Notes under the pieces: generated by a model
What the model saw: the letters and a program-made list of their open reading frames with translations, nothing else
Told to the model about the DNA's origin: nothing
The model's database searches: none
Source of the DNA: Paracoccus sp. MA
GTDB lineage: Bacteria; Pseudomonadota; Alphaproteobacteria; Rhodobacterales; Rhodobacteraceae
Direction of reading: 5' to 3'
Assembly (NCBI RefSeq): GCF_020990385.1
Contig: NZ_CP087597.1
Location: 1,015,001-1,079,000 of the forward strand
DNA: 64,000 nt
Part shown: positions 1 to 64,000 of the stretch, one piece after another
How positions within the stretch are numbered: position 1 is the stretch's first letter
How the letters are laid out: each line of letters begins with the position of its first letter
Program-made: the position numbers and the translations under genes

Positions 1-2
1 AT

Positions 3-116
3 GCCGGGCTTGGCCATTTCATGCGCGCCTTCCAGGCCGCGACCGGCCGCACGCCCGAAGCCTATCGCGCGCTGATGCGGGACGCCCGCGGCGTCCCGCC
101 CGGCGATCCCGGCTGA
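3..116 (+). CDS. AraC-family transcriptional regulator, C-terminal end (partial)
   Basis: Only the last 37 codons are in the window; the gene begins upstream of base 1. The visible peptide ends in a second helix-turn-helix signature of AraC/XylS regulators: GHFMRAFQAATGRTPEAYR has the usual F-R-x(5-6)-G-x-T-P-x-x-Y-R spacing. The protein would bind DNA as an activator or repressor, but its ligand-binding half, and so its role, cannot be seen. It ends at a TGA at 114-116. Confidence 0.75.
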   Translation, partial: AGLGHFMRAFQAATGRTPEAYRALMRDARGVPPGDPG

Positions 117-565
117 TGGGGCCGAAAGGTTCGGAACCGCCTCTCCGCCATCCCGGGGCCGCTGCGCCATCACGGTCGCCCGCCGGCGTGCAGCACGGAA
201 CGCGGCACGGGGCCCATGCGCCAAAGAGCGCGTCGCGCCCGAAGCCGCACCGCAAGCCGCGCAAACCTGCCGAAGCCGGAGCGGTGGAGTCAGGCGAACC
301 GGCTTGTCCAGCCCGGCCTTTCCCCGCCTTGATGAACCCTGCCAGTGCCACGATTGTCGGCTGCCTGGCTTGCCGGCGCGGAACGGACAAGCCCGCCCCC
401 GGCCGCGGGGGATGCCTGCCGCTTCGATCCGTTGCGGGGCCGCTTCGGCACGCGCCGGACACTCAGACCGGATCCCCCGGCCTGTTGCCTTGGACGACGC
501 CATATCCGGCGCCGCCGTGCTCGAACCCCGCGCCTCCGCGAATCTCGCGGCGCGGCACAGCCGCC
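117..565. other. Intergenic stretch with no recognised gene
   Basis: About 450 bases separate the AraC-type regulator from the end of rlmE, which converges on it. The stretch is GC-rich and open in several frames, but none of the possible peptides has a recognisable motif, a plausible ribosome-binding site or codon use like the neighbours. I see no tRNA, clear hairpin terminator or insertion-sequence end in it. Confidence 0.5.
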
Positions 566-1336
566 TCAGTCCGGATCAGCCGGCCCGCCCTCTGGGGCAG
601 CCTCGTCCCCCCGGCCCCGGAACCCTTGCGCCACCACGAATTTCTCCGAGGAATCCGAGCGGCTGGCCGGCGGTTTCACATTCGCCACCTTGCGGAAATT
701 GCGCTTGAGCATGGCCTGCATCTCGGTCTCGGCCCCGCCCGCCAGCACCTTGGCGACGAAGGTGCCGCCCGGCTCCAGCACGTCGAAGGCCAGCTGCGCC
801 GCCGCCTCGACCAGCGCCACGATGCGCAGGTGGTCGGTGCCCTTGTGCCCGGACGAGGCCGCCGCCATGTCCGACATCACCACATCGGCGCGCCCGCCCA
901 GCCAGGCCTTGACCTGCTCGTCCGCGCCGTCCGACAGGAAGTCCAGCTGATGGATCTCGGCCCCGGCGATGGGATCCACCTCCTGCAGGTCCACGCCCAG
1001 CACCCTGCCGACCTTCTTGCCGGGCTTCTCGCCAAGCGCGTTGACGCGCGCCACCGCCACCTGGCACCAGCCGCCGGGCGCGCAGCCCAGATCGACCACC
1101 CGCGCGCCCGGCACCAGGAAGCGATACTTGTCGTCCAGCTCCAGGATCTTGTAGGCGGCGCGGCCGCGATAGCCCTCGCGCTTCGCCCTCGCGACATAGG
1201 GATCGTTCAGCTGCCGCTCCAGCCAGAGCGTGCTCGACAGCTTGCGCCCCTTGGCCGATTTCACCCGCACCCGCAGGTCGCGCTGGCCGCGGCCCGAGCT
1301 CTTGCGTCCCGAACCCGGCTTCTTGTCGTCGCTCAT
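566..1336 (-). CDS. rlmE: 23S rRNA (uridine-2'-O)-methyltransferase RlmE (FtsJ/RrmJ)
   Basis: RlmE methylates the 2'-O of U2552 in the A-loop of 23S rRNA late in 50S assembly, using SAM. The 256-residue protein has the SAM-binding motif [15 protein letters not shown], the later VMSDMA motif with its catalytic Asp, and a Lys in FVAKVL, as expected for the K-D-K-E tetrad of the family. A basic N-terminus of about 40 residues and a short C-terminal tail are extensions seen in alphaproteobacterial members. The start lies one base after the stop of the upstream Ppx/GppA gene, so the two are probably one transcript. Confidence 0.92.
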
Positions 1337-1337
1337 C

Positions 1338-2462
1338 TCATGCCACCCCGTTCATGCCATCCGGGGCCAGCACCCCGTCCTTGACCATCTGCGCATAAAG
1401 CAGCCCCTCGCGCAGGCCGCGATCCGCGACCGACAGCCGCGTCGTCGGCCAGACCCGCATCAGCGTCTGCAGGATCGCGGCGCCCGACATGATCAGCGCG
1501 TGGCGCTCGCGCCCGATGCGGGGATCGGCGCGCCGCCCCTCGGGTCCAAGCGCCAGGTAGTCGCGGATCACCCGGTCGATCTGCGCCGAGGTCATGGTCA
1601 GCCCGTCCACCTTGGTCCGGTCATAGCGGCGCAGGCCCAGATGGCTGGCCGCCACCGTCGTCACCGTGCCCGAGGTGCCGATGATCTGGAAGCCTTCCTC
1701 CATGGTCTGGGCCAGGGAATAGGGCGTGAAATCCGCCAGCATCTCCTCGAAATGCCAGGACATCAGCGCGAAGCGGCCCTGATCGTCCTCGACATCCTCG
1801 AACTGGTCGCGCAACGTGGCGACGCCCAGCGGCACGCTGATCCAATCCACCACCCGCGCCCCGCCCGGCAGGGGATCGCGAAAGCCGTCGCCCAGCCGCA
1901 TGATGGCGCGCGACCGTTCCTTGGGCTCGACATCCTCGAGGTCGATCCAGACCAGCTCGGTCGAGCCGCCGCCGATATCGACGACCAGCAATTGCTCGGT
2001 GCGCTGGCTGACCAGCGGCGCGCAGGAGATCACCGCCAGCCGCGCCTCCTCCTCGGCGTCGATGATCTCGACCGGCAGCCCGGTCTCGCGCCGGATCATG
2101 CGCAGGAAGTCGCGGCTGTTGCGCGCCCGCCGGCAAGCCTCGGTCGCGACCAGGCGCATGCGCGTGACCTTGTGCGCCTCGAGCTTGCGCCGGCACACCT
2201 GCAGGGCATGCACCGTCCGCGCCATCGAGGGACGCGACAGCCTGCCTGATGCCTCGAGGCCGTGGCCCAGCTGGACCGGCTTCGAGAAACTGTCGACCAC
2301 CTGGAACTGGCTGCCCGCGGGGCGGGCAATCAGCATCCGGCAGCTGTTCGTGCCAAGATCCAAGGCCGCATAGAGCAGCCCGTCCTCGGCCGGGCGGGTG
2401 GCGAAAGGCTCGACCGTTTTTCTCGGGAACGCGTCCGCACCCGCAGGACGCCTGGGCGCCAT
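1338..2462 (-). CDS. Ppx/GppA family exopolyphosphatase
   Basis: This is a phosphatase of the actin-like ATPase superfamily that acts on polyphosphate or pppGpp. The sequence has the two phosphate-binding loops typical of the family: [14 protein letters not shown] near residue 35 and [13 protein letters not shown] near residue 155. I chose the ATG at 2462 because a good ribosome-binding site (GGAGGG) lies just upstream; a longer reading frame to 2513 lacks one. It is followed after one base by rlmE, an arrangement common in Rhodobacteraceae. Whether it prefers polyphosphate or pppGpp cannot be told from sequence. Confidence 0.88.
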
Positions 2463-2581
2463 GGTCACGCCCTCCGATAACAAGTTGGTCCGAAAGTAAC
2501 CTGCGCCCGCCACGCCTTCAAGGGGGGCGTTCAGGGGCCTGCCCCTCGACAGGGGCGCGGGGGCGGGCTATGCCCTGCCCC

Positions 2582-2746
2582 ATGATCGTGATCGCCGCAT
2601 TCATCCTTGGCGCAGCGATCGGCTGGATGCGCGCCGCGAAAGCCGGCGGCAGCCGCGCCGACAAGCTGCAATATGCCGCCGCCCATGCCCTGGCGCTGAC
2701 CGTGCTGGGGATATTCCTCACCATATTCCTCAGCCGGATGGGCTGA
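2582..2746 (+). CDS. Small membrane protein (54 aa)
   Basis: A short protein with one hydrophobic segment at the very N-terminus (MIVIAAFILGAAIGWMRAA) and a second near the C-terminus (ALALTVLGIFLTIFL), so probably a two-pass inner-membrane peptide. An in-frame ATG at 2570 would add four residues. Its TGA overlaps the ATG of the next gene (TGATG), which implies translational coupling to the VWA protein. I do not recognise a named family. Confidence 0.7.
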   Translation: MIVIAAFILGAAIGWMRAAKAGGSRADKLQYAAAHALALTVLGIFLTIFLSRMG

Positions 2747-3927
2747 TGTTCCGGCCCTTCCTCGACAGTCTGCGCCGCCATGGGGTGCCGGCCAGCCTGC
2801 GGGAATACCTGGACCTGCTCGCGGGGCTGCAGGCCGGGCTGTCGGACTGGACGCCCGAGGGCTTCTATCACCTCGCCCGCGCCACCCTGGTCAAGAACGA
2901 GGCGCATATCGACCGGTTCGACCGCGCCTTTGCCGAAGCCTTCTCGGGCCTTGACGAGATCCCCGTCGAGGCGCTGGTGAACGAGGTCTCGATCCCGCGC
3001 GAATGGCTGGAAAAGCTGGCCGAGAAGCTCTTGACGCCCGAGGAGCGCGCCGCGGTCGAGGGCGCCGGCAGTTTCGAGGAGCTGATGAAGCGCCTGCGCG
3101 AACGGCTGGCCGAGCAGCAGGGCCGCCACCAGGGCGGCAACAAGTGGATCGGCACCGCCGGCACCTCGCCCTTCGGCGCCTATGGCTACAACCCGGAGGG
3201 CGTGCGGATCGGCCAGCACGAGAGCCGCCACCGCCGCGCGGTCAAGGTCTGGGACAAGCGCGAATTCCGCGATTTCGACGATTCGGTCGAGCTTGGCACC
3301 CGCAACATCAAGGTGGCGCTGAAGCGGCTGCGGCAATGGGCCCGCCACGGTGCGCTGGAGGAGCTGGACCTGCCCGGCACCATCCGCGCCAGCGCCGAGC
3401 ACGGCTATATCGACGTGCAGACCCGGCCCGAGCGACACAATGCCGTGAAGGTGCTGCTGTTCCTGGATGCCGGCGGCAGCATGGACGACCATTCCCGGCT
3501 GGTGGACGAGCTGTTCTCGGCCGCCCGCGCCGAGTTCAAGCACCTGGAGCATTTCTATTTCCACAACTGCGTCTATGAAGCACTGTGGAAGGACAACCGC
3601 CGCCGCTGGACCGAGACGACGCCGACCTGGGAGGTCATCAACCGCTTCGGCCGCGACTACAAGGCGATCTTCGTCGGCGACGCCTCGATGTCGCCCTATG
3701 AGATCGCCATCCCCGGCGGCGCCAACGAGCATTGGAACCCCGAATCGGGCGAGACCTGGCTGCGCCGCCTGCGCGAGACCTGGCCCGACCATGTCTGGCT
3801 GAACCCGGTGCCGCGCGCGCATTGGGGCCATACCCGGTCCATCGCCATGATCCGCGAGATCTTCGAGGACCGCATGCAGCCCCTGACGCTGGAGGGGCTG
3901 ACCCAGGCCATGCGCCTCCTTGGCTGA
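2746..3927 (+). CDS. VWA domain-containing protein (CoxE/YehP-like)
   Basis: A 393-residue cytoplasmic protein with a C-terminal von Willebrand A domain. The metal-binding (MIDAS-type) loop is visible as DAGGSM at residues 241-246, a variant of the usual DxSxS. The N-terminal half is helical and charged, with a stretch around residues 145-170 (GTSPFGAYGYNPEGVRIGQ) conserved in this family. Relatives usually work with a MoxR-type AAA+ ATPase in metal-centre insertion or complex assembly, but no MoxR gene lies beside this one. It is coupled to the small membrane protein upstream; its target is unknown. Confidence 0.85.
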   Translation: MFRPFLDSLRRHGVPASLREYLDLLAGLQAGLSDWTPEGFYHLARATLVKNEAHIDRFDRAFAEAFSGLDEIPVEALVNEVSIPREWLEKLAEKLLTPEERAAVEGAGSFEELMKRLRERLAEQQGRHQGGNKWIGTAGTSPFGAYGYNPEGVRIGQHESRHRRAVKVWDKREFRDFDDSVELGTRNIKVALKRLRQWARHGALEELDLPGTIRASAEHGYIDVQTRPERHNAVKVLLFLDAGGSMDDHSRLVDELFSAARAEFKHLEHFYFHNCVYEALWKDNRRRWTETTPTWEVINRFGRDYKAIFVGDASMSPYEIAIPGGANEHWNPESGETWLRRLRETWPDHVWLNPVPRAHWGHTRSIAMIREIFEDRMQPLTLEGLTQAMRLLG

Positions 3928-3954
3928 TCCCGCCACACCCCCCATATTGGCGGC

Positions 3955-4641
3955 ATGCTGAAGCTCACGCCGATCCTGCTGATCCTGCTTTATGCCGCCG
4001 CGATGTGGTTCTTTTCCGCATGGCGGCTGAAGGCCGAGCTGAACGCCAAGTCCACGCCGCTGCGCCATCCCCGGCTGCTGCCGATGCTGGAGCGGCTGGG
4101 CCGGGCCATGGACCTGCCCGAGGTGCGGGCCCATGTCTACGAGGTCGGCCATGTGAACGGGCTGGCCGCACCCGACGGCCGCATCTTCCTGACCCGCGGC
4201 TTCCTCGACCGGCTGGACCGTGGCGAGGTGACCGAGGCCGAGCTGGCATCGGTCATCGCGCATGAGCTGGGCCATGTCGCCCACGGCCATACCCGTCGCC
4301 GCATGGTGGATTTCGCCGGCCAGAACGTGGTGCGCATGGTGCTGGCGGGCGTGCTGGGCCGCTTCCTGCCCGGCATCGGCGTCTGGATCGCCAATATCGC
4401 CGCCAGCGCCATCGCCGCCCGGCTGTCGCGCCAGGACGAGTTCGAGGCCGACGCCTTCGCCAGCGCGCTGATGGTCAAGGCCGGGCTGGGCACCGCGCCG
4501 CAGAAAAGCCTGTTTCGCAAGCTGGACCGGCTGGCGGGCGGGGGCCGGGCGGGCGCACCGGCCTGGCTGCTCTCGCACCCCCCGGCCGAGGCGCGCATCG
4601 CCGCCATCGAGAAGCTCGAGGCGCGCTGGGGCGCGGCCTGA
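3955..4641 (+). CDS. M48-family zinc metalloprotease (HtpX-like)
   Basis: A 228-residue membrane-anchored protease. The N-terminal helix (residues 4-20) is hydrophobic. The zinc site is complete: HELGH at residues 103-107 and the third ligand Glu163 in DEFEAD. A second hydrophobic stretch lies at about 128-155. Members cleave membrane or periplasmic proteins in quality control. It is shorter than HtpX (about 290 residues), lacking the second N-terminal transmembrane pair, so a stand-alone YcaL/YggG-like role is also possible. It follows the VWA gene by 27 bases, probably in the same transcript. Confidence 0.88.
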   Translation: MLKLTPILLILLYAAAMWFFSAWRLKAELNAKSTPLRHPRLLPMLERLGRAMDLPEVRAHVYEVGHVNGLAAPDGRIFLTRGFLDRLDRGEVTEAELASVIAHELGHVAHGHTRRRMVDFAGQNVVRMVLAGVLGRFLPGIGVWIANIAASAIAARLSRQDEFEADAFASALMVKAGLGTAPQKSLFRKLDRLAGGGRAGAPAWLLSHPPAEARIAAIEKLEARWGAA

Positions 4642-4695
4642 CTTGCGGGCCCGCGCGGATGGGCTATTCTGCCTGCGCAAGCAAGCGTTTATTTC

Positions 4696-5895
4696 ATGAC
4701 CCGCCCCTTTCGCCGCCGCGTGCTCTACATCCCGGGCTATGACCCGATCCCGCCCCGCCGCTATCGCGAGCTTTACAAGCGCGAGGGGGCAGAACAGGCA
4801 CGCATCTCGGGCTACGGGCTGACCTTCGGCCCGCGCCGCGACCGCAACGGCTTCGGCTGGGGCGTCCTGGGCGATTTCGCCGGCCGGCAGGCCGAGGCCG
4901 AGTTCGAGGTGCTGGTCTGGGCCGACATCGTGCAGGGCTCGATGGGCCAGGGCATCCTCGCGACCTATGGCCAGCTGTTCCGCACCGCCTGGGCCTATAT
5001 CGGCTCGGGGGCGCTGTTCCGGCTGATGCGGCTGCGTCGCGGCCCGGTGATCGCGGCGCTCTACCCGGTGGTTGTGCTGCTGGCGCAGCTGCTGGTCTCG
5101 GCGCTGGCCGGGGCGCTGATCGGCTGGGCGCTGGGGCGACTGACCGGGCTCGGCTGGTGGCTGGGCGGGCCTGTCATGCTGGGGCTGACCTGGGCCGGGC
5201 TGCATCTGTGGCGGCGCATCGACGGCAAGATCTTCGCCTGGTATCTGATGCATGACTATGCCTTCACCGCCCAGGGACAAGGCGCCTATCCCCCGGCGCT
5301 CGAGGCGCGGCTGGCGCAATTCGCCGACCGCATCGCCGAGGTGCTGGCGGGCGACTGGGACGAGGTGCTGGTGGTCGGCCACAGCTCGGGCGCCTATCTG
5401 GGCGTCTCGGTGCTGGCGGACCTGATCCGCTCGGGCCGGGTGCCGGCGTCAGGGCCCCGCCTCTCCTATCTCTCGCTGGGCCATGTCGTGCCGATGGCGT
5501 CGTTCCTGCCGCGCGCGAACCGGCTGCGCGCCGACCTGCGCTTTCTCTCGGCGCGCGAGGAACTGGACTGGGTAGACGTCACCGCGCCGGGCGATGCCTG
5601 CTCGTTCGGCCTCTGCGATCCGGTCGCGGTCTCGGGCGTCGAGCCGCCGGATCGCCGCCATCCGCTGGTGCTTTCCGCCGCCTTCACCCGCACGCTCTCT
5701 CCCGAAAAGCGGCGCGCGCTGCGCGGGCGCTGGTTCCGGCTGCATTTCCAGTATCTCTGCGCCTTCGACCGGCCGGGCGATTACGACTATTTCGCCATCA
5801 CTGCCGGGCCCTTGACGCTTGGCCGGCGCTTCGCCGGGCGCGGCCATTCGCCGGGCCGGATCGCGCGGGCCGTGAACCGCTGGACGATGACATGA
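4696..5895 (+). CDS. Membrane-embedded alpha/beta-hydrolase-like protein
   Basis: I do not recognise a named family for this 399-residue protein. It opens with an HxxG-like strand (VLYIPGYDPIPP), has two adjacent hydrophobic segments at about 115-170 that would span the membrane, and then the nucleophile elbow GHSSG with Ser230 in VLVVGHSSGAYLGVSVL. That order fits an alpha/beta hydrolase (lipase or esterase) interrupted by a membrane hairpin. Its last four bases overlap the P450 start (ATGA), so the pair is translationally coupled. A substrate shared with the P450 is an inference only. Confidence 0.6.
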   Translation: MTRPFRRRVLYIPGYDPIPPRRYRELYKREGAEQARISGYGLTFGPRRDRNGFGWGVLGDFAGRQAEAEFEVLVWADIVQGSMGQGILATYGQLFRTAWAYIGSGALFRLMRLRRGPVIAALYPVVVLLAQLLVSALAGALIGWALGRLTGLGWWLGGPVMLGLTWAGLHLWRRIDGKIFAWYLMHDYAFTAQGQGAYPPALEARLAQFADRIAEVLAGDWDEVLVVGHSSGAYLGVSVLADLIRSGRVPASGPRLSYLSLGHVVPMASFLPRANRLRADLRFLSAREELDWVDVTAPGDACSFGLCDPVAVSGVEPPDRRHPLVLSAAFTRTLSPEKRRALRGRWFRLHFQYLCAFDRPGDYDYFAITAGPLTLGRRFAGRGHSPGRIARAVNRWTMT

Positions 5896-7238
5896 TCCCG
5901 CCCAAGCCCCCGGCGCGGCAGGGCCGCGGTTCGGTCTGGCGCTTCATCCGCGACTTCCGGCGCGACATCCTGTCGGCGCAATCCGACCGGCTCTATCGCG
6001 CCTGGATGGCCGAGTTCCGCGGCCCCTTCATCCACAGCTTCACCTGCAACGATCCGGCGCTGGTCGAGCTGATCCTGAAGAAGCGGCCGATGGACTTCCC
6101 GAAATCGCCGCGCATGGCGGCGGGGCTGCAGCCGCTGCTCGGCAATTCCAGCTTCATCTCGAACGGCGAGACCTGGCTGCGCCAGCGCCGCATCATCGAC
6201 CCCGCCTTCGAGGGCGGAAGGCTGCGCGAGGCCTTCCCGGCGATGTGGGATGCGGCCCAGGCCGGCGTGGCCCGGCTGGCGCCGCTGGCCAACGGGACCG
6301 AGATCGACATCGAACCCCAGACCAGCCATGTCGCCGCCGACGTGATCTTCCGCACCCTGTTCTCGATCCCGATCGAGGATGCGACCGCCGCCCAGGTCTT
6401 CCAAGCCTTCCGCGAGCATCAGGAGGCGCAGCCGATGGTCAACCTGGGCGGGCTGATGGCCCTGCCCCGCTGGGCGCGGCTGCACACCCGCCGGGTGCGC
6501 GAGACGGCGCGCCGCATCCGCGGCCTGATCCGCCAGCTGGTCGCGGCCCGCGCCGCCGAGATCGCCGCCGGCACCGCGCCGCCAGACCTCGCCACCAAGA
6601 TCATGACCACCCCCGACCCGCAGACCGGCCGGACCTTCAGCGAAGCCGAGATGATCGACGAGGTCGCGACCTTCTTCCTCGCCGGCCACGAGACCGGCGC
6701 CTCGGCCCTGGCCTGGGCGCTTTACCTGCTGGCGGAAAGCCCGGACTGTCAGGACCGGCTGGCCAAGGAGGCGCGGCAGAACCTCGCCGCCGATTTCGGC
6801 ACGGTCCGCAACCTGCCGCTGGCCCGCGCCGTCTTCCGCGAGGCGCTGCGGCTCTACCCGCCCGTCGCCATGACCGTGCGGCAATGCGCCCGGGCCGAGA
6901 GCCTGCGCGGCCGCAAGGCCCCCCAAGGCGCGCAGCTGGTGCTGTCGCCCTGGCACCTGCACCGCCATGAACGGCTATGGGACAATCCCGACCGGTTCGA
7001 CCCCGGCCGCTGGGAGACCGAGAACGGCAAGGCCTGCCAGCGCGACGCCTTCATCCCCTTCTCGGCCGGCCCGCGCGCCTGCCCGGGCGCCGGCTTCGCG
7101 ATGATCGAGGGGCCGCTGATCCTCTCGGCCCTGGTCGGGGCCTACCGGCTGGAACCCGGACCCGAAAGACCCGTGCCGATCATGCGCCTGACGCTGCGGG
7201 GCAAGAACGGCATCCACTTGCGCCTGTCGAAACGTTGA
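5892..7238 (+). CDS. Cytochrome P450
   Basis: A soluble bacterial P450 of 448 residues with all core motifs: the oxygen-binding I helix (FFLAGHETGASALAW), the ExxR motif (EALRLYPP), and the haem loop FSAGPRACPG with the axial ligand Cys397. It would hydroxylate or otherwise oxidise a substrate with electrons from a ferredoxin system, none of which is encoded nearby. The N-terminal region and the length resemble fatty-acid-type P450s (CYP4/CYP102-like) more than camphor-type ones. It is coupled to the upstream hydrolase through an ATGA overlap and ends before a bidirectional terminator. Confidence 0.93.
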   Translation: MIPPKPPARQGRGSVWRFIRDFRRDILSAQSDRLYRAWMAEFRGPFIHSFTCNDPALVELILKKRPMDFPKSPRMAAGLQPLLGNSSFISNGETWLRQRRIIDPAFEGGRLREAFPAMWDAAQAGVARLAPLANGTEIDIEPQTSHVAADVIFRTLFSIPIEDATAAQVFQAFREHQEAQPMVNLGGLMALPRWARLHTRRVRETARRIRGLIRQLVAARAAEIAAGTAPPDLATKIMTTPDPQTGRTFSEAEMIDEVATFFLAGHETGASALAWALYLLAESPDCQDRLAKEARQNLAADFGTVRNLPLARAVFREALRLYPPVAMTVRQCARAESLRGRKAPQGAQLVLSPWHLHRHERLWDNPDRFDPGRWETENGKACQRDAFIPFSAGPRACPGAGFAMIEGPLILSALVGAYRLEPGPERPVPIMRLTLRGKNGIHLRLSKR

Positions 7239-7240
7239 AT

Positions 7241-7304
7241 GAGTACTTGAAAAACGGTGAAAGCCAAGGCGCTGCGGCCCTCCTTCACCGTTTTCCAAAT
7301 ACTC
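7241..7304. terminator. Bidirectional hairpin between convergent genes
   Basis: A 21-base inverted repeat with two mismatches (arms 7241-7261 and 7284-7304) around a 22-base loop lies between the P450 gene and the convergent M32 peptidase gene. The inner stem is a perfect match of AAAACGGTGAA to TTCACCGTTTT, giving A/T tracts on both sides as expected for a terminator working both ways. The outer arm (TATTTGG) resembles a repeat family seen elsewhere in the window. Confidence 0.75.
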
Positions 7305-7314
7305 TAGCCCAAGC

Positions 7315-8787
7315 TCAAAGCCGGTAGATGGCCGAGAATTTCTCCTCCAGGTAGTCGAGAAGCGGCTTCTCGCTGACATCGGCGCCGGTAGCGCGCTCGA
7401 TCAGCTCGCGCGGCGGATAAAGCCCGCCATGGCGCTGCATGTTCTCGCGCAGCCATTCCACCGCCGGGTCGGCCTCGCCGCGCGCCAGCGCCTCGTCGAG
7501 ATCGGGGACCGCGGCGCGCAGCGCGGCATGCAGGCAGCCGGCATAGACATTCCCCAGCGCATAGGTGGGGAAATAGCCAAACAGCCCCACAGCCCAATGC
7601 ACGTCCTGCAACACGCCATTGGCCGGCCGGTCCACCGCGACGCCGAAATCCTTGAGGAAACGGGCGTTCCAGGCCTCGACCAGATCCTCGACATCCAGCC
7701 GCCCGGCGATCAGGTCGCGTTCGATATCAAAGCGCAGCATGATGTGCAGATTGTATTGCACCTCGTCGGATTCCGTGCGGATGAAGCCGGGCGTGACGCG
7801 GTTCACCGTGGCATAGAAGGCATCCGCGTCCGGCAGCGACAGGCCGCCGAAGGCATCCGACATGCGCCGGTAGAGCCAGCCGGTAAAGGCGCGGCTGCGG
7901 CCGATCTGGTTCTCGTAGATCCGGCTCTGGCTTTCATGCGCGCCCATCGAGACGCCGCGGCCCAGCGGCGTGAAGGCATAATCGGGGTCGATGCCCAGCT
8001 CGTAGCTGGAATGCCCGACCTCGTGGATGGTGGAATAAAGGCAATTGAACGGGTCGGTCTCGACCACCCGGGTGGTGATGCGGCTGTCCTGCCAGCGCCC
8101 CGAGCTGAACGGGTGGACGGCGATGTCCATGCGCCCGCGCGTCCAGTCGTAGCCGAAGGCGGTGGCGCAGGTGCGGGCCAGGCGCAGCTGGGTTTCCTGC
8201 GGGAAATGCCCGGTCAGCGGCTGCGGCTGGTAGTCGGCGCCCAGCACGTCCTCGCGCAGCGCCACCAGCCGCGGCCGCATCGCGTCGAAAAGCCGCGCGA
8301 TCTCGGCCTGGGTGGTGCCCGGCTCGTAATCGTCCAGCAGCGCGTCGTAGAGATCGCCGCCATCGGCCAGCGCCGCCGCCTCCTCGCGCTTGAGCATCAG
8401 GATGTCGTTCAGCACCGGCAGGAAATCCTCGGGCGCGTCCTTGGCACGGGCCTCGGCCCAGATGCCCTGCGCCAGCGAGGTCTGCCGCGCCAGTTCCGTC
8501 GCCAGCCGCGCGGGAATGCGCGAGGCGCGGCGATGATCGCGCGCGATCAGCTCGATGATGCGGGCATCCTCGTCATCCTCGGGCTCGGCCTGGTCCAGCC
8601 ATTCGCCCAGGCGCGGATCGGTGCGCCGCTCGTGCAGCACCGATTCCATCGCCGCCATTTCCTCGGCGCGCTGTTCGACGGCGCCGCGCGGCATCACGGT
8701 TTCCTGGTCCCAGGCCAGCCGCTCGGCAACCGAGGACAGCGCCTCGGTCTGGCGCTGGAAGGCGAGAAGTTCGTCGAAGGCGCTCAT
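7315..8787 (-). CDS. M32-family metallocarboxypeptidase (carboxypeptidase Taq)
   Basis: A 490-residue zinc or cobalt carboxypeptidase of the M32 family, which removes C-terminal residues in the cytoplasm. The signature HEVGH is at residues 255-259, followed by SSYELG in place of the more common ALYEQG. Other conserved blocks are visible (MGAHESQSRIYENQIGRS and the IHEVGHSSYELGID region). Length matches the family norm of about 500. Its start overlaps the ctaA stop by four bases, so it is probably translated from the ctaA message. Confidence 0.93.
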   Translation of the reverse strand: MSAFDELLAFQRQTEALSSVAERLAWDQETVMPRGAVEQRAEEMAAMESVLHERRTDPRLGEWLDQAEPEDDEDARIIELIARDHRRASRIPARLATELARQTSLAQGIWAEARAKDAPEDFLPVLNDILMLKREEAAALADGGDLYDALLDDYEPGTTQAEIARLFDAMRPRLVALREDVLGADYQPQPLTGHFPQETQLRLARTCATAFGYDWTRGRMDIAVHPFSSGRWQDSRITTRVVETDPFNCLYSTIHEVGHSSYELGIDPDYAFTPLGRGVSMGAHESQSRIYENQIGRSRAFTGWLYRRMSDAFGGLSLPDADAFYATVNRVTPGFIRTESDEVQYNLHIMLRFDIERDLIAGRLDVEDLVEAWNARFLKDFGVAVDRPANGVLQDVHWAVGLFGYFPTYALGNVYAGCLHAALRAAVPDLDEALARGEADPAVEWLRENMQRHGGLYPPRELIERATGADVSEKPLLDYLEEKFSAIYRL

Positions 8788-9929
8788 CGGACAGTCCCCC
8801 GGACCGAGGTTTCAAAAGGATAGCGCGCATGGTGGCGCGCGCGCAGGATCAGCGTAAACAGTGCCACGGCTCCGATCTGATGCGCCAGTGCCAAAGGCAG
8901 CGGCGAGGCGTGCAGCACGTTCATGATGCCCAAAAGCACCTGCACCGCCAAGGCGGCCAGCATCGCGGCATAGGCGCCGCGCGTCACCGGATGCGGCGAG
9001 CGGCGGGCGCGCAGGAACACCACCACGGCGAAAATCGCCAGCAGATAGCCGGTCATGCGGTGGATGAACTGCACCAGAGCCGGGTTTTCGAAGAAATTCC
9101 GCCAACCCAGGGCCGCGTCCCAGATCGCCGACGGAATCCATTCTCCGCCCATGGTCGGCCAGCCGGTATACATGCGCCCGGCATCGATCCCCGCGACCAG
9201 CGCCCCCAGCAGGATCTGGACGAAGGCCAGGTGCATCAGCCCGGTGGTCATCGAGAAAAGCTTCGCCTCGCCCGCCCGCCGGGCGCGCAGAAGCGCCGCC
9301 TCGGAGCGCGACAGGGCCAGCACATACCAGGCGATCAGCCCGAGAATGGCGAAGGCCAGCCCGAGATGCGTCGCCAGCCGATAGGAGGCCACCCGCACCA
9401 TCTCACCCGACAGGCCCGAATGCACCATCCACCAGCCGATGGCCCCCTGGGCGCCGCCCAGCACGCCCAGCAACAGCAGCCGCGGCGTCCAGCCCGCGGG
9501 GATGCGCTTCGTCGCCAGGAAGAACAGGAAACCCAGCGCCCAGACCAGCCCCACCAGCCGCCCCAGCAGCCGGTGCGACCATTCCCACCAGTAGATCCGC
9601 TTGAAGCTGGCCAGGTCCATGTCGGAATTGACCAGCTGGAACTGCGGGATCTGCCGGTATTTGTCGAACTCGGCCTGCCAGGCGGCGGCGTCCATCGGCG
9701 GGATCGCGCCGGTCACCGGCTTCCATTCGGTGATCGACAGGCCCGAGCCGGTCAGCCGCGTCGCGCCGCCAAGCGCGATCATCGCCGCGACCATGACAAA
9801 CAGCACGATCAGCCAGATGCGGATCGCGCCGCGCGCGCCCTTGTTGCCGGCGTCGATCATGCCGCCTGCGGGCGGCGTGCTCTGCGGGGTCGTCTCGGTG
9901 ACTTCCTGAAAGACGGGACGTCTTGCCAT
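8784..9929 (-). CDS. ctaA: Heme A synthase (COX15/CtaA)
   Basis: This integral membrane enzyme oxidises the C8 methyl of heme O to the formyl group of heme A for aa3-type cytochrome oxidase. The 381-residue protein has about eight hydrophobic segments and the type 2 (alphaproteobacterial/mitochondrial) features: RLTGSGLSITEWKPVTGAIPP after the first helix, YWWEWSHRLLGR with a haem-ligand His, and later FIHRMTGY and LAHQIGAV. A strong ribosome-binding site (AAGGAAG) precedes the ATG at 9929. It is followed, with overlap, by the M32 peptidase. Confidence 0.94.
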   Translation of the reverse strand: MARRPVFQEVTETTPQSTPPAGGMIDAGNKGARGAIRIWLIVLFVMVAAMIALGGATRLTGSGLSITEWKPVTGAIPPMDAAAWQAEFDKYRQIPQFQLVNSDMDLASFKRIYWWEWSHRLLGRLVGLVWALGFLFFLATKRIPAGWTPRLLLLGVLGGAQGAIGWWMVHSGLSGEMVRVASYRLATHLGLAFAILGLIAWYVLALSRSEAALLRARRAGEAKLFSMTTGLMHLAFVQILLGALVAGIDAGRMYTGWPTMGGEWIPSAIWDAALGWRNFFENPALVQFIHRMTGYLLAIFAVVVFLRARRSPHPVTRGAYAAMLAALAVQVLLGIMNVLHASPLPLALAHQIGAVALFTLILRARHHARYPFETSVRGTVR

Positions 9930-9984
9930 GTCAGCTTCCTTCTCGATCGGGCGCGACCTTGGCCCGCGCGCGCCCGGAAATCAA

Positions 9985-10725
9985 TCAGCCGCGACGGATC
10001 AACTGCCGCAGCATGCCGTGGAAGATGCGCGTGTCTGCCCGGGTCAGCGGCAGGCGCGACCAAAGGTTGCGCAGCGTCAGCTTCATCGCCGGCGCCTTCT
10101 CGGGCGGGAAGAAGAAGCCGGCCTCGACCAGCCGCTCCTCCCAGTGATCGGCCAGACGCTCGATCTCGAGCCGCGTCGCGGGCGCCTCGCCATCGGGACG
10201 GCGGCCCTGCGGGGCGGGCTGGGGCGGCAGGCTGTCCTGCGCCCATTCATAACCGGTCAGCAGCACCGCCTGCGCCAGGTTCAGCGAGGGAAAGGCGGGA
10301 TTGACCGGCACGGTGATGATGGCATTGGCCCGCGCCACATCCTCGTTCTCCAGCCCGGCGCGCTCGGGACCGAAGATCACCGCCACCCGGCCGCCCTGCG
10401 CCACCCGCTCGCGGGCATCGGCCATGGCCGTGGCCGGGGTCAGGACCGGCTTGGTCAACTCGCGCCCGCGCGCGGTGGTGGCATAGGCGTGATCCACGTC
10501 CGCCATGGCCTCGGCCAGCGTGGCGAACACCCGCGCCCGGTCCAGCACCCGGCCGGCGGCGCCCGAGGCCATGGCCACGGCGCGCGGGTTCGGCCAGCCG
10601 TCGCGCGGCGCCACCAGCCGCATGTCGGTCAGGCCGAAATTCAGCATGGCGCGCGCGGCCGCGCCGATGTTTTCGCCCATCTGCGGGCGGACGAGAATGA
10701 TCGCGGGTTCCATGCGCGCGGCCAT
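9985..10725 (-). CDS. SpoU/TrmJ-type RNA 2'-O-methyltransferase
   Basis: A SPOUT-fold (TrmH/SpoU) enzyme of about 246 residues that probably methylates the ribose at position 32 of tRNA, as TrmJ does. Motifs: N-terminal RPQMGENIGAAARAMLNFG, central VIFGPERAGLENEDV, and SLNLAQAVLLTGYEW forming the knotted SAM site. A C-terminal helical segment with RADTRIFHGMLRQL is typical of TrmJ. The start is either the ATG at 10725 or the one at 10713; neither has ideal ribosome-binding spacing. The reading frame stays open far upstream across other genes, but that part is not coding. Confidence 0.88.
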   Translation of the reverse strand: MAARMEPAIILVRPQMGENIGAAARAMLNFGLTDMRLVAPRDGWPNPRAVAMASGAAGRVLDRARVFATLAEAMADVDHAYATTARGRELTKPVLTPATAMADARERVAQGGRVAVIFGPERAGLENEDVARANAIITVPVNPAFPSLNLAQAVLLTGYEWAQDSLPPQPAPQGRRPDGEAPATRLEIERLADHWEERLVEAGFFFPPEKAPAMKLTLRNLWSRLPLTRADTRIFHGMLRQLIRRG

Positions 10726-10800
10726 ATCCTTCCGCAGACCTACTGGCAAGGCGCGCGGCGCTGCGCTATCTGCGGACGGAACACGAGGGATGACAGCGCC

Positions 10801-11412
10801 ATGACAGACCAGCCCAACACGCCGCAACTCTACCTGATCACCCCGGTCGGCGCTGCCGCCTCGACGCTGGGGCCGATGCTGGCCGAGGTCATGGACCGCT
10901 TTCCCGTCGCCTGCCTGCGCATCCCCGGCGCCGGCACCGAGGAGGAGCTGGGCCGCATCGCAGATCTCGCGCGCGAGATCGCCCATGCCCGCGACGTGGC
11001 GGTGGTGATCGAGGACCATGTGCAGCTGGCGCAACGCCACGGGCTGGACGGCGTGCACCTGAGCAACGGCGCGCGCGGCGTGCGCCATGCCCGCAAGGAG
11101 CTGGGCCAGGACGCCATCGTCGGCGCCTTCTGCGGAACCTCGCGCCATGACGGCATGAACGCGGCCGAGGCCGGGGCGGATTACGTCAGCTTCGGCCCCT
11201 GCGGCGCCACGGCGCTCGGCCAGGGCGAGACGGCGCCGCTGGACCTGTTCCAGTGGTGGTCCGAGATGATCGAGATCCCGGTGGTCGCCGAGGGCGCCCT
11301 GACCCCGGCGCTGATCGGCCAGTTGGCGCCGCTGACCGACTTCATCGCCCTGGGGGCAGAGATCTGGGCGGAACCGGATCCGGTCGAAGCCTTGGGGCAT
11401 CTCTGGCGCTGA
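10801..11412 (+). CDS. Thiamine-phosphate synthase-like protein (ThiE/TenI fold)
   Basis: A 203-residue TIM-barrel protein of the ThiE/TenI superfamily. Family landmarks are present: LYLITP at the start, VVIEDHVQLAQ for the IND-R-DLA strand, GVHLSN, and GTSRHDGMNAAEAGADYVSFGP. However, the QLRxK motif reads CLRIPG, so the Lys is missing, and the GPxxxTxTK loop lacks its Lys (GPCGATALGQ). True synthase activity is therefore doubtful; a TenI-like or regulatory role is possible. It stands alone, divergent from the methyltransferase gene, and is not next to other thiamine genes. Confidence 0.75.
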   Translation: MTDQPNTPQLYLITPVGAAASTLGPMLAEVMDRFPVACLRIPGAGTEEELGRIADLAREIAHARDVAVVIEDHVQLAQRHGLDGVHLSNGARGVRHARKELGQDAIVGAFCGTSRHDGMNAAEAGADYVSFGPCGATALGQGETAPLDLFQWWSEMIEIPVVAEGALTPALIGQLAPLTDFIALGAEIWAEPDPVEALGHLWR

Positions 11413-11432
11413 AGGTGCCGGTGGCAGCTCTT

Positions 11433-11536
11433 GCCGGGGGTATTTGAAAAACAGAGAAGACGACTGGCCCCGACTGGACCGCACCGTCGGTAGAGGCGCG
11501 ACGGCCGGCCTTCTCTGTTTTTCAAATACCCCCGGC
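11433..11536. terminator. Long perfect inverted repeat (27-bp arms) downstream of the ThiE-like gene
   Basis: Two perfectly complementary 27-base arms, 11433-11459 and 11510-11536, flank a 50-base GC-rich loop. Each arm runs from GCCGGGGG through TATTTGAAAAACAG to AGAAG. The position just after a stop codon and 65 bases before guaA suggests transcription termination or mRNA stabilisation. The same TATTTG-AAACAGAGAAG core occurs near 37088 and, altered, at 7241. Confidence 0.7.
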
Positions 11537-11601
11537 GGCGCTGCAGCCGGCGATGCGTCAGCCCTCTTGCGAAGCGCATTGCCGCGGCCTAAAGCCTTGC
11601 C

Positions 11602-13161
<1,560 letters not shown>

Positions 13162-13208
13162 TCCGGCGTCTGGCAAAGTCAGGCACCTGACGGCATAAAA
13201 TGCTCTGA

Positions 13209-13231
13209 AGCCCGCGTAACTGCGGGCTTTT
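13209..13231 (+). terminator. Rho-independent terminator after guaA, supplied by the island
   Basis: AGCCCGC-GTAACT-GCGGGCT followed by a run of T residues forms a compact hairpin 48 bases after the guaA stop. Because it lies inside the island boundary, it is element-derived and appears to replace the original guaA terminator, now found at 21125-21148. Confidence 0.85.
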
Positions 13232-13319
13232 TTGTATTTTATTCTGGCAGGGTCTGGCAACAGAAGGAAGTGTCAAGCACCGCTTGAGCATGGCATTAAA
13301 GCTGGTACTATCGGCTGGC

Positions 13320-13443
13320 GATACCATGGCAGATGCCGATACCATGCTGAAGTTTTTTGTGAGAGCATGGTATCAAAACTTAATAACCCATTGTTTTATA
13401 TGGAGAAATGGCGCGTTTTTTCGGTGTTTTTCAGCATGGTATC
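13320..13443. repeat. GATACCATG repeat cluster upstream of the integrase
   Basis: The 10-mer GATACCATG(G/C) occurs at 13320-13329 and 13338-13347, and its reverse complement GCATGGTATC at 13365-13374 and 13434-13443, each of the latter followed by AAAA. The integrase start codon is only 23 bases after the last copy. This two-direct, two-inverted arrangement could be arm-type integrase sites, excisionase sites or an operator. Confidence 0.6.
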
Positions 13444-13466
13444 AAAATTGAGAAAGGAGAAGGACA

Positions 13467-13591
13467 ATGCTGACTGATACCAAGCTGCGCAACCTCAAGC
13501 CTCGGGACAAGCTCTACAAGGTGAATGATCGGGATGGTCTTTATGCGGCTGTGACTCCAGCCGGCTCGATCTCCTTTCGTTACAACTACTC
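13467..13591 (+). pseudogene. Tyrosine integrase, N-terminal fragment (broken)
   Basis: From the ATG at 13467, behind the ribosome-binding site AGGAGAAGGA, 41 codons read as the arm-type DNA-binding (DUF4102) domain of phage/island integrases: MLTDTKLRNLKPRDKLYKV, then DGLYAAVTPAGSISFRYNY. At about 13592 the IS21-family element begins and the frame runs to a stop at 13620. The catalytic domain (R-H-R-Y residues) is not found on the other side of the IS, so it was deleted rather than just split. Relatives integrate at guaA or tRNA 3' ends. Confidence 0.8.
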
Positions 13592-13703
13592 TGTGAACCG
13601 GCGTGCAAAATTGACCCCGTAACGGGGTAATCGGCTTCCAAAAATGACCCCCTTACGCTGATGGTCATGATGCCTCCGAGGCTATCGGGGGGCACAGTGT
13701 GGG

Positions 13704-15272
13704 ATGCTGGTTGTGGAGACGATTGCGAAGATCCGCCGGGCGTATTTCCAGGACAAGAAGTCGATCAAGCATATCTGCCGAGAGCTGCGGGTATCGCGGA
13801 ACACGGTTCGGAAGGTGATCCGGTCCGGCGCAACGGAGATGACTTACGAGCGAACCGTCCAACCGCAGCCGAAGATCGGTCCCTGGAAAGGCAAGCTCGA
13901 CGAGATGCTGGCGGCGAATGCGCGCAAGCCGAAGCGCGAGCGGCTGACCCGCATCCGGATTTTCGAAGAGCTCAGGGCCCTCGGATATGACGGCGGCTAC
14001 GACGCGGTCCGACGCTATGCGGCTTCGTGGTCGCAGGCGGAGCAGGAAGCGTCAGCCGCCGCCTATGTGCCACTGAGCTTCGATCCGGGTGAAGCCTACC
14101 AGTTCGACTGGAGTCACGAGGTCGTTCTGATCGACGGCGTGACCACCACGGTGAAGGTGGCTCACGTCCGGCTTTGTCATAGCCGGATGCTATTCGTCCG
14201 GGCCTACCCGCGAGAGACGCAGGAAATGGTGTTCGATGCCCATGACAAGGCCTTTGCCTTCTTCGGCGGCGCCTGTGCGCGTGGGATCTACGACAACATG
14301 AAGACGGCGGTGGACACGATCTTCGTCGGCCGCGACCGCGCGTATAATCGCCGGTTCCAGCAGATGTGCGGACACTACCTTGTCGATCCCGTCGCCTGCA
14401 CCCCCGCGTCCGGCTGGGAGAAGGGACAAGTAGAGAACCAGGTTGGCGTTGTCCGGCGGCGGTTCTTCGTGCCGCGGCCGCGCTTCAAGAGCTACGCGGA
14501 ACTCAACGCCTGGCTTCAGGATCGCTGTATTGCCTGGGCCAAGGCCCATCCGCACCAGGAATTGCGTGATCGGACAATCTGGGACGTGTTCCAGGATGAG
14601 CGGGCGAGCCTGGTGCCCTACGTCGGCCCTTTCGACGGATTCCATGCCGTGCCGGCCTCGGTGTCCAAGACCTGCCTCGTTAGGTTCGACAAGAACCGCT
14701 ACTCGGTCGATGGTCGCGCCGTCGGCCGTCCGGTCGAGATCCGCGCCTATGCCGAGCGGGTCGAGGTCTGGCAGGACGGCAAGATCGTCGGCCGGCACGA
14801 CCGCGCCTTCGGGCGCGACAAGGCCATCTATGACCCGCTGCACTACATCCCGGTGCTGGCCCGCAAGCCCGGCGCCCTTCGAAACGGCGCTCCCTTCAAG
14901 GAATGGGAACTGCCGCCGGCGATACGACGCGTCCAGCGTAAGCTGGGGCGCGTGCCGAACGGTGACCGTCAGATGGTCCAGATCCTGAGCATGATCCCAA
15001 CGGATGGACTGGAAGCCGTCGAGGCTGCCTGCGTCGAGGCCCTGACCGAAGGCGCCCCGGCGGCATCGGTCGTTCTGAACATCCTGGCCCGACATCGCGA
15101 GCCACCACCTCCGTTGACCATCGCCACGCCGGACGCGTTGCGCCTGACCTGCGAGCCCGTGGCCGACTGCAAACGCTACGACAGCCTCAGGAGACCCCGC
15201 CATGGAAAGATCACAGGTGCTGGACGCGATGGGCCAGTTGAAGCTCTACGGCATGAAGGCCGCCTACGATGA
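13704..15272 (+). CDS. istA: IS21-family transposase IstA
   Basis: The DDE-type transposase of the insertion sequence, 522 residues. The N-terminal helix-turn-helix is clear ([20 protein letters not shown]), and the rve integrase core follows at about 120-260, beginning [18 protein letters not shown] with the first catalytic Asp and continuing through [10 protein letters not shown] and the Glu-bearing [18 protein letters not shown]. The C-terminal region ([21 protein letters not shown]) is the Mu-like beta-barrel domain. It overlaps istB by 71 bases, as usual in IS21 elements. The protein looks intact. Confidence 0.95.
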
Positions 15273-15930
15273 GATCATCGCCACGGCGGTGAAGCGACAG
15301 CACGAACCGCAGCAAATCGTGGGCGACCTGCTGAACGCCGAGATCAGCGAGAAACAAGCTCGCTCGATCAAATACCAGATGACCATCGCCAAGCTGCCCT
15401 TGGCCAAGGAAGTCGACGAGTTCAGCTTCGAAGACACGCCCGTAAACGAAACGCTGGTGCGCGATCTGGCCTCCGGAGAGTTCCTCGAGCATCAGCGTAA
15501 CGTCGTCCTCATCGGCGGCACCGGGACCGGCAAATCCCACCTTGCCGTCAGCATCGCCCGGGCCTGCATCCGCCGTGGCAAGCGCGGCCGCTTCTTCAAC
15601 GTCGTGGACCTGGTGAACAAGCTGGACGCCGAAGCCCGCGCCGACCGACAGGGACGCACTGCGGATCTCCTGTGCCGCCTCGACTTCCTGATCCTCGACG
15701 AGTTGGGATATCTGCCGTTCGCCCAGACGGGTGGCCAGCTCCTGTTCCACCTCATCAGTCGCCTTTACGAACGCACCTCGATCATCGTGACGACGAACCT
15801 CGACTTCGGCGAATGGCCGACCGTCTTCGGAGACGCGAAGATGACAACGGCGCTCCTCGACCGACTGACCCATCACTGTGACATCGTCGAGACCGGCAAC
15901 GAGAGCTGGCGCTTCAAGACGCGGGAATGA
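15202..15930 (+). CDS. istB: IS21-family transposition helper ATPase IstB
   Basis: A 242-residue AAA+ ATPase that forms a target-selecting partner of IstA. Walker A is GGTGTGKS at residues 105-112, Walker B is [12 protein letters not shown], and sensor 1 is [12 protein letters not shown]. The N-terminal 80 residues ([13 protein letters not shown] and [11 protein letters not shown]) form the oligomerisation/IstA-contact part of the IstB family. Full length, so the IS may still be active. Confidence 0.95.
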
Positions 15931-16060
15931 CCGAGACGCCGCTGGCCCGATCCGGTTGCGCTGTATGGAGGCTACACCGCATCGGGCCAGCTACCCGTGC
16001 TGACCAAGCGGGGTCATTATTGGGCGCCGAAAGGGGGTCAAAGTTGCGTGCCGATTGACA

Positions 16061-16413
16061 GTCTGGGGAGCGAAAGCCAGAAGCGCGCCAATGATGACCT
16101 GTTCCATACCCTGAAACAGCAGCAAGATGCGCTGCAATCAGACGCCCGCACACTGGAACGTCTCCAGCACAGCGCGCAGGGTGCGGACGGACAAATGCAG
16201 GCCCTCGGCTATGCCAACCAGCTTGCCAGCCAGCAGGCCAATCAGCTCTTGCAGATGCGTGCCATGTTGCTTGCACAGCACCAGGTCATTGCAACACGGA
16301 TGCAAGCCGAGGCCGACCTCGATGCGAAACAACAGGCTGCCCATGCCGCTTCCACCGAATCGCGGATAGCGCCGACCAACAGTCCCAAGAACTGGCTCGA
16401 ACTGGCCCGCTGA
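16061..16413 (+). pseudogene. trbJ: TrbJ, C-terminal fragment of a conjugal transfer protein
   Basis: About 116 in-frame codons beginning right at the IS end encode the coiled-coil C-terminal part of TrbJ, a periplasmic VirB5-like mating-pair protein. The visible text includes SESQKRANDDLFHTLKQQQD and the Gln/Ala-rich helix around AQGADGQMQALGYANQLASQ. Family members are about 240-260 residues with a signal peptide, so the N-terminal half is missing and no ribosome-binding site is present. It ends in PKNWLELAR, a tail echoed by the next gene. Confidence 0.8.
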
Positions 16414-16428
16414 CAAGGAGAGGCACCC

Positions 16429-16692
16429 ATGAACAAATTAACTATTCCGATGCTGGCAGGCTTCCTTCTCGCCATCACTGGCTGCGACAACACCCCACCC
16501 GCCCCGACCATGCCGGAGGTGAACGATGCCAACTGCCAGATGGGAGAGATCATGAAGATCCAGGACAAGACAACTCGGGAGACATTTGCCGGGTTGTGCT
16601 CGCGCCGGCCGGCAGGCAGCGGCATTGCCCCCACAGAGCAGCCGCTTAACTGGCTGGAGTTGACCGAGCCGCAACATCGGGAGGGCAACTGA
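16429..16692 (+). CDS. trbK: TrbK-like entry-exclusion lipoprotein
   Basis: An 87-residue lipoprotein with a clear lipobox (MLAGFLLAITGC, Cys at residue 19). Small size, position between trbJ and trbL, and a conserved Cys-containing core (NDANCQMGEIMKI, later FAGLCSRR) match TrbK of IncP-type systems, which blocks entry of related plasmids into a cell that already carries one. Its TGA overlaps the trbL ATG by one base (TGATG). The tail IAPTEQPLNWLEL closely resembles the end of TrbJ. Confidence 0.75.
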   Translation: MNKLTIPMLAGFLLAITGCDNTPPAPTMPEVNDANCQMGEIMKIQDKTTRETFAGLCSRRPAGSGIAPTEQPLNWLELTEPQHREGN

Positions 16693-18074
16693 TGAAGACC
16701 ATGACTAGAGCAATCCTGAGCGGCGGGGTCCTGGTGCTGCATTCGAGCCTCGCCAGTGCAAACCTGACCAACCAAGGGATTCTCGACCAGGTAGTAACCG
16801 ATTACGCCACCCGAGCAGCCAGTTGGCAGCACGTGATTATCGATGCTGCGTCGTGGCTGTTCTGGACGCTGGTGGTGATCTCGATGGTCTGGACGTTCGG
16901 AATGATGGCCTTGCGCAAAGCAGACATTGGCGAGTTCTTCGCGGAGCTGGTCCGTTTCATCATCTTCACTGGCTTCTTCTGGTGGCTGCTGGTCAATGGG
17001 CCGGCGTTTGCCAACTCGATCATCCAATCATTGGCCAGAATCGGTGAGCAGGCGGCTGGCGTGTCCTCGGTCACGCCGTCCGGCATCGTCGACGTAGGCT
17101 TTATGATCTGGAAGCAAGCCGTCAACAACCTATCAGCTTGGTCGCCGGTCGATAGCCTGGTGGGTGCGGTGCTAAGCGCGGCGATTATGCTTCTTCTGGG
17201 TCTGGTCGCCGTCAACATGCTGCTGATGCTTGTTGCGGCCTGGCTAATGGCCTACGCGGGCATCTTCTTCCTGGGGTTCGGCGGATCGCGCTGGACTTCA
17301 GACATGGCGATCAACTACTACAAGACCGTCCTTGGCGTTGCCGTTCAGATCATCACCATGGTGCTGCTGGTTGGCATTGGTAACGACATGCTGTCGACCT
17401 TCTACACCAGGATGAACCAGAACGTGCTCAACTTCGAAGAGCTGGGCGTCATGTTGGTGTTCTGCATGGCGTTGTTGTCACTGGTTAACCGGGTGCCACC
17501 GATGGTAGCCGGAATTGTCACCGGGTCCAGCATCGGGTCTGCCGGCGGCATCGGCAACTTCGGTACTGGAGCTGCGGTAGGTGCCGTTATGGGGGCGGCT
17601 GGAATGGCAGCGGGCGCAGCAAGCGTGGCAGGTTCAGCCGTCATGGGTGGTGCTGCAAACCTGGCGGGTGGCGGTTCAGCCATCAAGGCGGCGTTCGATA
17701 AGGCACAAGCCTCGATGTCGAGCGGAGGCGACATGCCCAGCATGGGAGGAATGTCGAGCAGCAGTGTTGGTAGCGGTGGAGCTAACTCAGGAGATGGCAG
17801 CGATACCGGCAGTACACCGTTTGCTCAAGCGGCTGGCTTTGGTGGTAACGCCGGCAGCCCTGGTGGCGGCATCAAACAGGCAGCAAGCCTTTCTGCGGGG
17901 GCAGTCGGAAATTTGGTCAAGGGCGCTGGCTCGATGATGGCTGAGAAATTCAAAGAACGTGTGGCTGATACAGTCGGTGGTCGTTTGGCATCTACGATCC
18001 GTGAAAGCTCGCATTCCTTTGGCGGTAATAGCTTGGGCGGTGAAAGCGACGGCAACACTAAGCGGGAGGTGTGA
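16692..18074 (+). CDS. trbL: P-type conjugative transfer protein TrbL (VirB6-like)
   Basis: A polytopic inner-membrane component of the conjugative type IV secretion channel. The 460-residue protein has an N-terminal signal-like segment, about six membrane spans between residues 50 and 270 (for example SWLFWTLVVISMVWTFG and LLGLVAVNMLLMLVAAWLMAYAG), and a long Gly/Ser/Ala-rich cytoplasmic or periplasmic tail (about 280-460). Length and layout are normal for TrbL, so this gene appears intact although the rest of the transfer apparatus is missing. Confidence 0.9.
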   Translation: MKTMTRAILSGGVLVLHSSLASANLTNQGILDQVVTDYATRAASWQHVIIDAASWLFWTLVVISMVWTFGMMALRKADIGEFFAELVRFIIFTGFFWWLLVNGPAFANSIIQSLARIGEQAAGVSSVTPSGIVDVGFMIWKQAVNNLSAWSPVDSLVGAVLSAAIMLLLGLVAVNMLLMLVAAWLMAYAGIFFLGFGGSRWTSDMAINYYKTVLGVAVQIITMVLLVGIGNDMLSTFYTRMNQNVLNFEELGVMLVFCMALLSLVNRVPPMVAGIVTGSSIGSAGGIGNFGTGAAVGAVMGAAGMAAGAASVAGSAVMGGAANLAGGGSAIKAAFDKAQASMSSGGDMPSMGGMSSSSVGSGGANSGDGSDTGSTPFAQAAGFGGNAGSPGGGIKQAASLSAGAVGNLVKGAGSMMAEKFKERVADTVGGRLASTIRESSHSFGGNSLGGESDGNTKREV

Positions 18075-18102
18075 CCGACGCGCCTCTTTTTCCTGAATCT
18101 CG

Positions 18103-18131
18103 TTGACCTGCCGAGTCGACTTGTCGACAAT
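18103..18131 (+). promoter_or_regulatory. Predicted promoter of the restriction operon containing two GTCGAC sites
   Basis: TTGACC at 18103-18108 and GACAAT at 18126-18131 are spaced by 17 bases, a plausible sigma70 promoter 38 bases before the ATG of the small regulator gene. Two GTCGAC hexamers lie at 18115-18120 (spacer) and 18123-18128 (reaching into the -10), two bases apart; the second sits in the 10-base palindrome TTGTCGACAA. GTCGAC is the sequence recognised by XamI-family enzymes, one of which is encoded just downstream. Confidence 0.6.
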
Positions 18132-18168
18132 GCCTCAAGGTCCGATTAGATATATTTGAGAGGTGCCT

Positions 18169-18336
18169 ATGGCCGACAACATAAAACCTAGAAAAATCAT
18201 AGGGGTCAGCATGACTCCCTCCCTGGCCTTGAAGGTCAAGGAGGAAGCTGTTCGTGAGGGAATATCCATTCGCAAGCTCTTTGAGCGCATGTGGGACGCC
18301 TATCAAAAGACTAAGAAGATGCAGAATGCCGGTTAA
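18169..18336 (+). CDS. Small ribbon-helix-helix DNA-binding protein
   Basis: A 55-residue protein, MADNIKPRKIIGVSMTPSL and onward, with the pattern of an RHH fold: a basic N-terminal strand (KIIGVSMTP), helix A (ALKVKEEAVREG) and helix B (SIRKLFERMWDAYQKTKK). It ends 11 bases inside the restriction endonuclease gene, so the two are translationally coupled. It may be the operon's own regulator acting at the promoter just upstream, or a plasmid/ICE-derived DNA-binding protein left over from the trb region. I do not recognise a named family. Confidence 0.7.
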   Translation: MADNIKPRKIIGVSMTPSLALKVKEEAVREGISIRKLFERMWDAYQKTKKMQNAG

Positions 18337-19297
18337 CCTTGATAAGCCTCATCTCTGGAAGGCTGACATAGCGCGTTCAGTTGATATGTACAATGACTGG
18401 TTCATAAATTTCGCGCCGACTGCCTTTAGGGAAACTCGTATCCAGACCACTAAGGACGTCGAGGAGACTCTTAAGTCTACCGAGAACTTGACCAACATTC
18501 GTCCTGAAATTCTTCGCAAATGGCCGGGTGTCCTGCCGACTTTGCGGATGTCAACTTGCCCCCCATTAGCTGTGGATAGACTTATCGGGCTGGCAGGCGT
18601 GTCCAGCAGTATGGTCAAAAGGATGGAGAAAGAAAAACAGCTTCCTGTTCGGATGGCTGCCGCTGATATTGATCGCGAACTGGTAAAGATGGCAGCCGTC
18701 ATCGAACGACTGGCTGACCCCGACATTTTTGTGTGGATGAAGCGTTCAGCCCCAGCGACTGAAGTCGAAATCCATCGCGCTGCTACCATCGTTGCCGACC
18801 GTCTTTGTGGCTCTGTAGCAAACCCGATCATCCGCAATGCTCAGGAACAAAGGCAGCTTGCCTATATCGCTAATTGGCTAGAGGAGCGAGGATATTCCCA
18901 GCTCCCTGCACGGTCGAATGTCACTTTCGACACTATGCCCCCAGGGACCTACAGTTTCCGCATGAATATACCAGTAACCAACGGTGAAGGCGGCGATGCA
19001 AGCATTAATATCCCCGTTGACACTGTGGTTATGCGGAAGTCTGCGACAAAGGGCGATTATCCGCTGTTGATCGAAGCCAAGTCTGCAGGTGACTTCACCA
19101 ACACCAACAAGCGCCGTAAGGAAGAGGCCCAGAAGGTCAACCAGCTCCGTGCAACCTACGGACATATACGACCGATAGAGTTCATCCTCTTTTTGTGCGG
19201 ATACTTCGATAGTGGTTATCTTGGTTACGAGGCTGCTGAAGGTATTGATTGGGTGTGGGAGCACCGTATCGATGATCTGGAGGGGTTTGGTTTATGA
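18326..19297 (+). CDS. XamI-family type II restriction endonuclease
   Basis: A 323-residue enzyme matching the XamI family, whose characterised member recognises GTCGAC. The PD-(D/E)xK nuclease core is visible as Asp232 (PVDTVV) and Glu250-x-Lys252 (LLIEAK). The N-terminal part (WKADIARSVDMYNDWFINFAP) is the conserved family start. The ATG at 18326 was chosen because it overlaps the upstream small gene; a frame open to 18254 would run through that gene. Its stop overlaps the methyltransferase start (ATGA). Codon use is much more AT-rich than the host, indicating transfer. I saw no GTCGAC within this gene. Confidence 0.85.
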   Translation: MPVNLDKPHLWKADIARSVDMYNDWFINFAPTAFRETRIQTTKDVEETLKSTENLTNIRPEILRKWPGVLPTLRMSTCPPLAVDRLIGLAGVSSSMVKRMEKEKQLPVRMAAADIDRELVKMAAVIERLADPDIFVWMKRSAPATEVEIHRAATIVADRLCGSVANPIIRNAQEQRQLAYIANWLEERGYSQLPARSNVTFDTMPPGTYSFRMNIPVTNGEGGDASINIPVDTVVMRKSATKGDYPLLIEAKSAGDFTNTNKRRKEEAQKVNQLRATYGHIRPIEFILFLCGYFDSGYLGYEAAEGIDWVWEHRIDDLEGFGL

Positions 19298-21051
19298 CCG
19301 AGTGGGATAGGATTGAGGCTAAGCGGCTCAATCTTCAAGCCTTGCTTGATGAACAGAAAACCTCTGAAGATCGCAATCGCATGGGCCAGTTTGCTACCCC
19401 GACTACGCTCGCGAGGGAAATTGTTTCCCATGGCGTTAACCTTCTTCCACCGGGTGAGCGTGTTCGTTTTCTCGACCCCGGAATTGGTACCGGCTCATTC
19501 TATTCCGCTTTGCTTGCTACGACGCCAGCCGAGCAGATTGAGCGCGCCACCGGCTTCGAGGTCGATTCGCACTATTATGGCCCTGCTCAAGAATTGTGGA
19601 AGGAGCATGCCTTAGACCTGAGGCTTGGTGACTTTACACAAGCGCAACCAGGAAGGCATGAGAGGGCGAACGTCATTATCTGCAACCCGCCCTACGTAAG
19701 GCATCATCATCTTGATTCCGAAACTAAGACCCGTCTTCAGCTCGGCACCGAAGCAGCCTGCGGCGTCCGGATCAATGGGCTTTCCGGTCTTTACTGTTAT
19801 TTTATGGGGCTATCCCATCCTTGGATGGAGGAGGGGGGTGTCGCTGGTTGGTTGATTCCCAGCGAGTTTATGGACGTGAATTATGGCAAACAGGTCAAGC
19901 AATACCTTTTAAATAAGGTGACTCTCCTGCAAATTCATCGTTTTGATCCGGCCGACGCGCAGTTCGCGGATGCGCTTGTCTCATCCGCTGTTGTGTGGTT
20001 CCGGAACGCGAAGCCGCCCAAAAACCATGAGGTCCTTTTCAGCTACGGTGGCACGCTGGCTGCCCCTGCCATGCAGCGAAGAGTTTCTGCCGCTTTGCTC
20101 CAGCTAGAGCCCAAATGGACCCGTTACCCGATGGCGGACGGTGCTGCTGCTAAAGGGCGCACTACTATTGGTGACTTGTTTGAGGTGAAGCGCGGCCTGG
20201 CAACGGGCGATAACAGTTTCTTCATAATGACCCGCTCCCAAATTGATGAGAGGGGCTTGCCTTTCGAATGCTTTACGCCGGTTTTACCGAGTGCCCGTTA
20301 TCTGCCCAACGATGAGATACTGGCTGATGAGGACGGCATTCCGATGCTCGAAAAGCAACTTTTCTTGCTCGATACTCGTCTTTCGGAGTCCGAGATCGCA
20401 TGTCGATATCCCGCCTTGAAAGCCTATCTCGACAAGGGAACCGTTGGTGAAAAGCCTGTTGCAGAAGGCTACCTATGTCGTTCACGCTCACCTTGGTATG
20501 CGCAGGAGAAGCGACCTGCCGCGCCCTTTCTGTGTACGTATATGGGTAGGCAGAAAGAGGGAAAGCGACCCTTCCGGTTTTTCCTCAATCACTCGCGTGC
20601 TACTGCCTGCAACACATATCTACTTCTTTATCCGAAGCCGAGCTTGGCGAGTCTTCTTGATTCTGATTTAGACCTGAAGCGAAGCATCTGGGAGTTTCTC
20701 AATGCTATTACCTCAGAGGAGCTACTTGGAAGCGGTCGAGTTTATGGCGGTGGGCTTCATAAGATGGAGCCAAGGGAGCTACGAAGTGTCAGTGTCGATG
20801 GACTGATTCGCTGCCTACCTCAACTCGCTCCTCAAGGGAAGCAAGTGGAGATGTTTGAGCCTGCCTTTCTGGACGATGAGAGCTTAAGTACCGACCTGCC
20901 GGCGTTTATCTCAACGACTAACGCTCGCGAGCTGTATGGACTACGCGAGGGTGAAGCTGTTTCCGAAGCGATAGCTCGAAATCGGAAAGATCGTGAAGCG
21001 CAGCTTTTTAATGGTAAAGCTGAGCATGGTATTTCTCGTGGTACCGGGTAG
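19294..21051 (+). CDS. N6-adenine DNA methyltransferase (Eco57I-like, XamI partner)
   Basis: This 585-residue enzyme should methylate the adenine in the site cut by the upstream endonuclease. It has the gamma-type motif order: motif X (GQFATPTTLAREIV), motif I DPGIGTGSFY at 61-70, and motif IV NPPY at 131-134, followed by a large target-recognition region with hallmarks such as GGGLHKMEPREL near residue 485. It overlaps the endonuclease gene by four bases. Like that gene it is AT-rich, and no GTCGAC is visible in it. It is the last gene before attR. Confidence 0.9.
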   Translation: MTEWDRIEAKRLNLQALLDEQKTSEDRNRMGQFATPTTLAREIVSHGVNLLPPGERVRFLDPGIGTGSFYSALLATTPAEQIERATGFEVDSHYYGPAQELWKEHALDLRLGDFTQAQPGRHERANVIICNPPYVRHHHLDSETKTRLQLGTEAACGVRINGLSGLYCYFMGLSHPWMEEGGVAGWLIPSEFMDVNYGKQVKQYLLNKVTLLQIHRFDPADAQFADALVSSAVVWFRNAKPPKNHEVLFSYGGTLAAPAMQRRVSAALLQLEPKWTRYPMADGAAAKGRTTIGDLFEVKRGLATGDNSFFIMTRSQIDERGLPFECFTPVLPSARYLPNDEILADEDGIPMLEKQLFLLDTRLSESEIACRYPALKAYLDKGTVGEKPVAEGYLCRSRSPWYAQEKRPAAPFLCTYMGRQKEGKRPFRFFLNHSRATACNTYLLLYPKPSLASLLDSDLDLKRSIWEFLNAITSEELLGSGRVYGGGLHKMEPRELRSVSVDGLIRCLPQLAPQGKQVEMFEPAFLDDESLSTDLPAFISTTNARELYGLREGEAVSEAIARNRKDREAQLFNGKAEHGISRGTG

Positions 21052-21105
21052 GCTTGCCCACGTACAGCTCTGAAATAAAAGTATTTTTTAACGCTATTTA
21101 TAATA

Positions 21106-21117
21106 GAGTGGGAGTGA
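21106..21117 (+). repeat. Putative attR core (duplicate of the guaA end)
   Basis: GAGTGGGAGTGA repeats the last four guaA codons. Immediately after it come a strong terminator and GC-rich host-like sequence, while immediately before it is AT-rich DNA, so the boundary also shows as a composition break. Confidence 0.75.
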
Positions 21118-21122
21118 CCCCG

Positions 21123-21150
21123 AAGGGCAGCCGAGGGGCTGCCCTTTTCG
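21123..21150 (+). terminator. Orphaned native guaA terminator
   Basis: GGGCAGCC-GAGG-GGCTGCCC followed by TTTT forms an 8-bp GC stem. It lies six bases past the duplicated guaA stop codon, exactly where the guaA terminator should have been before the island entered. It now serves the end of the methyltransferase gene. Confidence 0.85.
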
Positions 21151-21312
21151 TTTCGGGGGCCGCATCCGGCGCAAGGCGCGGCTTTGCAAATTGACAAGGC
21201 CGGCTTAATGCCGCCCGATAAGGTTGCCGCCGCTAACGGCTTCGGCCCCGGGAACGCTGCCGGTTCCCCCCGGCCTGCCATTGCGGCAACCGTTCACAAC
21301 AAGGATCCTGCC

Positions 21313-22122
21313 ATGAGTTGCGCCTGCGGACATAACCACAACCCCGCCCCCCCTGTGGCTTTGGGCGGCGAGGAGATCCGGCTGGACCGGCCGCTGGTCT
21401 CGCTTTCGGGCCGGCTGATCTGCCAGGACGCCGCGCAGATGCTGCTGGCGCTGGACCTGCTGACCGAACATGCCGAACTGAGCCGGGCCGAGCCCGGCAA
21501 CCTGCGCTTCGACCTTGCCCAGGCCGAGGATCCGCTGGTCTGGGAACTGAACGAGCTTTATGCCGACGAGGCCGCCTTCCAGGCGCATCGCGACCGGTTG
21601 AAGGACAGCCGCTGGGGCCGCGAGAGCCATGGCATCCGGCGCGATTTCACCCGCAGCGAACCGATGCCGCGCCTGCGGGCCGAGATGGCGCATGACCGCG
21701 CCGCCGTCTCGGACCTGCTGACCCGCGCCTTCGGCGGCGAGGACGAGGCGCGCCTGGTCGAGGCTTTGCGGGCCGAGGGCAGCCTTGCCCTGTCGCTGGT
21801 CGCCGAGGCGGGAGGCACCCTCGTCGGCCATGTCGCCCTGTCGCCGCTTCGGGCCGAGGCGCCGGCGCTGGCGCTGGCGCCGCTGGCCGTGCATCCCGCC
21901 GTGCAGTCGCGCGGCATCGGCGAGGCGCTGGTCCGTGCCGCGCTTGCCGCATTCGACGGCCATACCATCGTGGTCCTGGGCGACCCGGCCTATTACGGCC
22001 GCTTCGGCTTTGCGCCGGCCGAGCTGGATTCGCCCTATGCCGGGCCGCATCTGATGGCGCTGGGGCCGCAGCTGCCCGCAGGCAGCCGCATCGCCCACGC
22101 CCCGGCCTTCGCCGCGCTCTGA
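21313..22122 (+). CDS. Fusion of an ABM-like monooxygenase domain and a GNAT acetyltransferase
   Basis: A 269-residue protein in three parts: a short Cys/His-rich start (MSCACGHNHN) that could bind metal; residues about 20-115 resembling a dimeric alpha/beta-barrel ABM/quinol monooxygenase domain (VWELNELYADEAAFQAHRD); and residues about 120-269, a GNAT N-acetyltransferase with the acetyl-CoA motif region LAVHPAVQSRGIGEALV and VLGDPAYYGRFGF. ATG 21313 follows AAGGA by seven bases; the frame is open further upstream without a better start. The GNAT part is like the YhbS group. Substrates are unknown. Confidence 0.75.
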   Translation: MSCACGHNHNPAPPVALGGEEIRLDRPLVSLSGRLICQDAAQMLLALDLLTEHAELSRAEPGNLRFDLAQAEDPLVWELNELYADEAAFQAHRDRLKDSRWGRESHGIRRDFTRSEPMPRLRAEMAHDRAAVSDLLTRAFGGEDEARLVEALRAEGSLALSLVAEAGGTLVGHVALSPLRAEAPALALAPLAVHPAVQSRGIGEALVRAALAAFDGHTIVVLGDPAYYGRFGFAPAELDSPYAGPHLMALGPQLPAGSRIAHAPAFAAL

Positions 22123-22126
22123 CGCT

Positions 22127-23059
22127 TCAGCTTTCGGTCTCGGCCGGCGGTGGCTCCTGCTGCGGCAGCCGGAGCCGCACGCGCTTGACCCGGCGCGGAT
22201 CGGCGTCGACGATCTCGAATTCGGCGCCGCTTTCATGCGGGATCACCTCGCCGCGCACCGGCACGCGACCGGTCAGCATGAAGATCAGCCCGCCCAGCGT
22301 GTCGATTTCTTCCTCTTCCTCGTCGGTGGCAAGGCGCAGCCCGGTCTGCGCCTCGACATCCTCAAGCGCGGCGCGGGCCTGGATCAGCCATTGCCCGGGC
22401 TTTTCCTGGATGACCAGGCCGCCCTCGATCTCGTCATGCTCGTCCTCGATCTCGCCGATGACCTGCTCGATCAGGTCCTCGATGGTGACCAGCCCGTCCA
22501 CGCCGCCATATTCGTCGATCACCAGCGCCATGTGGATGCGCTTCTGCTGCATCTGCTGCAGGAGCACGCCGATGGGCATCGAGGGCGGCACGTAAAGCAG
22601 CGGCCGCAGCATCGGGCGCAGCGCGAACTTGACCGGGACCTGGGCGCCGAAGCCGTATTTCAGCGCCAGATCCTTGAGATGGATCAGCCCCAGCGGACTG
22701 TCGAGCGTGCCGCGAAACACCGGGATGCGGGAAAAGCCGTGCTCGCGGAACATCTCGACCAGCTCCGGCAGGCTGGCGGTCACCGGGGCGGCGGCGATTT
22801 CCGCCTTGGGAATGGCGACGTCATCGACGCGCATCCGCCGCAGGTTGACCATGCCAGGCACGCCCGCCGGGGCGGCGGCCGGCCCCTTGTCGCGATCCTC
22901 GGCGCCTTCCGGCTCGGGCTCTCCGCCGCCCAGGGCGCCGAGGATGCGCCCCAGAAAGCCGCGCGATTGCGGCAGGTCACGCCCGTCCCCGCCGATGCCA
23001 TCCGCCCATGAGGCGGGTTCGGCAGAGACGGGCGTGTCGGGACTTCGGTCGTTACTCAT
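22127..23059 (-). CDS. corC: CorC/HlyC-type CBS-domain protein
   Basis: A 310-residue protein with paired CBS domains (about 70-200, for example RRMRVDDVAIPKAEI and FSRIPVFRGTLDSPLGLIHLKD) and a C-terminal CorC_HlyC domain. It lacks the DUF21 membrane domain, as in CorC/YbeX. YbeX-type proteins sit beside phoH-ybeY, as here, and have been tied to Mg/Co efflux and, more recently, ribosome homeostasis. Its start overlaps the ybeY stop by four bases. Confidence 0.87.
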   Translation of the reverse strand: MSNDRSPDTPVSAEPASWADGIGGDGRDLPQSRGFLGRILGALGGGEPEPEGAEDRDKGPAAAPAGVPGMVNLRRMRVDDVAIPKAEIAAAPVTASLPELVEMFREHGFSRIPVFRGTLDSPLGLIHLKDLALKYGFGAQVPVKFALRPMLRPLLYVPPSMPIGVLLQQMQQKRIHMALVIDEYGGVDGLVTIEDLIEQVIGEIEDEHDEIEGGLVIQEKPGQWLIQARAALEDVEAQTGLRLATDEEEEEIDTLGGLIFMLTGRVPVRGEVIPHESGAEFEIVDADPRRVKRVRLRLPQQEPPPAETES

Positions 23060-23580
23060 GTCTCGTGTTCCAGATAAGGATCGGGGATGCCCAGCCTGCC
23101 CAGGATCGAGCGTTCGGCATCCTCCATGGTTTCGGCATCCTCGTCGTCGATATGGTCATATCCTGCAAGATGCAGCATTGCATGGACAAGAAGATGCGTG
23201 GCGTGATCGGCGAAGGGCTTGCCCTGCGCCTCGGCCTCGCGCAGGCAGGTGTCGTAGGAAATGGCGATATCGCCCAGCTCCTCGTCCCCGGGCGGCTCGG
23301 GGCGGGCGCCCGGGGCGCGCGGCTCGAACTCGGTCGAGGGCCAGCTCAGCACATTCGTCGGCTTGGGCTTGCCGCGGAACTCGGCGTTCAGCGCGGCGAT
23401 GCGGGCGTCGTCGCAGCCCATGACCACCACCTGGAACGCGCCCAGGTCCAGCCATTCGCCCACGGCGCGGGCGGCGCGCTCGGCCATGGCGGGCAGGCCG
23501 GCATCCTCCCAGCGGTCGTCCTCCAGCACGATGTCGACGATCTCCGGCGCCTCGTCGCGGGCGGTTCCGGCCTCAGGCAT
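23056..23580 (-). CDS. ybeY: rRNA maturation endoribonuclease YbeY
   Basis: A 174-residue zinc enzyme involved in 16S rRNA 3'-end maturation and 70S quality control. The H-x3-H-x5-H metal site is His133, His137 and His143 in HLLVHAMLHLAGYDH. The ATG at 23580 is chosen since it gives the normal length; the frame is open upstream only because it runs through phoH. It overlaps the end of phoH by eight bases and the start of corC by four, so all three are one operon. Confidence 0.93.
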   Translation of the reverse strand: MPEAGTARDEAPEIVDIVLEDDRWEDAGLPAMAERAARAVGEWLDLGAFQVVVMGCDDARIAALNAEFRGKPKPTNVLSWPSTEFEPRAPGARPEPPGDEELGDIAISYDTCLREAEAQGKPFADHATHLLVHAMLHLAGYDHIDDEDAETMEDAERSILGRLGIPDPYLEHET

Positions 23581-24682
23581 CGCCCGCCCCTCCTGCCATG
23601 CCGCCGCCCGCCAGCCGCGGCTCGCGGCGGGGGATGCGCTGGCCGCGCTCGTCGAAGATCTCGCCGCGGGCCAGCGCCGCCTCGGCCTCGGCGTCGTAGG
23701 CCTCGATGATGCGGGCGACCAGCGAATGGCGCACCACGTCCTTGGCGGTGAAATAGCTGAAGCTGATGCCCTTGATGTTCTTGAGGATCTTCTCGGCATC
23801 GACCAGGCCGGAATGCACGCCGCGCGGCAGGTCGATCTGGGTGCGGTCGCCGGTCACGACCATGCGCGAGCCCTCGCCCAGCCGGGTCAGGAACATCTTC
23901 ATCTGCATGGTGGTGGCGTTCTGCGCCTCGTCCAGCACCACGAAGCTGTTCGACAGCGTCCGGCCGCGCATGAATGCCAGGGGCGCGATCTCGATGCGCT
24001 TTTCCTCCATCAGCTTCTGCATCTGCTTGCTGGGCAGGAAATCGTTCAGCGCGTCATAGAGCGGCTGCATGTAGGGATCGACCTTCTCCTTCATGTCGCC
24101 GGGCAGGAAGCCCAGCCGCTCGCCCGCCTCGACGGCCGGGCGCGACAGGATGATGCGGTCGACATGGCCGCCGATCAGCATGGTCACGCCCACCGCCACC
24201 GCCAGATAGGTCTTGCCGGTGCCGGCCGGGCCGATGCCGAAGGCCAGCTCGTTGGCGAAAAGCGCGCGGACGTATTCCTTTTGCGCGTCGGTGCGCGGCT
24301 CGACGGTCTTCTTGCGGGTGCGCAGCTCGATCGGGCCGGTCTGGAACATCTCCAGCTGCTCGGCCGGGCTGGGCCCTTCGGTCACCGTCTCGCTGCCCAT
24401 GCGCAGCGCCGCCTCGACCTCGGCCATCTCGACCGGGCGGCCCTGTTCCAGCCTGGCGTAAAGCGCGCGCAGCACCTGCGCCGCCTCGGCCTGGGCCTCG
24501 ACGGGGCCGACGACCGACAAGAGGTTGCCGCGTCGCAGGATATGCACCTTTAGCGCCTCCTCGATGCGGGCGAGATAGCGGTCATGCGGGCCGCACAGGT
24601 CGATCAGCAGCCGGTTGTCGTGAAATTCCAGCAGGGTTTCGCCGGGGGTCGCGGTCGCGGGATGCGTAGGGGTCAGACCCAA
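23573..24682 (-). CDS. phoH: PhoH-like ATPase (YbeZ)
   Basis: A 369-residue cytoplasmic ATPase/putative RNA helicase of the PhoH family. Walker A is GPAGTGKT at 151-158, Walker B is FVVLDEAQN, and the family block RTLSNSFVVLDEAQNATTMQM is intact. The N-terminal 100 residues form the KH-like segment of the PhoH/YbeZ group. The best start is a TTG at 24682, with GGAG at suitable spacing upstream; no ATG gives a normal N-terminus. First gene of the phoH-ybeY-corC operon. Confidence 0.92.
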   Translation of the reverse strand: MGLTPTHPATATPGETLLEFHDNRLLIDLCGPHDRYLARIEEALKVHILRRGNLLSVVGPVEAQAEAAQVLRALYARLEQGRPVEMAEVEAALRMGSETVTEGPSPAEQLEMFQTGPIELRTRKKTVEPRTDAQKEYVRALFANELAFGIGPAGTGKTYLAVAVGVTMLIGGHVDRIILSRPAVEAGERLGFLPGDMKEKVDPYMQPLYDALNDFLPSKQMQKLMEEKRIEIAPLAFMRGRTLSNSFVVLDEAQNATTMQMKMFLTRLGEGSRMVVTGDRTQIDLPRGVHSGLVDAEKILKNIKGISFSYFTAKDVVRHSLVARIIEAYDAEAEAALARGEIFDERGQRIPRREPRLAGGGMAGGAGDA

Positions 24683-24797
24683 ATTCGTCTCCGAGGTGGG
24701 ATTCTCAGTAACTCATGGTTGCAACTGCGCGGGATTCGCACAAGGGGGGCGGCCCCGCTGTTTTGGATTTGCAGCCGATTCGGCGGAAAAACGGGCA

Positions 24798-25535
24798 TCA
24801 CGCGCCGGGACCCCGCGCCATGGGGCGGGCCCGGCCTGCGACGAAATCCCGCAGGTAGTCGTCCTCGGCCGCGTCCATTTCGGCGACCCCGCCCTGCCAG
24901 CGGACCCGCCCTCGGTCCAGCAGCGCCACGCGGTCGGCGATGCTGCGCACCGAGCTCATGTCATGGGTGATGGTGATGGCGGTGGCGCCGGTCTCGTCCA
25001 CGATGCCGCGGATCAGCGCGTTGATCGCCGCCGCCCGGATCGGGTCCAGCCCGGTCGTCGGCTCGTCGAAGAAGATCACCTTCGGGTCGGCGGCGATGGC
25101 GCGGGCCAACCCGGCGCGCTTGCGCATGCCCCCCGACAGCTCGGCCGGGTAAAGATCGGCCACCTCGGGGCCAAGGCCGACGCGGGCCAGCTTTTCCACG
25201 GCGATGGCGCGGGCGCGTGCCCTGGGCATGGTCCGCAGCAGCCGAAAGGCGACGTTGCGCCAGACGGGCAGGCTGTCGAACAGCGCCGCGTTCTGGAACA
25301 GCATGCCGAAATGCTCCATGAACGCGCCCCGCTGCCCGGCCAGCGGCCGGCCCTGCCACAGGATCGCGCCGGCATCGGGCGTCTCCAGCCCCAGGATACA
25401 GCGCAGGAGCACCGACTTGCCGGTGCCCGAGCCGCCGATGACCACCAGGCTTTCGCCCTCGGCCAGGTCCAGGTCCACGCCGTCCAGCACCCGCTTGGCG
25501 CCATAGGCTTTGCACAGGCCGCGCACCGAGAGCAT
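24798..25535 (-). CDS. mlaF: ABC transporter ATPase MlaF (phospholipid trafficking)
   Basis: The 245-residue nucleotide-binding subunit of the Mla-type system that moves phospholipids between the inner and outer membranes. Walker A GGSGTGKS at 34-41, signature LSGGMRKRAGLARA, Walker B VIFFDEPTTGLDP, and the H-loop ITITHD are present. The ATG at 25535 overlaps the mlaE stop by one base. No mlaD, mlaC or mlaB is encoded next to it, so the rest of the complex must be elsewhere. Confidence 0.88.
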   Translation of the reverse strand: MLSVRGLCKAYGAKRVLDGVDLDLAEGESLVVIGGSGTGKSVLLRCILGLETPDAGAILWQGRPLAGQRGAFMEHFGMLFQNAALFDSLPVWRNVAFRLLRTMPRARARAIAVEKLARVGLGPEVADLYPAELSGGMRKRAGLARAIAADPKVIFFDEPTTGLDPIRAAAINALIRGIVDETGATAITITHDMSSVRSIADRVALLDRGRVRWQGGVAEMDAAEDDYLRDFVAGRARPMARGPGA

Positions 25536-26293
25536 CAGAAGAACAGCCCCGTCAGCGCGAAATTGGCAGCGAGGATGCCAACCGAGGCCGCGACCACGGC
25601 ATTGGTCGTCGCCCGTCCGACCCCGGCCGCGCCGCCGGCGGCCGTCATGCCGAACCAGCAGCCCGACAGCGCCACGATCAGCCCGAAGACCGCGCCCTTC
25701 AGCAGGCCCGAGACCACGTCCCAGCTTTCCAGATAGGCCCAGGAATTGGACAGGTAGAGCGCCGAGTTGAACCCCAGCGCATTCACCCCGATCAACCAGC
25801 CGCCCATGATGCCGATCACGTCGCCGACGCCCACCAGAACCGGCACGCACAGAAGCGCCGCCCAGAGCCGGGGCGAGACCAGCCAGCCCATGGGATCGGT
25901 GGACAGCGTCACCAGCGCGTCGATCTGCTCGGTCACCCGCATGGTGCCCAGCTCGGCCGCGATGGCGCTGGCGACCCGGGCCGCGACCATCAGCCCGCCC
26001 AGCACCGGGCCCAGTTCGCGCGCCATGCCGATGGCGACGATGGCGGGCACCACGTCCCCGGCCTGGAAACGTTCGCCCCCGGAATGGATCTGCAGGGCCA
26101 GCGCCGCGCCGGTGAACAGCGCCGTCAGCCCCACCACCGGCAGCGACAGCCAGCCGATCTGCATGACCTGCCGCGCCAGCTCCGCCGGGTGCTGCCCGGC
26201 ACGCGCCAGCCCGCGGGCGGCAAAGATCGCCACCCGGCCCGTCATCCGGGCAAGGCCGATCGCCGCCCTGCCGGTCAGCCGGATCGGGTTCAC
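25535..26293 (-). CDS. mlaE: MlaE-family ABC permease
   Basis: A 252-residue inner-membrane permease with five or six hydrophobic helices and the MlaE signature region ARELGPVLGGLMVAARVASA followed by ELGTMRVTEQIDAL. The start is a GTG at 26293 overlapping the alr stop (GTGA); no ATG lies in a sensible place and the longer open frame upstream is the antisense-free shadow of alr. Operon order alr-mlaE-mlaF implies coupled expression. Confidence 0.88.
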   Translation of the reverse strand: MNPIRLTGRAAIGLARMTGRVAIFAARGLARAGQHPAELARQVMQIGWLSLPVVGLTALFTGAALALQIHSGGERFQAGDVVPAIVAIGMARELGPVLGGLMVAARVASAIAAELGTMRVTEQIDALVTLSTDPMGWLVSPRLWAALLCVPVLVGVGDVIGIMGGWLIGVNALGFNSALYLSNSWAYLESWDVVSGLLKGAVFGLIVALSGCWFGMTAAGGAAGVGRATTNAVVAASVGILAANFALTGLFF

Positions 26294-27309
26294 AGCCAGC
26301 GACGCTCGTAGCGCCGGCCGAGCGAGGTCAGGATCTCGTAGCCGATGGTGCCGGACAGCGCCGCCAGGTCGTCGACGCCCTGCCGGGCATTCAGGATCTC
26401 CAGCGCCGGCGGCACGTCGGGCAGGTCGGTCACGTCGACGGTGATCAGGTCCATCGAGATGCGGCCGATCACCGGGCAGGCGCGCTCGCCGGCCCAAAGG
26501 CTCAGCTTGCCGTCCCGCGCCAGGGCCCGCGCCAGCCCGTCGGCATAGCCTGCGGCCACCGTCGCCACCCGCGACGGGCGCGCGGCGGTCCAGGCATAGC
26601 CGTAGCCCACGGATTCGCCGGGTTTCACCTCGCGCGTCTGGATCACCGGCAGCGCCAGCGTGACCACCGGCTGCGCATCGCCAAAGGGCTCGCCGCCGTA
26701 AAGCCCGATGCCGGGCCGCACCAGGTCGAAATGATAGTCCGGCCCCAGCAGGATGCCCCCCGTCGCCGCCAGCGAGCGCGGCGCGGCCACGCCCTCGGTC
26801 ATGGCGCGGAAGGCGGCGAGTTGCCGGGCATTGGCCGCATGGTCCGGCTCGTCGGCGCAGGCCAGGTGCGACATGATCAGAGCCGGCCCGCCGGCCAGCG
26901 CCTCGGCCCGGACCGCGGCCCATTCGCCGGGCTCGAAGCCCAGCCGGTTCATGCCGCTGTCAAGCTGGATGCCGAAGGCTCCGCGCGGCCGCAGCGCCCG
27001 GTCGCGAAAGAACTGCTCGGGGCTGTTCAGCAGCGGAATCAGCCCGGCCAGGTCGGCGCCCTCCATATGGCCCGACAGCACGAAGATACGCGCATCCTCG
27101 GGCAGAAGCGGCCGGATCGCCTGTCCCTCCGAGGCCAGAGCCACGAAGAAATCCCGCACGCCTGCCGCATGAAGCGCCGGCGCCACGCGATCCGCGCCCA
27201 GCCCATAGGCGTCGGCCTTGACGACGGCCGCCGCCCGCGCGCCGGGGGCCTTGGCCGCAAGCGCCTTCCAGTTGGCCACGATGGCCGGAATATCGATGAC
27301 GAGTCCCAT
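26290..27309 (-). CDS. alr: Alanine racemase
   Basis: A PLP enzyme that makes D-alanine for peptidoglycan. The 339-residue protein has the PLP lysine Lys31 in [18 protein letters not shown], and the C-terminal [13 protein letters not shown] strand of the beta domain. The usual catalytic Tyr lies in the YGYAW segment. The ATG at 27309 gives a normal N-terminus ([14 protein letters not shown]); an in-frame ATG at 27333 is possible, and neither has a strong ribosome-binding site. It leads the alr-mlaE-mlaF operon and is divergent from pccB. Confidence 0.9.
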
Positions 27310-27361
27310 GGCAGCGGCATGGCTCTTGCCCATGGCGGCGTCAAGGCTTTTGCCAATTTTG

Positions 27362-27397
27362 CTATTTGCAGCGCAATTGGCTAGCATATTTTGCAAA
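27362..27397. promoter_or_regulatory. TTTGCAAA-type operator in the alr/pccB divergent region
   Basis: The AT-rich gap between alr and pccB contains TTTGCAGCGCAA (27365-27376) and the perfect palindrome TTTGCAAA (27390-27397). In Rhodobacter sphaeroides the propionyl-CoA carboxylase regulator PccR, of the short-chain fatty acyl-CoA regulator family, recognises TTTGCAAA half-sites, to my knowledge. The match in sequence and place (70 bases before the pccB start) suggests the same control here; no pccR gene is in the window. Confidence 0.5.
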
Positions 27398-27467
27398 TTT
27401 TCGCCTTTCTGCTTCCCGCATGGGCGCCGAGCCGATAGTTTGCGCCAAACCCAAAGGGAGACGGCTC

Positions 27468-29000
27468 ATGAAGGACATCCTCGGCGAACTGGAATCGCGC
27501 CGCCGCGATGCGCGGCTGGGCGGCGGGCAGCGGCGCATCGACGCCCAGCACGCCCGCGGCAAGCTGACCGCGCGCGAGCGGCTCGAGCTGCTGCTGGACG
27601 AGGGCTCCTTCGAGGAATTCGACATGTTCGTCCGCCACCGCTCGACCGATTTCGGCATGGAGGAGGACCGCCCCTATGGCGACGGCGTCGTCACCGGCTG
27701 GGGCACGATCAACGGCCGCATGGTCTATGTGTTTTCGCAGGACTTCACCGTCTTCGGCGGCTCGCTGTCGGAAACCCATGCGCAGAAGATCTGCAAGATC
27801 ATGGACATGGCGGTGCAGAACGGCGCCCCGGTGATCGGGCTGAACGATTCGGGCGGCGCGCGCATCCAGGAGGGCGTGGCCAGCCTCGCCGGTTACGCGG
27901 ACGTGTTCCAGCGCAACATCATGGCCTCGGGCGTGGTGCCGCAGATCAGCGTCATCATGGGCCCCTGCGCCGGCGGCGCGGTCTATTCGCCGGCGATGAC
28001 CGACTTCATCTTCATGGTCAAGGACACCTCCTACATGTTCGTGACCGGCCCCGACGTGGTCAAGACGGTGACGAACGAGGTGGTGACGGCCGAGCAGCTG
28101 GGCGGCGCCTCGACCCATACCAAGAAATCCTCGGTCGCCGACGGCGCCTTTGAAAACGACGTCGAGGCGATGTCGGAAATCCGCCGGCTGGTCGACCTCT
28201 TGCCGCTCAACAACCGCGAGAAGGCGCCGACCCGGCCGTTCTTCGACGACCCGAACCGGATCGAGCCCAGCCTCGACACGCTGATCCCCGACAACCCGAA
28301 CCAGCCCTATGACATGAAGGAACTGATCCTGAAGGTCGCGGACGAGGGCGATTTCTACGAGATCCAGAAGGATTTCGCCGCCAATATCATCACCGGCTTC
28401 ATCCGCATCGAGGGCCAGACCGTCGGCGTGGTCGCCAACCAGCCGATGGTGCTGGCCGGCTGCCTCGACATCGACAGTTCGCGCAAGGCGGCGCGCTTCG
28501 TGCGCTTCTGCGACGCCTTCGAGATCCCGATCCTGACCTTCGTCGACGTGCCGGGCTTCCTGCCGGGCACCGGGCAGGAATATGGCGGCGTCATCAAGCA
28601 CGGCGCGAAGCTGCTCTTTGCCTATGGCGAGGCGACGGTGCCGAAGGTGACCGTCATCACCCGCAAGGCCTATGGCGGCGCCTATGACGTCATGGCCTCC
28701 AAGCACCTGCGCGGCGATTTCAACTATGCCTGGCCCACGGCGGAAATCGCGGTGATGGGCGCCAAGGGCGCGGTCGAGATCCTGTATCGCAGCGAGCTCG
28801 GCGATGCCGAAAAGATCGCCTCGCGCACCAAGGATTACGAGGACCGCTTCGCCAATCCCTTCGTAGCCGCCGAAAAGGGCTTCATCGACGAAGTGATCCA
28901 GCCGCATTCGACGCGCCGCCGCGTGGCGCGCGCCTTTGCCAGCCTGCGCGGCAAGAAGCTGTCGAACCCCTGGAAGAAGCACGACAACATCCCGCTGTAA
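27468..29000 (+). CDS. pccB: Propionyl-CoA carboxylase beta subunit (carboxyltransferase)
   Basis: The 510-residue carboxyltransferase subunit that transfers CO2 from biotin to propionyl-CoA, giving (S)-methylmalonyl-CoA. Typical blocks: [20 protein letters not shown] at the N-terminus, [36 protein letters not shown], and in the second crotonase-like half [20 protein letters not shown] and [13 protein letters not shown]. The ATG at 27468 has GGGAGA upstream. pccA follows 2.3 kb downstream on the same strand with several small genes in between. Confidence 0.95.
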
Positions 29001-29024
29001 CGGCGGACGACCGAGGGAGGAAGC

Positions 29025-29678
29025 ATGTCGGGACTTGCGGCGATCGGCTTTGCGCTGGTGCCTCCGGCCGTTCTGGCCGGGGCAGCGGGCGCTGCGCTGG
29101 CGCAGGATACCGCGGGCGACATCACCCTGCCCTCGGGCGCCGTGGTGCGCTGGCAGGAGACGCGGCACGACGATGCCGGCGGCTTCGGCCTGACCTATCG
29201 CTTCCGCTTCGTCATGCCCGACCTGGCGCAGCGCGTGCCGGCGACCAGCGGCCCGGCCACGGATTTCGCGGATGACGAGGCCCGCGGCCCGATCGAGATC
29301 GACACCGAAAGCGGCGAGACCGGGGGCGCCGAGCCCGATGACGGGCTGATCGACCCCGCGGCGCTGGAGGATCTGACCGAGGCCGATATCCCCGACGAAG
29401 CCGACGAGCAGGCCGCGGACGCGCTGATCGGCGAGCCGGTGCTGCCCGCCGCGCCCGATGTGCTGGCCCAGGACCCGGTGCATGACGATATCGTCTGGCT
29501 GTGCGAGAACTGGGCCCTGCCCCGCATCGCCGCGCCCGCGCCGCGGCCCAGCCAGATCATCATCAGCCTTTCGGATCGCGAACTGCCCTTCGGGGCGCTG
29601 GACCCCGAGGCGGTGCAGCTGTTCGAGGCCTTCCGCCTGCCTCCCGACCGCGACGTCTGCGAATGGGAGCCGTGGTGA
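29025..29678 (+). CDS. Exported acidic protein, DUF6497-like
   Basis: A 217-residue protein with a likely signal peptide (residues 1-26, ending ALAQD), then a beta-rich segment (ITLPSGAVVRWQETRHDD and LTYRFRFVMPDL), an acidic low-complexity middle, and a conserved C-terminal domain (DDIVWLCENWALPRI and IIISLSDRELPFGALDPEAVQLF). Genes of this kind lie between pccB and pccA in Rhodobacteraceae; I believe it is DUF6497. Two Cys (in WLCENW and DVCEWEPW) could form a disulphide in the periplasm. Function unknown. It begins 24 bases after pccB. Confidence 0.7.
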   Translation: MSGLAAIGFALVPPAVLAGAAGAALAQDTAGDITLPSGAVVRWQETRHDDAGGFGLTYRFRFVMPDLAQRVPATSGPATDFADDEARGPIEIDTESGETGGAEPDDGLIDPAALEDLTEADIPDEADEQAADALIGEPVLPAAPDVLAQDPVHDDIVWLCENWALPRIAAPAPRPSQIIISLSDRELPFGALDPEAVQLFEAFRLPPDRDVCEWEPW

Positions 29679-29824
29679 TGGCCGTTTCCCCGCGCCCTGA
29701 TGCAAGCCTGCCACAGCCGCCCGCAGCAGCGCCCGCCTGCCTGCGGGGTGCCTGTCGGCACTGCGCGGCGCTGGCTATGATGGCGCCGCGGCCGCATGGG
29801 GCGGCCGAATCTCAACCGAGCAGT

Positions 29825-29842
29825 CGGGACGCAAGCGTCCCG
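29825..29842. repeat. 18-bp perfect palindrome before a small lipoprotein gene
   Basis: CGGGACGCAAGCGTCCCG is a perfect palindrome (arms CGGGACGC and GCGTCCCG around a central AA) 20 bases before the 43-residue lipoprotein gene. With a loop too short to fold as RNA, it is better seen as a dimer-binding DNA site or as chance in GC-rich DNA. Confidence 0.45.
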
Positions 29843-29862
29843 CATTACAGGAGCACGACGAC

Positions 29863-29994
29863 ATGTCGAAGAAGCTTGCACTGGCCCTCGTTCTCGTTGG
29901 CCTCGCCGCGGCCTGCGCCAAGAAAGAGCCCGAAGTCACCCCGATTCCGGTCCAGCCCGAGCCGGTCTTCCAGGGCAAATACGGCGCCAACTGA
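29863..29994 (+). CDS. 43-residue lipoprotein
   Basis: The ORF reads MSKKLALALVLVGLAAAC and then a short Pro/Glu-rich tail ending QGKYGAN. The lipobox LAAAC (Cys18) marks it as a lipoprotein of only 26 mature residues. CAGGAG lies nine bases before the ATG. Such tiny lipoproteins are common in Rhodobacteraceae; its first residues resemble those of the lipoprotein at 30980. Function unknown. Confidence 0.65.
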   Translation: MSKKLALALVLVGLAAACAKKEPEVTPIPVQPEPVFQGKYGAN

Positions 29995-30087
29995 GCCATT
30001 GGCCGCGCGCGGGCTGCAAGGCGGCCCGCGCCATCCGCGTCCCGCCCGCCCCCCGCGCGATCACGCAATCATCCAAGGGGGCAAGAC

Positions 30088-30510
30088 ATGCTGAAGCATC
30101 GCGGCTTTCCGGGCCGCCTTCCCGGCACCGATTTCCAGTTCACCATCCGCCGCGCCAACAAGAAGGGGGCGACCCCCCTGGTCCGGCGCGAGCGCTATCG
30201 CGACCGCAAGCCGGCCGACCGCCGCGCCGATACCGCCTTTCTGGCCGCGCTGATCGAGCATTTCGGCGAGGAACCCTTTCAGCGCGGCAATCTCGACGCC
30301 GGGCGGCTGTCCTGGCTGATCGGGCGCGAGGTGGTGCCGGTCGGCAAGCTTGATCCCACCGATTACGACCAGCTGCTGCGCGTGGACCTGAAGCGCGCCG
30401 AGGCAGGCTTTCCGGAACTCTTCGCCGAGGACGCCCCGGAATTCGACTGGGACGAGGCCGATTGGGACGACGAGGACTGGGACGACGAAGACGAGGACCC
30501 GCGTCGATGA
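30088..30510 (+). CDS. Conserved hypothetical protein with acidic Trp-repeat tail
   Basis: A 140-residue protein I do not recognise. The N-terminal 45 residues are basic (RRANKKGATPLVRRERYRD), the middle is helical, and the C-terminus is a striking acidic repeat of W-D-(D/E) units (EFDWDEADWDDEDWDDEDED). No signal peptide or membrane segment. A ribosome-binding site AAGGGGG precedes the ATG. It sits among exported lipoproteins between pccB and pccA but itself looks cytoplasmic; the opposite charges of the ends suggest self-contact or binding to a basic partner. Confidence 0.6.
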   Translation: MLKHRGFPGRLPGTDFQFTIRRANKKGATPLVRRERYRDRKPADRRADTAFLAALIEHFGEEPFQRGNLDAGRLSWLIGREVVPVGKLDPTDYDQLLRVDLKRAEAGFPELFAEDAPEFDWDEADWDDEDWDDEDEDPRR

Positions 30511-30667
30511 TCGGCCAGGGAACGGACGGGCCGCGGATGGGCGGATTGCCGCGTAGTGACGCGTTTTCACACCGTTGTCAGTTTCTTCCCGAAATGCTGC
30601 ATGCAATATTGTGGGCACCTCTCTCATCAACGGCCCGTAACCGGGTCCATAATACAGGCAAAAAGCT

Positions 30668-30913
30668 ATGCAAAAATCCGTCATCCTCCGTCTTTCCGGC
30701 GCGGTCCTGCTGGTCGCCGGCCTTGCCGCCTGCGAACAGGGCTATGGCGGCGGCGCGACCCTCTCGCCCGACGCGCAGCGCGCGGCCGGCGGGGCGCTGG
30801 CCGGTGCGGCCGTGGCAAAGATCATCGACGGTGACGTTGCCACCGGCGCGCTCATCGGCGCGGCTGGCGGCGCGCTTTGCGACGACGCTGGCGTCTGCCA
30901 GCGCCGCTACTGA
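30668..30913 (+). CDS. Glycine-zipper lipoprotein
   Basis: An 81-residue lipoprotein: signal with lipobox LAAC (Cys22), then a glycine-zipper stretch (GGALAGAAVAKIIDG, then GALIGAAGGALC) and a C-terminal CDDAGVCQRRY with two cysteines. Zipper repeats of this kind insert in or lie on the outer membrane. It is a paralogue of the next gene: both end GALCDD-x5-RRY or similar. Confidence 0.72.
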   Translation: MQKSVILRLSGAVLLVAGLAACEQGYGGGATLSPDAQRAAGGALAGAAVAKIIDGDVATGALIGAAGGALCDDAGVCQRRY

Positions 30914-30979
30914 TTTCAACAGGGCCGACAGCGCAGGGCAGACCGCCCGCGCCGCAGCCCGCATCCCGGAGCAAACGAG

Positions 30980-31207
30980 ATGTCCAAGAAACTCGTCCTC
31001 GCGCTCGGCCTTGGCCTGTTCGGCCTGGCCGGCTGCACCCAAGGCATCAACCCGACCGACATGGACCGCGGCCTCATCGGCGCCGGCGTCGGCGCAACCG
31101 CTGCCTATGTCGGCGGCCATAACGTCGCCAAGGGCGCGGCCATCGGCGCTGCCGCCGGCGCGCTTTGCGACGACGTCCGCCTCTGCGAGCCGAACCGCCG
31201 CTACTAA
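30980..31207 (+). CDS. Glycine-zipper lipoprotein (paralogue)
   Basis: A 75-residue lipoprotein, MSKKLVLALGLGLFGLAGC, with the lipobox Cys at 19, then a glycine zipper (GLIGAGVGATAAYVGGHN, KGAAIGAAAGALC) and the ending CDDVRLCEPNRRY. It is similar to the preceding gene in layout, zipper and C-terminal Cys pair, implying tandem duplication. A strong terminator follows. Confidence 0.72.
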   Translation: MSKKLVLALGLGLFGLAGCTQGINPTDMDRGLIGAGVGATAAYVGGHNVAKGAAIGAAAGALCDDVRLCEPNRRY

Positions 31208-31239
31208 GCCGCGCGGCCATAACCCATTGCCGTTTTCAG

Positions 31240-31272
31240 GCCGTCCCGGCACCCTGCCGGGGCGGCTTTTTC
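31240..31272 (+). terminator. Rho-independent terminator between lipoprotein genes and pccA
   Basis: GCCGTCCCGGCA-CCC-TGCCGGGGCGGC followed by TTTTT forms a 12-base-pair stem (one G-T pair). It lies 33 bases after the second lipoprotein and 32 before pccA, so pccA either depends on read-through or has its own promoter within this short gap or the lipoprotein gene. Confidence 0.8.
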
Positions 31273-31303
31273 ACGTCCGGGATCTGCCCCAAGGGAAAGA
31301 AGC

Positions 31304-33361
<2,058 letters not shown>

Positions 33362-33410
33362 CAGGCAACCGCCGGGCGCCCGCCAGCGCCCGGCCAAGGG
33401 ATCGGGGATC

Positions 33411-34070
33411 ATGCCGGTTTTCGACGACTATCTCAGCCCCCATGCACAGCAGGCGGTGATCGCCGGGCTGTTCATCGCCACGGGCTGGTGGGTCGTCGCC
33501 TTCCAGAACCGCCGCCGCGATGCCAAGCTGCGGGCCGAGCGGGTCGATGACATGCAGCGCGCGCTGCTGGCCGAGGTGCGCGCCCATGTCGTCGCGCTGG
33601 AGCGCCAGGTGCAGGACGGGCGCTTTGACACGCTGCTGTCGCAGATCGAGGAAGGCAATGCCGGCCTGGTCATCGCCCATAGCGGCAACGACCGCATCTT
33701 TCGCGCCGTGCTGCCGGACATCCACCTGCTGCCGGGGGGTGTGATCGACCCGGTGGTCATCTATTACCGGCTGATCGCGGTCATGGATTCCATGGCCGAA
33801 TCCATCCGCCGCATGGCCCGCAGCCGTCCCGAGAGCGCGGCCGACATGATGCTGGACTATATCCTGCTGAACCAGGAAGCGCGCGAGGCCGGGCTGGACG
33901 TCCTGGAAGTGCTGACCGCCAGCCTGCGCGGCGGCGAGGCCGAGATCCAGGCCATGCTGCGCAAGCAGCGCGAGGATGCGGCCCGGCTGATCGCCGCCAC
34001 CTTGCCCGGCGAATTGGCCGGGCTGCGTGATCGCCTCAATAGGCGATCTTCGGACCGGAGCGGCCTCTGA
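33411..34070 (+). CDS. Membrane-anchored helical protein of unknown function
   Basis: A 219-residue protein with one membrane helix (about 12-31, QQAVIAGLFIATGWWVVAF) followed by a mainly helical cytoplasmic part including LRAERVDDMQRALLAEVRAH and a long charged C-terminal helix. I do not recognise it. It starts 49 bases after pccA and may be in the same transcript; its end overlaps the convergent small gene at 34036-34218 by 35 bases. Confidence 0.6.
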   Translation: MPVFDDYLSPHAQQAVIAGLFIATGWWVVAFQNRRRDAKLRAERVDDMQRALLAEVRAHVVALERQVQDGRFDTLLSQIEEGNAGLVIAHSGNDRIFRAVLPDIHLLPGGVIDPVVIYYRLIAVMDSMAESIRRMARSRPESAADMMLDYILLNQEAREAGLDVLEVLTASLRGGEAEIQAMLRKQREDAARLIAATLPGELAGLRDRLNRRSSDRSGL

Positions 34071-34218
34071 TGGGCTTCAGGCCGATGACGCTGGTGATTT
34101 CATTCGCGCTGCGGGTGCGGCGCAGCCGATCGATCACCTGTTCGGTGGCCGTGTCCGGCTTGCGCGGCCGGGGCGGAGCGGCCTCGTCGGTCACGCGCGT
34201 CAGGGACGATTTCGCCAT
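34036..34218 (-). CDS. Small basic protein (60 aa)
   Basis: Reads MAKSSLTRVTDEAAPPRPRK then EQVIDRLRRTRSANEITSVI and a C-terminal GLKPIRGRSGPKIAY. The ATG at 34218 has a strong AAAGGAG seven bases upstream, which supports it as real. Basic and soluble, no known motif. Convergent with and overlapping the previous gene by 35 bases. Confidence 0.6.
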   Translation of the reverse strand: MAKSSLTRVTDEAAPPRPRKPDTATEQVIDRLRRTRSANEITSVIGLKPIRGRSGPKIAY

Positions 34219-34317
34219 GGCACAGCTCCTTTGCAGCGGGCAGCACGTCTGCCCTGGCCTCAAGATAAGGCGTCAAGCCCCTTGTCGCAATGAAGGAGTT
34301 GCGATTTTCGCAACATC

Positions 34318-34842
34318 CTATGGCAGCCCGGCCCGGCCGATCTCGCGCAGGCGCAGCGGGAACTTGTCGATGGCGCGGGTGATCTCGCGCACCGACCAGG
34401 GCACGGGCTTGCGCTGCTTGACCTGGCCGTCCTTGTCCATCAGCACCAGCGAAAACCCCTCGGGGCGCAATTGCCGGCGCCAGACGCTGGCCGTGGCCGG
34501 GTCGGTATCGGTCACCACCACCACGTCGCGGGCCAAGAGCGGCGCCGGATCGCGCTGCAGGGCGGTCAGCTGCTCGACGAAGGCCGGGTCGGCCGCCGTA
34601 TCGGCAAAGATCACCACCGGCCGGGCCTGCCACATGAATTCCGCCGGGTCGGCCTCGGCCGCCGGCAGCACGGTCAGTTCGCGCTCTGCCGGCCCGGCGG
34701 GCGCGGCCGTGCCTTCGCTGCGCGCGGCGGGCACTTCGCCGCGGACATACGGGCGATGGCCGTCGGCCTCGCCCTCGGGCCTGGGCCCCATCGCCGCCAG
34801 AAGCGGCACCGCCGCCAGAAAAATCAACCGTTTCAGTTTCAT
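34318..34842 (-). CDS. DUF4174-family exported protein
   Basis: A 174-residue protein with an N-terminal signal (MKLKRLIFLAAVPLLAAMG), a Pro/Ala/Glu-rich linker, and from about residue 70 a DUF4174 domain (RPVVIFADTAADPAFVEQL, VVVVTDTDP, LRPEGFSLVLMDKDGQVKQR), a thioredoxin-like fold without a CxxC pair. Role unknown, probably periplasmic. Divergent from methylmalonyl-CoA mutase with a 57-base gap. Confidence 0.78.
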   Translation of the reverse strand: MKLKRLIFLAAVPLLAAMGPRPEGEADGHRPYVRGEVPAARSEGTAAPAGPAERELTVLPAAEADPAEFMWQARPVVIFADTAADPAFVEQLTALQRDPAPLLARDVVVVTDTDPATASVWRRQLRPEGFSLVLMDKDGQVKQRKPVPWSVREITRAIDKFPLRLREIGRAGLP

Positions 34843-34899
34843 CGCCCCCTCTACTCTCTCTTCATATAAGAGCAGAGGGGCCATGGGAAAGGATGCAAG

Positions 34900-37044
34900 A
34901 TGAGCGAAAACACGAAAGCCTCCCTGGAGGAATGGCGCAGGCTCGCCAGCAAGGAGCTGAAAGGCGCCGATCCGGACAGCCTGACCTGGCACACGCTGGA
35001 GGGAATCGAGGTCAAGCCGCTCTATACCGAAGAGGACGTCCGCGACCTGCCGCATCTGGGCAGCCTGCCCGGGATCGAGCCCTATACCCGCGGCCCGCGC
35101 GCCACCATGTATGCCGGCCGGCCCTGGACCATCCGGCAATATGCGGGGTTTTCCACTGCCGAGGAATCGAACGCCTTCTATCGCAAGGCGCTGGCGGCGG
35201 GCCAGCAGGGCGTCTCGGTCGCCTTCGACCTGGCCACGCATCGCGGCTATGACAGCGACCATCCCCGGGTCGAGGGCGACGTGGGCAAGGCCGGCGTCGC
35301 CATCGACAGCGTCGAGGACATGAAGATCCTGTTCGACGGCATCCCGCTGGATAAAGTTTCCGTGTCCATGACCATGAACGGCGCGGTGATCCCGGTGCTG
35401 GCCAATTTCATCGTGACGGGCGAGGAACAGGGCCATTCCCGCGCCGTGCTGTCCGGGACCATCCAGAACGACATCCTCAAGGAGTTCATGGTCCGCAACA
35501 CCTATATCTATCCGCCCGAGCCCTCGATGCGGATCATCGCGGACATCATCGAATACACCTCGAACGAGATGCCCAGGTTCAACTCGATCTCGATCTCGGG
35601 CTATCACATGCAGGAGGCGGGCGCGAACCTGGTGCAGGAGCTGGCCTATACGCTGGCCGACGGGCGCGAATATGTCCGTGCCGCTTTGAAGGCCGGCATG
35701 GACGTGGACCAGTTTGCCGGGCGGCTGTCCTTCTTCTTCGCCATCGGCATGAATTTCTTCATGGAGGCGGCCAAGCTGCGCGCCGCGCGCCTGCTGTGGA
35801 CGCGCATCATGAAGGAGTTCGACCCGAAGAAGCCGGGCAGCCTGATGCTGCGCACGCATTGCCAGACCTCGGGCGTCAGCCTGCAGGAACAGGACCCCTA
35901 CAACAACGTGGTGCGCACCGCCTACGAGGCGATGGCCGCGGCGCTTGGCGGCACGCAGTCGCTGCACACCAACGCGCTGGACGAGGCCATCGCGCTGCCG
36001 ACCGAGTTCAGCGCCCGCATCGCCCGCAACACCCAGCTGATCCTGCAGGAAGAGACCGGCATCACACATGTCGTCGATCCGCTGGCGGGTTCCTATTACG
36101 TCGAGAGCCTGACCCATGAGCTGGCCGAGAAGGCCTGGGCGCTGATCGAGGAGGTCGAGGCCATGGGCGGCATGACCAAGGCCGTGGCCTCGGGGATGCC
36201 CAAGCTGCGCATCGAGGAAAGCGCCGCCCGCCGCCAGGCCATGATCGACCGCGGCGACGAGGTGATCGTCGGGGTGAACAAGTATCGGCTGGCCAAGGAA
36301 GACCCGATCGACATCCTCGACATCGACAACATGAAGGTGCGCGAGGCGCAGATCGCCCGGCTGCAGGCGATGCGCGCGGCGCGGGACGAGGCGAAATGCC
36401 AGGCGGCGCTGGACGAGCTGACGCGCCGGGCCAAGGAAGGCGGCAACCTGCTCGAGGCGGCGGTCGAGGCCGCGCGCGCCCGGGCCAGCGTGGGAGAGAT
36501 CAGCATGGCGATGGAGAAGGAATTCGGCCGCCACCGGGCCGAGGTTAAGACGCTGGCCGGCGTCTATGGCGCCGCCTATGAGGGCGACGACGATTTCGCG
36601 CAGATCCAGCGCGACGTCGAGACCTTCGCCGAGCAGGAGGGTCGCCGCCCGCGCATGCTGGTGGTCAAGATGGGCCAGGACGGCCATGACCGCGGCGCCA
36701 AGGTGATCGCCACCGCCTTCGCCGATATCGGCTTCGACGTCGATGTGGGGCCGCTGTTCCAGACCCCCGAGGAAGCCGCGCAGGACGCCATCGACAACGA
36801 CGTGCATGTGGTGGGCATCTCGTCTCAGGCGGCGGGCCACAAGACCCTGGCGCCGAAGCTGATCGCGGCCTTGAAGGACCAGGGCGCCGGCGACATCATC
36901 GTGATCTGCGGCGGCGTCATCCCGCAGCAGGATTACGATTTCCTGAAGAAGGCCGGGGTGAAGGCGATCTTCGGGCCGGGGACCAACATCCCCTCGGCGG
37001 CGCGCGACATCCTGAGCCTGATCCGCGAGGCGCGGGCGGCCTAG
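34900..37044 (+). CDS. mcm: Methylmalonyl-CoA mutase
   Basis: An adenosylcobalamin enzyme of 714 residues that isomerises (R)-methylmalonyl-CoA to succinyl-CoA. The catalytic TIM barrel is at about 30-560 ([15 protein letters not shown] and [11 protein letters not shown] visible) and the cobalamin domain from about 585 with DGHDRG, the axial His at 596, and later GISSQAAGH and ICGGVIP. It is the full-length single-chain type of alphaproteobacteria. With pccAB it completes propionyl-CoA entry to the TCA cycle; the epimerase and the MeaB chaperone are not in the window. Confidence 0.96.
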
Positions 37045-37055
37045 GCGCCCCGCCG

Positions 37056-37084
37056 GCAACGGCGCCTCTTGCCGGCGCCGTTGC
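37056..37084 (+). terminator. Hairpin after methylmalonyl-CoA mutase
   Basis: GCAACGGCGCC and GGCGCCGTTGC pair perfectly over 11 bases around a short loop, 12 bases after the mcm stop. It is followed directly by GGGTATTTGTGAAACAGAGAAG (37087-37108), one copy of the TATTTG-AAACAGAGAAG repeat also found at 11433, here without its inverted partner. Confidence 0.7.
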
Positions 37085-37162
37085 ATGGGTATTTGTGAAA
37101 CAGAGAAGATGGCCAGCCGCCGCGCGAGGGATCGGGCCGCGGCTTCCAACCGGAGCAAGCCC

Positions 37163-37651
37163 ATGATCATCCGACCTGCCGAGGAGCGCGACCTGGCCGC
37201 CATCCTGGATTTCTGGAATCCGCTGATCCGCGAGACGACGGTCACCTTCTCGAGCGAGGAGAAGACCGCGGAGGGGCTGGCGCGCATGATCGCCGGGCGC
37301 CGGGCGGCGGGGCGGGCGTTCCTGGTCGCCGAAGAGGCGGGCGAGGTGCTGGGGCTGGCGAGCTATGACCAGTTCCGCAGCGGCAACGGCTATGCGCATT
37401 GCATGGAGCACACCATCATCCTGGCGGCGGCCGCGCGCAGGCGCGGGGTCGGCCGGGCGCTGATGGCGGCGCTGGAGGATCACGCCCGCGCCGCCGGCGC
37501 GCATGGCATGATCGCCGCCGTCTCGGCCGAGAACGAGGCCGCGATCGCCTTTCACCGCGCCATCGGCTATGGGCCGGCCGGGCTTGTGCGGCAGGCCGGG
37601 CGCAAGTTCGGCCGCTGGCTGGACCTGGTGCTGCTGCAGAAGATCCTCTGA
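37163..37651 (+). CDS. GNAT N-acetyltransferase, phosphinothricin acetyltransferase-like
   Basis: A 162-residue acetyltransferase with the PAT/YncA pattern: IRPAEERDLAAILDFWNPLI at the N-terminus, EHTIILAAAARRRGVGRALM for acetyl-CoA binding (R-R-x-G-V-G), and NEAAIAFHRAIGYGPAG. Relatives acetylate phosphinothricin, methionine sulfoximine or other amino-acid-like amines. The ATG at 37163 is chosen over an upstream frame start because the protein then begins exactly where the family does. Stand-alone gene. Confidence 0.87.
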   Translation: MIIRPAEERDLAAILDFWNPLIRETTVTFSSEEKTAEGLARMIAGRRAAGRAFLVAEEAGEVLGLASYDQFRSGNGYAHCMEHTIILAAAARRRGVGRALMAALEDHARAAGAHGMIAAVSAENEAAIAFHRAIGYGPAGLVRQAGRKFGRWLDLVLLQKIL

Positions 37652-37856
37652 CCGCGCCTTGCCTGTCGCCGGACGCTGTGGAACACTCGCGCCCGGAACG
37701 CGGAGGCAGGATGGACAACGGACGGGGCAGGCGGATCACCGGCATCACCGGCGAGGGAGACCCGGTGCGCGATCCATCCGTCGGGGTCCTTCCCCCGGCC
37801 CCGCGGGACGCGGGCCGAGGCCGCAGGCCCCCGCCCCCCGGCCGCATCGGTGGGCC

Positions 37857-38390
37857 ATGGCGAGGATAGGCGCGCCGCCCGAGACCCATTACACCCTGCC
37901 GCCGGATTTCGCCGCCGCGCTGGGGCAATGCGTGGCGAATTTCGGCTGGCTGGAGGAGATCATCAAGCGCACCATCTATGCGCTCGACCGCGCCCGGCTG
38001 GCCGACGACCTGACCGAGGCCGAGCTGCAGACCTGGCTGACCCGCATGGGCGCCGTCGCCGATGATTCCATGGGCACGCTGATCGAGCAGCTGGACGCCG
38101 CCATGAGCCGCTATCCCGGCTTGCGCGACCGCAGCCGCATCACCGACCGGCTGGCCGAGATCCGGCTGCTGCGCAACCTGCTCTGCCATGCCTCCTGGCG
38201 TCCGACCGAGCATCGCGGGCGCTGGCATCCGGCCTTCGTCAGCACCAGGGGCGAGGTGCAGCGCGATCCGCTGGGCATCGACGACCTGAACCGCATCCGC
38301 GAGGAGACGGTCGAGATCGGCACCCGGGTGCTGCGGGTGATGCGCGCCACCGGCGTGCAAGGCTATTGGGCCGGGGACGACGAGGCGTAA
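37857..38390 (+). CDS. Helical protein with a HEPN-like RNLLCH motif
   Basis: A 177-residue, all-helical, soluble protein I do not recognise. It contains EIRLLRNLLCHASWRP, which fits the R-N-x3-H form of the HEPN RNase motif (R followed by a polar residue and a His four residues further), preceded by a conserved-looking NFGWLEEIIKRTIYALD helix. HEPN proteins are RNases or nucleotide-binding partners in toxin or defence systems, but no antitoxin-like gene flanks it. The match is by eye and limited to one motif. Confidence 0.55.
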   Translation: MARIGAPPETHYTLPPDFAAALGQCVANFGWLEEIIKRTIYALDRARLADDLTEAELQTWLTRMGAVADDSMGTLIEQLDAAMSRYPGLRDRSRITDRLAEIRLLRNLLCHASWRPTEHRGRWHPAFVSTRGEVQRDPLGIDDLNRIREETVEIGTRVLRVMRATGVQGYWAGDDEA

Positions 38391-38454
38391 GCCTTGCGTT
38401 GCAAGCCCGCGCGCCATCCGCTAACACCGCTTCGTCCATAGATAAGAGTTTCAT

Positions 38455-39771
38455 ATGTCCGCCCAGAACCAGGGGCAAAACGCCTCTCCGCTTCGTCTCG
38501 GCATCGCTGGTCTCGGGACGGTCGGCACCGGCACCGTCAAGATCATCCAGAAACACGCCGCCCTGCTGGGCCTGCGCGCCGGCCGGCCCATCGCCATCAC
38601 CGCCGTCAGCGCCCGCGACCGGATGAAGAACCGCGACCTGGACCTGTCCGGCTATGCCTGGGAAGACGACGCCCGCGCCCTGGCGCTGCGCGAGGACGTG
38701 GACGTCCTGGTCGAGCTGATCGGCGGCGACGAGGGCATCGCCCGCGAGGCAGTGACCGCCGCGTTGCGCGCCGGCAAGGATGTGGTGACCGCCAACAAGG
38801 CGCTGCTGGCGATCCACGGCCAGGAGCTGGCGGAACTGGCCGAGGCCCATGGCCGGGTGATCCGCTTCGAGGCCGCCGTGGCCGGGGGCATCCCGGTGAT
38901 CAAGACCATGACCGAGTCGCTTTCCGGCAACGAGATCCGCCGCGTCATGGGGGTGATGAACGGCACCTGCAACTATATCCTGACCCGGATGGAAAGCGCC
39001 GGCCTGCCCTATGAGACGGTCTTCGAGGAGGCGCGGCAGCTGGGCTATCTGGAGGCCGACCCGACGCTGGACGTGGGCGGCATCGACGCCAGCCACAAGC
39101 TGGCCATCCTGGCCGCCATCGCCTTCGGCACCCGCCCCAGCTTCGACGCGGTCGAGATCGAGGGCATCGAGCGGGTCAGCATCGACGACATCCGCCGCGC
39201 CGCCGACATGGGCTATCGCATCAAGCTGCTGGGGGTGGCACAGATGACCGGGCGCGGGCTGGAACAGCGCATGTCGCCCTGCCTCGTGCCCGCCGACAGC
39301 CCCTTGGGGCAATTGCAGGGCGGCACCAACATGGTGGTGATCGAGGGCGATGCGGTCGGCCAGATCGTGCTGCGCGGCGCCGGCGCCGGCGAGGGCCCGA
39401 CCGCCAGCGCGGTGATGTCAGACGTGGTCGAGATCGCGCGCGGCGTCAGGATGCCGAGCTTCGGCCAGCCCGCCGAGACGCTGGCCAGCCCGCAACCGGC
39501 GCGCACGGCGGTGCCGGCGGCCTATTACATCCGCCTGCAGCTGACCGACAAGCCGGGGGCGCTGGCCAAGGTGGCCTCGGTGCTGGGCGACAGCGGCATC
39601 TCGATCGACCGCATGCGGCAATACGGCCATTCCCACAGCGAGGGCATCGCGCCGGTGCTGATCGTCACCCACAAGACCACCCCCGAGGCCATCGACCACG
39701 CCATCGAGGCCCTGCCCCGCACCGGCGTCATCGCCGGCGAGCCGGTCGAGCTGCGGATCGAGGAGGTCTGA
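38455..39771 (+). CDS. hom: Homoserine dehydrogenase
   Basis: Reduces aspartate semialdehyde to homoserine on the way to threonine and methionine. The 438-residue protein has an N-terminal NAD(P) fold (LGIAGLGTVGTGTVKI), the catalytic region MNGTCNYILTRMES and LEADPTLDVGGIDA, and a C-terminal ACT domain (YYIRLQLTDKPGALAKVASVL) for feedback by threonine. Length is typical of the monofunctional enzyme; there is no aspartokinase fusion. Monocistronic by appearance. Confidence 0.96.
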   Translation: MSAQNQGQNASPLRLGIAGLGTVGTGTVKIIQKHAALLGLRAGRPIAITAVSARDRMKNRDLDLSGYAWEDDARALALREDVDVLVELIGGDEGIAREAVTAALRAGKDVVTANKALLAIHGQELAELAEAHGRVIRFEAAVAGGIPVIKTMTESLSGNEIRRVMGVMNGTCNYILTRMESAGLPYETVFEEARQLGYLEADPTLDVGGIDASHKLAILAAIAFGTRPSFDAVEIEGIERVSIDDIRRAADMGYRIKLLGVAQMTGRGLEQRMSPCLVPADSPLGQLQGGTNMVVIEGDAVGQIVLRGAGAGEGPTASAVMSDVVEIARGVRMPSFGQPAETLASPQPARTAVPAAYYIRLQLTDKPGALAKVASVLGDSGISIDRMRQYGHSHSEGIAPVLIVTHKTTPEAIDHAIEALPRTGVIAGEPVELRIEEV

Positions 39772-39844
39772 TCCGGCGCCGGCCGCGCCCGCCCGCGCTG
39801 CCGGATTCGGGGATTTCTGTAACGAAGAAATGGCCGCGCCGGGT

Positions 39845-40489
39845 TCAGGCCGTGCCCAGGTGGCGCAGGCCGTGGGTCACGTCGGCCCGGACCGCCAGCC
39901 GCAGCCCCGGCTCGTCCCCGGCGCGCAGCGAGGCCAGGATCATGCGGTGATGGCGCGGCGGCTCGTTGCGCTTGACCCGGCCGTAGAGCGCGCGCATGGT
40001 CGGGCCGAGCTGCAGCCAGACCGTCTCGACGATGGCCAGCATCGCCGGCGCCTGGGCGCGCAGGTAGAGCAGCCGGTGGAATTCCAGGTTGGTGCGGATA
40101 TAGCCGATCGCGTCATGGCTTTCCGCCGCCTCGCCGATGGCGGCGTTGATCACCGCCATGCGCTCGATCAGCGCCTGATGGGCGCGCGGCAGGGCGCGGG
40201 CGGCCAGTTCCGGCTCGATCAGCCCGCGCAGCGCCGCCAGTTCCTCGATGCGCTCGACCGAAAGCTCCGGCGTGGTGATCCGCCCCGAGGAGGAGAGCGA
40301 CAGCGCCCCCTCGGCCACCAGCCGCCGCACCGCCTCGCGCGCCGGGGTCATCGAGACGCGATGCTCGGCGGCGATGCCGCGCAGGGTCAGCGCCAGGCCG
40401 GGCGGCAGTTCGCCCAGCATGATGCGCTGGCGCAGGTTGCGATAAAGCCGCTCATGGGCGGAACTTTCCGAGGAACGCGAAGCAGTCAT
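39845..40489 (-). CDS. GntR-family regulator (FCD/FadR subgroup)
   Basis: A 214-residue regulator with an N-terminal winged HTH (LYRNLRQRIMLGELPPGLAL and VSMTPAREAVRRLVAEGALS) and a C-terminal helical FCD ligand domain (about 85-205) with metal-site histidines (NLEFHRLLY and RHHRMIL). Subgroup members respond to organic acids or acyl compounds. No catabolic operon is adjacent, so its target cannot be inferred. Confidence 0.87.
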   Translation of the reverse strand: MTASRSSESSAHERLYRNLRQRIMLGELPPGLALTLRGIAAEHRVSMTPAREAVRRLVAEGALSLSSSGRITTPELSVERIEELAALRGLIEPELAARALPRAHQALIERMAVINAAIGEAAESHDAIGYIRTNLEFHRLLYLRAQAPAMLAIVETVWLQLGPTMRALYGRVKRNEPPRHHRMILASLRAGDEPGLRLAVRADVTHGLRHLGTA

Positions 40490-40533
40490 GCGCCAGCTGT
40501 GATCACAAAACCGGGCGCCGTCAAGTCCGCACG

Positions 40534-41256
40534 TCAGAGGCGGAACCGCCAGGCCAGCAGCTCGTGGCCGTGCCTGCGCAGCCAGGCGCGGTGGCGCGCG
40601 TAATCCGGCATCAGCCGCCCGGTCGCGGCCCAGAAGGCCGGCGAATGGTCCATATGCGCCAGATGCGCCACCTCATGCGCCGCGACATAGTCCAGCACCT
40701 CGGGCGGCGCCATGGCGAGGCGCCACGAGAACATCAACCGCCCGTCATGGGTGCAGCTGCCCCAGCGCGAGCGCGTGTCGCGCAGCGCCAGCGCCCGGAA
40801 GCCACGCCCCAGCGCCGCCGCGTGGCGGTCGCAGGCCGCGACCAGCCGGGCCTGCGCCAGATGCTTCAGCCAGACTTCCACCACCACGCCGGCCGGCCGG
40901 GCCTGCGGCACCAGCAGCGCCTCGTCGGTCAGCTCGACCCGGCGCGTGCCGGCCGGGGTGATGCGGCGCAGCCGCCCCTCGACCGGCAGCAGCGCGCCAT
41001 GCTCGGCAAGCTGCAGCGCCGGCATTTCGGCCCGGGTGCGGCGCAGCCACTCGGCCCGCGACTCGGCAAAGGCGCGGCCGTCCGAAAGGCTGGTGCGGCT
41101 GGGCAGGGTCAGCACCACCTCGCCCCCCGCCCGCGCCACGCGCAGCGTCATGCGCCGCGCCCGGGCCGAGCGCCGCAGCGTCACCGGAATGTCGCCTCCG
41201 ACCAGAATCCTGTCCATCTTGTCCCGCATCTTGCGATGGTCCGCCTGTTGCCCCAT
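40534..41256 (-). CDS. YgjP-type (DUF45) metallopeptidase
   Basis: A member of the YgjP/DUF45 family with a zincin core: HEVAH in AAHEVAHLAHMDHSPAFW, the third His in the following HSPAFW segment, and the conserved WGSC (RSRWGSCTHDGRL). The start may be the ATG at 41256, 41229 or 41217; the last gives a protein starting MDRILVGGDIPVTLRRS, closest to relatives. Function unknown, possibly tied to translation or DNA-protein crosslinks by its SprT relation. Confidence 0.85.
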   Translation of the reverse strand: MGQQADHRKMRDKMDRILVGGDIPVTLRRSARARRMTLRVARAGGEVVLTLPSRTSLSDGRAFAESRAEWLRRTRAEMPALQLAEHGALLPVEGRLRRITPAGTRRVELTDEALLVPQARPAGVVVEVWLKHLAQARLVAACDRHAAALGRGFRALALRDTRSRWGSCTHDGRLMFSWRLAMAPPEVLDYVAAHEVAHLAHMDHSPAFWAATGRLMPDYARHRAWLRRHGHELLAWRFRL

Positions 41257-41366
41257 CTTTCCCCTGCACCGCCACCCGCCCGCAAGGGGAAAAGGCTTTG
41301 ACAGCCCCGCGCGGCTATGGCAGGGGACAGCGGATTTACCTGAACGCGGCAGAAAAAGAGAATACC

Positions 41367-41687
41367 ATGCCCAAAGAGGAATGGGGCACGAAACGCCTTT
41401 GCCCCCATTGCGCCACGCGCTTCTACGACCTGAGAAACGACCCGATGACCTGCCCCGCCTGCGGCGCAGAATTCACGCTGGAAAGCCTGACCAACGGCCG
41501 CTCGCGCTCGCTGATCTCGGAAAAGACCGCGGCGCGGGAAGAGGACCAGACCGATCTGGTCGATGACGAGGATCTGGACGACGACGCCGATACCGGCGAT
41601 CTGGACGACGATCTGCTGGACGACGACGACGACGGCGACATGTCGCTGGACGACATCGCCGACGTGCCCGAGAGCGACGACGAATAA
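41367..41687 (+). CDS. TIGR02300/FYDLN-acid protein
   Basis: A 106-residue protein with an N-terminal zinc ribbon (Cys12, Cys15, Cys29, Cys32 in LCPHC and TCPAC), the diagnostic RFYDLRNDP, and a highly acidic Asp-rich tail (DDDADTGDLDDDLLDDDDD). This family is restricted to Alphaproteobacteria and its function is not known; the tail resembles proteins that touch RNA polymerase or basic partners. Confidence 0.92.
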   Translation: MPKEEWGTKRLCPHCATRFYDLRNDPMTCPACGAEFTLESLTNGRSRSLISEKTAAREEDQTDLVDDEDLDDDADTGDLDDDLLDDDDDGDMSLDDIADVPESDDE

Positions 41688-41757
41688 GCCCTCGTCCCGA
41701 CTGGTCCAGGCCCCGGAACGCGACCCGCGGCCGGGGCCTTTCCTTTGGCGGCCGAAG

Positions 41758-42231
41758 ATGCGGATCATCGACAGACAGGCCATGCGCGCCATCTTGCTGA
41801 CCCCGGACGACCGGGTGCTGCTGATGCGCGTCGATTACGGCACCGGCGACTGGTGGATCACCCCCGGCGGCGGCGCCGAGCCCGGCGAGACCGCCGAGCA
41901 GACCCTGCGCCGCGAACTGGCCGAGGAACTGGGCTTCGCCCTGCCCGCGCTTGGCCCGCTGGTCTGGCGCCGCCGCGTCGCGATGACGCTGCGGCAGCGC
42001 CGCTGGCGGCAGTCCGAGGACTATTTCCTGATCGAGACCCCGGATTTCGTGCCGGTGATCCGGAACGCGCCCGAGGCCGGCGCCATCCGCGAATTCCGCT
42101 GGTGGAGCCTGCCCGAGATGCGCCATACCGGCGAGCGGCTGGCCCCGGCCGCGCTGCCGCGTATCGTGCTGGACTATCGCGCGAACGGGCCGCCCGGCAG
42201 CCCGCCCGAGATCGAGATCGTCGAGGATTGA
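41758..42231 (+). CDS. NUDIX hydrolase
   Basis: A 157-residue hydrolase of nucleoside diphosphate-linked compounds. The full NUDIX box is at residues 38-60 (GGGAEPGETAEQTLRRELAE followed by ELG), and family members coordinate Mg with its Glu residues. The surrounding sequence is of the general type; substrate cannot be inferred. It lies 70 bases after the FYDLN-acid gene and converges with tenA. Confidence 0.9.
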   Translation: MRIIDRQAMRAILLTPDDRVLLMRVDYGTGDWWITPGGGAEPGETAEQTLRRELAEELGFALPALGPLVWRRRVAMTLRQRRWRQSEDYFLIETPDFVPVIRNAPEAGAIREFRWWSLPEMRHTGERLAPAALPRIVLDYRANGPPGSPPEIEIVED

Positions 42232-42234
42232 CCG

Positions 42235-42876
42235 TCAGGCCGCGTAGACCTCGTCGAAAAACGCCCGTTCCAGCGTGACGGCGCGCCGGAAGAAGTCGCG
42301 CGCCTGATCCACCGCTCCGGGCCCGGCCCGGTCGAACTCCTCGCGCAGGAAGCCGACGAAATCCCGGAAGAAGGCATTGTCGTGCAGCGTGATCCATTCG
42401 GCATGGACGAAACGCTCGGGCAGCGGCTGCGGCGCGCGGCTGGCCCAGTCAAGGTAAAGCCCCTCGGCCACGTTCAACACCGCCAGCACGGCGGGATAGC
42501 TGCGCGTCGCCGCCGCTTCGCGCATCAGCGCCTGGAACCCCGCGGTGGGCGCGCTGTCGGGGGTGGCGGCGCGATCCGCCTCGTCCACGCCGAGCGCCGC
42601 GAAGGCGCGCAGGAAATAGTCGTTTTCCTCGCCCGAGACCATGCCGGCGAAACGCCCGAAGCGCAGCCGCGATTCGAAGCGGTCGGCCGAGGCGATGGCC
42701 GCGCCCAGAAGCGTCAGGAAGGCGTCGAGAAAGCGGTGATCCTGCACCAGGTAACGCGCCATCGCCGCATCCGCGATGCTGCCGGCGAACAGCTCGCGCA
42801 CGAAGCGGTGCTCGACGGCGGCGGTCCAGTCCGCGGCGCATTCCCGGCGCAGGGTTTCGAAAAAGCTCTCGGTCAT
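42235..42876 (-). CDS. tenA: TenA-family thiaminase II (aminopyrimidine salvage)
   Basis: A 213-residue all-helical TenA protein hydrolysing formylaminopyrimidine breakdown products of thiamine. Hallmarks: YLVQDHRFLDAF near residue 42-53 and AEGLYLDWA near 137-145. The catalytic Cys of classical TenA (Cys135 in Bacillus) is absent: the only cysteine is Cys13, and the equivalent segment carries Glu138, as in TenA_E-type enzymes. The ATG at 42876 follows a TPP riboswitch, so expression should be repressed by thiamine. Confidence 0.9.
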   Translation of the reverse strand: MTESFFETLRRECAADWTAAVEHRFVRELFAGSIADAAMARYLVQDHRFLDAFLTLLGAAIASADRFESRLRFGRFAGMVSGEENDYFLRAFAALGVDEADRAATPDSAPTAGFQALMREAAATRSYPAVLAVLNVAEGLYLDWASRAPQPLPERFVHAEWITLHDNAFFRDFVGFLREEFDRAGPGAVDQARDFFRRAVTLERAFFDEVYAA

Positions 42877-42954
42877 CGGGGCCCTCATGGCTTGGGGCGA
42901 GACCGGGTTGCAGTTCGGCCTCGCGGTGAGGCCGGCAAAAGACAGGCGCATCCT

Positions 42955-43068
42955 TCCCATCCCTTCGCCGGCATGATCCGGATCAGGTTCGAAGGGTCAC
43001 CGCGCCGCCCGTCGTCGGGTCGATCGAGGCCAGCGGTCTCTCAGCCCCTTGCCGGGACTCCCCTTGGT
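42955..43068 (-). promoter_or_regulatory. TPP riboswitch (THI element)
   Basis: On the minus strand, upstream of tenA, the conserved cores are visible: GGGG at the 5' arm, CTGAGA, then ACCCTTCGAACCTGATC continuing into CGGATCATGCC. The arrangement matches the THI-box consensus (CUGAGA, then ACCCUU-x-GAACCUGAUC-x-GGxUxAUxCC). It ends about 80 bases before the tenA ATG, fitting control of translation or termination by thiamine pyrophosphate. Confidence 0.95.
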
Positions 43069-43241
43069 GGCGCCAGACTAGCGCGCGGCGCGGCGGCTGT
43101 CACGGCCTGCCCACAAGATCGTGAGCCGCGAAATCCGGAACCGGCCGGCTGCGGCGCGGCATTGCGTCTTGCAGCCGGGGGCGAGATGTTATCTCGTTGC
43201 CGCAGGGCGGGCGCTACCCGCCCGCAGTCAGGACCGGGACC

Positions 43242-44432
43242 ATGACGACGGGCGAAATGCCGAAACCCACGACCGCGACAGAACTGAACGATCCCGCCGC
43301 CTCGCGGCAGAGCCCGAAACAGGTCGGGCTGCGCCTGCACCGGCCGCCGCTTCTGACCAATATCTCGGCCGCGCGCTGGCTGCTGCTGGCCATCGTGGCG
43401 GCCTCGATCTATTTCTTCCACGGCTTCCTGGTGCCGGTGCTGGCGGCCATGGTGATCGCGCTGGCCAGCTGGCCCCTGCGCGAGCGCGCCGCCCGCCAGC
43501 TGAACCTGGGCCGCACCGGGGCGGCGACGGTGCTGGTGCTGGTGCTGGTCTGCTTCCTGCTGATCCCCATCGCCATGGCGCTGATCTATGCCTTCCGCGA
43601 GCTGCGCGACTGGATCAACTGGGCGATCGTGGTCAACAGCTCAGGCGCGCCGACGCCGGGCTGGATGGTCGAGCTGCCGCAGGTCGGCGACTGGCTGGAC
43701 GAGAACTGGCAGACCTATATCGGCCGGCCCGGCGGCATCAGCGAGATCGTGCAGCTGGTCAGCGGCTCGAATATCGGGGCGATCTATCGCGGCGCGGTGA
43801 CGGCGGGGACGCTGGCCTTCCATCTGGCGCTGACCTTGCTGTTCATGCTGATTACCCTGTTCGTGCTGTATCGCGACGGCGACAAGATCGTGGCGCAGAT
43901 CGACCAGGTCGGCCGCCGCATCCTGCCCGACCGCTGGAGCAGGCTGTCGCGCGTCGTGCCCGCGACGATCAGCTCGACCGTGACGGGCATGACCCTGATC
44001 GCCATCGGCGAGGGGGTGATCCTGGGCGTGGCCTATTGGCTGGCCGGCGTGCCCTCGCCGGTGACCTTCGGGGTGATCACCGGCTTCATGGCGCTGATCC
44101 CGGGCGGCGCGCCGCTGTCCTTCACCCTGGTCTCGGCCTATCTGGTGGCCAGCGGCTCGCCCGTCGAGGGGGCGGCGCTGTTCGTCTGGGGCACCTGCGA
44201 GCTGTTCGTGGTGGACAAGACCATCCGCCCGGTTCTGGTCGGCGGCCCGGTCAAGCTGCCGTTCCTGCCGACCTTTTTCGGCCTGATCGGCGGGGTCAAG
44301 ACCATGGGCATCGTCGGGCTGTTCGTCGGCCCGGTGCTGATGGCGCTGCTGGTCTCGATCTGGCGGGAATGGCAGCGCGAGCTTGCCGAAGAAGAGCAGC
44401 GGCAGGACAGCAAGCTGATCGGCCTGGAATGA
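43242..44432 (+). CDS. AI-2E family transporter (PerM/YhhT type)
   Basis: A 396-residue inner-membrane protein with about eight helices, matching the AI-2E/UPF0118 family: the first pair (LLLAIVAASIYFFHGFLVPVL) and the later GEGVILGVAYWLAGVPSPVT, PGGAPLSFTLVS and GPVLMALLVSIWREW. Members are linked to autoinducer-2 or other solute export, or Na+/H+ exchange; the substrate is not predictable. ATG at 43242 chosen with AGGA upstream. Confidence 0.87.
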   Translation: MTTGEMPKPTTATELNDPAASRQSPKQVGLRLHRPPLLTNISAARWLLLAIVAASIYFFHGFLVPVLAAMVIALASWPLRERAARQLNLGRTGAATVLVLVLVCFLLIPIAMALIYAFRELRDWINWAIVVNSSGAPTPGWMVELPQVGDWLDENWQTYIGRPGGISEIVQLVSGSNIGAIYRGAVTAGTLAFHLALTLLFMLITLFVLYRDGDKIVAQIDQVGRRILPDRWSRLSRVVPATISSTVTGMTLIAIGEGVILGVAYWLAGVPSPVTFGVITGFMALIPGGAPLSFTLVSAYLVASGSPVEGAALFVWGTCELFVVDKTIRPVLVGGPVKLPFLPTFFGLIGGVKTMGIVGLFVGPVLMALLVSIWREWQRELAEEEQRQDSKLIGLE

Positions 44433-44475
44433 CCGGGGCCTGACCGGCCCCCGGCGCATGAACGGCGGAACATGG

Positions 44476-44506
44476 AAAAAGGCGGGGCGCAGATGCGTCC
44501 CGCCTT
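44476..44506. terminator. Convergent terminator between the AI-2E gene and hflC
   Basis: AAAAAGGCGGGGCG-CAGATG-CGTCCCGCCTTT forms a strong hairpin with A and T runs on its two sides, so it can end transcription in both directions between the two converging genes. Confidence 0.85.
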
Positions 44507-44546
44507 TCCTGTTGCTGCCGGGCTTCCGTCGGGGCCGGCGTCCCGA

Positions 44547-45662
44547 TCAATCCGCCGGAAGCGGCGCCGGAGGCACCACGGGGTCCTCCTGCGGCGGCGC
44601 GGCCAGCGATTCCGGCAGCGGCGTCAGCGTCACGCCGGCACCGGCGCCCAGCGGCTCGCCCTCGCGATTGGTCTCGGTCGGGGCGACGGCCTCGCCGGGT
44701 GCGATCGCGCCCGAGCTCTCGGCCTCGGCTTCGTCCTCGTCCGCGGCGGGGGTCGAGGCCGGCCGGGGCACCGGCACCGGATTGGCCCGGTCGGCCCCGT
44801 CGTTGCGCAGGTAGTCGAAGAACTCGCCCTGCGGCTGGATCACCAGCGAGCTGTTCTCGCCCCGCAGCGCCCGCTCATAGGAGGTCATCGAGCGGGTGAA
44901 GGCAAAGAACTCGGGGTCGCGGCCGAAGGCATCGGCATAGATGGCGTTGCGGCGGGCATCGGCTTCGCCGCGCACCACCTCGGCGCGCTTCCGCGCCTCG
45001 GAGGTCAGCTCGACCACGGTGCGGTCGGCGGCGGCGCGGACGCGCTGCGCGGCCTCGCCACCGCGGGCGATCTCGTCGGCGGCCTCGCGCTCGCGCTCGG
45101 CACGCATCCGGGCATAGGTCGCGGTCAGGTTCTGCTCGGGCAGGTCGGTGCGGGTCAGGCGCACGTCGATGACGCGGATGCCCAGGTCGCGGGCATCGTC
45201 GCGCGACAGGTCGCGGATGCGATTCATCAACGGCGTCCGGTCGTCCGACAGCACCGTGGTCGAGGGCACCGAGCCCAGCACCTGCCGGATCGCATTGGTC
45301 ACGATCGGCTCAAGCCGGCGCTGCGCGAATTCGATGCCGCCCGCACCCACCGCGCGGCGGAACTGCACCACGTCGGTGATCTGCCAGCGCGCGAAGGCAT
45401 CGACCACCAGACGGCGGTCGTCCAGCGGCGTGACCTCCATCGGCGGGGTCGGCAGGCCGAGGATGCGGGCGTCGTATTTCACCACATTGTCGAGGAAGGG
45501 CACCTTGACGCCCAGGCCCGGCTCCTCGCGCACGTCGACCACTTCGCCGAAGCGCAGGACAAGCGCCTTTTCACGCACATCGACGATATAGAGCGAGGAG
45601 ATGACCAGGACCGCCACCACGACCAGGAAGGGCAGCGCCAGAAGCGAGATTGCACGGTTCAT
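44547..45662 (-). CDS. hflC: Protease modulator HflC
   Basis: HflC forms with HflK a large inner-membrane SPFH cage around the FtsH protease and limits its activity. The 371-residue protein has an N-terminal anchor (LLALPFLVVVAVLVISSLYI), the SPFH domain (about 25-210) and a long Ala/Glu coiled coil (EREREAADEIARGGEAAQRV). An extra Pro/Glu-rich tail at the C-terminus, about 70 residues, is unusual for HflC. The ATG at 45662 overlaps the hflK stop; a GTG one codon earlier is also possible. Confidence 0.92.
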   Translation of the reverse strand: MNRAISLLALPFLVVVAVLVISSLYIVDVREKALVLRFGEVVDVREEPGLGVKVPFLDNVVKYDARILGLPTPPMEVTPLDDRRLVVDAFARWQITDVVQFRRAVGAGGIEFAQRRLEPIVTNAIRQVLGSVPSTTVLSDDRTPLMNRIRDLSRDDARDLGIRVIDVRLTRTDLPEQNLTATYARMRAEREREAADEIARGGEAAQRVRAAADRTVVELTSEARKRAEVVRGEADARRNAIYADAFGRDPEFFAFTRSMTSYERALRGENSSLVIQPQGEFFDYLRNDGADRANPVPVPRPASTPAADEDEAEAESSGAIAPGEAVAPTETNREGEPLGAGAGVTLTPLPESLAAPPQEDPVVPPAPLPAD

Positions 45663-46891
45663 CACTGGTTCCCCCCGCTGGTGTTGCCCGAATTGGCGTT
45701 GCCCGTATTGCGGTTGCCGGAAGCCGGCGCCCCGCTGCGCAACTGATCCAGCGGCAGATAGGGCACCACGCCCGGCCCCGCCTCGCCGTCGAGGATGACC
45801 TTGTTCACCCCGCCCAGAACCTTCTCCATGGTCTCCAGATACATCCGGCGGCGCGTCACCTCCGGCGCCTTCACATATTCGTCATAGACCGAGTTGAAGC
45901 GCGCGGCCTCGCCCTCGGCGGTGTTCACCGCCTCGGCGCGATAGGCCTCGGCGCGTTCGATCACGGCGGCGGCCTCGCCCCGGGCGCTGGCCAGCACGCG
46001 GTTCGCATAGGCGTCGGCCTCTTTCTCCAGCCGGTCGCGTTCCTGCTGGGCGGCCTGCACCTCGCGGAAGCTGTCGATCACCTCGCGCGGCGGGTCGGCG
46101 CGGTCCAAGTTGACGCGCAGCACGTTGATCCCCGCCTCATAGGCGTTCAGCGTGTTCTGCACCGCCAGCTTGAGGTCGTCGGCGATGGCGCCGCGGTCGC
46201 GGTTCAGGATCGGCGCCAGTTCGGACCGCGCCACGATGTCGCGCATGGCCGATTCCGAAACCGCGCGGATCGTGTCCTCGGGATCGGCGAGGTTGAACAG
46301 GAATTTCTCGGGGTCCGAGATGTTCCAGACCACCTGATAGGCCATGTCCACGATGTTCTGGTCGCGGGTCAGCATCAGCCCCGAATCCATCGGCCCCGCG
46401 CGGCCGGTGCCGATTTCCGTGGTCCGTTCGCCCGAGACCTGCACCACCTCGGCGGTGACGACCGGCCAGGGCGCGAAGTTGAGGCCCGGCTCGCCGGTGC
46501 CGACGGGCTTGCCGAACAGCAGCTCGACCGCGCGTTCCTCGGGCTTGACGGTGTAGAAGCTGGAAAAGGCCCAAAGCGCCACGACGGCAAGCGCCGCGAT
46601 GCCCCAGGTGCCGCGGTTCATCTGGAATTGCGGGCCCTGCGGACGGCGCGGACCGCCGCCGCGATTGCCGCCGCCCGGCCCCTTGCCGCCCATCAGCACC
46701 CGCAGACGGTCCTGGCCCTTGCGCACCAGTTCCTCGATCTCGGGGATCTGGTCGCCCCGGCGCGGCCCCTGCGGACGGTCGTCCTTGCCGCCCCCCGGCC
46801 CGCCCCAGGGACGCTGGCCGCCCCCCTGCGGCGGCTCTCTGCCGCCCTTGCCATCATCTCCGCCGCCGCCCCAGGGGCCTTGTCCTGCCAT
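45662..46891 (-). CDS. hflK: FtsH protease activity modulator HflK
   Basis: The partner of HflC. A Gly/Pro-rich N-terminal segment of about 75 residues (WGGGGDDGKGGREPPQGGG and similar) is typical of HflK, followed by the membrane helix (WGIAALAVVALWAFSSFYTV), the SPFH domain and coiled coil. The tail ends with Asn/Gly-rich repeats (NRNTGNANSGNTSGGNQ). hflC follows with a one-base overlap. Total 409 residues, as usual. Confidence 0.93.
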   Translation of the reverse strand: MAGQGPWGGGGDDGKGGREPPQGGGQRPWGGPGGGKDDRPQGPRRGDQIPEIEELVRKGQDRLRVLMGGKGPGGGNRGGGPRRPQGPQFQMNRGTWGIAALAVVALWAFSSFYTVKPEERAVELLFGKPVGTGEPGLNFAPWPVVTAEVVQVSGERTTEIGTGRAGPMDSGLMLTRDQNIVDMAYQVVWNISDPEKFLFNLADPEDTIRAVSESAMRDIVARSELAPILNRDRGAIADDLKLAVQNTLNAYEAGINVLRVNLDRADPPREVIDSFREVQAAQQERDRLEKEADAYANRVLASARGEAAAVIERAEAYRAEAVNTAEGEAARFNSVYDEYVKAPEVTRRRMYLETMEKVLGGVNKVILDGEAGPGVVPYLPLDQLRSGAPASGNRNTGNANSGNTSGGNQ

Positions 46892-46949
46892 AAATCTCGT
46901 GCCTCGCTTTACGTCCGTGTGGTTGAAACTGGTGGCTTCGGCCGGAAAA

Positions 46950-48350
46950 TCAAGCCGATGCGACGGGTTTGTCCAGATTTGCCGCCCCGACCCGGCGGGT
47001 GGGCCTGCGCATGGTCACAAGCTCTTCGGCCAGGGTCGGATGCACGGCGATGGCGGCGTCGAAATCGGCCTTGGTGGCGCCCATGCCCATCGGCACCGCG
47101 ACCATCTGGATCATCTCGCCCGCCTCGGGGCCGAAGATGTGGCAGCCCAGCACCTTGTCGGTTGCGGCATCCACCACCAGCTTCATCACCGCCCGCGCAT
47201 CCGAGCCGGCGAAAAGCGAGCGCATGGGCCGGAAGCTGGCGACATAGATGTCGGCGGGACCGCAGGCCTCGGCCTCCTCCTCGGTCAGGCCGATGGTCGC
47301 CAGCTCATGCGGGCGGGTATAGACCGCCCCCGCCACCAGCCGGTGATCGACCTTGCGGGGCCGGGCGCCGAAGACCGTGTCGGCGAAGCTGTGCCCCTCG
47401 CGGATCGCCACCGGGGTCAGGTTCACCCGGTCGGTCACGTCGCCGACGGCATAGATCGAGGGCACCGAGCTTTGCGACCATTCGTCCACCAGGACCTCGC
47501 CCTTGCGGCCCAGCCGGACGCCCGCCTCCTCGAGCCCCAGCCCCTTGGTATAGGGCGCGCGGCCGGTGGCGAACATCACCGCGTCGAAGATCTCGCTGCT
47601 GTCGTCCTCGAAGGTGGCGCGGATGGCCGCCCCCTCGCGGTCCAGCCGCACCGGATTGGTGTTCAGCCGCACATCGACGCCGATGGCGCGCAGCTGCTCG
47701 GTGACATGGCGGCGCATCTCGGCATCGAAGCCGCGCAGCACCGCATCGCCGCGATAGGCCAGCGCGGTGGCGCAGCCGAGGCCCTGCAGGATGGTGGCGA
47801 ATTCGCAGGCGATGAAGCCGCCGCCCACCACCAGCATCCGGCCCGGCAGATTTTCCATCGTGAACAGGTCGTCCGAGATCAGCCCCAGCTCCTTGCCCGG
47901 AATGTCGGGGCGCTGCGGCCGGCCGCCGACCGCGATCAGGATATGCTTGGCCGTCAGGCGCTGGCCGTCCGCCAGCTCGACCGTATGGGCGTCGTGCAGC
48001 CGGGCGCGCTGGATATGCACATCGACCCCGGCATTGACCAGCCCCGAGGTATAGGCGCCCTCCAGCCGGTCGAGCTCGCGCCCGAGCTTGCCGTGGAACT
48101 CGGCCCAGTCGAAGCGGCCCTCGCTGGCGCCCTGCCAGCCATAGCCGCGCGATTCGGCCGCGGCCGCCCCGGCCTGCGAGGCGAAGATCATCAGCTTCTT
48201 GGGCACGCAGCCGCGGATGACGCAGGTGCCGCCCATGCGGCTTTCCTCGGCCAGGCCGACGCGGGCGCCGTATTCGCTGGCCGCGATCCGCGCCGCGCGC
48301 ACCCCGCCCGAGCCGCCGCCGATGACGAAAAGGTCGTAGTCGAATTTCAT
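46950..48350 (-). CDS. gor: Glutathione-disulfide reductase
   Basis: A 466-residue flavoenzyme that reduces oxidised glutathione with NADPH. FAD motif IGGGSGGVRAARIAA at about 10-24, redox pair Cys43 and Cys48 in GGTCVIRGCVPKK, NADPH motif VVGGGFIACEFA, and C-terminal HPTLAEELVTM with the proton-acceptor His. It is coupled to rpiA upstream through a four-base overlap. Confidence 0.94.
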   Translation of the reverse strand: MKFDYDLFVIGGGSGGVRAARIAASEYGARVGLAEESRMGGTCVIRGCVPKKLMIFASQAGAAAAESRGYGWQGASEGRFDWAEFHGKLGRELDRLEGAYTSGLVNAGVDVHIQRARLHDAHTVELADGQRLTAKHILIAVGGRPQRPDIPGKELGLISDDLFTMENLPGRMLVVGGGFIACEFATILQGLGCATALAYRGDAVLRGFDAEMRRHVTEQLRAIGVDVRLNTNPVRLDREGAAIRATFEDDSSEIFDAVMFATGRAPYTKGLGLEEAGVRLGRKGEVLVDEWSQSSVPSIYAVGDVTDRVNLTPVAIREGHSFADTVFGARPRKVDHRLVAGAVYTRPHELATIGLTEEEAEACGPADIYVASFRPMRSLFAGSDARAVMKLVVDAATDKVLGCHIFGPEAGEMIQMVAVPMGMGATKADFDAAIAVHPTLAEELVTMRRPTRRVGAANLDKPVASA

Positions 48351-49072
48351 GCCATGTCCTCGCGCCGCAGTTCCACCACCGAGCCGTCCGGGCAGCCGAT
48401 GATCGCAAGCTCGCAGATATTCAGGAAAAGCCCGTGTTCAACCACCCCGGCGATGGAGGACAGCTCGGCCGCCAGTTCCTCGGCGTCCGGGATGGATTCC
48501 AGCGCCAGGTCCAGGATCAGGTTGCCCTCGTCGGTCAGCAGCGTCTGCTCGCCGCGCTTGCGCAGCAGGATCGGGCGCCGGGTCAGGTCCAGCCGGTCCA
48601 GCGCCCGCTGGATCAGCGTCTTCGTGGCCTGCCAGCCGAAGGGAATCACCTCGACCGGCAGGTGAAAGGCGCCCAGCCTGTCCACCACCTTGCCCTGGTC
48701 GGCGATGACCACCATGCGGTCCGAAGCGGTGGCGACGATCTTTTCGCGCAGATGCGCCGCCCCGCCGCCCTTGATCAGGTTCAGGTCCGGGTCCACCTCG
48801 TCGGCGCCGTCGATGGTCAGGTCCAGCCAGCCGATATCGTCCAGCTCCTCGACCTTCAGCCCCAGCGCACCCGCCAGTTCGGCCGTCGCCTTCGAGGTCG
48901 CGGCGCAGCGCAGCTCGAAGCCTTCCTCCCTGACCCGCTGCGCGAGGCGGCGCACGAAGATCGCGGCGGTCGAGCCGGTGCCCAGGCCCAGCCGCATCCC
49001 CGGCTCGACCAGCGCCACGGCGGCACGGGCGGCGGCATCCTTGGAAAGGTCGGCGATGGCGGGGTCGGTCAT
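48347..49072 (-). CDS. rpiA: Ribose-5-phosphate isomerase A
   Basis: A 241-residue isomerase of the pentose phosphate pathway. GLGTGSTA at residues 29-36 binds the sugar phosphate; [20 protein letters not shown] and the later [20 protein letters not shown] are family blocks. It overlaps gor by four bases; the pairing links NADPH-producing pentose metabolism with NADPH-using glutathione reduction. Confidence 0.94.
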
Positions 49073-49221
49073 GGCAGGGGTCCTTGGCAGAATGGCAGGC
49101 TCGCGTCCTTATACGCAGAAGCCGCGCCATGGGCTACTGCCGGCTGCGTCTTTTGGCCGCGACGAAACGCCTGCCTTGCGGCGATTGCCTCGGGGCGGCG
49201 GCTGACCTAAATCTGGCGGCC

Positions 49222-50364
49222 ATGACGATACCCGCCACATATGCCGCCATCATCACCGCCGCCGGCCGCGGCACCCGCGCCGGAGACGGCCCGCCCAAGC
49301 AATGGCGCCCTCTTGCCGGGCAAACCGTGCTGGAGCGCAGCATCGCCGCCTTTGCCGGCTTCCCGCGCATCGTGGTGACGCTGGCGCCCGAGGACATGGC
49401 GCGCGGCGTGGCCGAGCTTGCCGGCCCGGTCGTGCTGGTCGCGGGCGGCGCCACGCGCAGCGACAGCGTGCGCGCGGCGCTGGAGAGCCTGGAGGGCAGC
49501 GGCGTCACCCATGTGCTGATCCATGACGGCGCCCGGCCGCTGGTCTCGCCCCGCGTGATCGCCGGCGTCATCGAGGCGCTGGAGGCGGGCAGCCCCGCCG
49601 CCGCCCCCGCCCTGCCGGTCACCGATGCGCTCTGGCGGGCCGAGGACGGGCGCGTCGCCGCCACCGCCAGCCGCGAGGGGCTGTTCCGCGCCCAGACCCC
49701 GCAGGGTTTCGCGCTGGACGCCATCCTGGCCGCGCATCGCGCCCATCCCGGGGGCGCGGCGGATGACGTGGAACTGGCGATCCGTGCCGGCCTGCCCGTC
49801 GCCGTGACGCCGGGCGACGAGGACAATCTGAAACTGACCTGGCCCGGCGATTTCGCCCGGGCCGAGCGTATCCTGGGGGACGCGATGGACATCCGGCTTG
49901 GCAACGGTTTCGACGTGCACGCCTTTACCGAAGGCGACCATGTCTGGCTTTGCGGGGTAAAGATCCCGCATGACAAGGCGCTCTTGGGCCATTCCGATGC
50001 CGATGTGGGGATGCATGCCCTGACCGACGCGCTTTATGGCGCGCTGGCGCAGGGCGATATCGGCCGGCATTTCCCGCCCTCGGACCCGCAATGGAAGGGC
50101 GCGGAAAGCCACATCTTCCTGCGCCACGCCGCGATGCTGGCCCGGCAGATGGGCTATGAGATCTCGAATGCCGACGTGACGCTGATCTGCGAGCGGCCCA
50201 AGGTCGGCCCGCATGCCGGCGCCATGGCGCTGCGCCTGTCCGAAATCATCGGCGTCGAGCCCGACCGGGTCAGCGTCAAGGCCACCACCTCGGAACGGCT
50301 GGGCTTTACCGGGCGCGAGGAAGGCATCGCCGCCATCGCCACCGCCACGCTGGTCGGGGGGTGA
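49222..50364 (+). CDS. ispDF: Bifunctional IspD/IspF (MEP-pathway isoprenoid synthesis)
   Basis: A 380-residue fusion of two non-consecutive MEP-pathway enzymes. Residues 1-220 are the CDP-ME synthase IspD ([18 protein letters not shown] and [10 protein letters not shown]). Residues 222-380 are the MECDP synthase IspF (GNGFDVHAF with metal-binding Asp/His, [35 protein letters not shown]). The fusion is typical of Alphaproteobacteria. It heads the ispDF-pgpA-cinA operon. Confidence 0.96.
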
Positions 50365-50366
50365 CG

Positions 50367-50867
50367 ATGGAACGGATGATCGCGAGCTTCTTCGGCATCG
50401 GCCACCTGCGCCCCGCGCCGGGCACCTGGGGTTCGGCGGCGGCCGTGGCGCTGGGGGTGGCGGCCCATGAATGGCTCAGCCCCTGGCTGGTGCCGGCCGG
50501 CGTGGTGCTGGCGGTGCTCTTGGGCTTCTGGGCGGTGCCGCGGGTGCTGGAGGGCAGCGCCGACAAGGACCCGTCCTGGATCGTCATCGATGAGGTCGCG
50601 GGCCAGTGGCTGGCCATGAGCTTCACGGTGATCCCGCTGGCGCGGCACGGCGTTTCGATCCTGGATGCCTGGCCCGGTTTCGTCGCGCCCTTCCTGCTGT
50701 TCCGGCTCTTCGACATCTGGAAGCCCTGGCTGGTGGGCCGGGCCGACCGGCGCGGCGGCGCGGCGGGGGTGATGCTGGACGACCTCTGGGCCGGGTTGTT
50801 CGCCGGGCTGGTCTCGGTCATGCTGGCCGGGCTTTACCATGCGCTGCTGGAGCCGATGCTGTCGTGA
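50367..50867 (+). CDS. pgpA: Phosphatidylglycerophosphatase A
   Basis: An inner-membrane phosphatase making phosphatidylglycerol. The 166-residue protein begins with the typical FGIGHLRPAPGTWGSAAAV and has VIDEVAGQWLA with the metal-binding acidic residues and FRLFDIWKPW, plus about four hydrophobic segments. The ATG at 50367 follows GGGGGG; the GTG at 50361 would overlap the ispDF stop and is an alternative. cinA overlaps its end (GTGA). Confidence 0.93.
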   Translation: MERMIASFFGIGHLRPAPGTWGSAAAVALGVAAHEWLSPWLVPAGVVLAVLLGFWAVPRVLEGSADKDPSWIVIDEVAGQWLAMSFTVIPLARHGVSILDAWPGFVAPFLLFRLFDIWKPWLVGRADRRGGAAGVMLDDLWAGLFAGLVSVMLAGLYHALLEPMLS

Positions 50868-51331
50868 CCGATCCCGCGGAAATCCTTGATCTGGCACGCA
50901 AGCGCGGGGTGATGATCGCCACGGCGGAAAGCTGCACCGGCGGGCTGATCGCCGGGCGGCTGACCGATGTGCCGGGCTCCTCGGATGCGGTGGACCGGGG
51001 CTTCGTCACCTATTCCAACGCCGCCAAGATCGAGATGCTGGGCATCCGCCCCGAGACGCTGGAGACGCATGGTGCGGTCAGCGAGGAGATCGCCGCCGAG
51101 ATGGCCCAAGGCGCGCTGGCGCGCTCGCAGGCCGGCGTCGCGGTCGCCGTCACCGGCATCGCCGGGCCGGGCGGGTCGGAACACAAGCCCGAGGGCCGGG
51201 TCTGCTTCGGCCTTGCCGATGCGGGCGGCGTGCGGACGGAAACGGTGGAATTCGGCCCGCGCGGCCGCGCCGCGGTGCGCGCCGCCACGGTCGAGCACGC
51301 GCTGGCGCTGCTGAAGGCGGCGCTGCTCTAG
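50864..51331 (+). CDS. CinA-family nicotinamide-nucleotide amidohydrolase
   Basis: A 155-residue, C-terminal CinA-domain protein (PncC type) that deamidates NMN. Motifs: IATAESCTGGLIAGRLTDVP, VTYSNAAKIEMLG, and VTGIAGPGGSEHKPEGRV. It lacks the N-terminal MoCF-like domain of long CinA. GTG start at 50864 overlapping the pgpA stop. Converges with and overlaps the threonine aldolase gene end by four bases. Confidence 0.92.
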   Translation: MTDPAEILDLARKRGVMIATAESCTGGLIAGRLTDVPGSSDAVDRGFVTYSNAAKIEMLGIRPETLETHGAVSEEIAAEMAQGALARSQAGVAVAVTGIAGPGGSEHKPEGRVCFGLADAGGVRTETVEFGPRGRAAVRAATVEHALALLKAALL

Positions 51332-52371
51332 GCCAGCGCCCGCAGGGCCGCGGTCACGTCGTCCAGCCGCGTGTCCCAGCCGCAGACCAGCCGGATCGAG
51401 ACCGGCTCCTCGCCCTCGGCATCCTGGGTATGCGGCCAGAGGTGATAGCAGATGCCGCTGGCGCAGGCCCGGCCATGCAATTCGCGCGGGATGGTGGCAA
51501 AGACCGCGTTCGACTCGACGCGCTGATCGATGCGCACCCCCGGCAGCCGCGCCAGACCCAGCGCCAGCTCATGCGCCATGGCATTGGCATGCCGCGCCAG
51601 CTGCAGCCACAGCTCACCCTCAAGCCAGGCCAGGACCTGCGCCGAAAGGAAGCGGTGCTTCGAGATCAGCGCCCCGGCGCGCTTGCGGCGGAACTCGAAC
51701 TCCTCGGAAAGCGCCGGGTCGAAGATCACCACCGTCTCGACGCCCATGCAGCCGTTCTTGGTGCCGCCCAGCGACAGGATGTCGACCCCCGCCCGCCAGG
51801 TCAGGTCGGCGGGCGAGACGTCGAGGCTGGCCAGCGCATTGGCGAAGCGCGCCCCGTCCATATGCACGCCCAGCCCGTGTTCGCGCGCCAGCCCCGCCAG
51901 CGCCGCGACCTCGTCCGGGCCGTAGACCGTGCCCCATTCGGTGGCGTTGGTCAGGGTCAGCGCCGCATTGCGCCCGGCATGGACCGCGTCGCGGCCGTGG
52001 ACATGCAGCGCCTCGGCCAGCGCCTCGGGGGTGATCTTGCCGCCGGTGCCGGGCACCGGGACCAGCTTCGCGCCGGCGGTGAAGAATTCCGGCGCCCCGG
52101 CCTCGCTGGTCTGCACATGCGCGTCGGCATGGCAGAAGATCTTGCCCCAGCCGGGCGAGAGCAGCGACAGCGCCAGCGCATTGGCCGCGGTGCCGGTGGG
52201 CACGAAATGCACCGCCGCCTCGGGCGCATCGAACAGCTCGCGCACGCGGTCCTGCGCCGCGCGGGTGACGCTGTCGCCGCCATAGGAGGGCAGATGGCCT
52301 TCATTCGCGGCCGCCAGCGCCGCCATGATGCGGGGATGCACGCCCCCCGCATTGTCCGAGGCAAAGTTCAT
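51328..52371 (-). CDS. ltaE: Low-specificity threonine aldolase
   Basis: A PLP enzyme of 347 residues that cleaves threonine/allo-threonine to glycine and acetaldehyde. FVPTGTAANALAL binds the cofactor phosphate, HMDGARFANAL includes the PLP-stacking Asp, and SLGGTKNGCMG carries the PLP Lys. ATG 52371 has AGGA six bases upstream. Its start overlaps the upstream YcgN-type gene by four bases. Confidence 0.9.
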   Translation of the reverse strand: MNFASDNAGGVHPRIMAALAAANEGHLPSYGGDSVTRAAQDRVRELFDAPEAAVHFVPTGTAANALALSLLSPGWGKIFCHADAHVQTSEAGAPEFFTAGAKLVPVPGTGGKITPEALAEALHVHGRDAVHAGRNAALTLTNATEWGTVYGPDEVAALAGLAREHGLGVHMDGARFANALASLDVSPADLTWRAGVDILSLGGTKNGCMGVETVVIFDPALSEEFEFRRKRAGALISKHRFLSAQVLAWLEGELWLQLARHANAMAHELALGLARLPGVRIDQRVESNAVFATIPRELHGRACASGICYHLWPHTQDAEGEEPVSIRLVCGWDTRLDDVTAALRALA

Positions 52372-52808
52372 GCCAGATCCTCGATGATATACTCGTCCCA
52401 GTCGTCCTCGGTCACCGTAAGCTCGCTGACGGTCCAGCCGCGCACCGAGGCGCCGGCGCGGTGCACCGATTCGCGATCCCCCGAAATCAGGTAGTGCCAG
52501 TCGTAGAGCGGCTTGCCCTCGGCGCGCAACCTGTAGGCGCAGGTCGAAGGCAGCCACCAGGCGATATCCTTGAGCTTCTTCGGGGTCAGGACCACGCAAT
52601 CGGGGACGAAATCATGGCGGTTGGCATAGCTCATGCATTGGCAGGACTGGCCGTCGAGCAACCGGCAGGCGACGCGGGTAAAGGCCAGCTCGCCGGTATC
52701 CTCGTATTCGATCTTGTTGAGGCAGCACTTGCCGCAGCCGTCGCATAGCGCCTCCCATTCCTGCTGATCGAGGCTGGCCAGCGGCAGCTCCCAGAACCGG
52801 GGGCGCAT
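52368..52808 (-). CDS. YcgN/UPF0260-type cysteine-cluster protein
   Basis: A 146-residue protein with the CxxCxxCC cluster at residues 22-29 (LCDGCGKCCLNK) and further cysteines (VACRLLDGQSCQCMSY, DCVVLTP), the UPF0260 pattern thought to bind a metal or FeS centre. Function unknown. It lies between ribF and ltaE with one- and four-base overlaps, so all three are co-translated. Confidence 0.92.
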   Translation of the reverse strand: MRPRFWELPLASLDQQEWEALCDGCGKCCLNKIEYEDTGELAFTRVACRLLDGQSCQCMSYANRHDFVPDCVVLTPKKLKDIAWWLPSTCAYRLRAEGKPLYDWHYLISGDRESVHRAGASVRGWTVSELTVTEDDWDEYIIEDLA

Positions 52809-53737
52809 CAGCGGGTCGCCAGGATCTCGCGCGCCTGGGCGCTGTCGCGGTCCATCTGCGCGATCAGCGCCGGCAGGCCGTCGAACTTCGCCTCGGGGCG
52901 CAGATATTCGACCAGCGCCACCGAAAGGTGCTGACCATAGAGATCGGCGGCGAAATCGAAGATATGCACTTCCAGATTGGGCCGGTTCTCGCCGAACATC
53001 GGCCGCACGCCGAGGCTGGCCACGCCCTTGTAGCTGCCGCGGTCCGGCCCGGTCAGCACATCGACCAGGACGGCATAGATGCCCAGTGCCGGCAGGTGCA
53101 GCCCCTCCACCGCCATGTTCGCGGTCGGATAGCCCAGGTCGCGGCCGCGCTTGTCGCCGTGCAGCACCTCGCCGTCGATGCGGTGCCAATGGCCCAGCAT
53201 GCGCTCGGCCTCGCGGGTACGGCCCTCGGCCAGCGCCTTGCGGATCGCGGTCGAACTGTATTCCACCTCGCCATTGCCGACCAGCGGCGCGACGGTGACG
53301 CCGAAGCCCAGCTCTCGCCCCAGCCGCGCCAGGACCTGCGCATTGCCGGAACGCTTGCGGCCGAAGCAGAAATCCGCGCCCACGGTGATATGGCGCACGC
53401 CCAGCCCGTCGACCAGCACCTCGCGCGCGAAGCCCTCGGGCGAAAGCCCGGCCAGCACCGCGTCGAAGGGCAGTTCGTAAAGATGGTCCACGCCCAGCCG
53501 CGCCAGCCGGTTCGCCCGCGATTCCGCGTTCATCAGCCGGAAGGCGGGGCCTTCGGGCGCGAAGAACTCGCGCGGATGCGGCTCGAAGGTGATGACGCCC
53601 AGGGGCGCGTCGCAGGCGGCCCGCGCCGCGTCGATCACCGAGCGATGGCCAAGATGCACGCCGTCGAAATTGCCCATGGCGACGGTGGCCCCGCGGGCAT
53701 CGAGCGGCAGAGCTTTCCAGTCGTGATGGATGCGCAA
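52808..53737 (-). CDS. ribF: Bifunctional riboflavin kinase / FAD synthetase
   Basis: Makes FMN and FAD from riboflavin. The 309-residue protein has the N-terminal nucleotidyltransferase domain (VAMGNFDGVHLGHRSVI and ITVGADFCFGRKRSG) and the C-terminal riboflavin kinase domain (DLGYPTANMAVEGLHLPALG and YKGVASLGVRPMF). Length and layout are normal. First gene of a ribF-YcgN-ltaE cluster. Confidence 0.95.
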   Translation of the reverse strand: MRIHHDWKALPLDARGATVAMGNFDGVHLGHRSVIDAARAACDAPLGVITFEPHPREFFAPEGPAFRLMNAESRANRLARLGVDHLYELPFDAVLAGLSPEGFAREVLVDGLGVRHITVGADFCFGRKRSGNAQVLARLGRELGFGVTVAPLVGNGEVEYSSTAIRKALAEGRTREAERMLGHWHRIDGEVLHGDKRGRDLGYPTANMAVEGLHLPALGIYAVLVDVLTGPDRGSYKGVASLGVRPMFGENRPNLEVHIFDFAADLYGQHLSVALVEYLRPEAKFDGLPALIAQMDRDSAQAREILATR

Positions 53738-53769
53738 TCGGGCCCCCGATGGGCCGAAGGCCGGCCCTG

Positions 53770-54216
53770 TCAGTCGAATTTACGGCTTGGCGCCAGGACG
53801 ACGGCCTCACCTTTCAGGACGACCGTATCACCGACAAGGCAGCGGGTTGCAAGGGTCACGCGGCGCTTTGTATGGTCGATCGCCTCGACCGTGACCTCGG
53901 CGCGCACCAGATCGCCCGGCCGCACCGGAGCCATGAATTTCAGCGTCTGGCCCAGATAGACCGTGCCATGGCCGGGCAGCTGCTCGCCGATCACCGCCGA
54001 GATCAGCCCGGCCGTCAGCATGCCATGGGCGATGCGGCCCTCGAAGATGGTGTCCTGCGCATAGGCCTCGTCCAGATGCACCGGATTGCGGTCGGTCGAG
54101 ACCTTGGCGAACATCTCGATATCCTCGTCGGTCACTACCTTCTGCAGGTAGCGCATCATCCCGACCTCGAGATCCTCGATGACGATCGTGCCGCGCGGCA
54201 GGTTGTCCAGCATCAT
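53770..54216 (-). CDS. MaoC-family dehydratase
   Basis: A 148-residue hot-dog-fold protein with the R-specific hydratase pair Asp42 and His47 (STDRNPVHLDEAYA) and FEGRIAHGMLTAGLISAV. Likely hydrates a short-chain enoyl-CoA; in Rhodobacteraceae a close relative acts in ethylmalonyl-CoA or fatty-acid metabolism. Preceded by an AT-rich promoter-like stretch at 54217-54321 with TTGTTACC-like elements on the minus strand. Confidence 0.87.
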   Translation of the reverse strand: MMLDNLPRGTIVIEDLEVGMMRYLQKVVTDEDIEMFAKVSTDRNPVHLDEAYAQDTIFEGRIAHGMLTAGLISAVIGEQLPGHGTVYLGQTLKFMAPVRPGDLVRAEVTVEAIDHTKRRVTLATRCLVGDTVVLKGEAVVLAPSRKFD

Positions 54217-54321
54217 TCAGTGCTCCCGATGAGTGGCTCCATGCTGCATAGCAGCAAAAACACCATCGCGCAACAAAATAACACAGTCACCAGCCAGAAA
54301 GACTGATTGTTACCGAACCGT

Positions 54322-55191
54322 TCAGCGCAGCCGGCCGATGCTGTAGGCCGGATCCTGCGAGCGCAGCGCCAGCCATTCGGCAAGCCGGGCCGGGTCGGGA
54401 TTCTCGACATCCGGGCCGAACTGGTCGAAGCCGAGGCCCCCGGTCACGAACAGCGCATCCAGCCCCTCGCCCGCGGCGCCGGCGATGTCGGTGGCGATGC
54501 CGTCGCCGATGGCCAGGATGCGGGCATTGTCCTCCAGCCCCAGCCGGCGGCGCGCCAGGTCGTAGATCGGCGGATGCGGCTTGCCGAAGTAAAGCGACGT
54601 GCCGCCCAGATCCTCGTAAAGCTCGGCCAGCGCCCCGGCGCAGTAAAGCCGCTTTTCGCCCATGTCCACCACCACATCGGGATTGGCGCAAAGCAGCTTC
54701 AGCCCGCGTTCGCGCGCCAGCATCAGCCGGCCGCGATAATCCTCGGGCACCTCGGTCAGGTCGTCGAACAACCCGCAGCAGACGATGCCCTCGGCCTCTT
54801 CCAGAGGCACGCGGGCGATCGGCGGGGCGTCGCGCCATTCCTCGGGGATATCGGCAAAGAAGCCCTCGTCCTTGGGCTGGGCGATGGCCCAGACGCGGCG
54901 GCCGACGGCACCGGCGAACATCGCATCCTGCGCCGCGTCGCCCGAGCTGACGATGGCGTCCCAGGCGTCGCGCGGCACGCCCATGCGGTCAAGCTGCGCG
55001 GCCACGTATTGCTGCGGCCGCGGCGCATTGGTCAGCAGCACCACCCGCCCGCCATTCGCGCGGAAGCCCTGCAGCGCGGCGACGGCGGCGGGAAAGGCCG
55101 CGACGCCATTGTGCAGGCAACCCCAGAGGTCACAGAACAGCACGTCGTAGTTCAGCGCGATCTCGTCGAGCGCGCGGATGATCTGCGTCAT
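54322..55191 (-). CDS. HAD-superfamily hydrolase, TIGR01459 type
   Basis: A 289-residue class IIA HAD phosphatase. Its nucleophile region reads FCDLWGCLHNG (Asp21), the form typical of the TIGR01459 proteins, with motif II VLLTNAPRP, motif III in GKPHPPIYDLA, and motif IV AIGDGIATDIAGA. Found in Alphaproteobacteria; the substrate is unknown. Separated by 16 bases from the pyrophosphatase gene that ends upstream of it. Confidence 0.9.
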   Translation of the reverse strand: MTQIIRALDEIALNYDVLFCDLWGCLHNGVAAFPAAVAALQGFRANGGRVVLLTNAPRPQQYVAAQLDRMGVPRDAWDAIVSSGDAAQDAMFAGAVGRRVWAIAQPKDEGFFADIPEEWRDAPPIARVPLEEAEGIVCCGLFDDLTEVPEDYRGRLMLARERGLKLLCANPDVVVDMGEKRLYCAGALAELYEDLGGTSLYFGKPHPPIYDLARRRLGLEDNARILAIGDGIATDIAGAAGEGLDALFVTGGLGFDQFGPDVENPDPARLAEWLALRSQDPAYSIGRLR

Positions 55192-55207
55192 GGAAGGGCC
55201 CTTCGGG

Positions 55208-56128
55208 TCAGACGGCCAGCGCCGGGATGATCTGCTTCTTGCGCGACATGATGCCGGGCAGCACCACCGTGTCGCCCGAGACGGCAGCGTTGAAGCTTTT
55301 CTCGGCGACCTGCTTCACGAAGTCGTTCGGCACCAGGAGGGTGGCTTCCTCGTTCAGGATGTCGACGATGAACAGCAGCACCTCGTCGGCGCCGTCGGCG
55401 GCGGCCACGGCCGGCATGGCGGCGATCAGCGCGTCCTTGCGATCCAGCAGCACCTGCGGCGCCGTGGTCTCCAGCACCGAGACGCGCAGCTGCTTGCCGC
55501 CGAGCGCGTATTCCTTGCTGTCCATGCGCAGCAGCGCCTCCTCGGTAAAGGCCGAGACGTCGGACTTGGCCGCGAACATCTCGGCGGCATAATCGGGGAT
55601 CGAGACGCCCAGGTCCTTCGCCAGCTTCTCGGCCACGAAGCGGTCATGCGGGGTGGTGGTCGGGCTGCGGAATTCCAGCGTGTCCGACAGGATGCAGGTC
55701 AGCATGGCGCCCTTGACGGCGCGGGGCGCGCGGGCCAGGTCCTCGTCGCCGATCAGGTCGTGCATGATCGTCGCGGTGCAGGCCAGCGGCCGGATGGTGA
55801 TGTTGATCGGCAGGCGGGTCTTGATACCGCCGGCCAGCAGGTGGTGGTCGATGATCTCGATCACATCGGCCTCGGCCAGCGAATCGGGCAGCTCGGCGGG
55901 GTTGTTGGTGTCCACCACCACGCATTGCTCGCCCGGCGCCACATCCGCGATGATCTCGGGCTTGTCGAGGCCCCATTTCGCCAGCATCCAGGCGGCTTCG
56001 GTGTTCGGCTCGCCCTGCAGCACGGGTTTGGCCGGGGTCTTGCGCACCTCGGACAGATACCAGGCCCAGATGATGGGCGAGCCGGTCGAATCGGTGTCGG
56101 GGGCCTTGTGGCCGAAAACCTTGATCAT
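55208..56128 (-). CDS. ppaC: Manganese-dependent inorganic pyrophosphatase
   Basis: A 306-residue family II pyrophosphatase (DHH phosphoesterase). Metal-binding residues are visible in GHKAPDTDST (His7, Asp11, Asp13), DTNNP (Asp73) and DHH at 94-96; the C-terminal DHHA2 domain holds SRKKQIIPAL. Family II enzymes are common in Rhodobacteraceae in place of family I. Start at ATG 56128 with AGGGG upstream. Confidence 0.94.
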   Translation of the reverse strand: MIKVFGHKAPDTDSTGSPIIWAWYLSEVRKTPAKPVLQGEPNTEAAWMLAKWGLDKPEIIADVAPGEQCVVVDTNNPAELPDSLAEADVIEIIDHHLLAGGIKTRLPINITIRPLACTATIMHDLIGDEDLARAPRAVKGAMLTCILSDTLEFRSPTTTPHDRFVAEKLAKDLGVSIPDYAAEMFAAKSDVSAFTEEALLRMDSKEYALGGKQLRVSVLETTAPQVLLDRKDALIAAMPAVAAADGADEVLLFIVDILNEEATLLVPNDFVKQVAEKSFNAAVSGDTVVLPGIMSRKKQIIPALAV

Positions 56129-56194
56129 GGGGATCCCCTGAAGCTTGGGCGGAAAATTCGCCGGCGTTATAGGGGCGCGGCCCGGCAATGTCTA

Positions 56195-56836
56195 TCAACC
56201 CAGCGAGACCGCCGCGTTCACCGCCAGCGCCAGCAGCACCGTGTTGTAGAAGAACGAGAAGGCGGAATGGAACAGCGTCACCCGCCGCATCCGCGTGCTC
56301 TGCGCCGTCACGTCGGCGGTCTGGGCCGCCATGCCCAGCGTGAAGCTGTAATAGAGGAAATCCCAGATCCCCGCATCCCCGCCATGGGCAAGGCCGGGAA
56401 AGCCCAGTCCCCGCGCCTCTGTCCCGTCCGGCCCGCGCGCATACCACAGGCTGGCATAGTGGAAGGCCATGACGGTGTGGATCATCGCCCAGCCCAGCGG
56501 CACCGAGGCCAGGGCCAGCATCGGGCGCAGCGCGATCCCGGCATGGGGGTCGCGGATCGTCAGCAGGATGGCGGCCAGGCTGATCGCCACCGCGCCGCCC
56601 GCCAGCGGCACGATCAGCACCATGCTCTCGTCGTCGCGGTCGGCCTGCCGGCGCAGCTCCTCGGCGCCGATGCCGCGCATCAGCAGCCCGGTCAGCGCCA
56701 GATAGGCAGCGCAGAACAGCACCGAGAAGATCAGCAGCCGGTCCACGGCCTGCAGCCGGTAGAAGGCCAGCCCGGCCGCCAGGCCAAGCGCGAAGCTGAG
56801 CAGGAAGCGCAGATGCCTGCGCAGGTCCTGCAGCAT
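56195..56836 (-). CDS. DUF1345 membrane protein
   Basis: A 213-residue inner-membrane protein with about five helices, including LLIFSVLFCAAYLALTGLL and the conserved segment GIWDFLYYSFTLGMAAQTADV that marks DUF1345. Function unknown. It starts at ATG 56836, overlapping the upstream gene's stop by one base. Confidence 0.88.
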   Translation of the reverse strand: MLQDLRRHLRFLLSFALGLAAGLAFYRLQAVDRLLIFSVLFCAAYLALTGLLMRGIGAEELRRQADRDDESMVLIVPLAGGAVAISLAAILLTIRDPHAGIALRPMLALASVPLGWAMIHTVMAFHYASLWYARGPDGTEARGLGFPGLAHGGDAGIWDFLYYSFTLGMAAQTADVTAQSTRMRRVTLFHSAFSFFYNTVLLALAVNAAVSLG

Positions 56837-57171
56837 CAGACCCGGGTCTGCTGGTGCTGAAGGATGCGCCAGTCGCCGGCGCGGCGGATCCAGGTCGTGG
56901 TGCAAAGCGCGCGATAGGTCTCGGCCCCGGCGCGGCGGGCGGTGGCGTGATAGGCCAGCACGCAGACCTCGTCGGTCTCGATGCTGGCGCGCTCGGCCAT
57001 GGTCACCTCTTGCCAGCGCGGGGCGGATTGCAGGGCGGCGACCGCCGCGGCGCGATTCAGGATGCCCGTGGGCGCAAAGGCCATCAGGCAGGACCCGTCC
57101 AGCTTGCGCGCCGCCTCGGCCACGCCCGCCAGCCAGAATTCGCGTTCCTCGCGCCAGAGCTCATCCGCCAT
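56836..57171 (-). CDS. DUF4440/NTF2-like protein
   Basis: A 111-residue protein of the SnoaL/NTF2-like fold (ELWREEREFWLAGVAEAARK, VCVLAYHATARR, LCTTTWIRRAGDWRILQHQQ). Such domains bind small ligands or act as isomerases; function not known. The ATG at 57171 has GGAGG-like bases upstream and lies 11 bases inside the end of the TraB-family gene. Confidence 0.8.
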   Translation of the reverse strand: MADELWREEREFWLAGVAEAARKLDGSCLMAFAPTGILNRAAAVAALQSAPRWQEVTMAERASIETDEVCVLAYHATARRAGAETYRALCTTTWIRRAGDWRILQHQQTRV

Positions 57172-58204
57172 CGCCTTTCCCCTCCACCGTGATCGGGCTG
57201 ATGGTCCAGCCCCTGTTTTCCAGCAATCGCAGCACGCCATGCTCGCCCGGCAGGTGCAGCGCGCCGAAGCCGACGACCACGGCCTTGCCCTGCCCGGCCG
57301 CCTCGGCCGCTGCCTGTTCAATGGGTTCGATCCAGCTTTCGTTCCGCTGGTCCATCAGCTTTTCCTGCGCCAGCCGCATCTGCCCGTCGATCTCGGCCCG
57401 GGTCAGCCCGGAATGGTCATAGGCGTCGAAGCGGCCGAATTCCCAGATCTTCCAGCTGTCGCCGGCGAAATAGGTATCCGCCAGCGTCACCGCGTAATCG
57501 TCGGCATATTGCGCGGCGGGCATGGCGGCGCGGATCATGTCCTCTTCCTCCTTGGGGGTCATGCCCTCGAAAAGGGTGAAGACCGTGTCCCAGGGCTCCA
57601 GCGCCCGGACCGGCACGCCGGCGGCCTCGGCACGCCCGACCAGAAGGTGATCCAGGCCGCCGGGATCGCCCTTTTCCTCGATCACCCGCATCATGCAGGG
57701 CGAGACGCCCAGCATCACCGCCACATACCAGGGCCGCAGCCGGCTGGCGATGACCGCCGGCAGGCCCCGCGCCTCGAGCGCCGCGGCAAGCGATTTCCAT
57801 TCCGCCTCCGTCAGCCGCTCGGGCAGGGTCGGCCCCTCGGGATCGACCAGCAGGGAGGGGTCCGAGGTCATGGCCTCGGCCAGCCGCGCCTCTTCCTCGG
57901 GGCCGGCCTCGACCAGCAGCAGGGCTGCCGCGTCGATCTCGGGGCCGAAATGCCGCATGGTCAGGTCATGGCGCGGATCGGCGAAGTGATAGGTGCCCAG
58001 CAGCGTGACCCGCCGGTCGCCCTTCTCGGCGCGCCAGAACAGGCCGTGGCGATAGGGCACGCCCTCGGCCGCGGCGTCCAGCTCGGCCCGCCGTTCCGGC
58101 GTCATGCGCTCGAACAGGTTCTGCCCCACGCAGTCCTGCGCCGCCGCGGGCAGGGCCAGGGCGGCGGCGGCAAGCAGGGCGGTCAGGATCGGCTTGAGGC
58201 GCAT
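57161..58204 (-). CDS. TraB/GumN-family exported protein
   Basis: A 347-residue protein with a signal peptide (MRLKPILTALLAAAALALPA) and the TraB/PrgY/GumN pattern: a GxYH near the start (LLGTYHFADPRHD), PWYVAVMLG, and GFGALHLPGEHGV near the end. These are thought to be metal-dependent proteases of the Tiki type. The last 11 bases overlap the DUF4440 gene. Confidence 0.88.
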   Translation of the reverse strand: MRLKPILTALLAAAALALPAAAQDCVGQNLFERMTPERRAELDAAAEGVPYRHGLFWRAEKGDRRVTLLGTYHFADPRHDLTMRHFGPEIDAAALLLVEAGPEEEARLAEAMTSDPSLLVDPEGPTLPERLTEAEWKSLAAALEARGLPAVIASRLRPWYVAVMLGVSPCMMRVIEEKGDPGGLDHLLVGRAEAAGVPVRALEPWDTVFTLFEGMTPKEEEDMIRAAMPAAQYADDYAVTLADTYFAGDSWKIWEFGRFDAYDHSGLTRAEIDGQMRLAQEKLMDQRNESWIEPIEQAAAEAAGQGKAVVVGFGALHLPGEHGVLRLLENRGWTISPITVEGKGDGG

Positions 58205-58270
58205 CTGTTCGGTTCCAGCAGCATCGACATGTGGCGGGCAGCATGGCACGGGCGCGCTGGCGGCGCCAGC

Positions 58271-59572
58271 CTAGCCGGGCAGCGGCAGTTCCTGCGGCGG
58301 CGGCGCCCCGGCGGCCACCGCGCGCCAGATGCGCTCGACCTGCGCGGCCTTGGCGGACCAGGTGAAATCGCGCATGACGCGGGCCTGCGCCGCCGCCGCC
58401 ATCCCCGGCAGCACCGCCGGATCGGCGGCGATGGCCTCGAGCCGCGCGCGCAGTCCCGCCACCAGCTCGGCCCGGCTGCCCATGGGAATGCGAAAGCCGG
58501 TCGCCTGATCGACCAGCTCGCCCGGCCCGGCGTAATCCGCGACCACCGGCACCACGCCGAGCGCCATCGCCTCCAGCACCACCCCGCCGCCGAATTCCCG
58601 CACCGAGGGAAAGACCAGCAGCTGCGCCTGCGACGCGACGCCCTGCACCTGCTCGTGCGGCAGCCAGCCGTGGAACCGGACCGCCTGCTCCACCCCCTCG
58701 CGCGCCACCATCGCGCGCAGGCTGTCGCCCTGCGGCCCGTCGCCGACGATATCCAGCGTCAGCTGCCCGGCGCGCAGCAGCGGCAGCGCCGCCTCGACCG
58801 CCATGTCGGCCCCCTTGTAGGGCACGAGGCGGCCGATGAAGCAGCCGCGCAGCGGCAGGGTCCCGGGCTGGGGCGCGGTCAGGCTGAAGCGCGCGGGATC
58901 GATGGCGTTCTCGGGCAGCCAGACGGTCTTGTGGCGGTACCGCGCCGGGATCTCGCCCAGGGTGTGCATCGAGCCGCAGATGATCGCCGCGGCATGGCGC
59001 AGCATCGCCCCCCTGCCCGGCAGCGCCTTGTAGGCGCCGCGCACATAGGACAGCCATTCCTTTTCCCGCCGCCGCTCGCTGTCGAAGCCCCGGGGCCAGG
59101 GGACGCCGCCGTTCAGCGGTCCCAGCACGAAAGGCACGCCGGCGCGGGCGCAGAGCGGCGCGATGCGGCTGTTCGCGGTGGGCGTCAGCGGCGTCACCCG
59201 ATGCACGACGTCATATGCGCCGGCGCGGATCCGCTCGCCGAAGGCGCGCCAGACCAGCCGCTCGAAATAGCCGTAGCCCAGGGTCGAGACCGCGGTCTTC
59301 ATGGTCCAGCCAACGCCCTTGCCCATGCTGAGCCGCTCGGCCAGCCGCCACATCGGCGCGGCCAGCTTCTCGCTGTCGATGGCGGTGAAGTCGCGCCCCT
59401 CGACCAGGCCGGCGCGCAGGATCGCCTCGCGGTTGCGGACCTGGGTGACGATATGGACATCGGCCACCGCGCGCAGCGCATGGGCCAGCGACCAGCCGAC
59501 CAGCGGGACCGAGACCCATTCGGGGTTCGCCGCCTCGGCAATGACAAGGGCCTTCAGACGCCGTTCCACCAT
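58271..59572 (-). CDS. Glycosyltransferase, family 4 type
   Basis: A 433-residue GT-B glycosyltransferase. The donor-binding C-terminal half is clear: FIGRLVPYKGADMAVEAALP, HEQVQGVASQAQLLVFPSVR and the E-x7-E motif region FGGGVVLEAMALGVVPVVAD. The N-terminal domain contains HALRAVADVHIV. Probably makes an exopolysaccharide, lipopolysaccharide or glycolipid, but no cluster is adjacent. Divergent from groES. Confidence 0.88.
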   Translation of the reverse strand: MVERRLKALVIAEAANPEWVSVPLVGWSLAHALRAVADVHIVTQVRNREAILRAGLVEGRDFTAIDSEKLAAPMWRLAERLSMGKGVGWTMKTAVSTLGYGYFERLVWRAFGERIRAGAYDVVHRVTPLTPTANSRIAPLCARAGVPFVLGPLNGGVPWPRGFDSERRREKEWLSYVRGAYKALPGRGAMLRHAAAIICGSMHTLGEIPARYRHKTVWLPENAIDPARFSLTAPQPGTLPLRGCFIGRLVPYKGADMAVEAALPLLRAGQLTLDIVGDGPQGDSLRAMVAREGVEQAVRFHGWLPHEQVQGVASQAQLLVFPSVREFGGGVVLEAMALGVVPVVADYAGPGELVDQATGFRIPMGSRAELVAGLRARLEAIAADPAVLPGMAAAAQARVMRDFTWSAKAAQVERIWRAVAAGAPPPQELPLPG

Positions 59573-59665
59573 CAGTTCCGCCCGCGCTGCTTCCCCTTCG
59601 GCCTAGCCGCGGCGCAGAAAGCGCGTCAAGCGGATTTCGCGATGAAATTTCCCGATCGTGGACCG

Positions 59666-59694
59666 TTGACAGCCCGCGCGCACGCGCCTAGATG
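59666..59694 (+). promoter_or_regulatory. Predicted sigma70-type promoter of groESL
   Basis: TTGACA at 59666-59671, then a 17-base spacer and TAGATG at 59689-59694 as a weak -10. It lies just upstream of the CIRCE operator, with the start site likely falling near the operator's left arm, as in other alphaproteobacterial groESL operons. Confidence 0.65.
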
Positions 59695-59701
59695 GGCGTC
59701 A

Positions 59702-59728
59702 TTGGCACTCACCGGAGCCGAGTGCCAA
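59702..59728 (+). promoter_or_regulatory. CIRCE operator for HrcA
   Basis: TTGGCACTC-N9-GAGTGCCAA is a perfect 9+9 inverted repeat with the nine-base spacer of the CIRCE element (consensus TTAGCACTC-N9-GAGTGCTAA). HrcA bound here would repress groESL until heat or misfolded protein titrates GroEL. Confidence 0.96.
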
Positions 59729-59769
59729 CAGCTGCAACACTGCAACCTGAAACACCGGAGTGTTCTACA

Positions 59770-60057
59770 ATGGCTTTCAAACCGCTGCATGACCGCGTTC
59801 TGGTCCGTCGCGTCCAGTCGGACGAAAAGACCAAGGGCGGCCTGATCATCCCCGACAGCGCGAAAGAGAAACCCGCCGAGGGCGAGATCATCGCCGCCGG
59901 CGAAGGCGCGCGCAAGGATTCGGGCGAACTGATCGCGCCCGCGGTCAAGGCCGGCGACCGGGTGCTCTTCGGCAAATGGTCGGGCACCGAGGTCACGATC
60001 GACGGCGAAGAGCTGCTGATCATGAAGGAAAGCGACATCCTGGGCATCATCGCCTGA
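59770..60057 (+). CDS. groES: Co-chaperonin GroES
   Basis: The 95-residue lid of the chaperonin. It has the start [13 protein letters not shown], the mobile loop segment [20 protein letters not shown], and the ending [15 protein letters not shown]. Followed after 38 bases by groEL under the same CIRCE-controlled promoter. Confidence 0.98.
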
Positions 60058-60074
60058 TCGTCCCTTCCAGATAA

Positions 60075-61733
<1,659 letters not shown>

Positions 61734-61759
61734 GCAGCCCCGCCTTTGGCGAAGCATTG

Positions 61760-61790
61760 GGCCGTCCCGAAAGGGGCGGCCTTCTTCATA
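61760..61790 (+). terminator. groESL terminator
   Basis: GGCCGTCCC-GAAA-GGGGCGGCC (one G-T pair) followed by TTCTTC forms a strong hairpin 26 bases after the groEL stop. Confidence 0.85.
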
Positions 61791-62359
61791 TCGGCAGCCG
61801 GCATCCCATCGCCTCACCCCCGAAAACGCAGCAAAAAGAGCGCCTTCAGGTCGCATCGAGCACGCTGAATCGGGTGTCGGTGTCGGGGGGATCGTCAGCC
61901 TCGGCGACCGGGCACGCCAATATCGCCGCCGGTCCGCGGCATCGAAGGGGGCGCTGGTGATCGAGGCCGCCTTGTCTGCCGATTTGTTGGTGGCTGTCGG
62001 TCGTGGGCATGACCTGCGCCGGCCGTTCATCAGGCTGACGGGAGCCTGGACGGGAACGACAGATGGGCGGGATCGACCTGACCTTGCACCGTCCTTTCCC
62101 TGCCGGACCACGGCGTCACGGAAAACGGCGGGCTGGCCCCGATCACGCCCAAAACCGGCCGCGGCCTATCGCCGGGGCAGCCCGGCACCATGAGGCGGCA
62201 GGATTTGCCTGGGTTCTGATCGGATGGGAAGTTCGTGGCTGCGGATCTGCCAAAGCCCCCGGCAGCTCGGCTGCCGCGGGGTGATCCGCTGCCGGGCGAG
62301 TCCCTTCGCCCCTTCTCGGCCCGCGGACCGTTGCGCGACGGGAACCCGGCGGTTCGGGG
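61791..62359. other. Gap with no recognised gene
   Basis: About 570 bases between groEL and the next small gene. Several open frames exist on both strands, but none has a recognisable motif or convincing start. Codon use is erratic compared with neighbours, and one minus-strand frame has a Thr/Ser/Lys-rich stretch reminiscent of decayed transposase DNA, which I cannot confirm. Confidence 0.45.
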
Positions 62360-62509
62360 CTATCGCGCCCCGGCTGCCTTGCGGTCGCATTCGGCAACCG
62401 CCGAGGCATCGTTCTGCTTGTTCAGGAACATGATCGCCAGCCGGCGCTTGTCCTGATGCCTTTGCGTGATCTTCCTGCGGTTCGCGCGTCTGTTGGGCGT
62501 TCTTGCCAT
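62360..62509 (-). CDS. Small Arg/Lys-rich protein (49 aa)
   Basis: Reads MARTPNRRANRRKITQRHQD followed by KRRLAIMFLNKQNDAS and a short tail. Strongly basic N-terminal half. AAAGG eight bases upstream of the ATG at 62509 supports translation. No family recognised; it may bind nucleic acid or ribosomes. Confidence 0.55.
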   Translation of the reverse strand: MARTPNRRANRRKITQRHQDKRRLAIMFLNKQNDASAVAECDRKAAGAR

Positions 62510-62643
62510 TGTCTTGCCTTTTCTTGTGTTATTGGGCAGCCCCACCCGACCCGCGACCCGCAAGGGGCGAAGGATGTCGGGGGGACGAACCACGATCCTG
62601 GAAACATTGCGGGCGGGCCGAAACGGCTGCCCTGGCCTGCGCC

Positions 62644-62853
62644 TTACTTCTTGCGCTTGCCGGTGGGCGCGGAGCCCTTGGCGGCGTCCGAGGCCTCTCG
62701 GGCCAGCCGCGCGGCGCGCAGGCTGGCAGTCAGTTCCTCACGGCGCCGGGTCTGCTCGCTGATGATCTGCCGGGCTTCCGAGGTCGTCCGGTCCATCGCG
62801 GTCAGCGGCGCCGGCGCGCGGAAAAGCCCTTTCAGTCTGTCCTTGGGTGCCAT
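62644..62853 (-). CDS. Small charged helical protein (69 aa)
   Basis: Reads MAPKDRLKGLFRAPAPLTAM then a charged helix (SEARQIISEQTRRREELTAS) and a basic tail ending KRKK. GGAGG five bases upstream of the ATG at 62853 makes it likely real. It lies 67 bases after the cold-shock gene on the same strand. Function unknown. Confidence 0.6.
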   Translation of the reverse strand: MAPKDRLKGLFRAPAPLTAMDRTTSEARQIISEQTRRREELTASLRAARLAREASDAAKGSAPTGKRKK

Positions 62854-62920
62854 GCCAGCCTCCGCAGGATGGGCCCGGCCAGGATCGGCCGGTCCCCTTG
62901 TCGCAATCGGCTTGCCGAAA

Positions 62921-63127
62921 TCAGGCCAGCGCCAGATCGCGCGCCGACTGGCGGCCGTCGCGGCCGGTCTCGATTTCAAAGGTCACGGACTGGCCGTCGG
63001 CCAGATGCTGGATATTCGCCCGCTCGAGCGCCGAGATGTGCACGAACACATCCTTGCCGCCGTTCGCCGGAGCGATGAAGCCGAAGCCTTTGGTGCTGTT
63101 GAACCATTTCACGGTGCCGTTGGCCAT
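62921..63127 (-). CDS. Cold-shock protein (CspA family)
   Basis: A 68-residue single-stranded nucleic-acid-binding protein. RNP1 KGFGFI at 13-18, RNP2 VFVHI from 27 and the opening GTVKWFNSTKG are intact. A strong GAAGGAG ribosome-binding site precedes the ATG at 63127. The long upstream AT-rich leader (63128-63250) could hold cold-responsive structure. Confidence 0.95.
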   Translation of the reverse strand: MANGTVKWFNSTKGFGFIAPANGGKDVFVHISALERANIQHLADGQSVTFEIETGRDGRQSARDLALA

Positions 63128-63330
63128 CGTGATATCTCCTTCATGGATTGTCGCCCGCGACATGCGGCGACCCGGCTTAGTCAGATCGTAACACAGTCTG
63201 AAGCCGGAAGGAGACAGGATGCGGAAGAAATAACGTAGCCAGCATTACATGGCGCGCATCGGGCCGAAATGCAAGGGGCGAAACTATCTTTGTTCTCCGC
63301 GCCGCCGAAAACCCGCCGGCGCGAAGCCGC

Positions 63331-64000
63331 TCAGCCCTCGTCGCGGCCGGCCAGCTCCAGCCATTCCTCTTCCGCGGCGGCCAGCGCCTGCTGGCGCTCG
63401 GCCAGCCCTGCGCTGGCCTTGGCGAATTTCGCCGGGGCGGTCTGGAACAGGTCGGGCTGGGCGAGGAATGCGGTCAGCTTGCCGATCTCGGCCTCCAGCC
63501 GCTCGATGATCGCGGGCAGCGCCTCCAGCCGCTTCCTCTCGGTAAAGCTCAGCCCGGCGCGTTCGGCCGCGGGCTTCAGCGCGGGCCTTGCCGCGGCCGC
63601 CGCCGCCGGCTTCGCCGCCTCGGGCGCGGGCGCGGTATCGGGGCGCTGCGCGCGATAGTCCGACCAGCCGCCGGGATAGATCACGGCGCGGCCGTCGCCC
63701 TCCATCGCCACGGTGGTGGTGGCCACCCGGTCGATGAAGTCGCGGTCGTGGCTGACCAGCAGCACGGTGCCGTCGTAATCGCCAAGGATGTCCTGCAAGA
63801 GGTCCAGCGTTTCCACGTCCAGATCGTTGGTCGGCTCGTCCAGCACCAGCAGGTTCGAGGGTTTCGCCATGATCCGCGCCAGCAAGAGCCGCGCCTTCTC
63901 GCCGCCCGAGAGGCTGCCGACCGGCGCCCGCGCCTGTGCCTCGTCGAACAGGAAATCCTTGAGATAGGCGACGACATGGCGCGGATTGCCGCGGACCATG
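63331..64000 (-). CDS. uup: ABC-F ATPase, Uup-like (C-terminal part; runs off window)
   Basis: At least 223 residues, with the N-terminal two thirds beyond the window. Visible are the second ABC signature SLSGGEKARLLLARIM, Walker B LLVLDEPTNDLD, the H-loop LLVSHDRDF, then a linker and a C-terminal coiled coil (ERKRLEALPAIIERLEAEIG) like that of Uup, which binds DNA or ribosomes. The Met at the edge is probably internal. Confidence 0.9.
   Translation of the reverse strand, partial: MVRGNPRHVVAYLKDFLFDEAQARAPVGSLSGGEKARLLLARIMAKPSNLLVLDEPTNDLDVETLDLLQDILGDYDGTVLLVSHDRDFIDRVATTTVAMEGDGRAVIYPGGWSDYRAQRPDTAPAPEAAKPAAAAAARPALKPAAERAGLSFTERKRLEALPAIIERLEAEIGKLTAFLAQPDLFQTAPAKFAKASAGLAERQQALAAAEEEWLELAGRDEG

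Follow-up and report, generated by a model that had tools for sequence, protein, structure and literature searches.

A probable ribbon-helix-helix autorepressor and its candidate operator of paired GTCGAC boxes in a XamI-family restriction-modification operon

Restriction-modification (R-M) systems control their own expression in several ways. A 2025 review describes helix-turn-helix (HTH) controller (C) proteins, methyltransferases acting as repressors, antisense RNA and promoter methylation, the last in CfrBI, LlaDII and AhdI (PMC12707154). In systems with C.PvuII or C.AhdI, a small DNA-binding protein is encoded ahead of the nuclease gene and its operator lies in its own promoter, and in CfrBI, whose R and M genes diverge from promoters that overlap, a cognate site is found in the promoter region (PMC12707154). 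The term ribbon-helix-helix (RHH) occurs nowhere in the accessible text of that review, and the literature searched, which took in few subscription papers, gave no case of an R-M operon controlled by an RHH protein.

RHH repressors are described in other contexts. Proteins with a single RHH unit dimerise, and their two-stranded sheet enters the major groove (PMC10853773). One of them is MetJ (PMC10853773), which acts on methionine genes and occupies two or more tandem boxes of consensus AGACGTCT (PMC4239095). Omega, another RHH repressor, binds repeats in its own promoter, and C proteins have been compared with Omega and PaaR, the RHH repressors of three-gene toxin-antitoxin operons (PMC3874152). 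Proteins with two RHH units, such as TraY and DndE, act as monomers; DndE belongs to phosphorothioate DNA modification, for which it is a proposed target reader guiding modification together with an ABC ATPase (PMC10853773).

The window, i.e. the whole 64-kb stretch of DNA analysed here, carries an R-M operon on its forward strand. The first gene (18169-18336), missing from the gene listing of the initial annotation, encodes a 55-residue protein that is probably RHH, the putative controller, and a possible ribosome-binding site, GAGAGG (18158-18163), can be read from the letters five bases 5' of its ATG. It is followed by the genes of a XamI-family restriction endonuclease of 323 residues (18326-19297; PF09572, E 7.7e-122) and of an adenine-type DNA methyltransferase (Eco57I/N6_Mtase) of 585 residues (19294-21051; PF07669, E 1.9e-12; PF02384; PADLOC MTase_II, E 5.5e-134). 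The last 11 bp of the RHH gene also belong to the start of the nuclease gene, and the nuclease and methyltransferase genes are joined head to tail by an ATGA overlap. A XamI nuclease domain adjoining a DNA methyltransferase places the operon among the XamI-type Type II R-M systems, whose recognition site we take to be GTCGAC; a literature search found no paper giving this recognition for XamI.

The operon sits after conjugation DNA of the trbL region (window 16078-17746), and the same arrangement is seen in Nitrosomonas eutropha (locus L027, 520-2178), whose nuclease is 91% identical to that of the window; this shared setting points to mobile cargo. Two ORFs at 13704-15930, 5' of the conjugation genes, were judged by eye to resemble a transposase and its ATPase helper, presumably of the IS21 type.

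Ahead of the RHH gene, the initial annotation had described a promoter with two built-in GTCGAC sites, and the window letters agree with it down to the coordinates. A -35-like hexamer, TTGACC (18103-18108), and a -10-like hexamer, GACAAT (18126-18131), both on the forward strand, are spaced by 17 bases; GTCGAC stands between them at 18115-18120 (box 1) and again, 8 bp further on, at 18123-18128 (box 2), where it shares three bases with the -10. No other GTCGAC had been noticed in 18132-21051, and a scan of the window confirms this, the stretch from 18129 to 22204 being free of the hexamer. Over the 64 kb as a whole, GTCGAC shows no enrichment (21 copies versus 16.8 expected), and three promoter-type matches were seen in 3.4 kb versus 2.1 expected; such counts and promoter-consensus scores are close to chance and were not taken as evidence. 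The tandem GTCGACNNGTCGAC occurs once in its own 4.47-Mb genome, and the bare pair was found in at least one copy in 22 of 101 genomes, its own included.

For comparison, XamI loci were gathered from plasmids (8 of the 12 first records, leaving out H6, H7, H10 and H11, and later ones, for which near-copies and Halorussus were dropped from 18), from 14 viral contigs and from genome contigs (the best 80 of 527), and these loci and the window were searched with a profile of the small RHH protein. The exact tandem lies upstream, at most 81 bp from the start of the profile match, in 25 of the 27 loci with the RHH gene, the window included. Both others display an imperfect pair, with one mismatch in L018 and two in L071, which is an exception to the rule. 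A further locus found via the RHH protein, L114, has the exact pair as well, so that GTCGAC-N2-GTCGAC is intact in 26 of 28 RHH loci, whereas none of the 78 XamI loci devoid of the RHH gene carries it with zero or one mismatch up to 400 bp upstream (fewer than 400 bp being available in six of them). Six of these 78 loci have one single GTCGAC upstream, and L076 has a pair with two mismatches. Locus L009, covering 14% of the nuclease only, was counted in neither group. A later sample of five XamI loci (L142-L146) revealed neither the RHH gene nor the pair, L145 and L146 being weak negatives with a partial nuclease match. Repeated searches retrieved these five, the 14 viral contigs and L114 again. 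The initial annotation had proposed looking for conserved paired sites in related XamI operons; conserved they are, where the RHH gene is present, but not in XamI operons at large.

The pair remains at the RHH gene despite changes of gene order. Indeed, besides the order RHH-R-M, the order RHH-M-R (L025 and L114) and an RHH gene facing R-M (L024 and L026) are found, and in the latter two, there is no clear sign that the RHH protein controls R and M. In L016 and L075, the pair is intact and the RHH frame is interrupted. A scan combining the pair with a -35 pattern retrieved 14 contigs. In three of them, an intact RHH gene follows, and in a fourth, the interrupted one of L016, four cases that were known before; in the 10 others, a simple pattern for RHH-like frames gives no match.

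The Fisher value for the association of pair and RHH gene (9.5e-23) ignores kinship, and a test on the nuclease tree is to be used instead. On this tree, built by a quick method from 111 rows with long branches flagged and the short frames of L062, L037 and L076 left out, gain and loss of the RHH gene requires 11 changes, at least 8 of them on supported branches. In eight independent tree comparisons, the pair follows the RHH gene in 7.3 on average and never does the opposite (median p 0.016); judging by these comparisons, the association is not merely one of shared descent.

Among the 19 non-redundant RHH loci (nucleases under 90% identical), 17 promoters have the exact pair, versus 1 of 38,000 dinucleotide shuffles. 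In an alignment of 18 divergent RHH promoters, from which the degenerate L071 was left out, the first base of box 1 is kept in 17 of 18 and its other five positions, like all six of box 2, in 18 of 18. Both bases of the spacer vary, as do the flanks; with 11 of 12 box positions invariant, conservation thus ends at the hexamer. TTGAC begins 10-12 bases 5' of the pair in 11 of the 19 non-redundant loci, and in about 10 of the 19, the pair is flanked by a -35 and by a -10 that touches the second box; a location between -35 and -10 is the classic position of a repressor. As far as these sequence comparisons go, it is conservation, not bare occurrence, that raises the pair above chance.

The 55-residue protein has a probable RHH fold, with a strand-helix-helix arrangement over about 45-55 residues, and its predicted model is RHH-like, unlike the HTH fold of C proteins. 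Curated RHH models do not match the window protein itself; with 24 aligned relatives, they give six matches to RHH_1 and six to Antitox_RHH, all weak (best E 0.0013), and the RHH protein of L114 scores below their cut-offs. A family search returned 645 matches, and most of the 120 listed are unnamed or called hypothetical. In searches seeded with the RHH protein, all 12 strong matches, several of them near-copies, adjoin a XamI nuclease. Three weak matches (E 3e-3 to 6e-2), considered as possible relatives at other R-M types, were set aside after two had been opened: the first is part of a partition cassette next to a XamI system, and the second has an R-M system of another kind as its neighbour. 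Among 385 genomes of the same class, the RHH profile matches at E 1e-6 in the own genome alone, and the window nuclease is likewise confined to it among this genome and 100 relatives. Phage records contain no match to the RHH relative P0077 or to the window nuclease, further viral scans yielded no relative, and a plasmid search using the DNA upstream of the operon gave no match. By eye, six relatives of the RHH protein, chains of 97-114 residues (P0008, P0009, P0010, P0011, P0012 and P0014) contain two RHH units each and in this respect resemble TraY and DndE.

As XamI loci without the RHH gene have no pair, the simplest view of the pair is that the RHH regulator binds there. The two GTCGAC boxes thus probably constitute the operator of a dedicated RHH autorepressor encoded first in the operon, a proposal in which we place good confidence and which covers binding, repression and cooperativity. 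It builds on what is directly visible at these loci, namely the RHH gene and its probable fold, the overlaps within the operon, a pair that is exact and has repeatedly been inherited along with the gene, and the placement of this pair in the promoter. Two RHH dimers would sit side by side on the adjacent 8-bp boxes, as MetJ does, and the bound protein would cover the interval between -35 and -10 and shut its own promoter in a negative autoregulation. Since the boxes have the sequence that we take as the XamI site, methylation may gate the binding of the RHH protein, because adenine methylation there would put methyl groups in the groove read by the RHH sheet. The encoded enzyme would then methylate the boxes and alter repressor binding, so that the operon would sense the extent of modification. 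We consider the chances about even that box methylation by this enzyme changes repressor binding; blocked or weakened repressor, with repression relieved after M has acted, is the likelier sign.

The proposed arrangement shares features with several described systems and coincides with none. As with C.PvuII and C.AhdI, a putative regulator gene comes first in the R-M operon and conserved boxes stand at its promoter, whereas C proteins bind by HTH and both activate and repress, and here the protein looks RHH and its operator would be made of putative recognition sites. The 8-bp period of the MetJ boxes is found exactly in those 26 RHH loci, in a search whose pattern had that period alone; the box itself, NGTCGACN, differs from the MetJ box, and the candidate operator stands before restriction and modification genes, not before methionine genes. 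Compared with the toxin-antitoxin operons of Omega and PaaR, the regulator would here govern the genes of a nuclease and a methyltransferase, both of which have the boxes as probable targets. If GTCGAC is the cognate site, its overlap with a putative promoter would parallel CfrBI, but one putative promoter serves one operon with a separate regulator here, in place of divergent genes. DndE likewise links an RHH DNA-binding protein to DNA modification, with two RHH units and a proposed role in target reading and not in promoter control.

Other XamI systems include different small genes. In distant ones (L136-L139), found on plasmids from Gordonia, Micrococcus, Rhodococcus and Mycobacterium kansasii, the methyltransferase gene is preceded by that of a different small protein, 70-odd residues long; the two that were scanned have no convincing Pfam match. 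GTCGAC lies at most 80 bp upstream of the gene of this small putative regulator in all four, and in L136 and L138, two copies 14 bp apart surround TATAAC or TATAGC. When these actinobacterial upstream regions are shuffled, one GTCGAC arises in 3-5% of cases, and two arise in less than 0.1%; the four systems share ancestry and are therefore not four independent cases. No GTCGAC is present at the promoter of the HigA-type systems L133 and L134 or at that of the XamI system on the Pseudomonas aeruginosa plasmid L132; some 125 bp ahead of its HigA gene, L134 has a pair with two mismatches. In Agreia (L135), no such small gene was seen and the 420 bp upstream of the methyltransferase gene contain no GTCGAC.

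Some of these loci have features of their own. In L132 (1594-1715), the small protein is another one, weakly RHH-like, and the promoter palindrome differs as well. An annotated HigA-type antitoxin gene adjoins the methyltransferase gene on its upstream side in L133, L134, L024 and L026 and may be a further regulator type. On a Mycobacterium avium plasmid (L141), a weak relative of the actinobacterial small regulator (34%, E 0.03) is encoded ahead of an unrelated methyltransferase (PF01555) and of a probable but unknown nuclease, and a perfect 22-bp palindrome upstream (2912-2933) includes two copies of GACGTC, 8 bp apart. This hexamer is a known restriction site, that of AatII.

How the boxes work can be read in different ways, and two readings keep the RHH protein as repressor. 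The RHH protein may bind unmethylated boxes only, modification by M blocking it and giving full expression once the DNA is protected, or with the reverse sign. Such a switch would resemble OxyR and Dam at agn43, using the system's own enzyme. The arrest of conservation right at the putative recognition site speaks for it, as does the presence of GTCGAC ahead of the unrelated regulator candidate on the actinobacterial plasmids; two other XamI regulator types lack GTCGAC, however, and with R placed before M in the operon, the switch alone would give no delay of R behind M. This reading stands just short of an even chance. A plain autorepressor, whose operator is the recognition site by chance and on which methylation has no role, is a serious but doubtful alternative: RHH binding alone accounts for all the conservation data, but an accidental match to one of 64 palindromic hexamers is needed, and again in the actinobacterial systems.

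Readings that dispense with an RHH repressor fare worse. The initial annotation had methylation of the sites act directly on RNA polymerase, with no dedicated regulator, in line with the overlap of sites and promoter and with the promoter methylation that regulates CfrBI, LlaDII and AhdI (PMC12707154). This is improbable, as the pair is missing from all 78 XamI loci without RHH gene; methylation may still tune transcription, but the pair would not act via methylation alone. It is very unlikely that the RHH protein serves the enzyme machinery as an accessory component and binds GTCGAC anywhere, by analogy with the target reading proposed for DndE, the promoter pair being only the densest site. 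Its putative box is indeed the putative target of R and M, but both enzymes manage without it in 78 of the 106 counted loci, which have no RHH gene, and an exact pair at the RHH gene's own promoter points to regulation. Slighter still is the chance that repression comes from the methyltransferase bound to the pair. This enzyme must recognise its own site, and some methyltransferases do act as repressors, but they do so through an N-terminal HTH domain (PMC3874152), and the domain scan gave no HTH here; moreover, nuclease loci without the RHH gene are also without the pair. The idea of functionless inherited baggage, suggested by the clustering of RHH loci on the nuclease tree, has next to no credibility given boxes kept while their flanks diverged and the rarity of the pair in shuffles (1 in 38,000).

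Dedicated controllers of R-M systems as such are known, and what appears new is that the controller has another fold and that its operator would consist of putative cognate sites. Tentatively, and with rather less than even confidence, this may be extended to the XamI family, whose R-M systems would carry dedicated repressors on their own modification sites, the operon gauging methylation and opening fully only in modified DNA. This strategy would have arisen at least twice, with the RHH protein in proteobacteria and the unrelated small regulator on actinobacterial plasmids. The operator role, if true, would also assign a function to this family of small RHH proteins. How a restriction system keeps its nuclease in step with protection on entering a naive cell is a long-standing question; if the proposal is true, regulator and methylation would be joined in one element, and the operon would read directly whether modification is complete.
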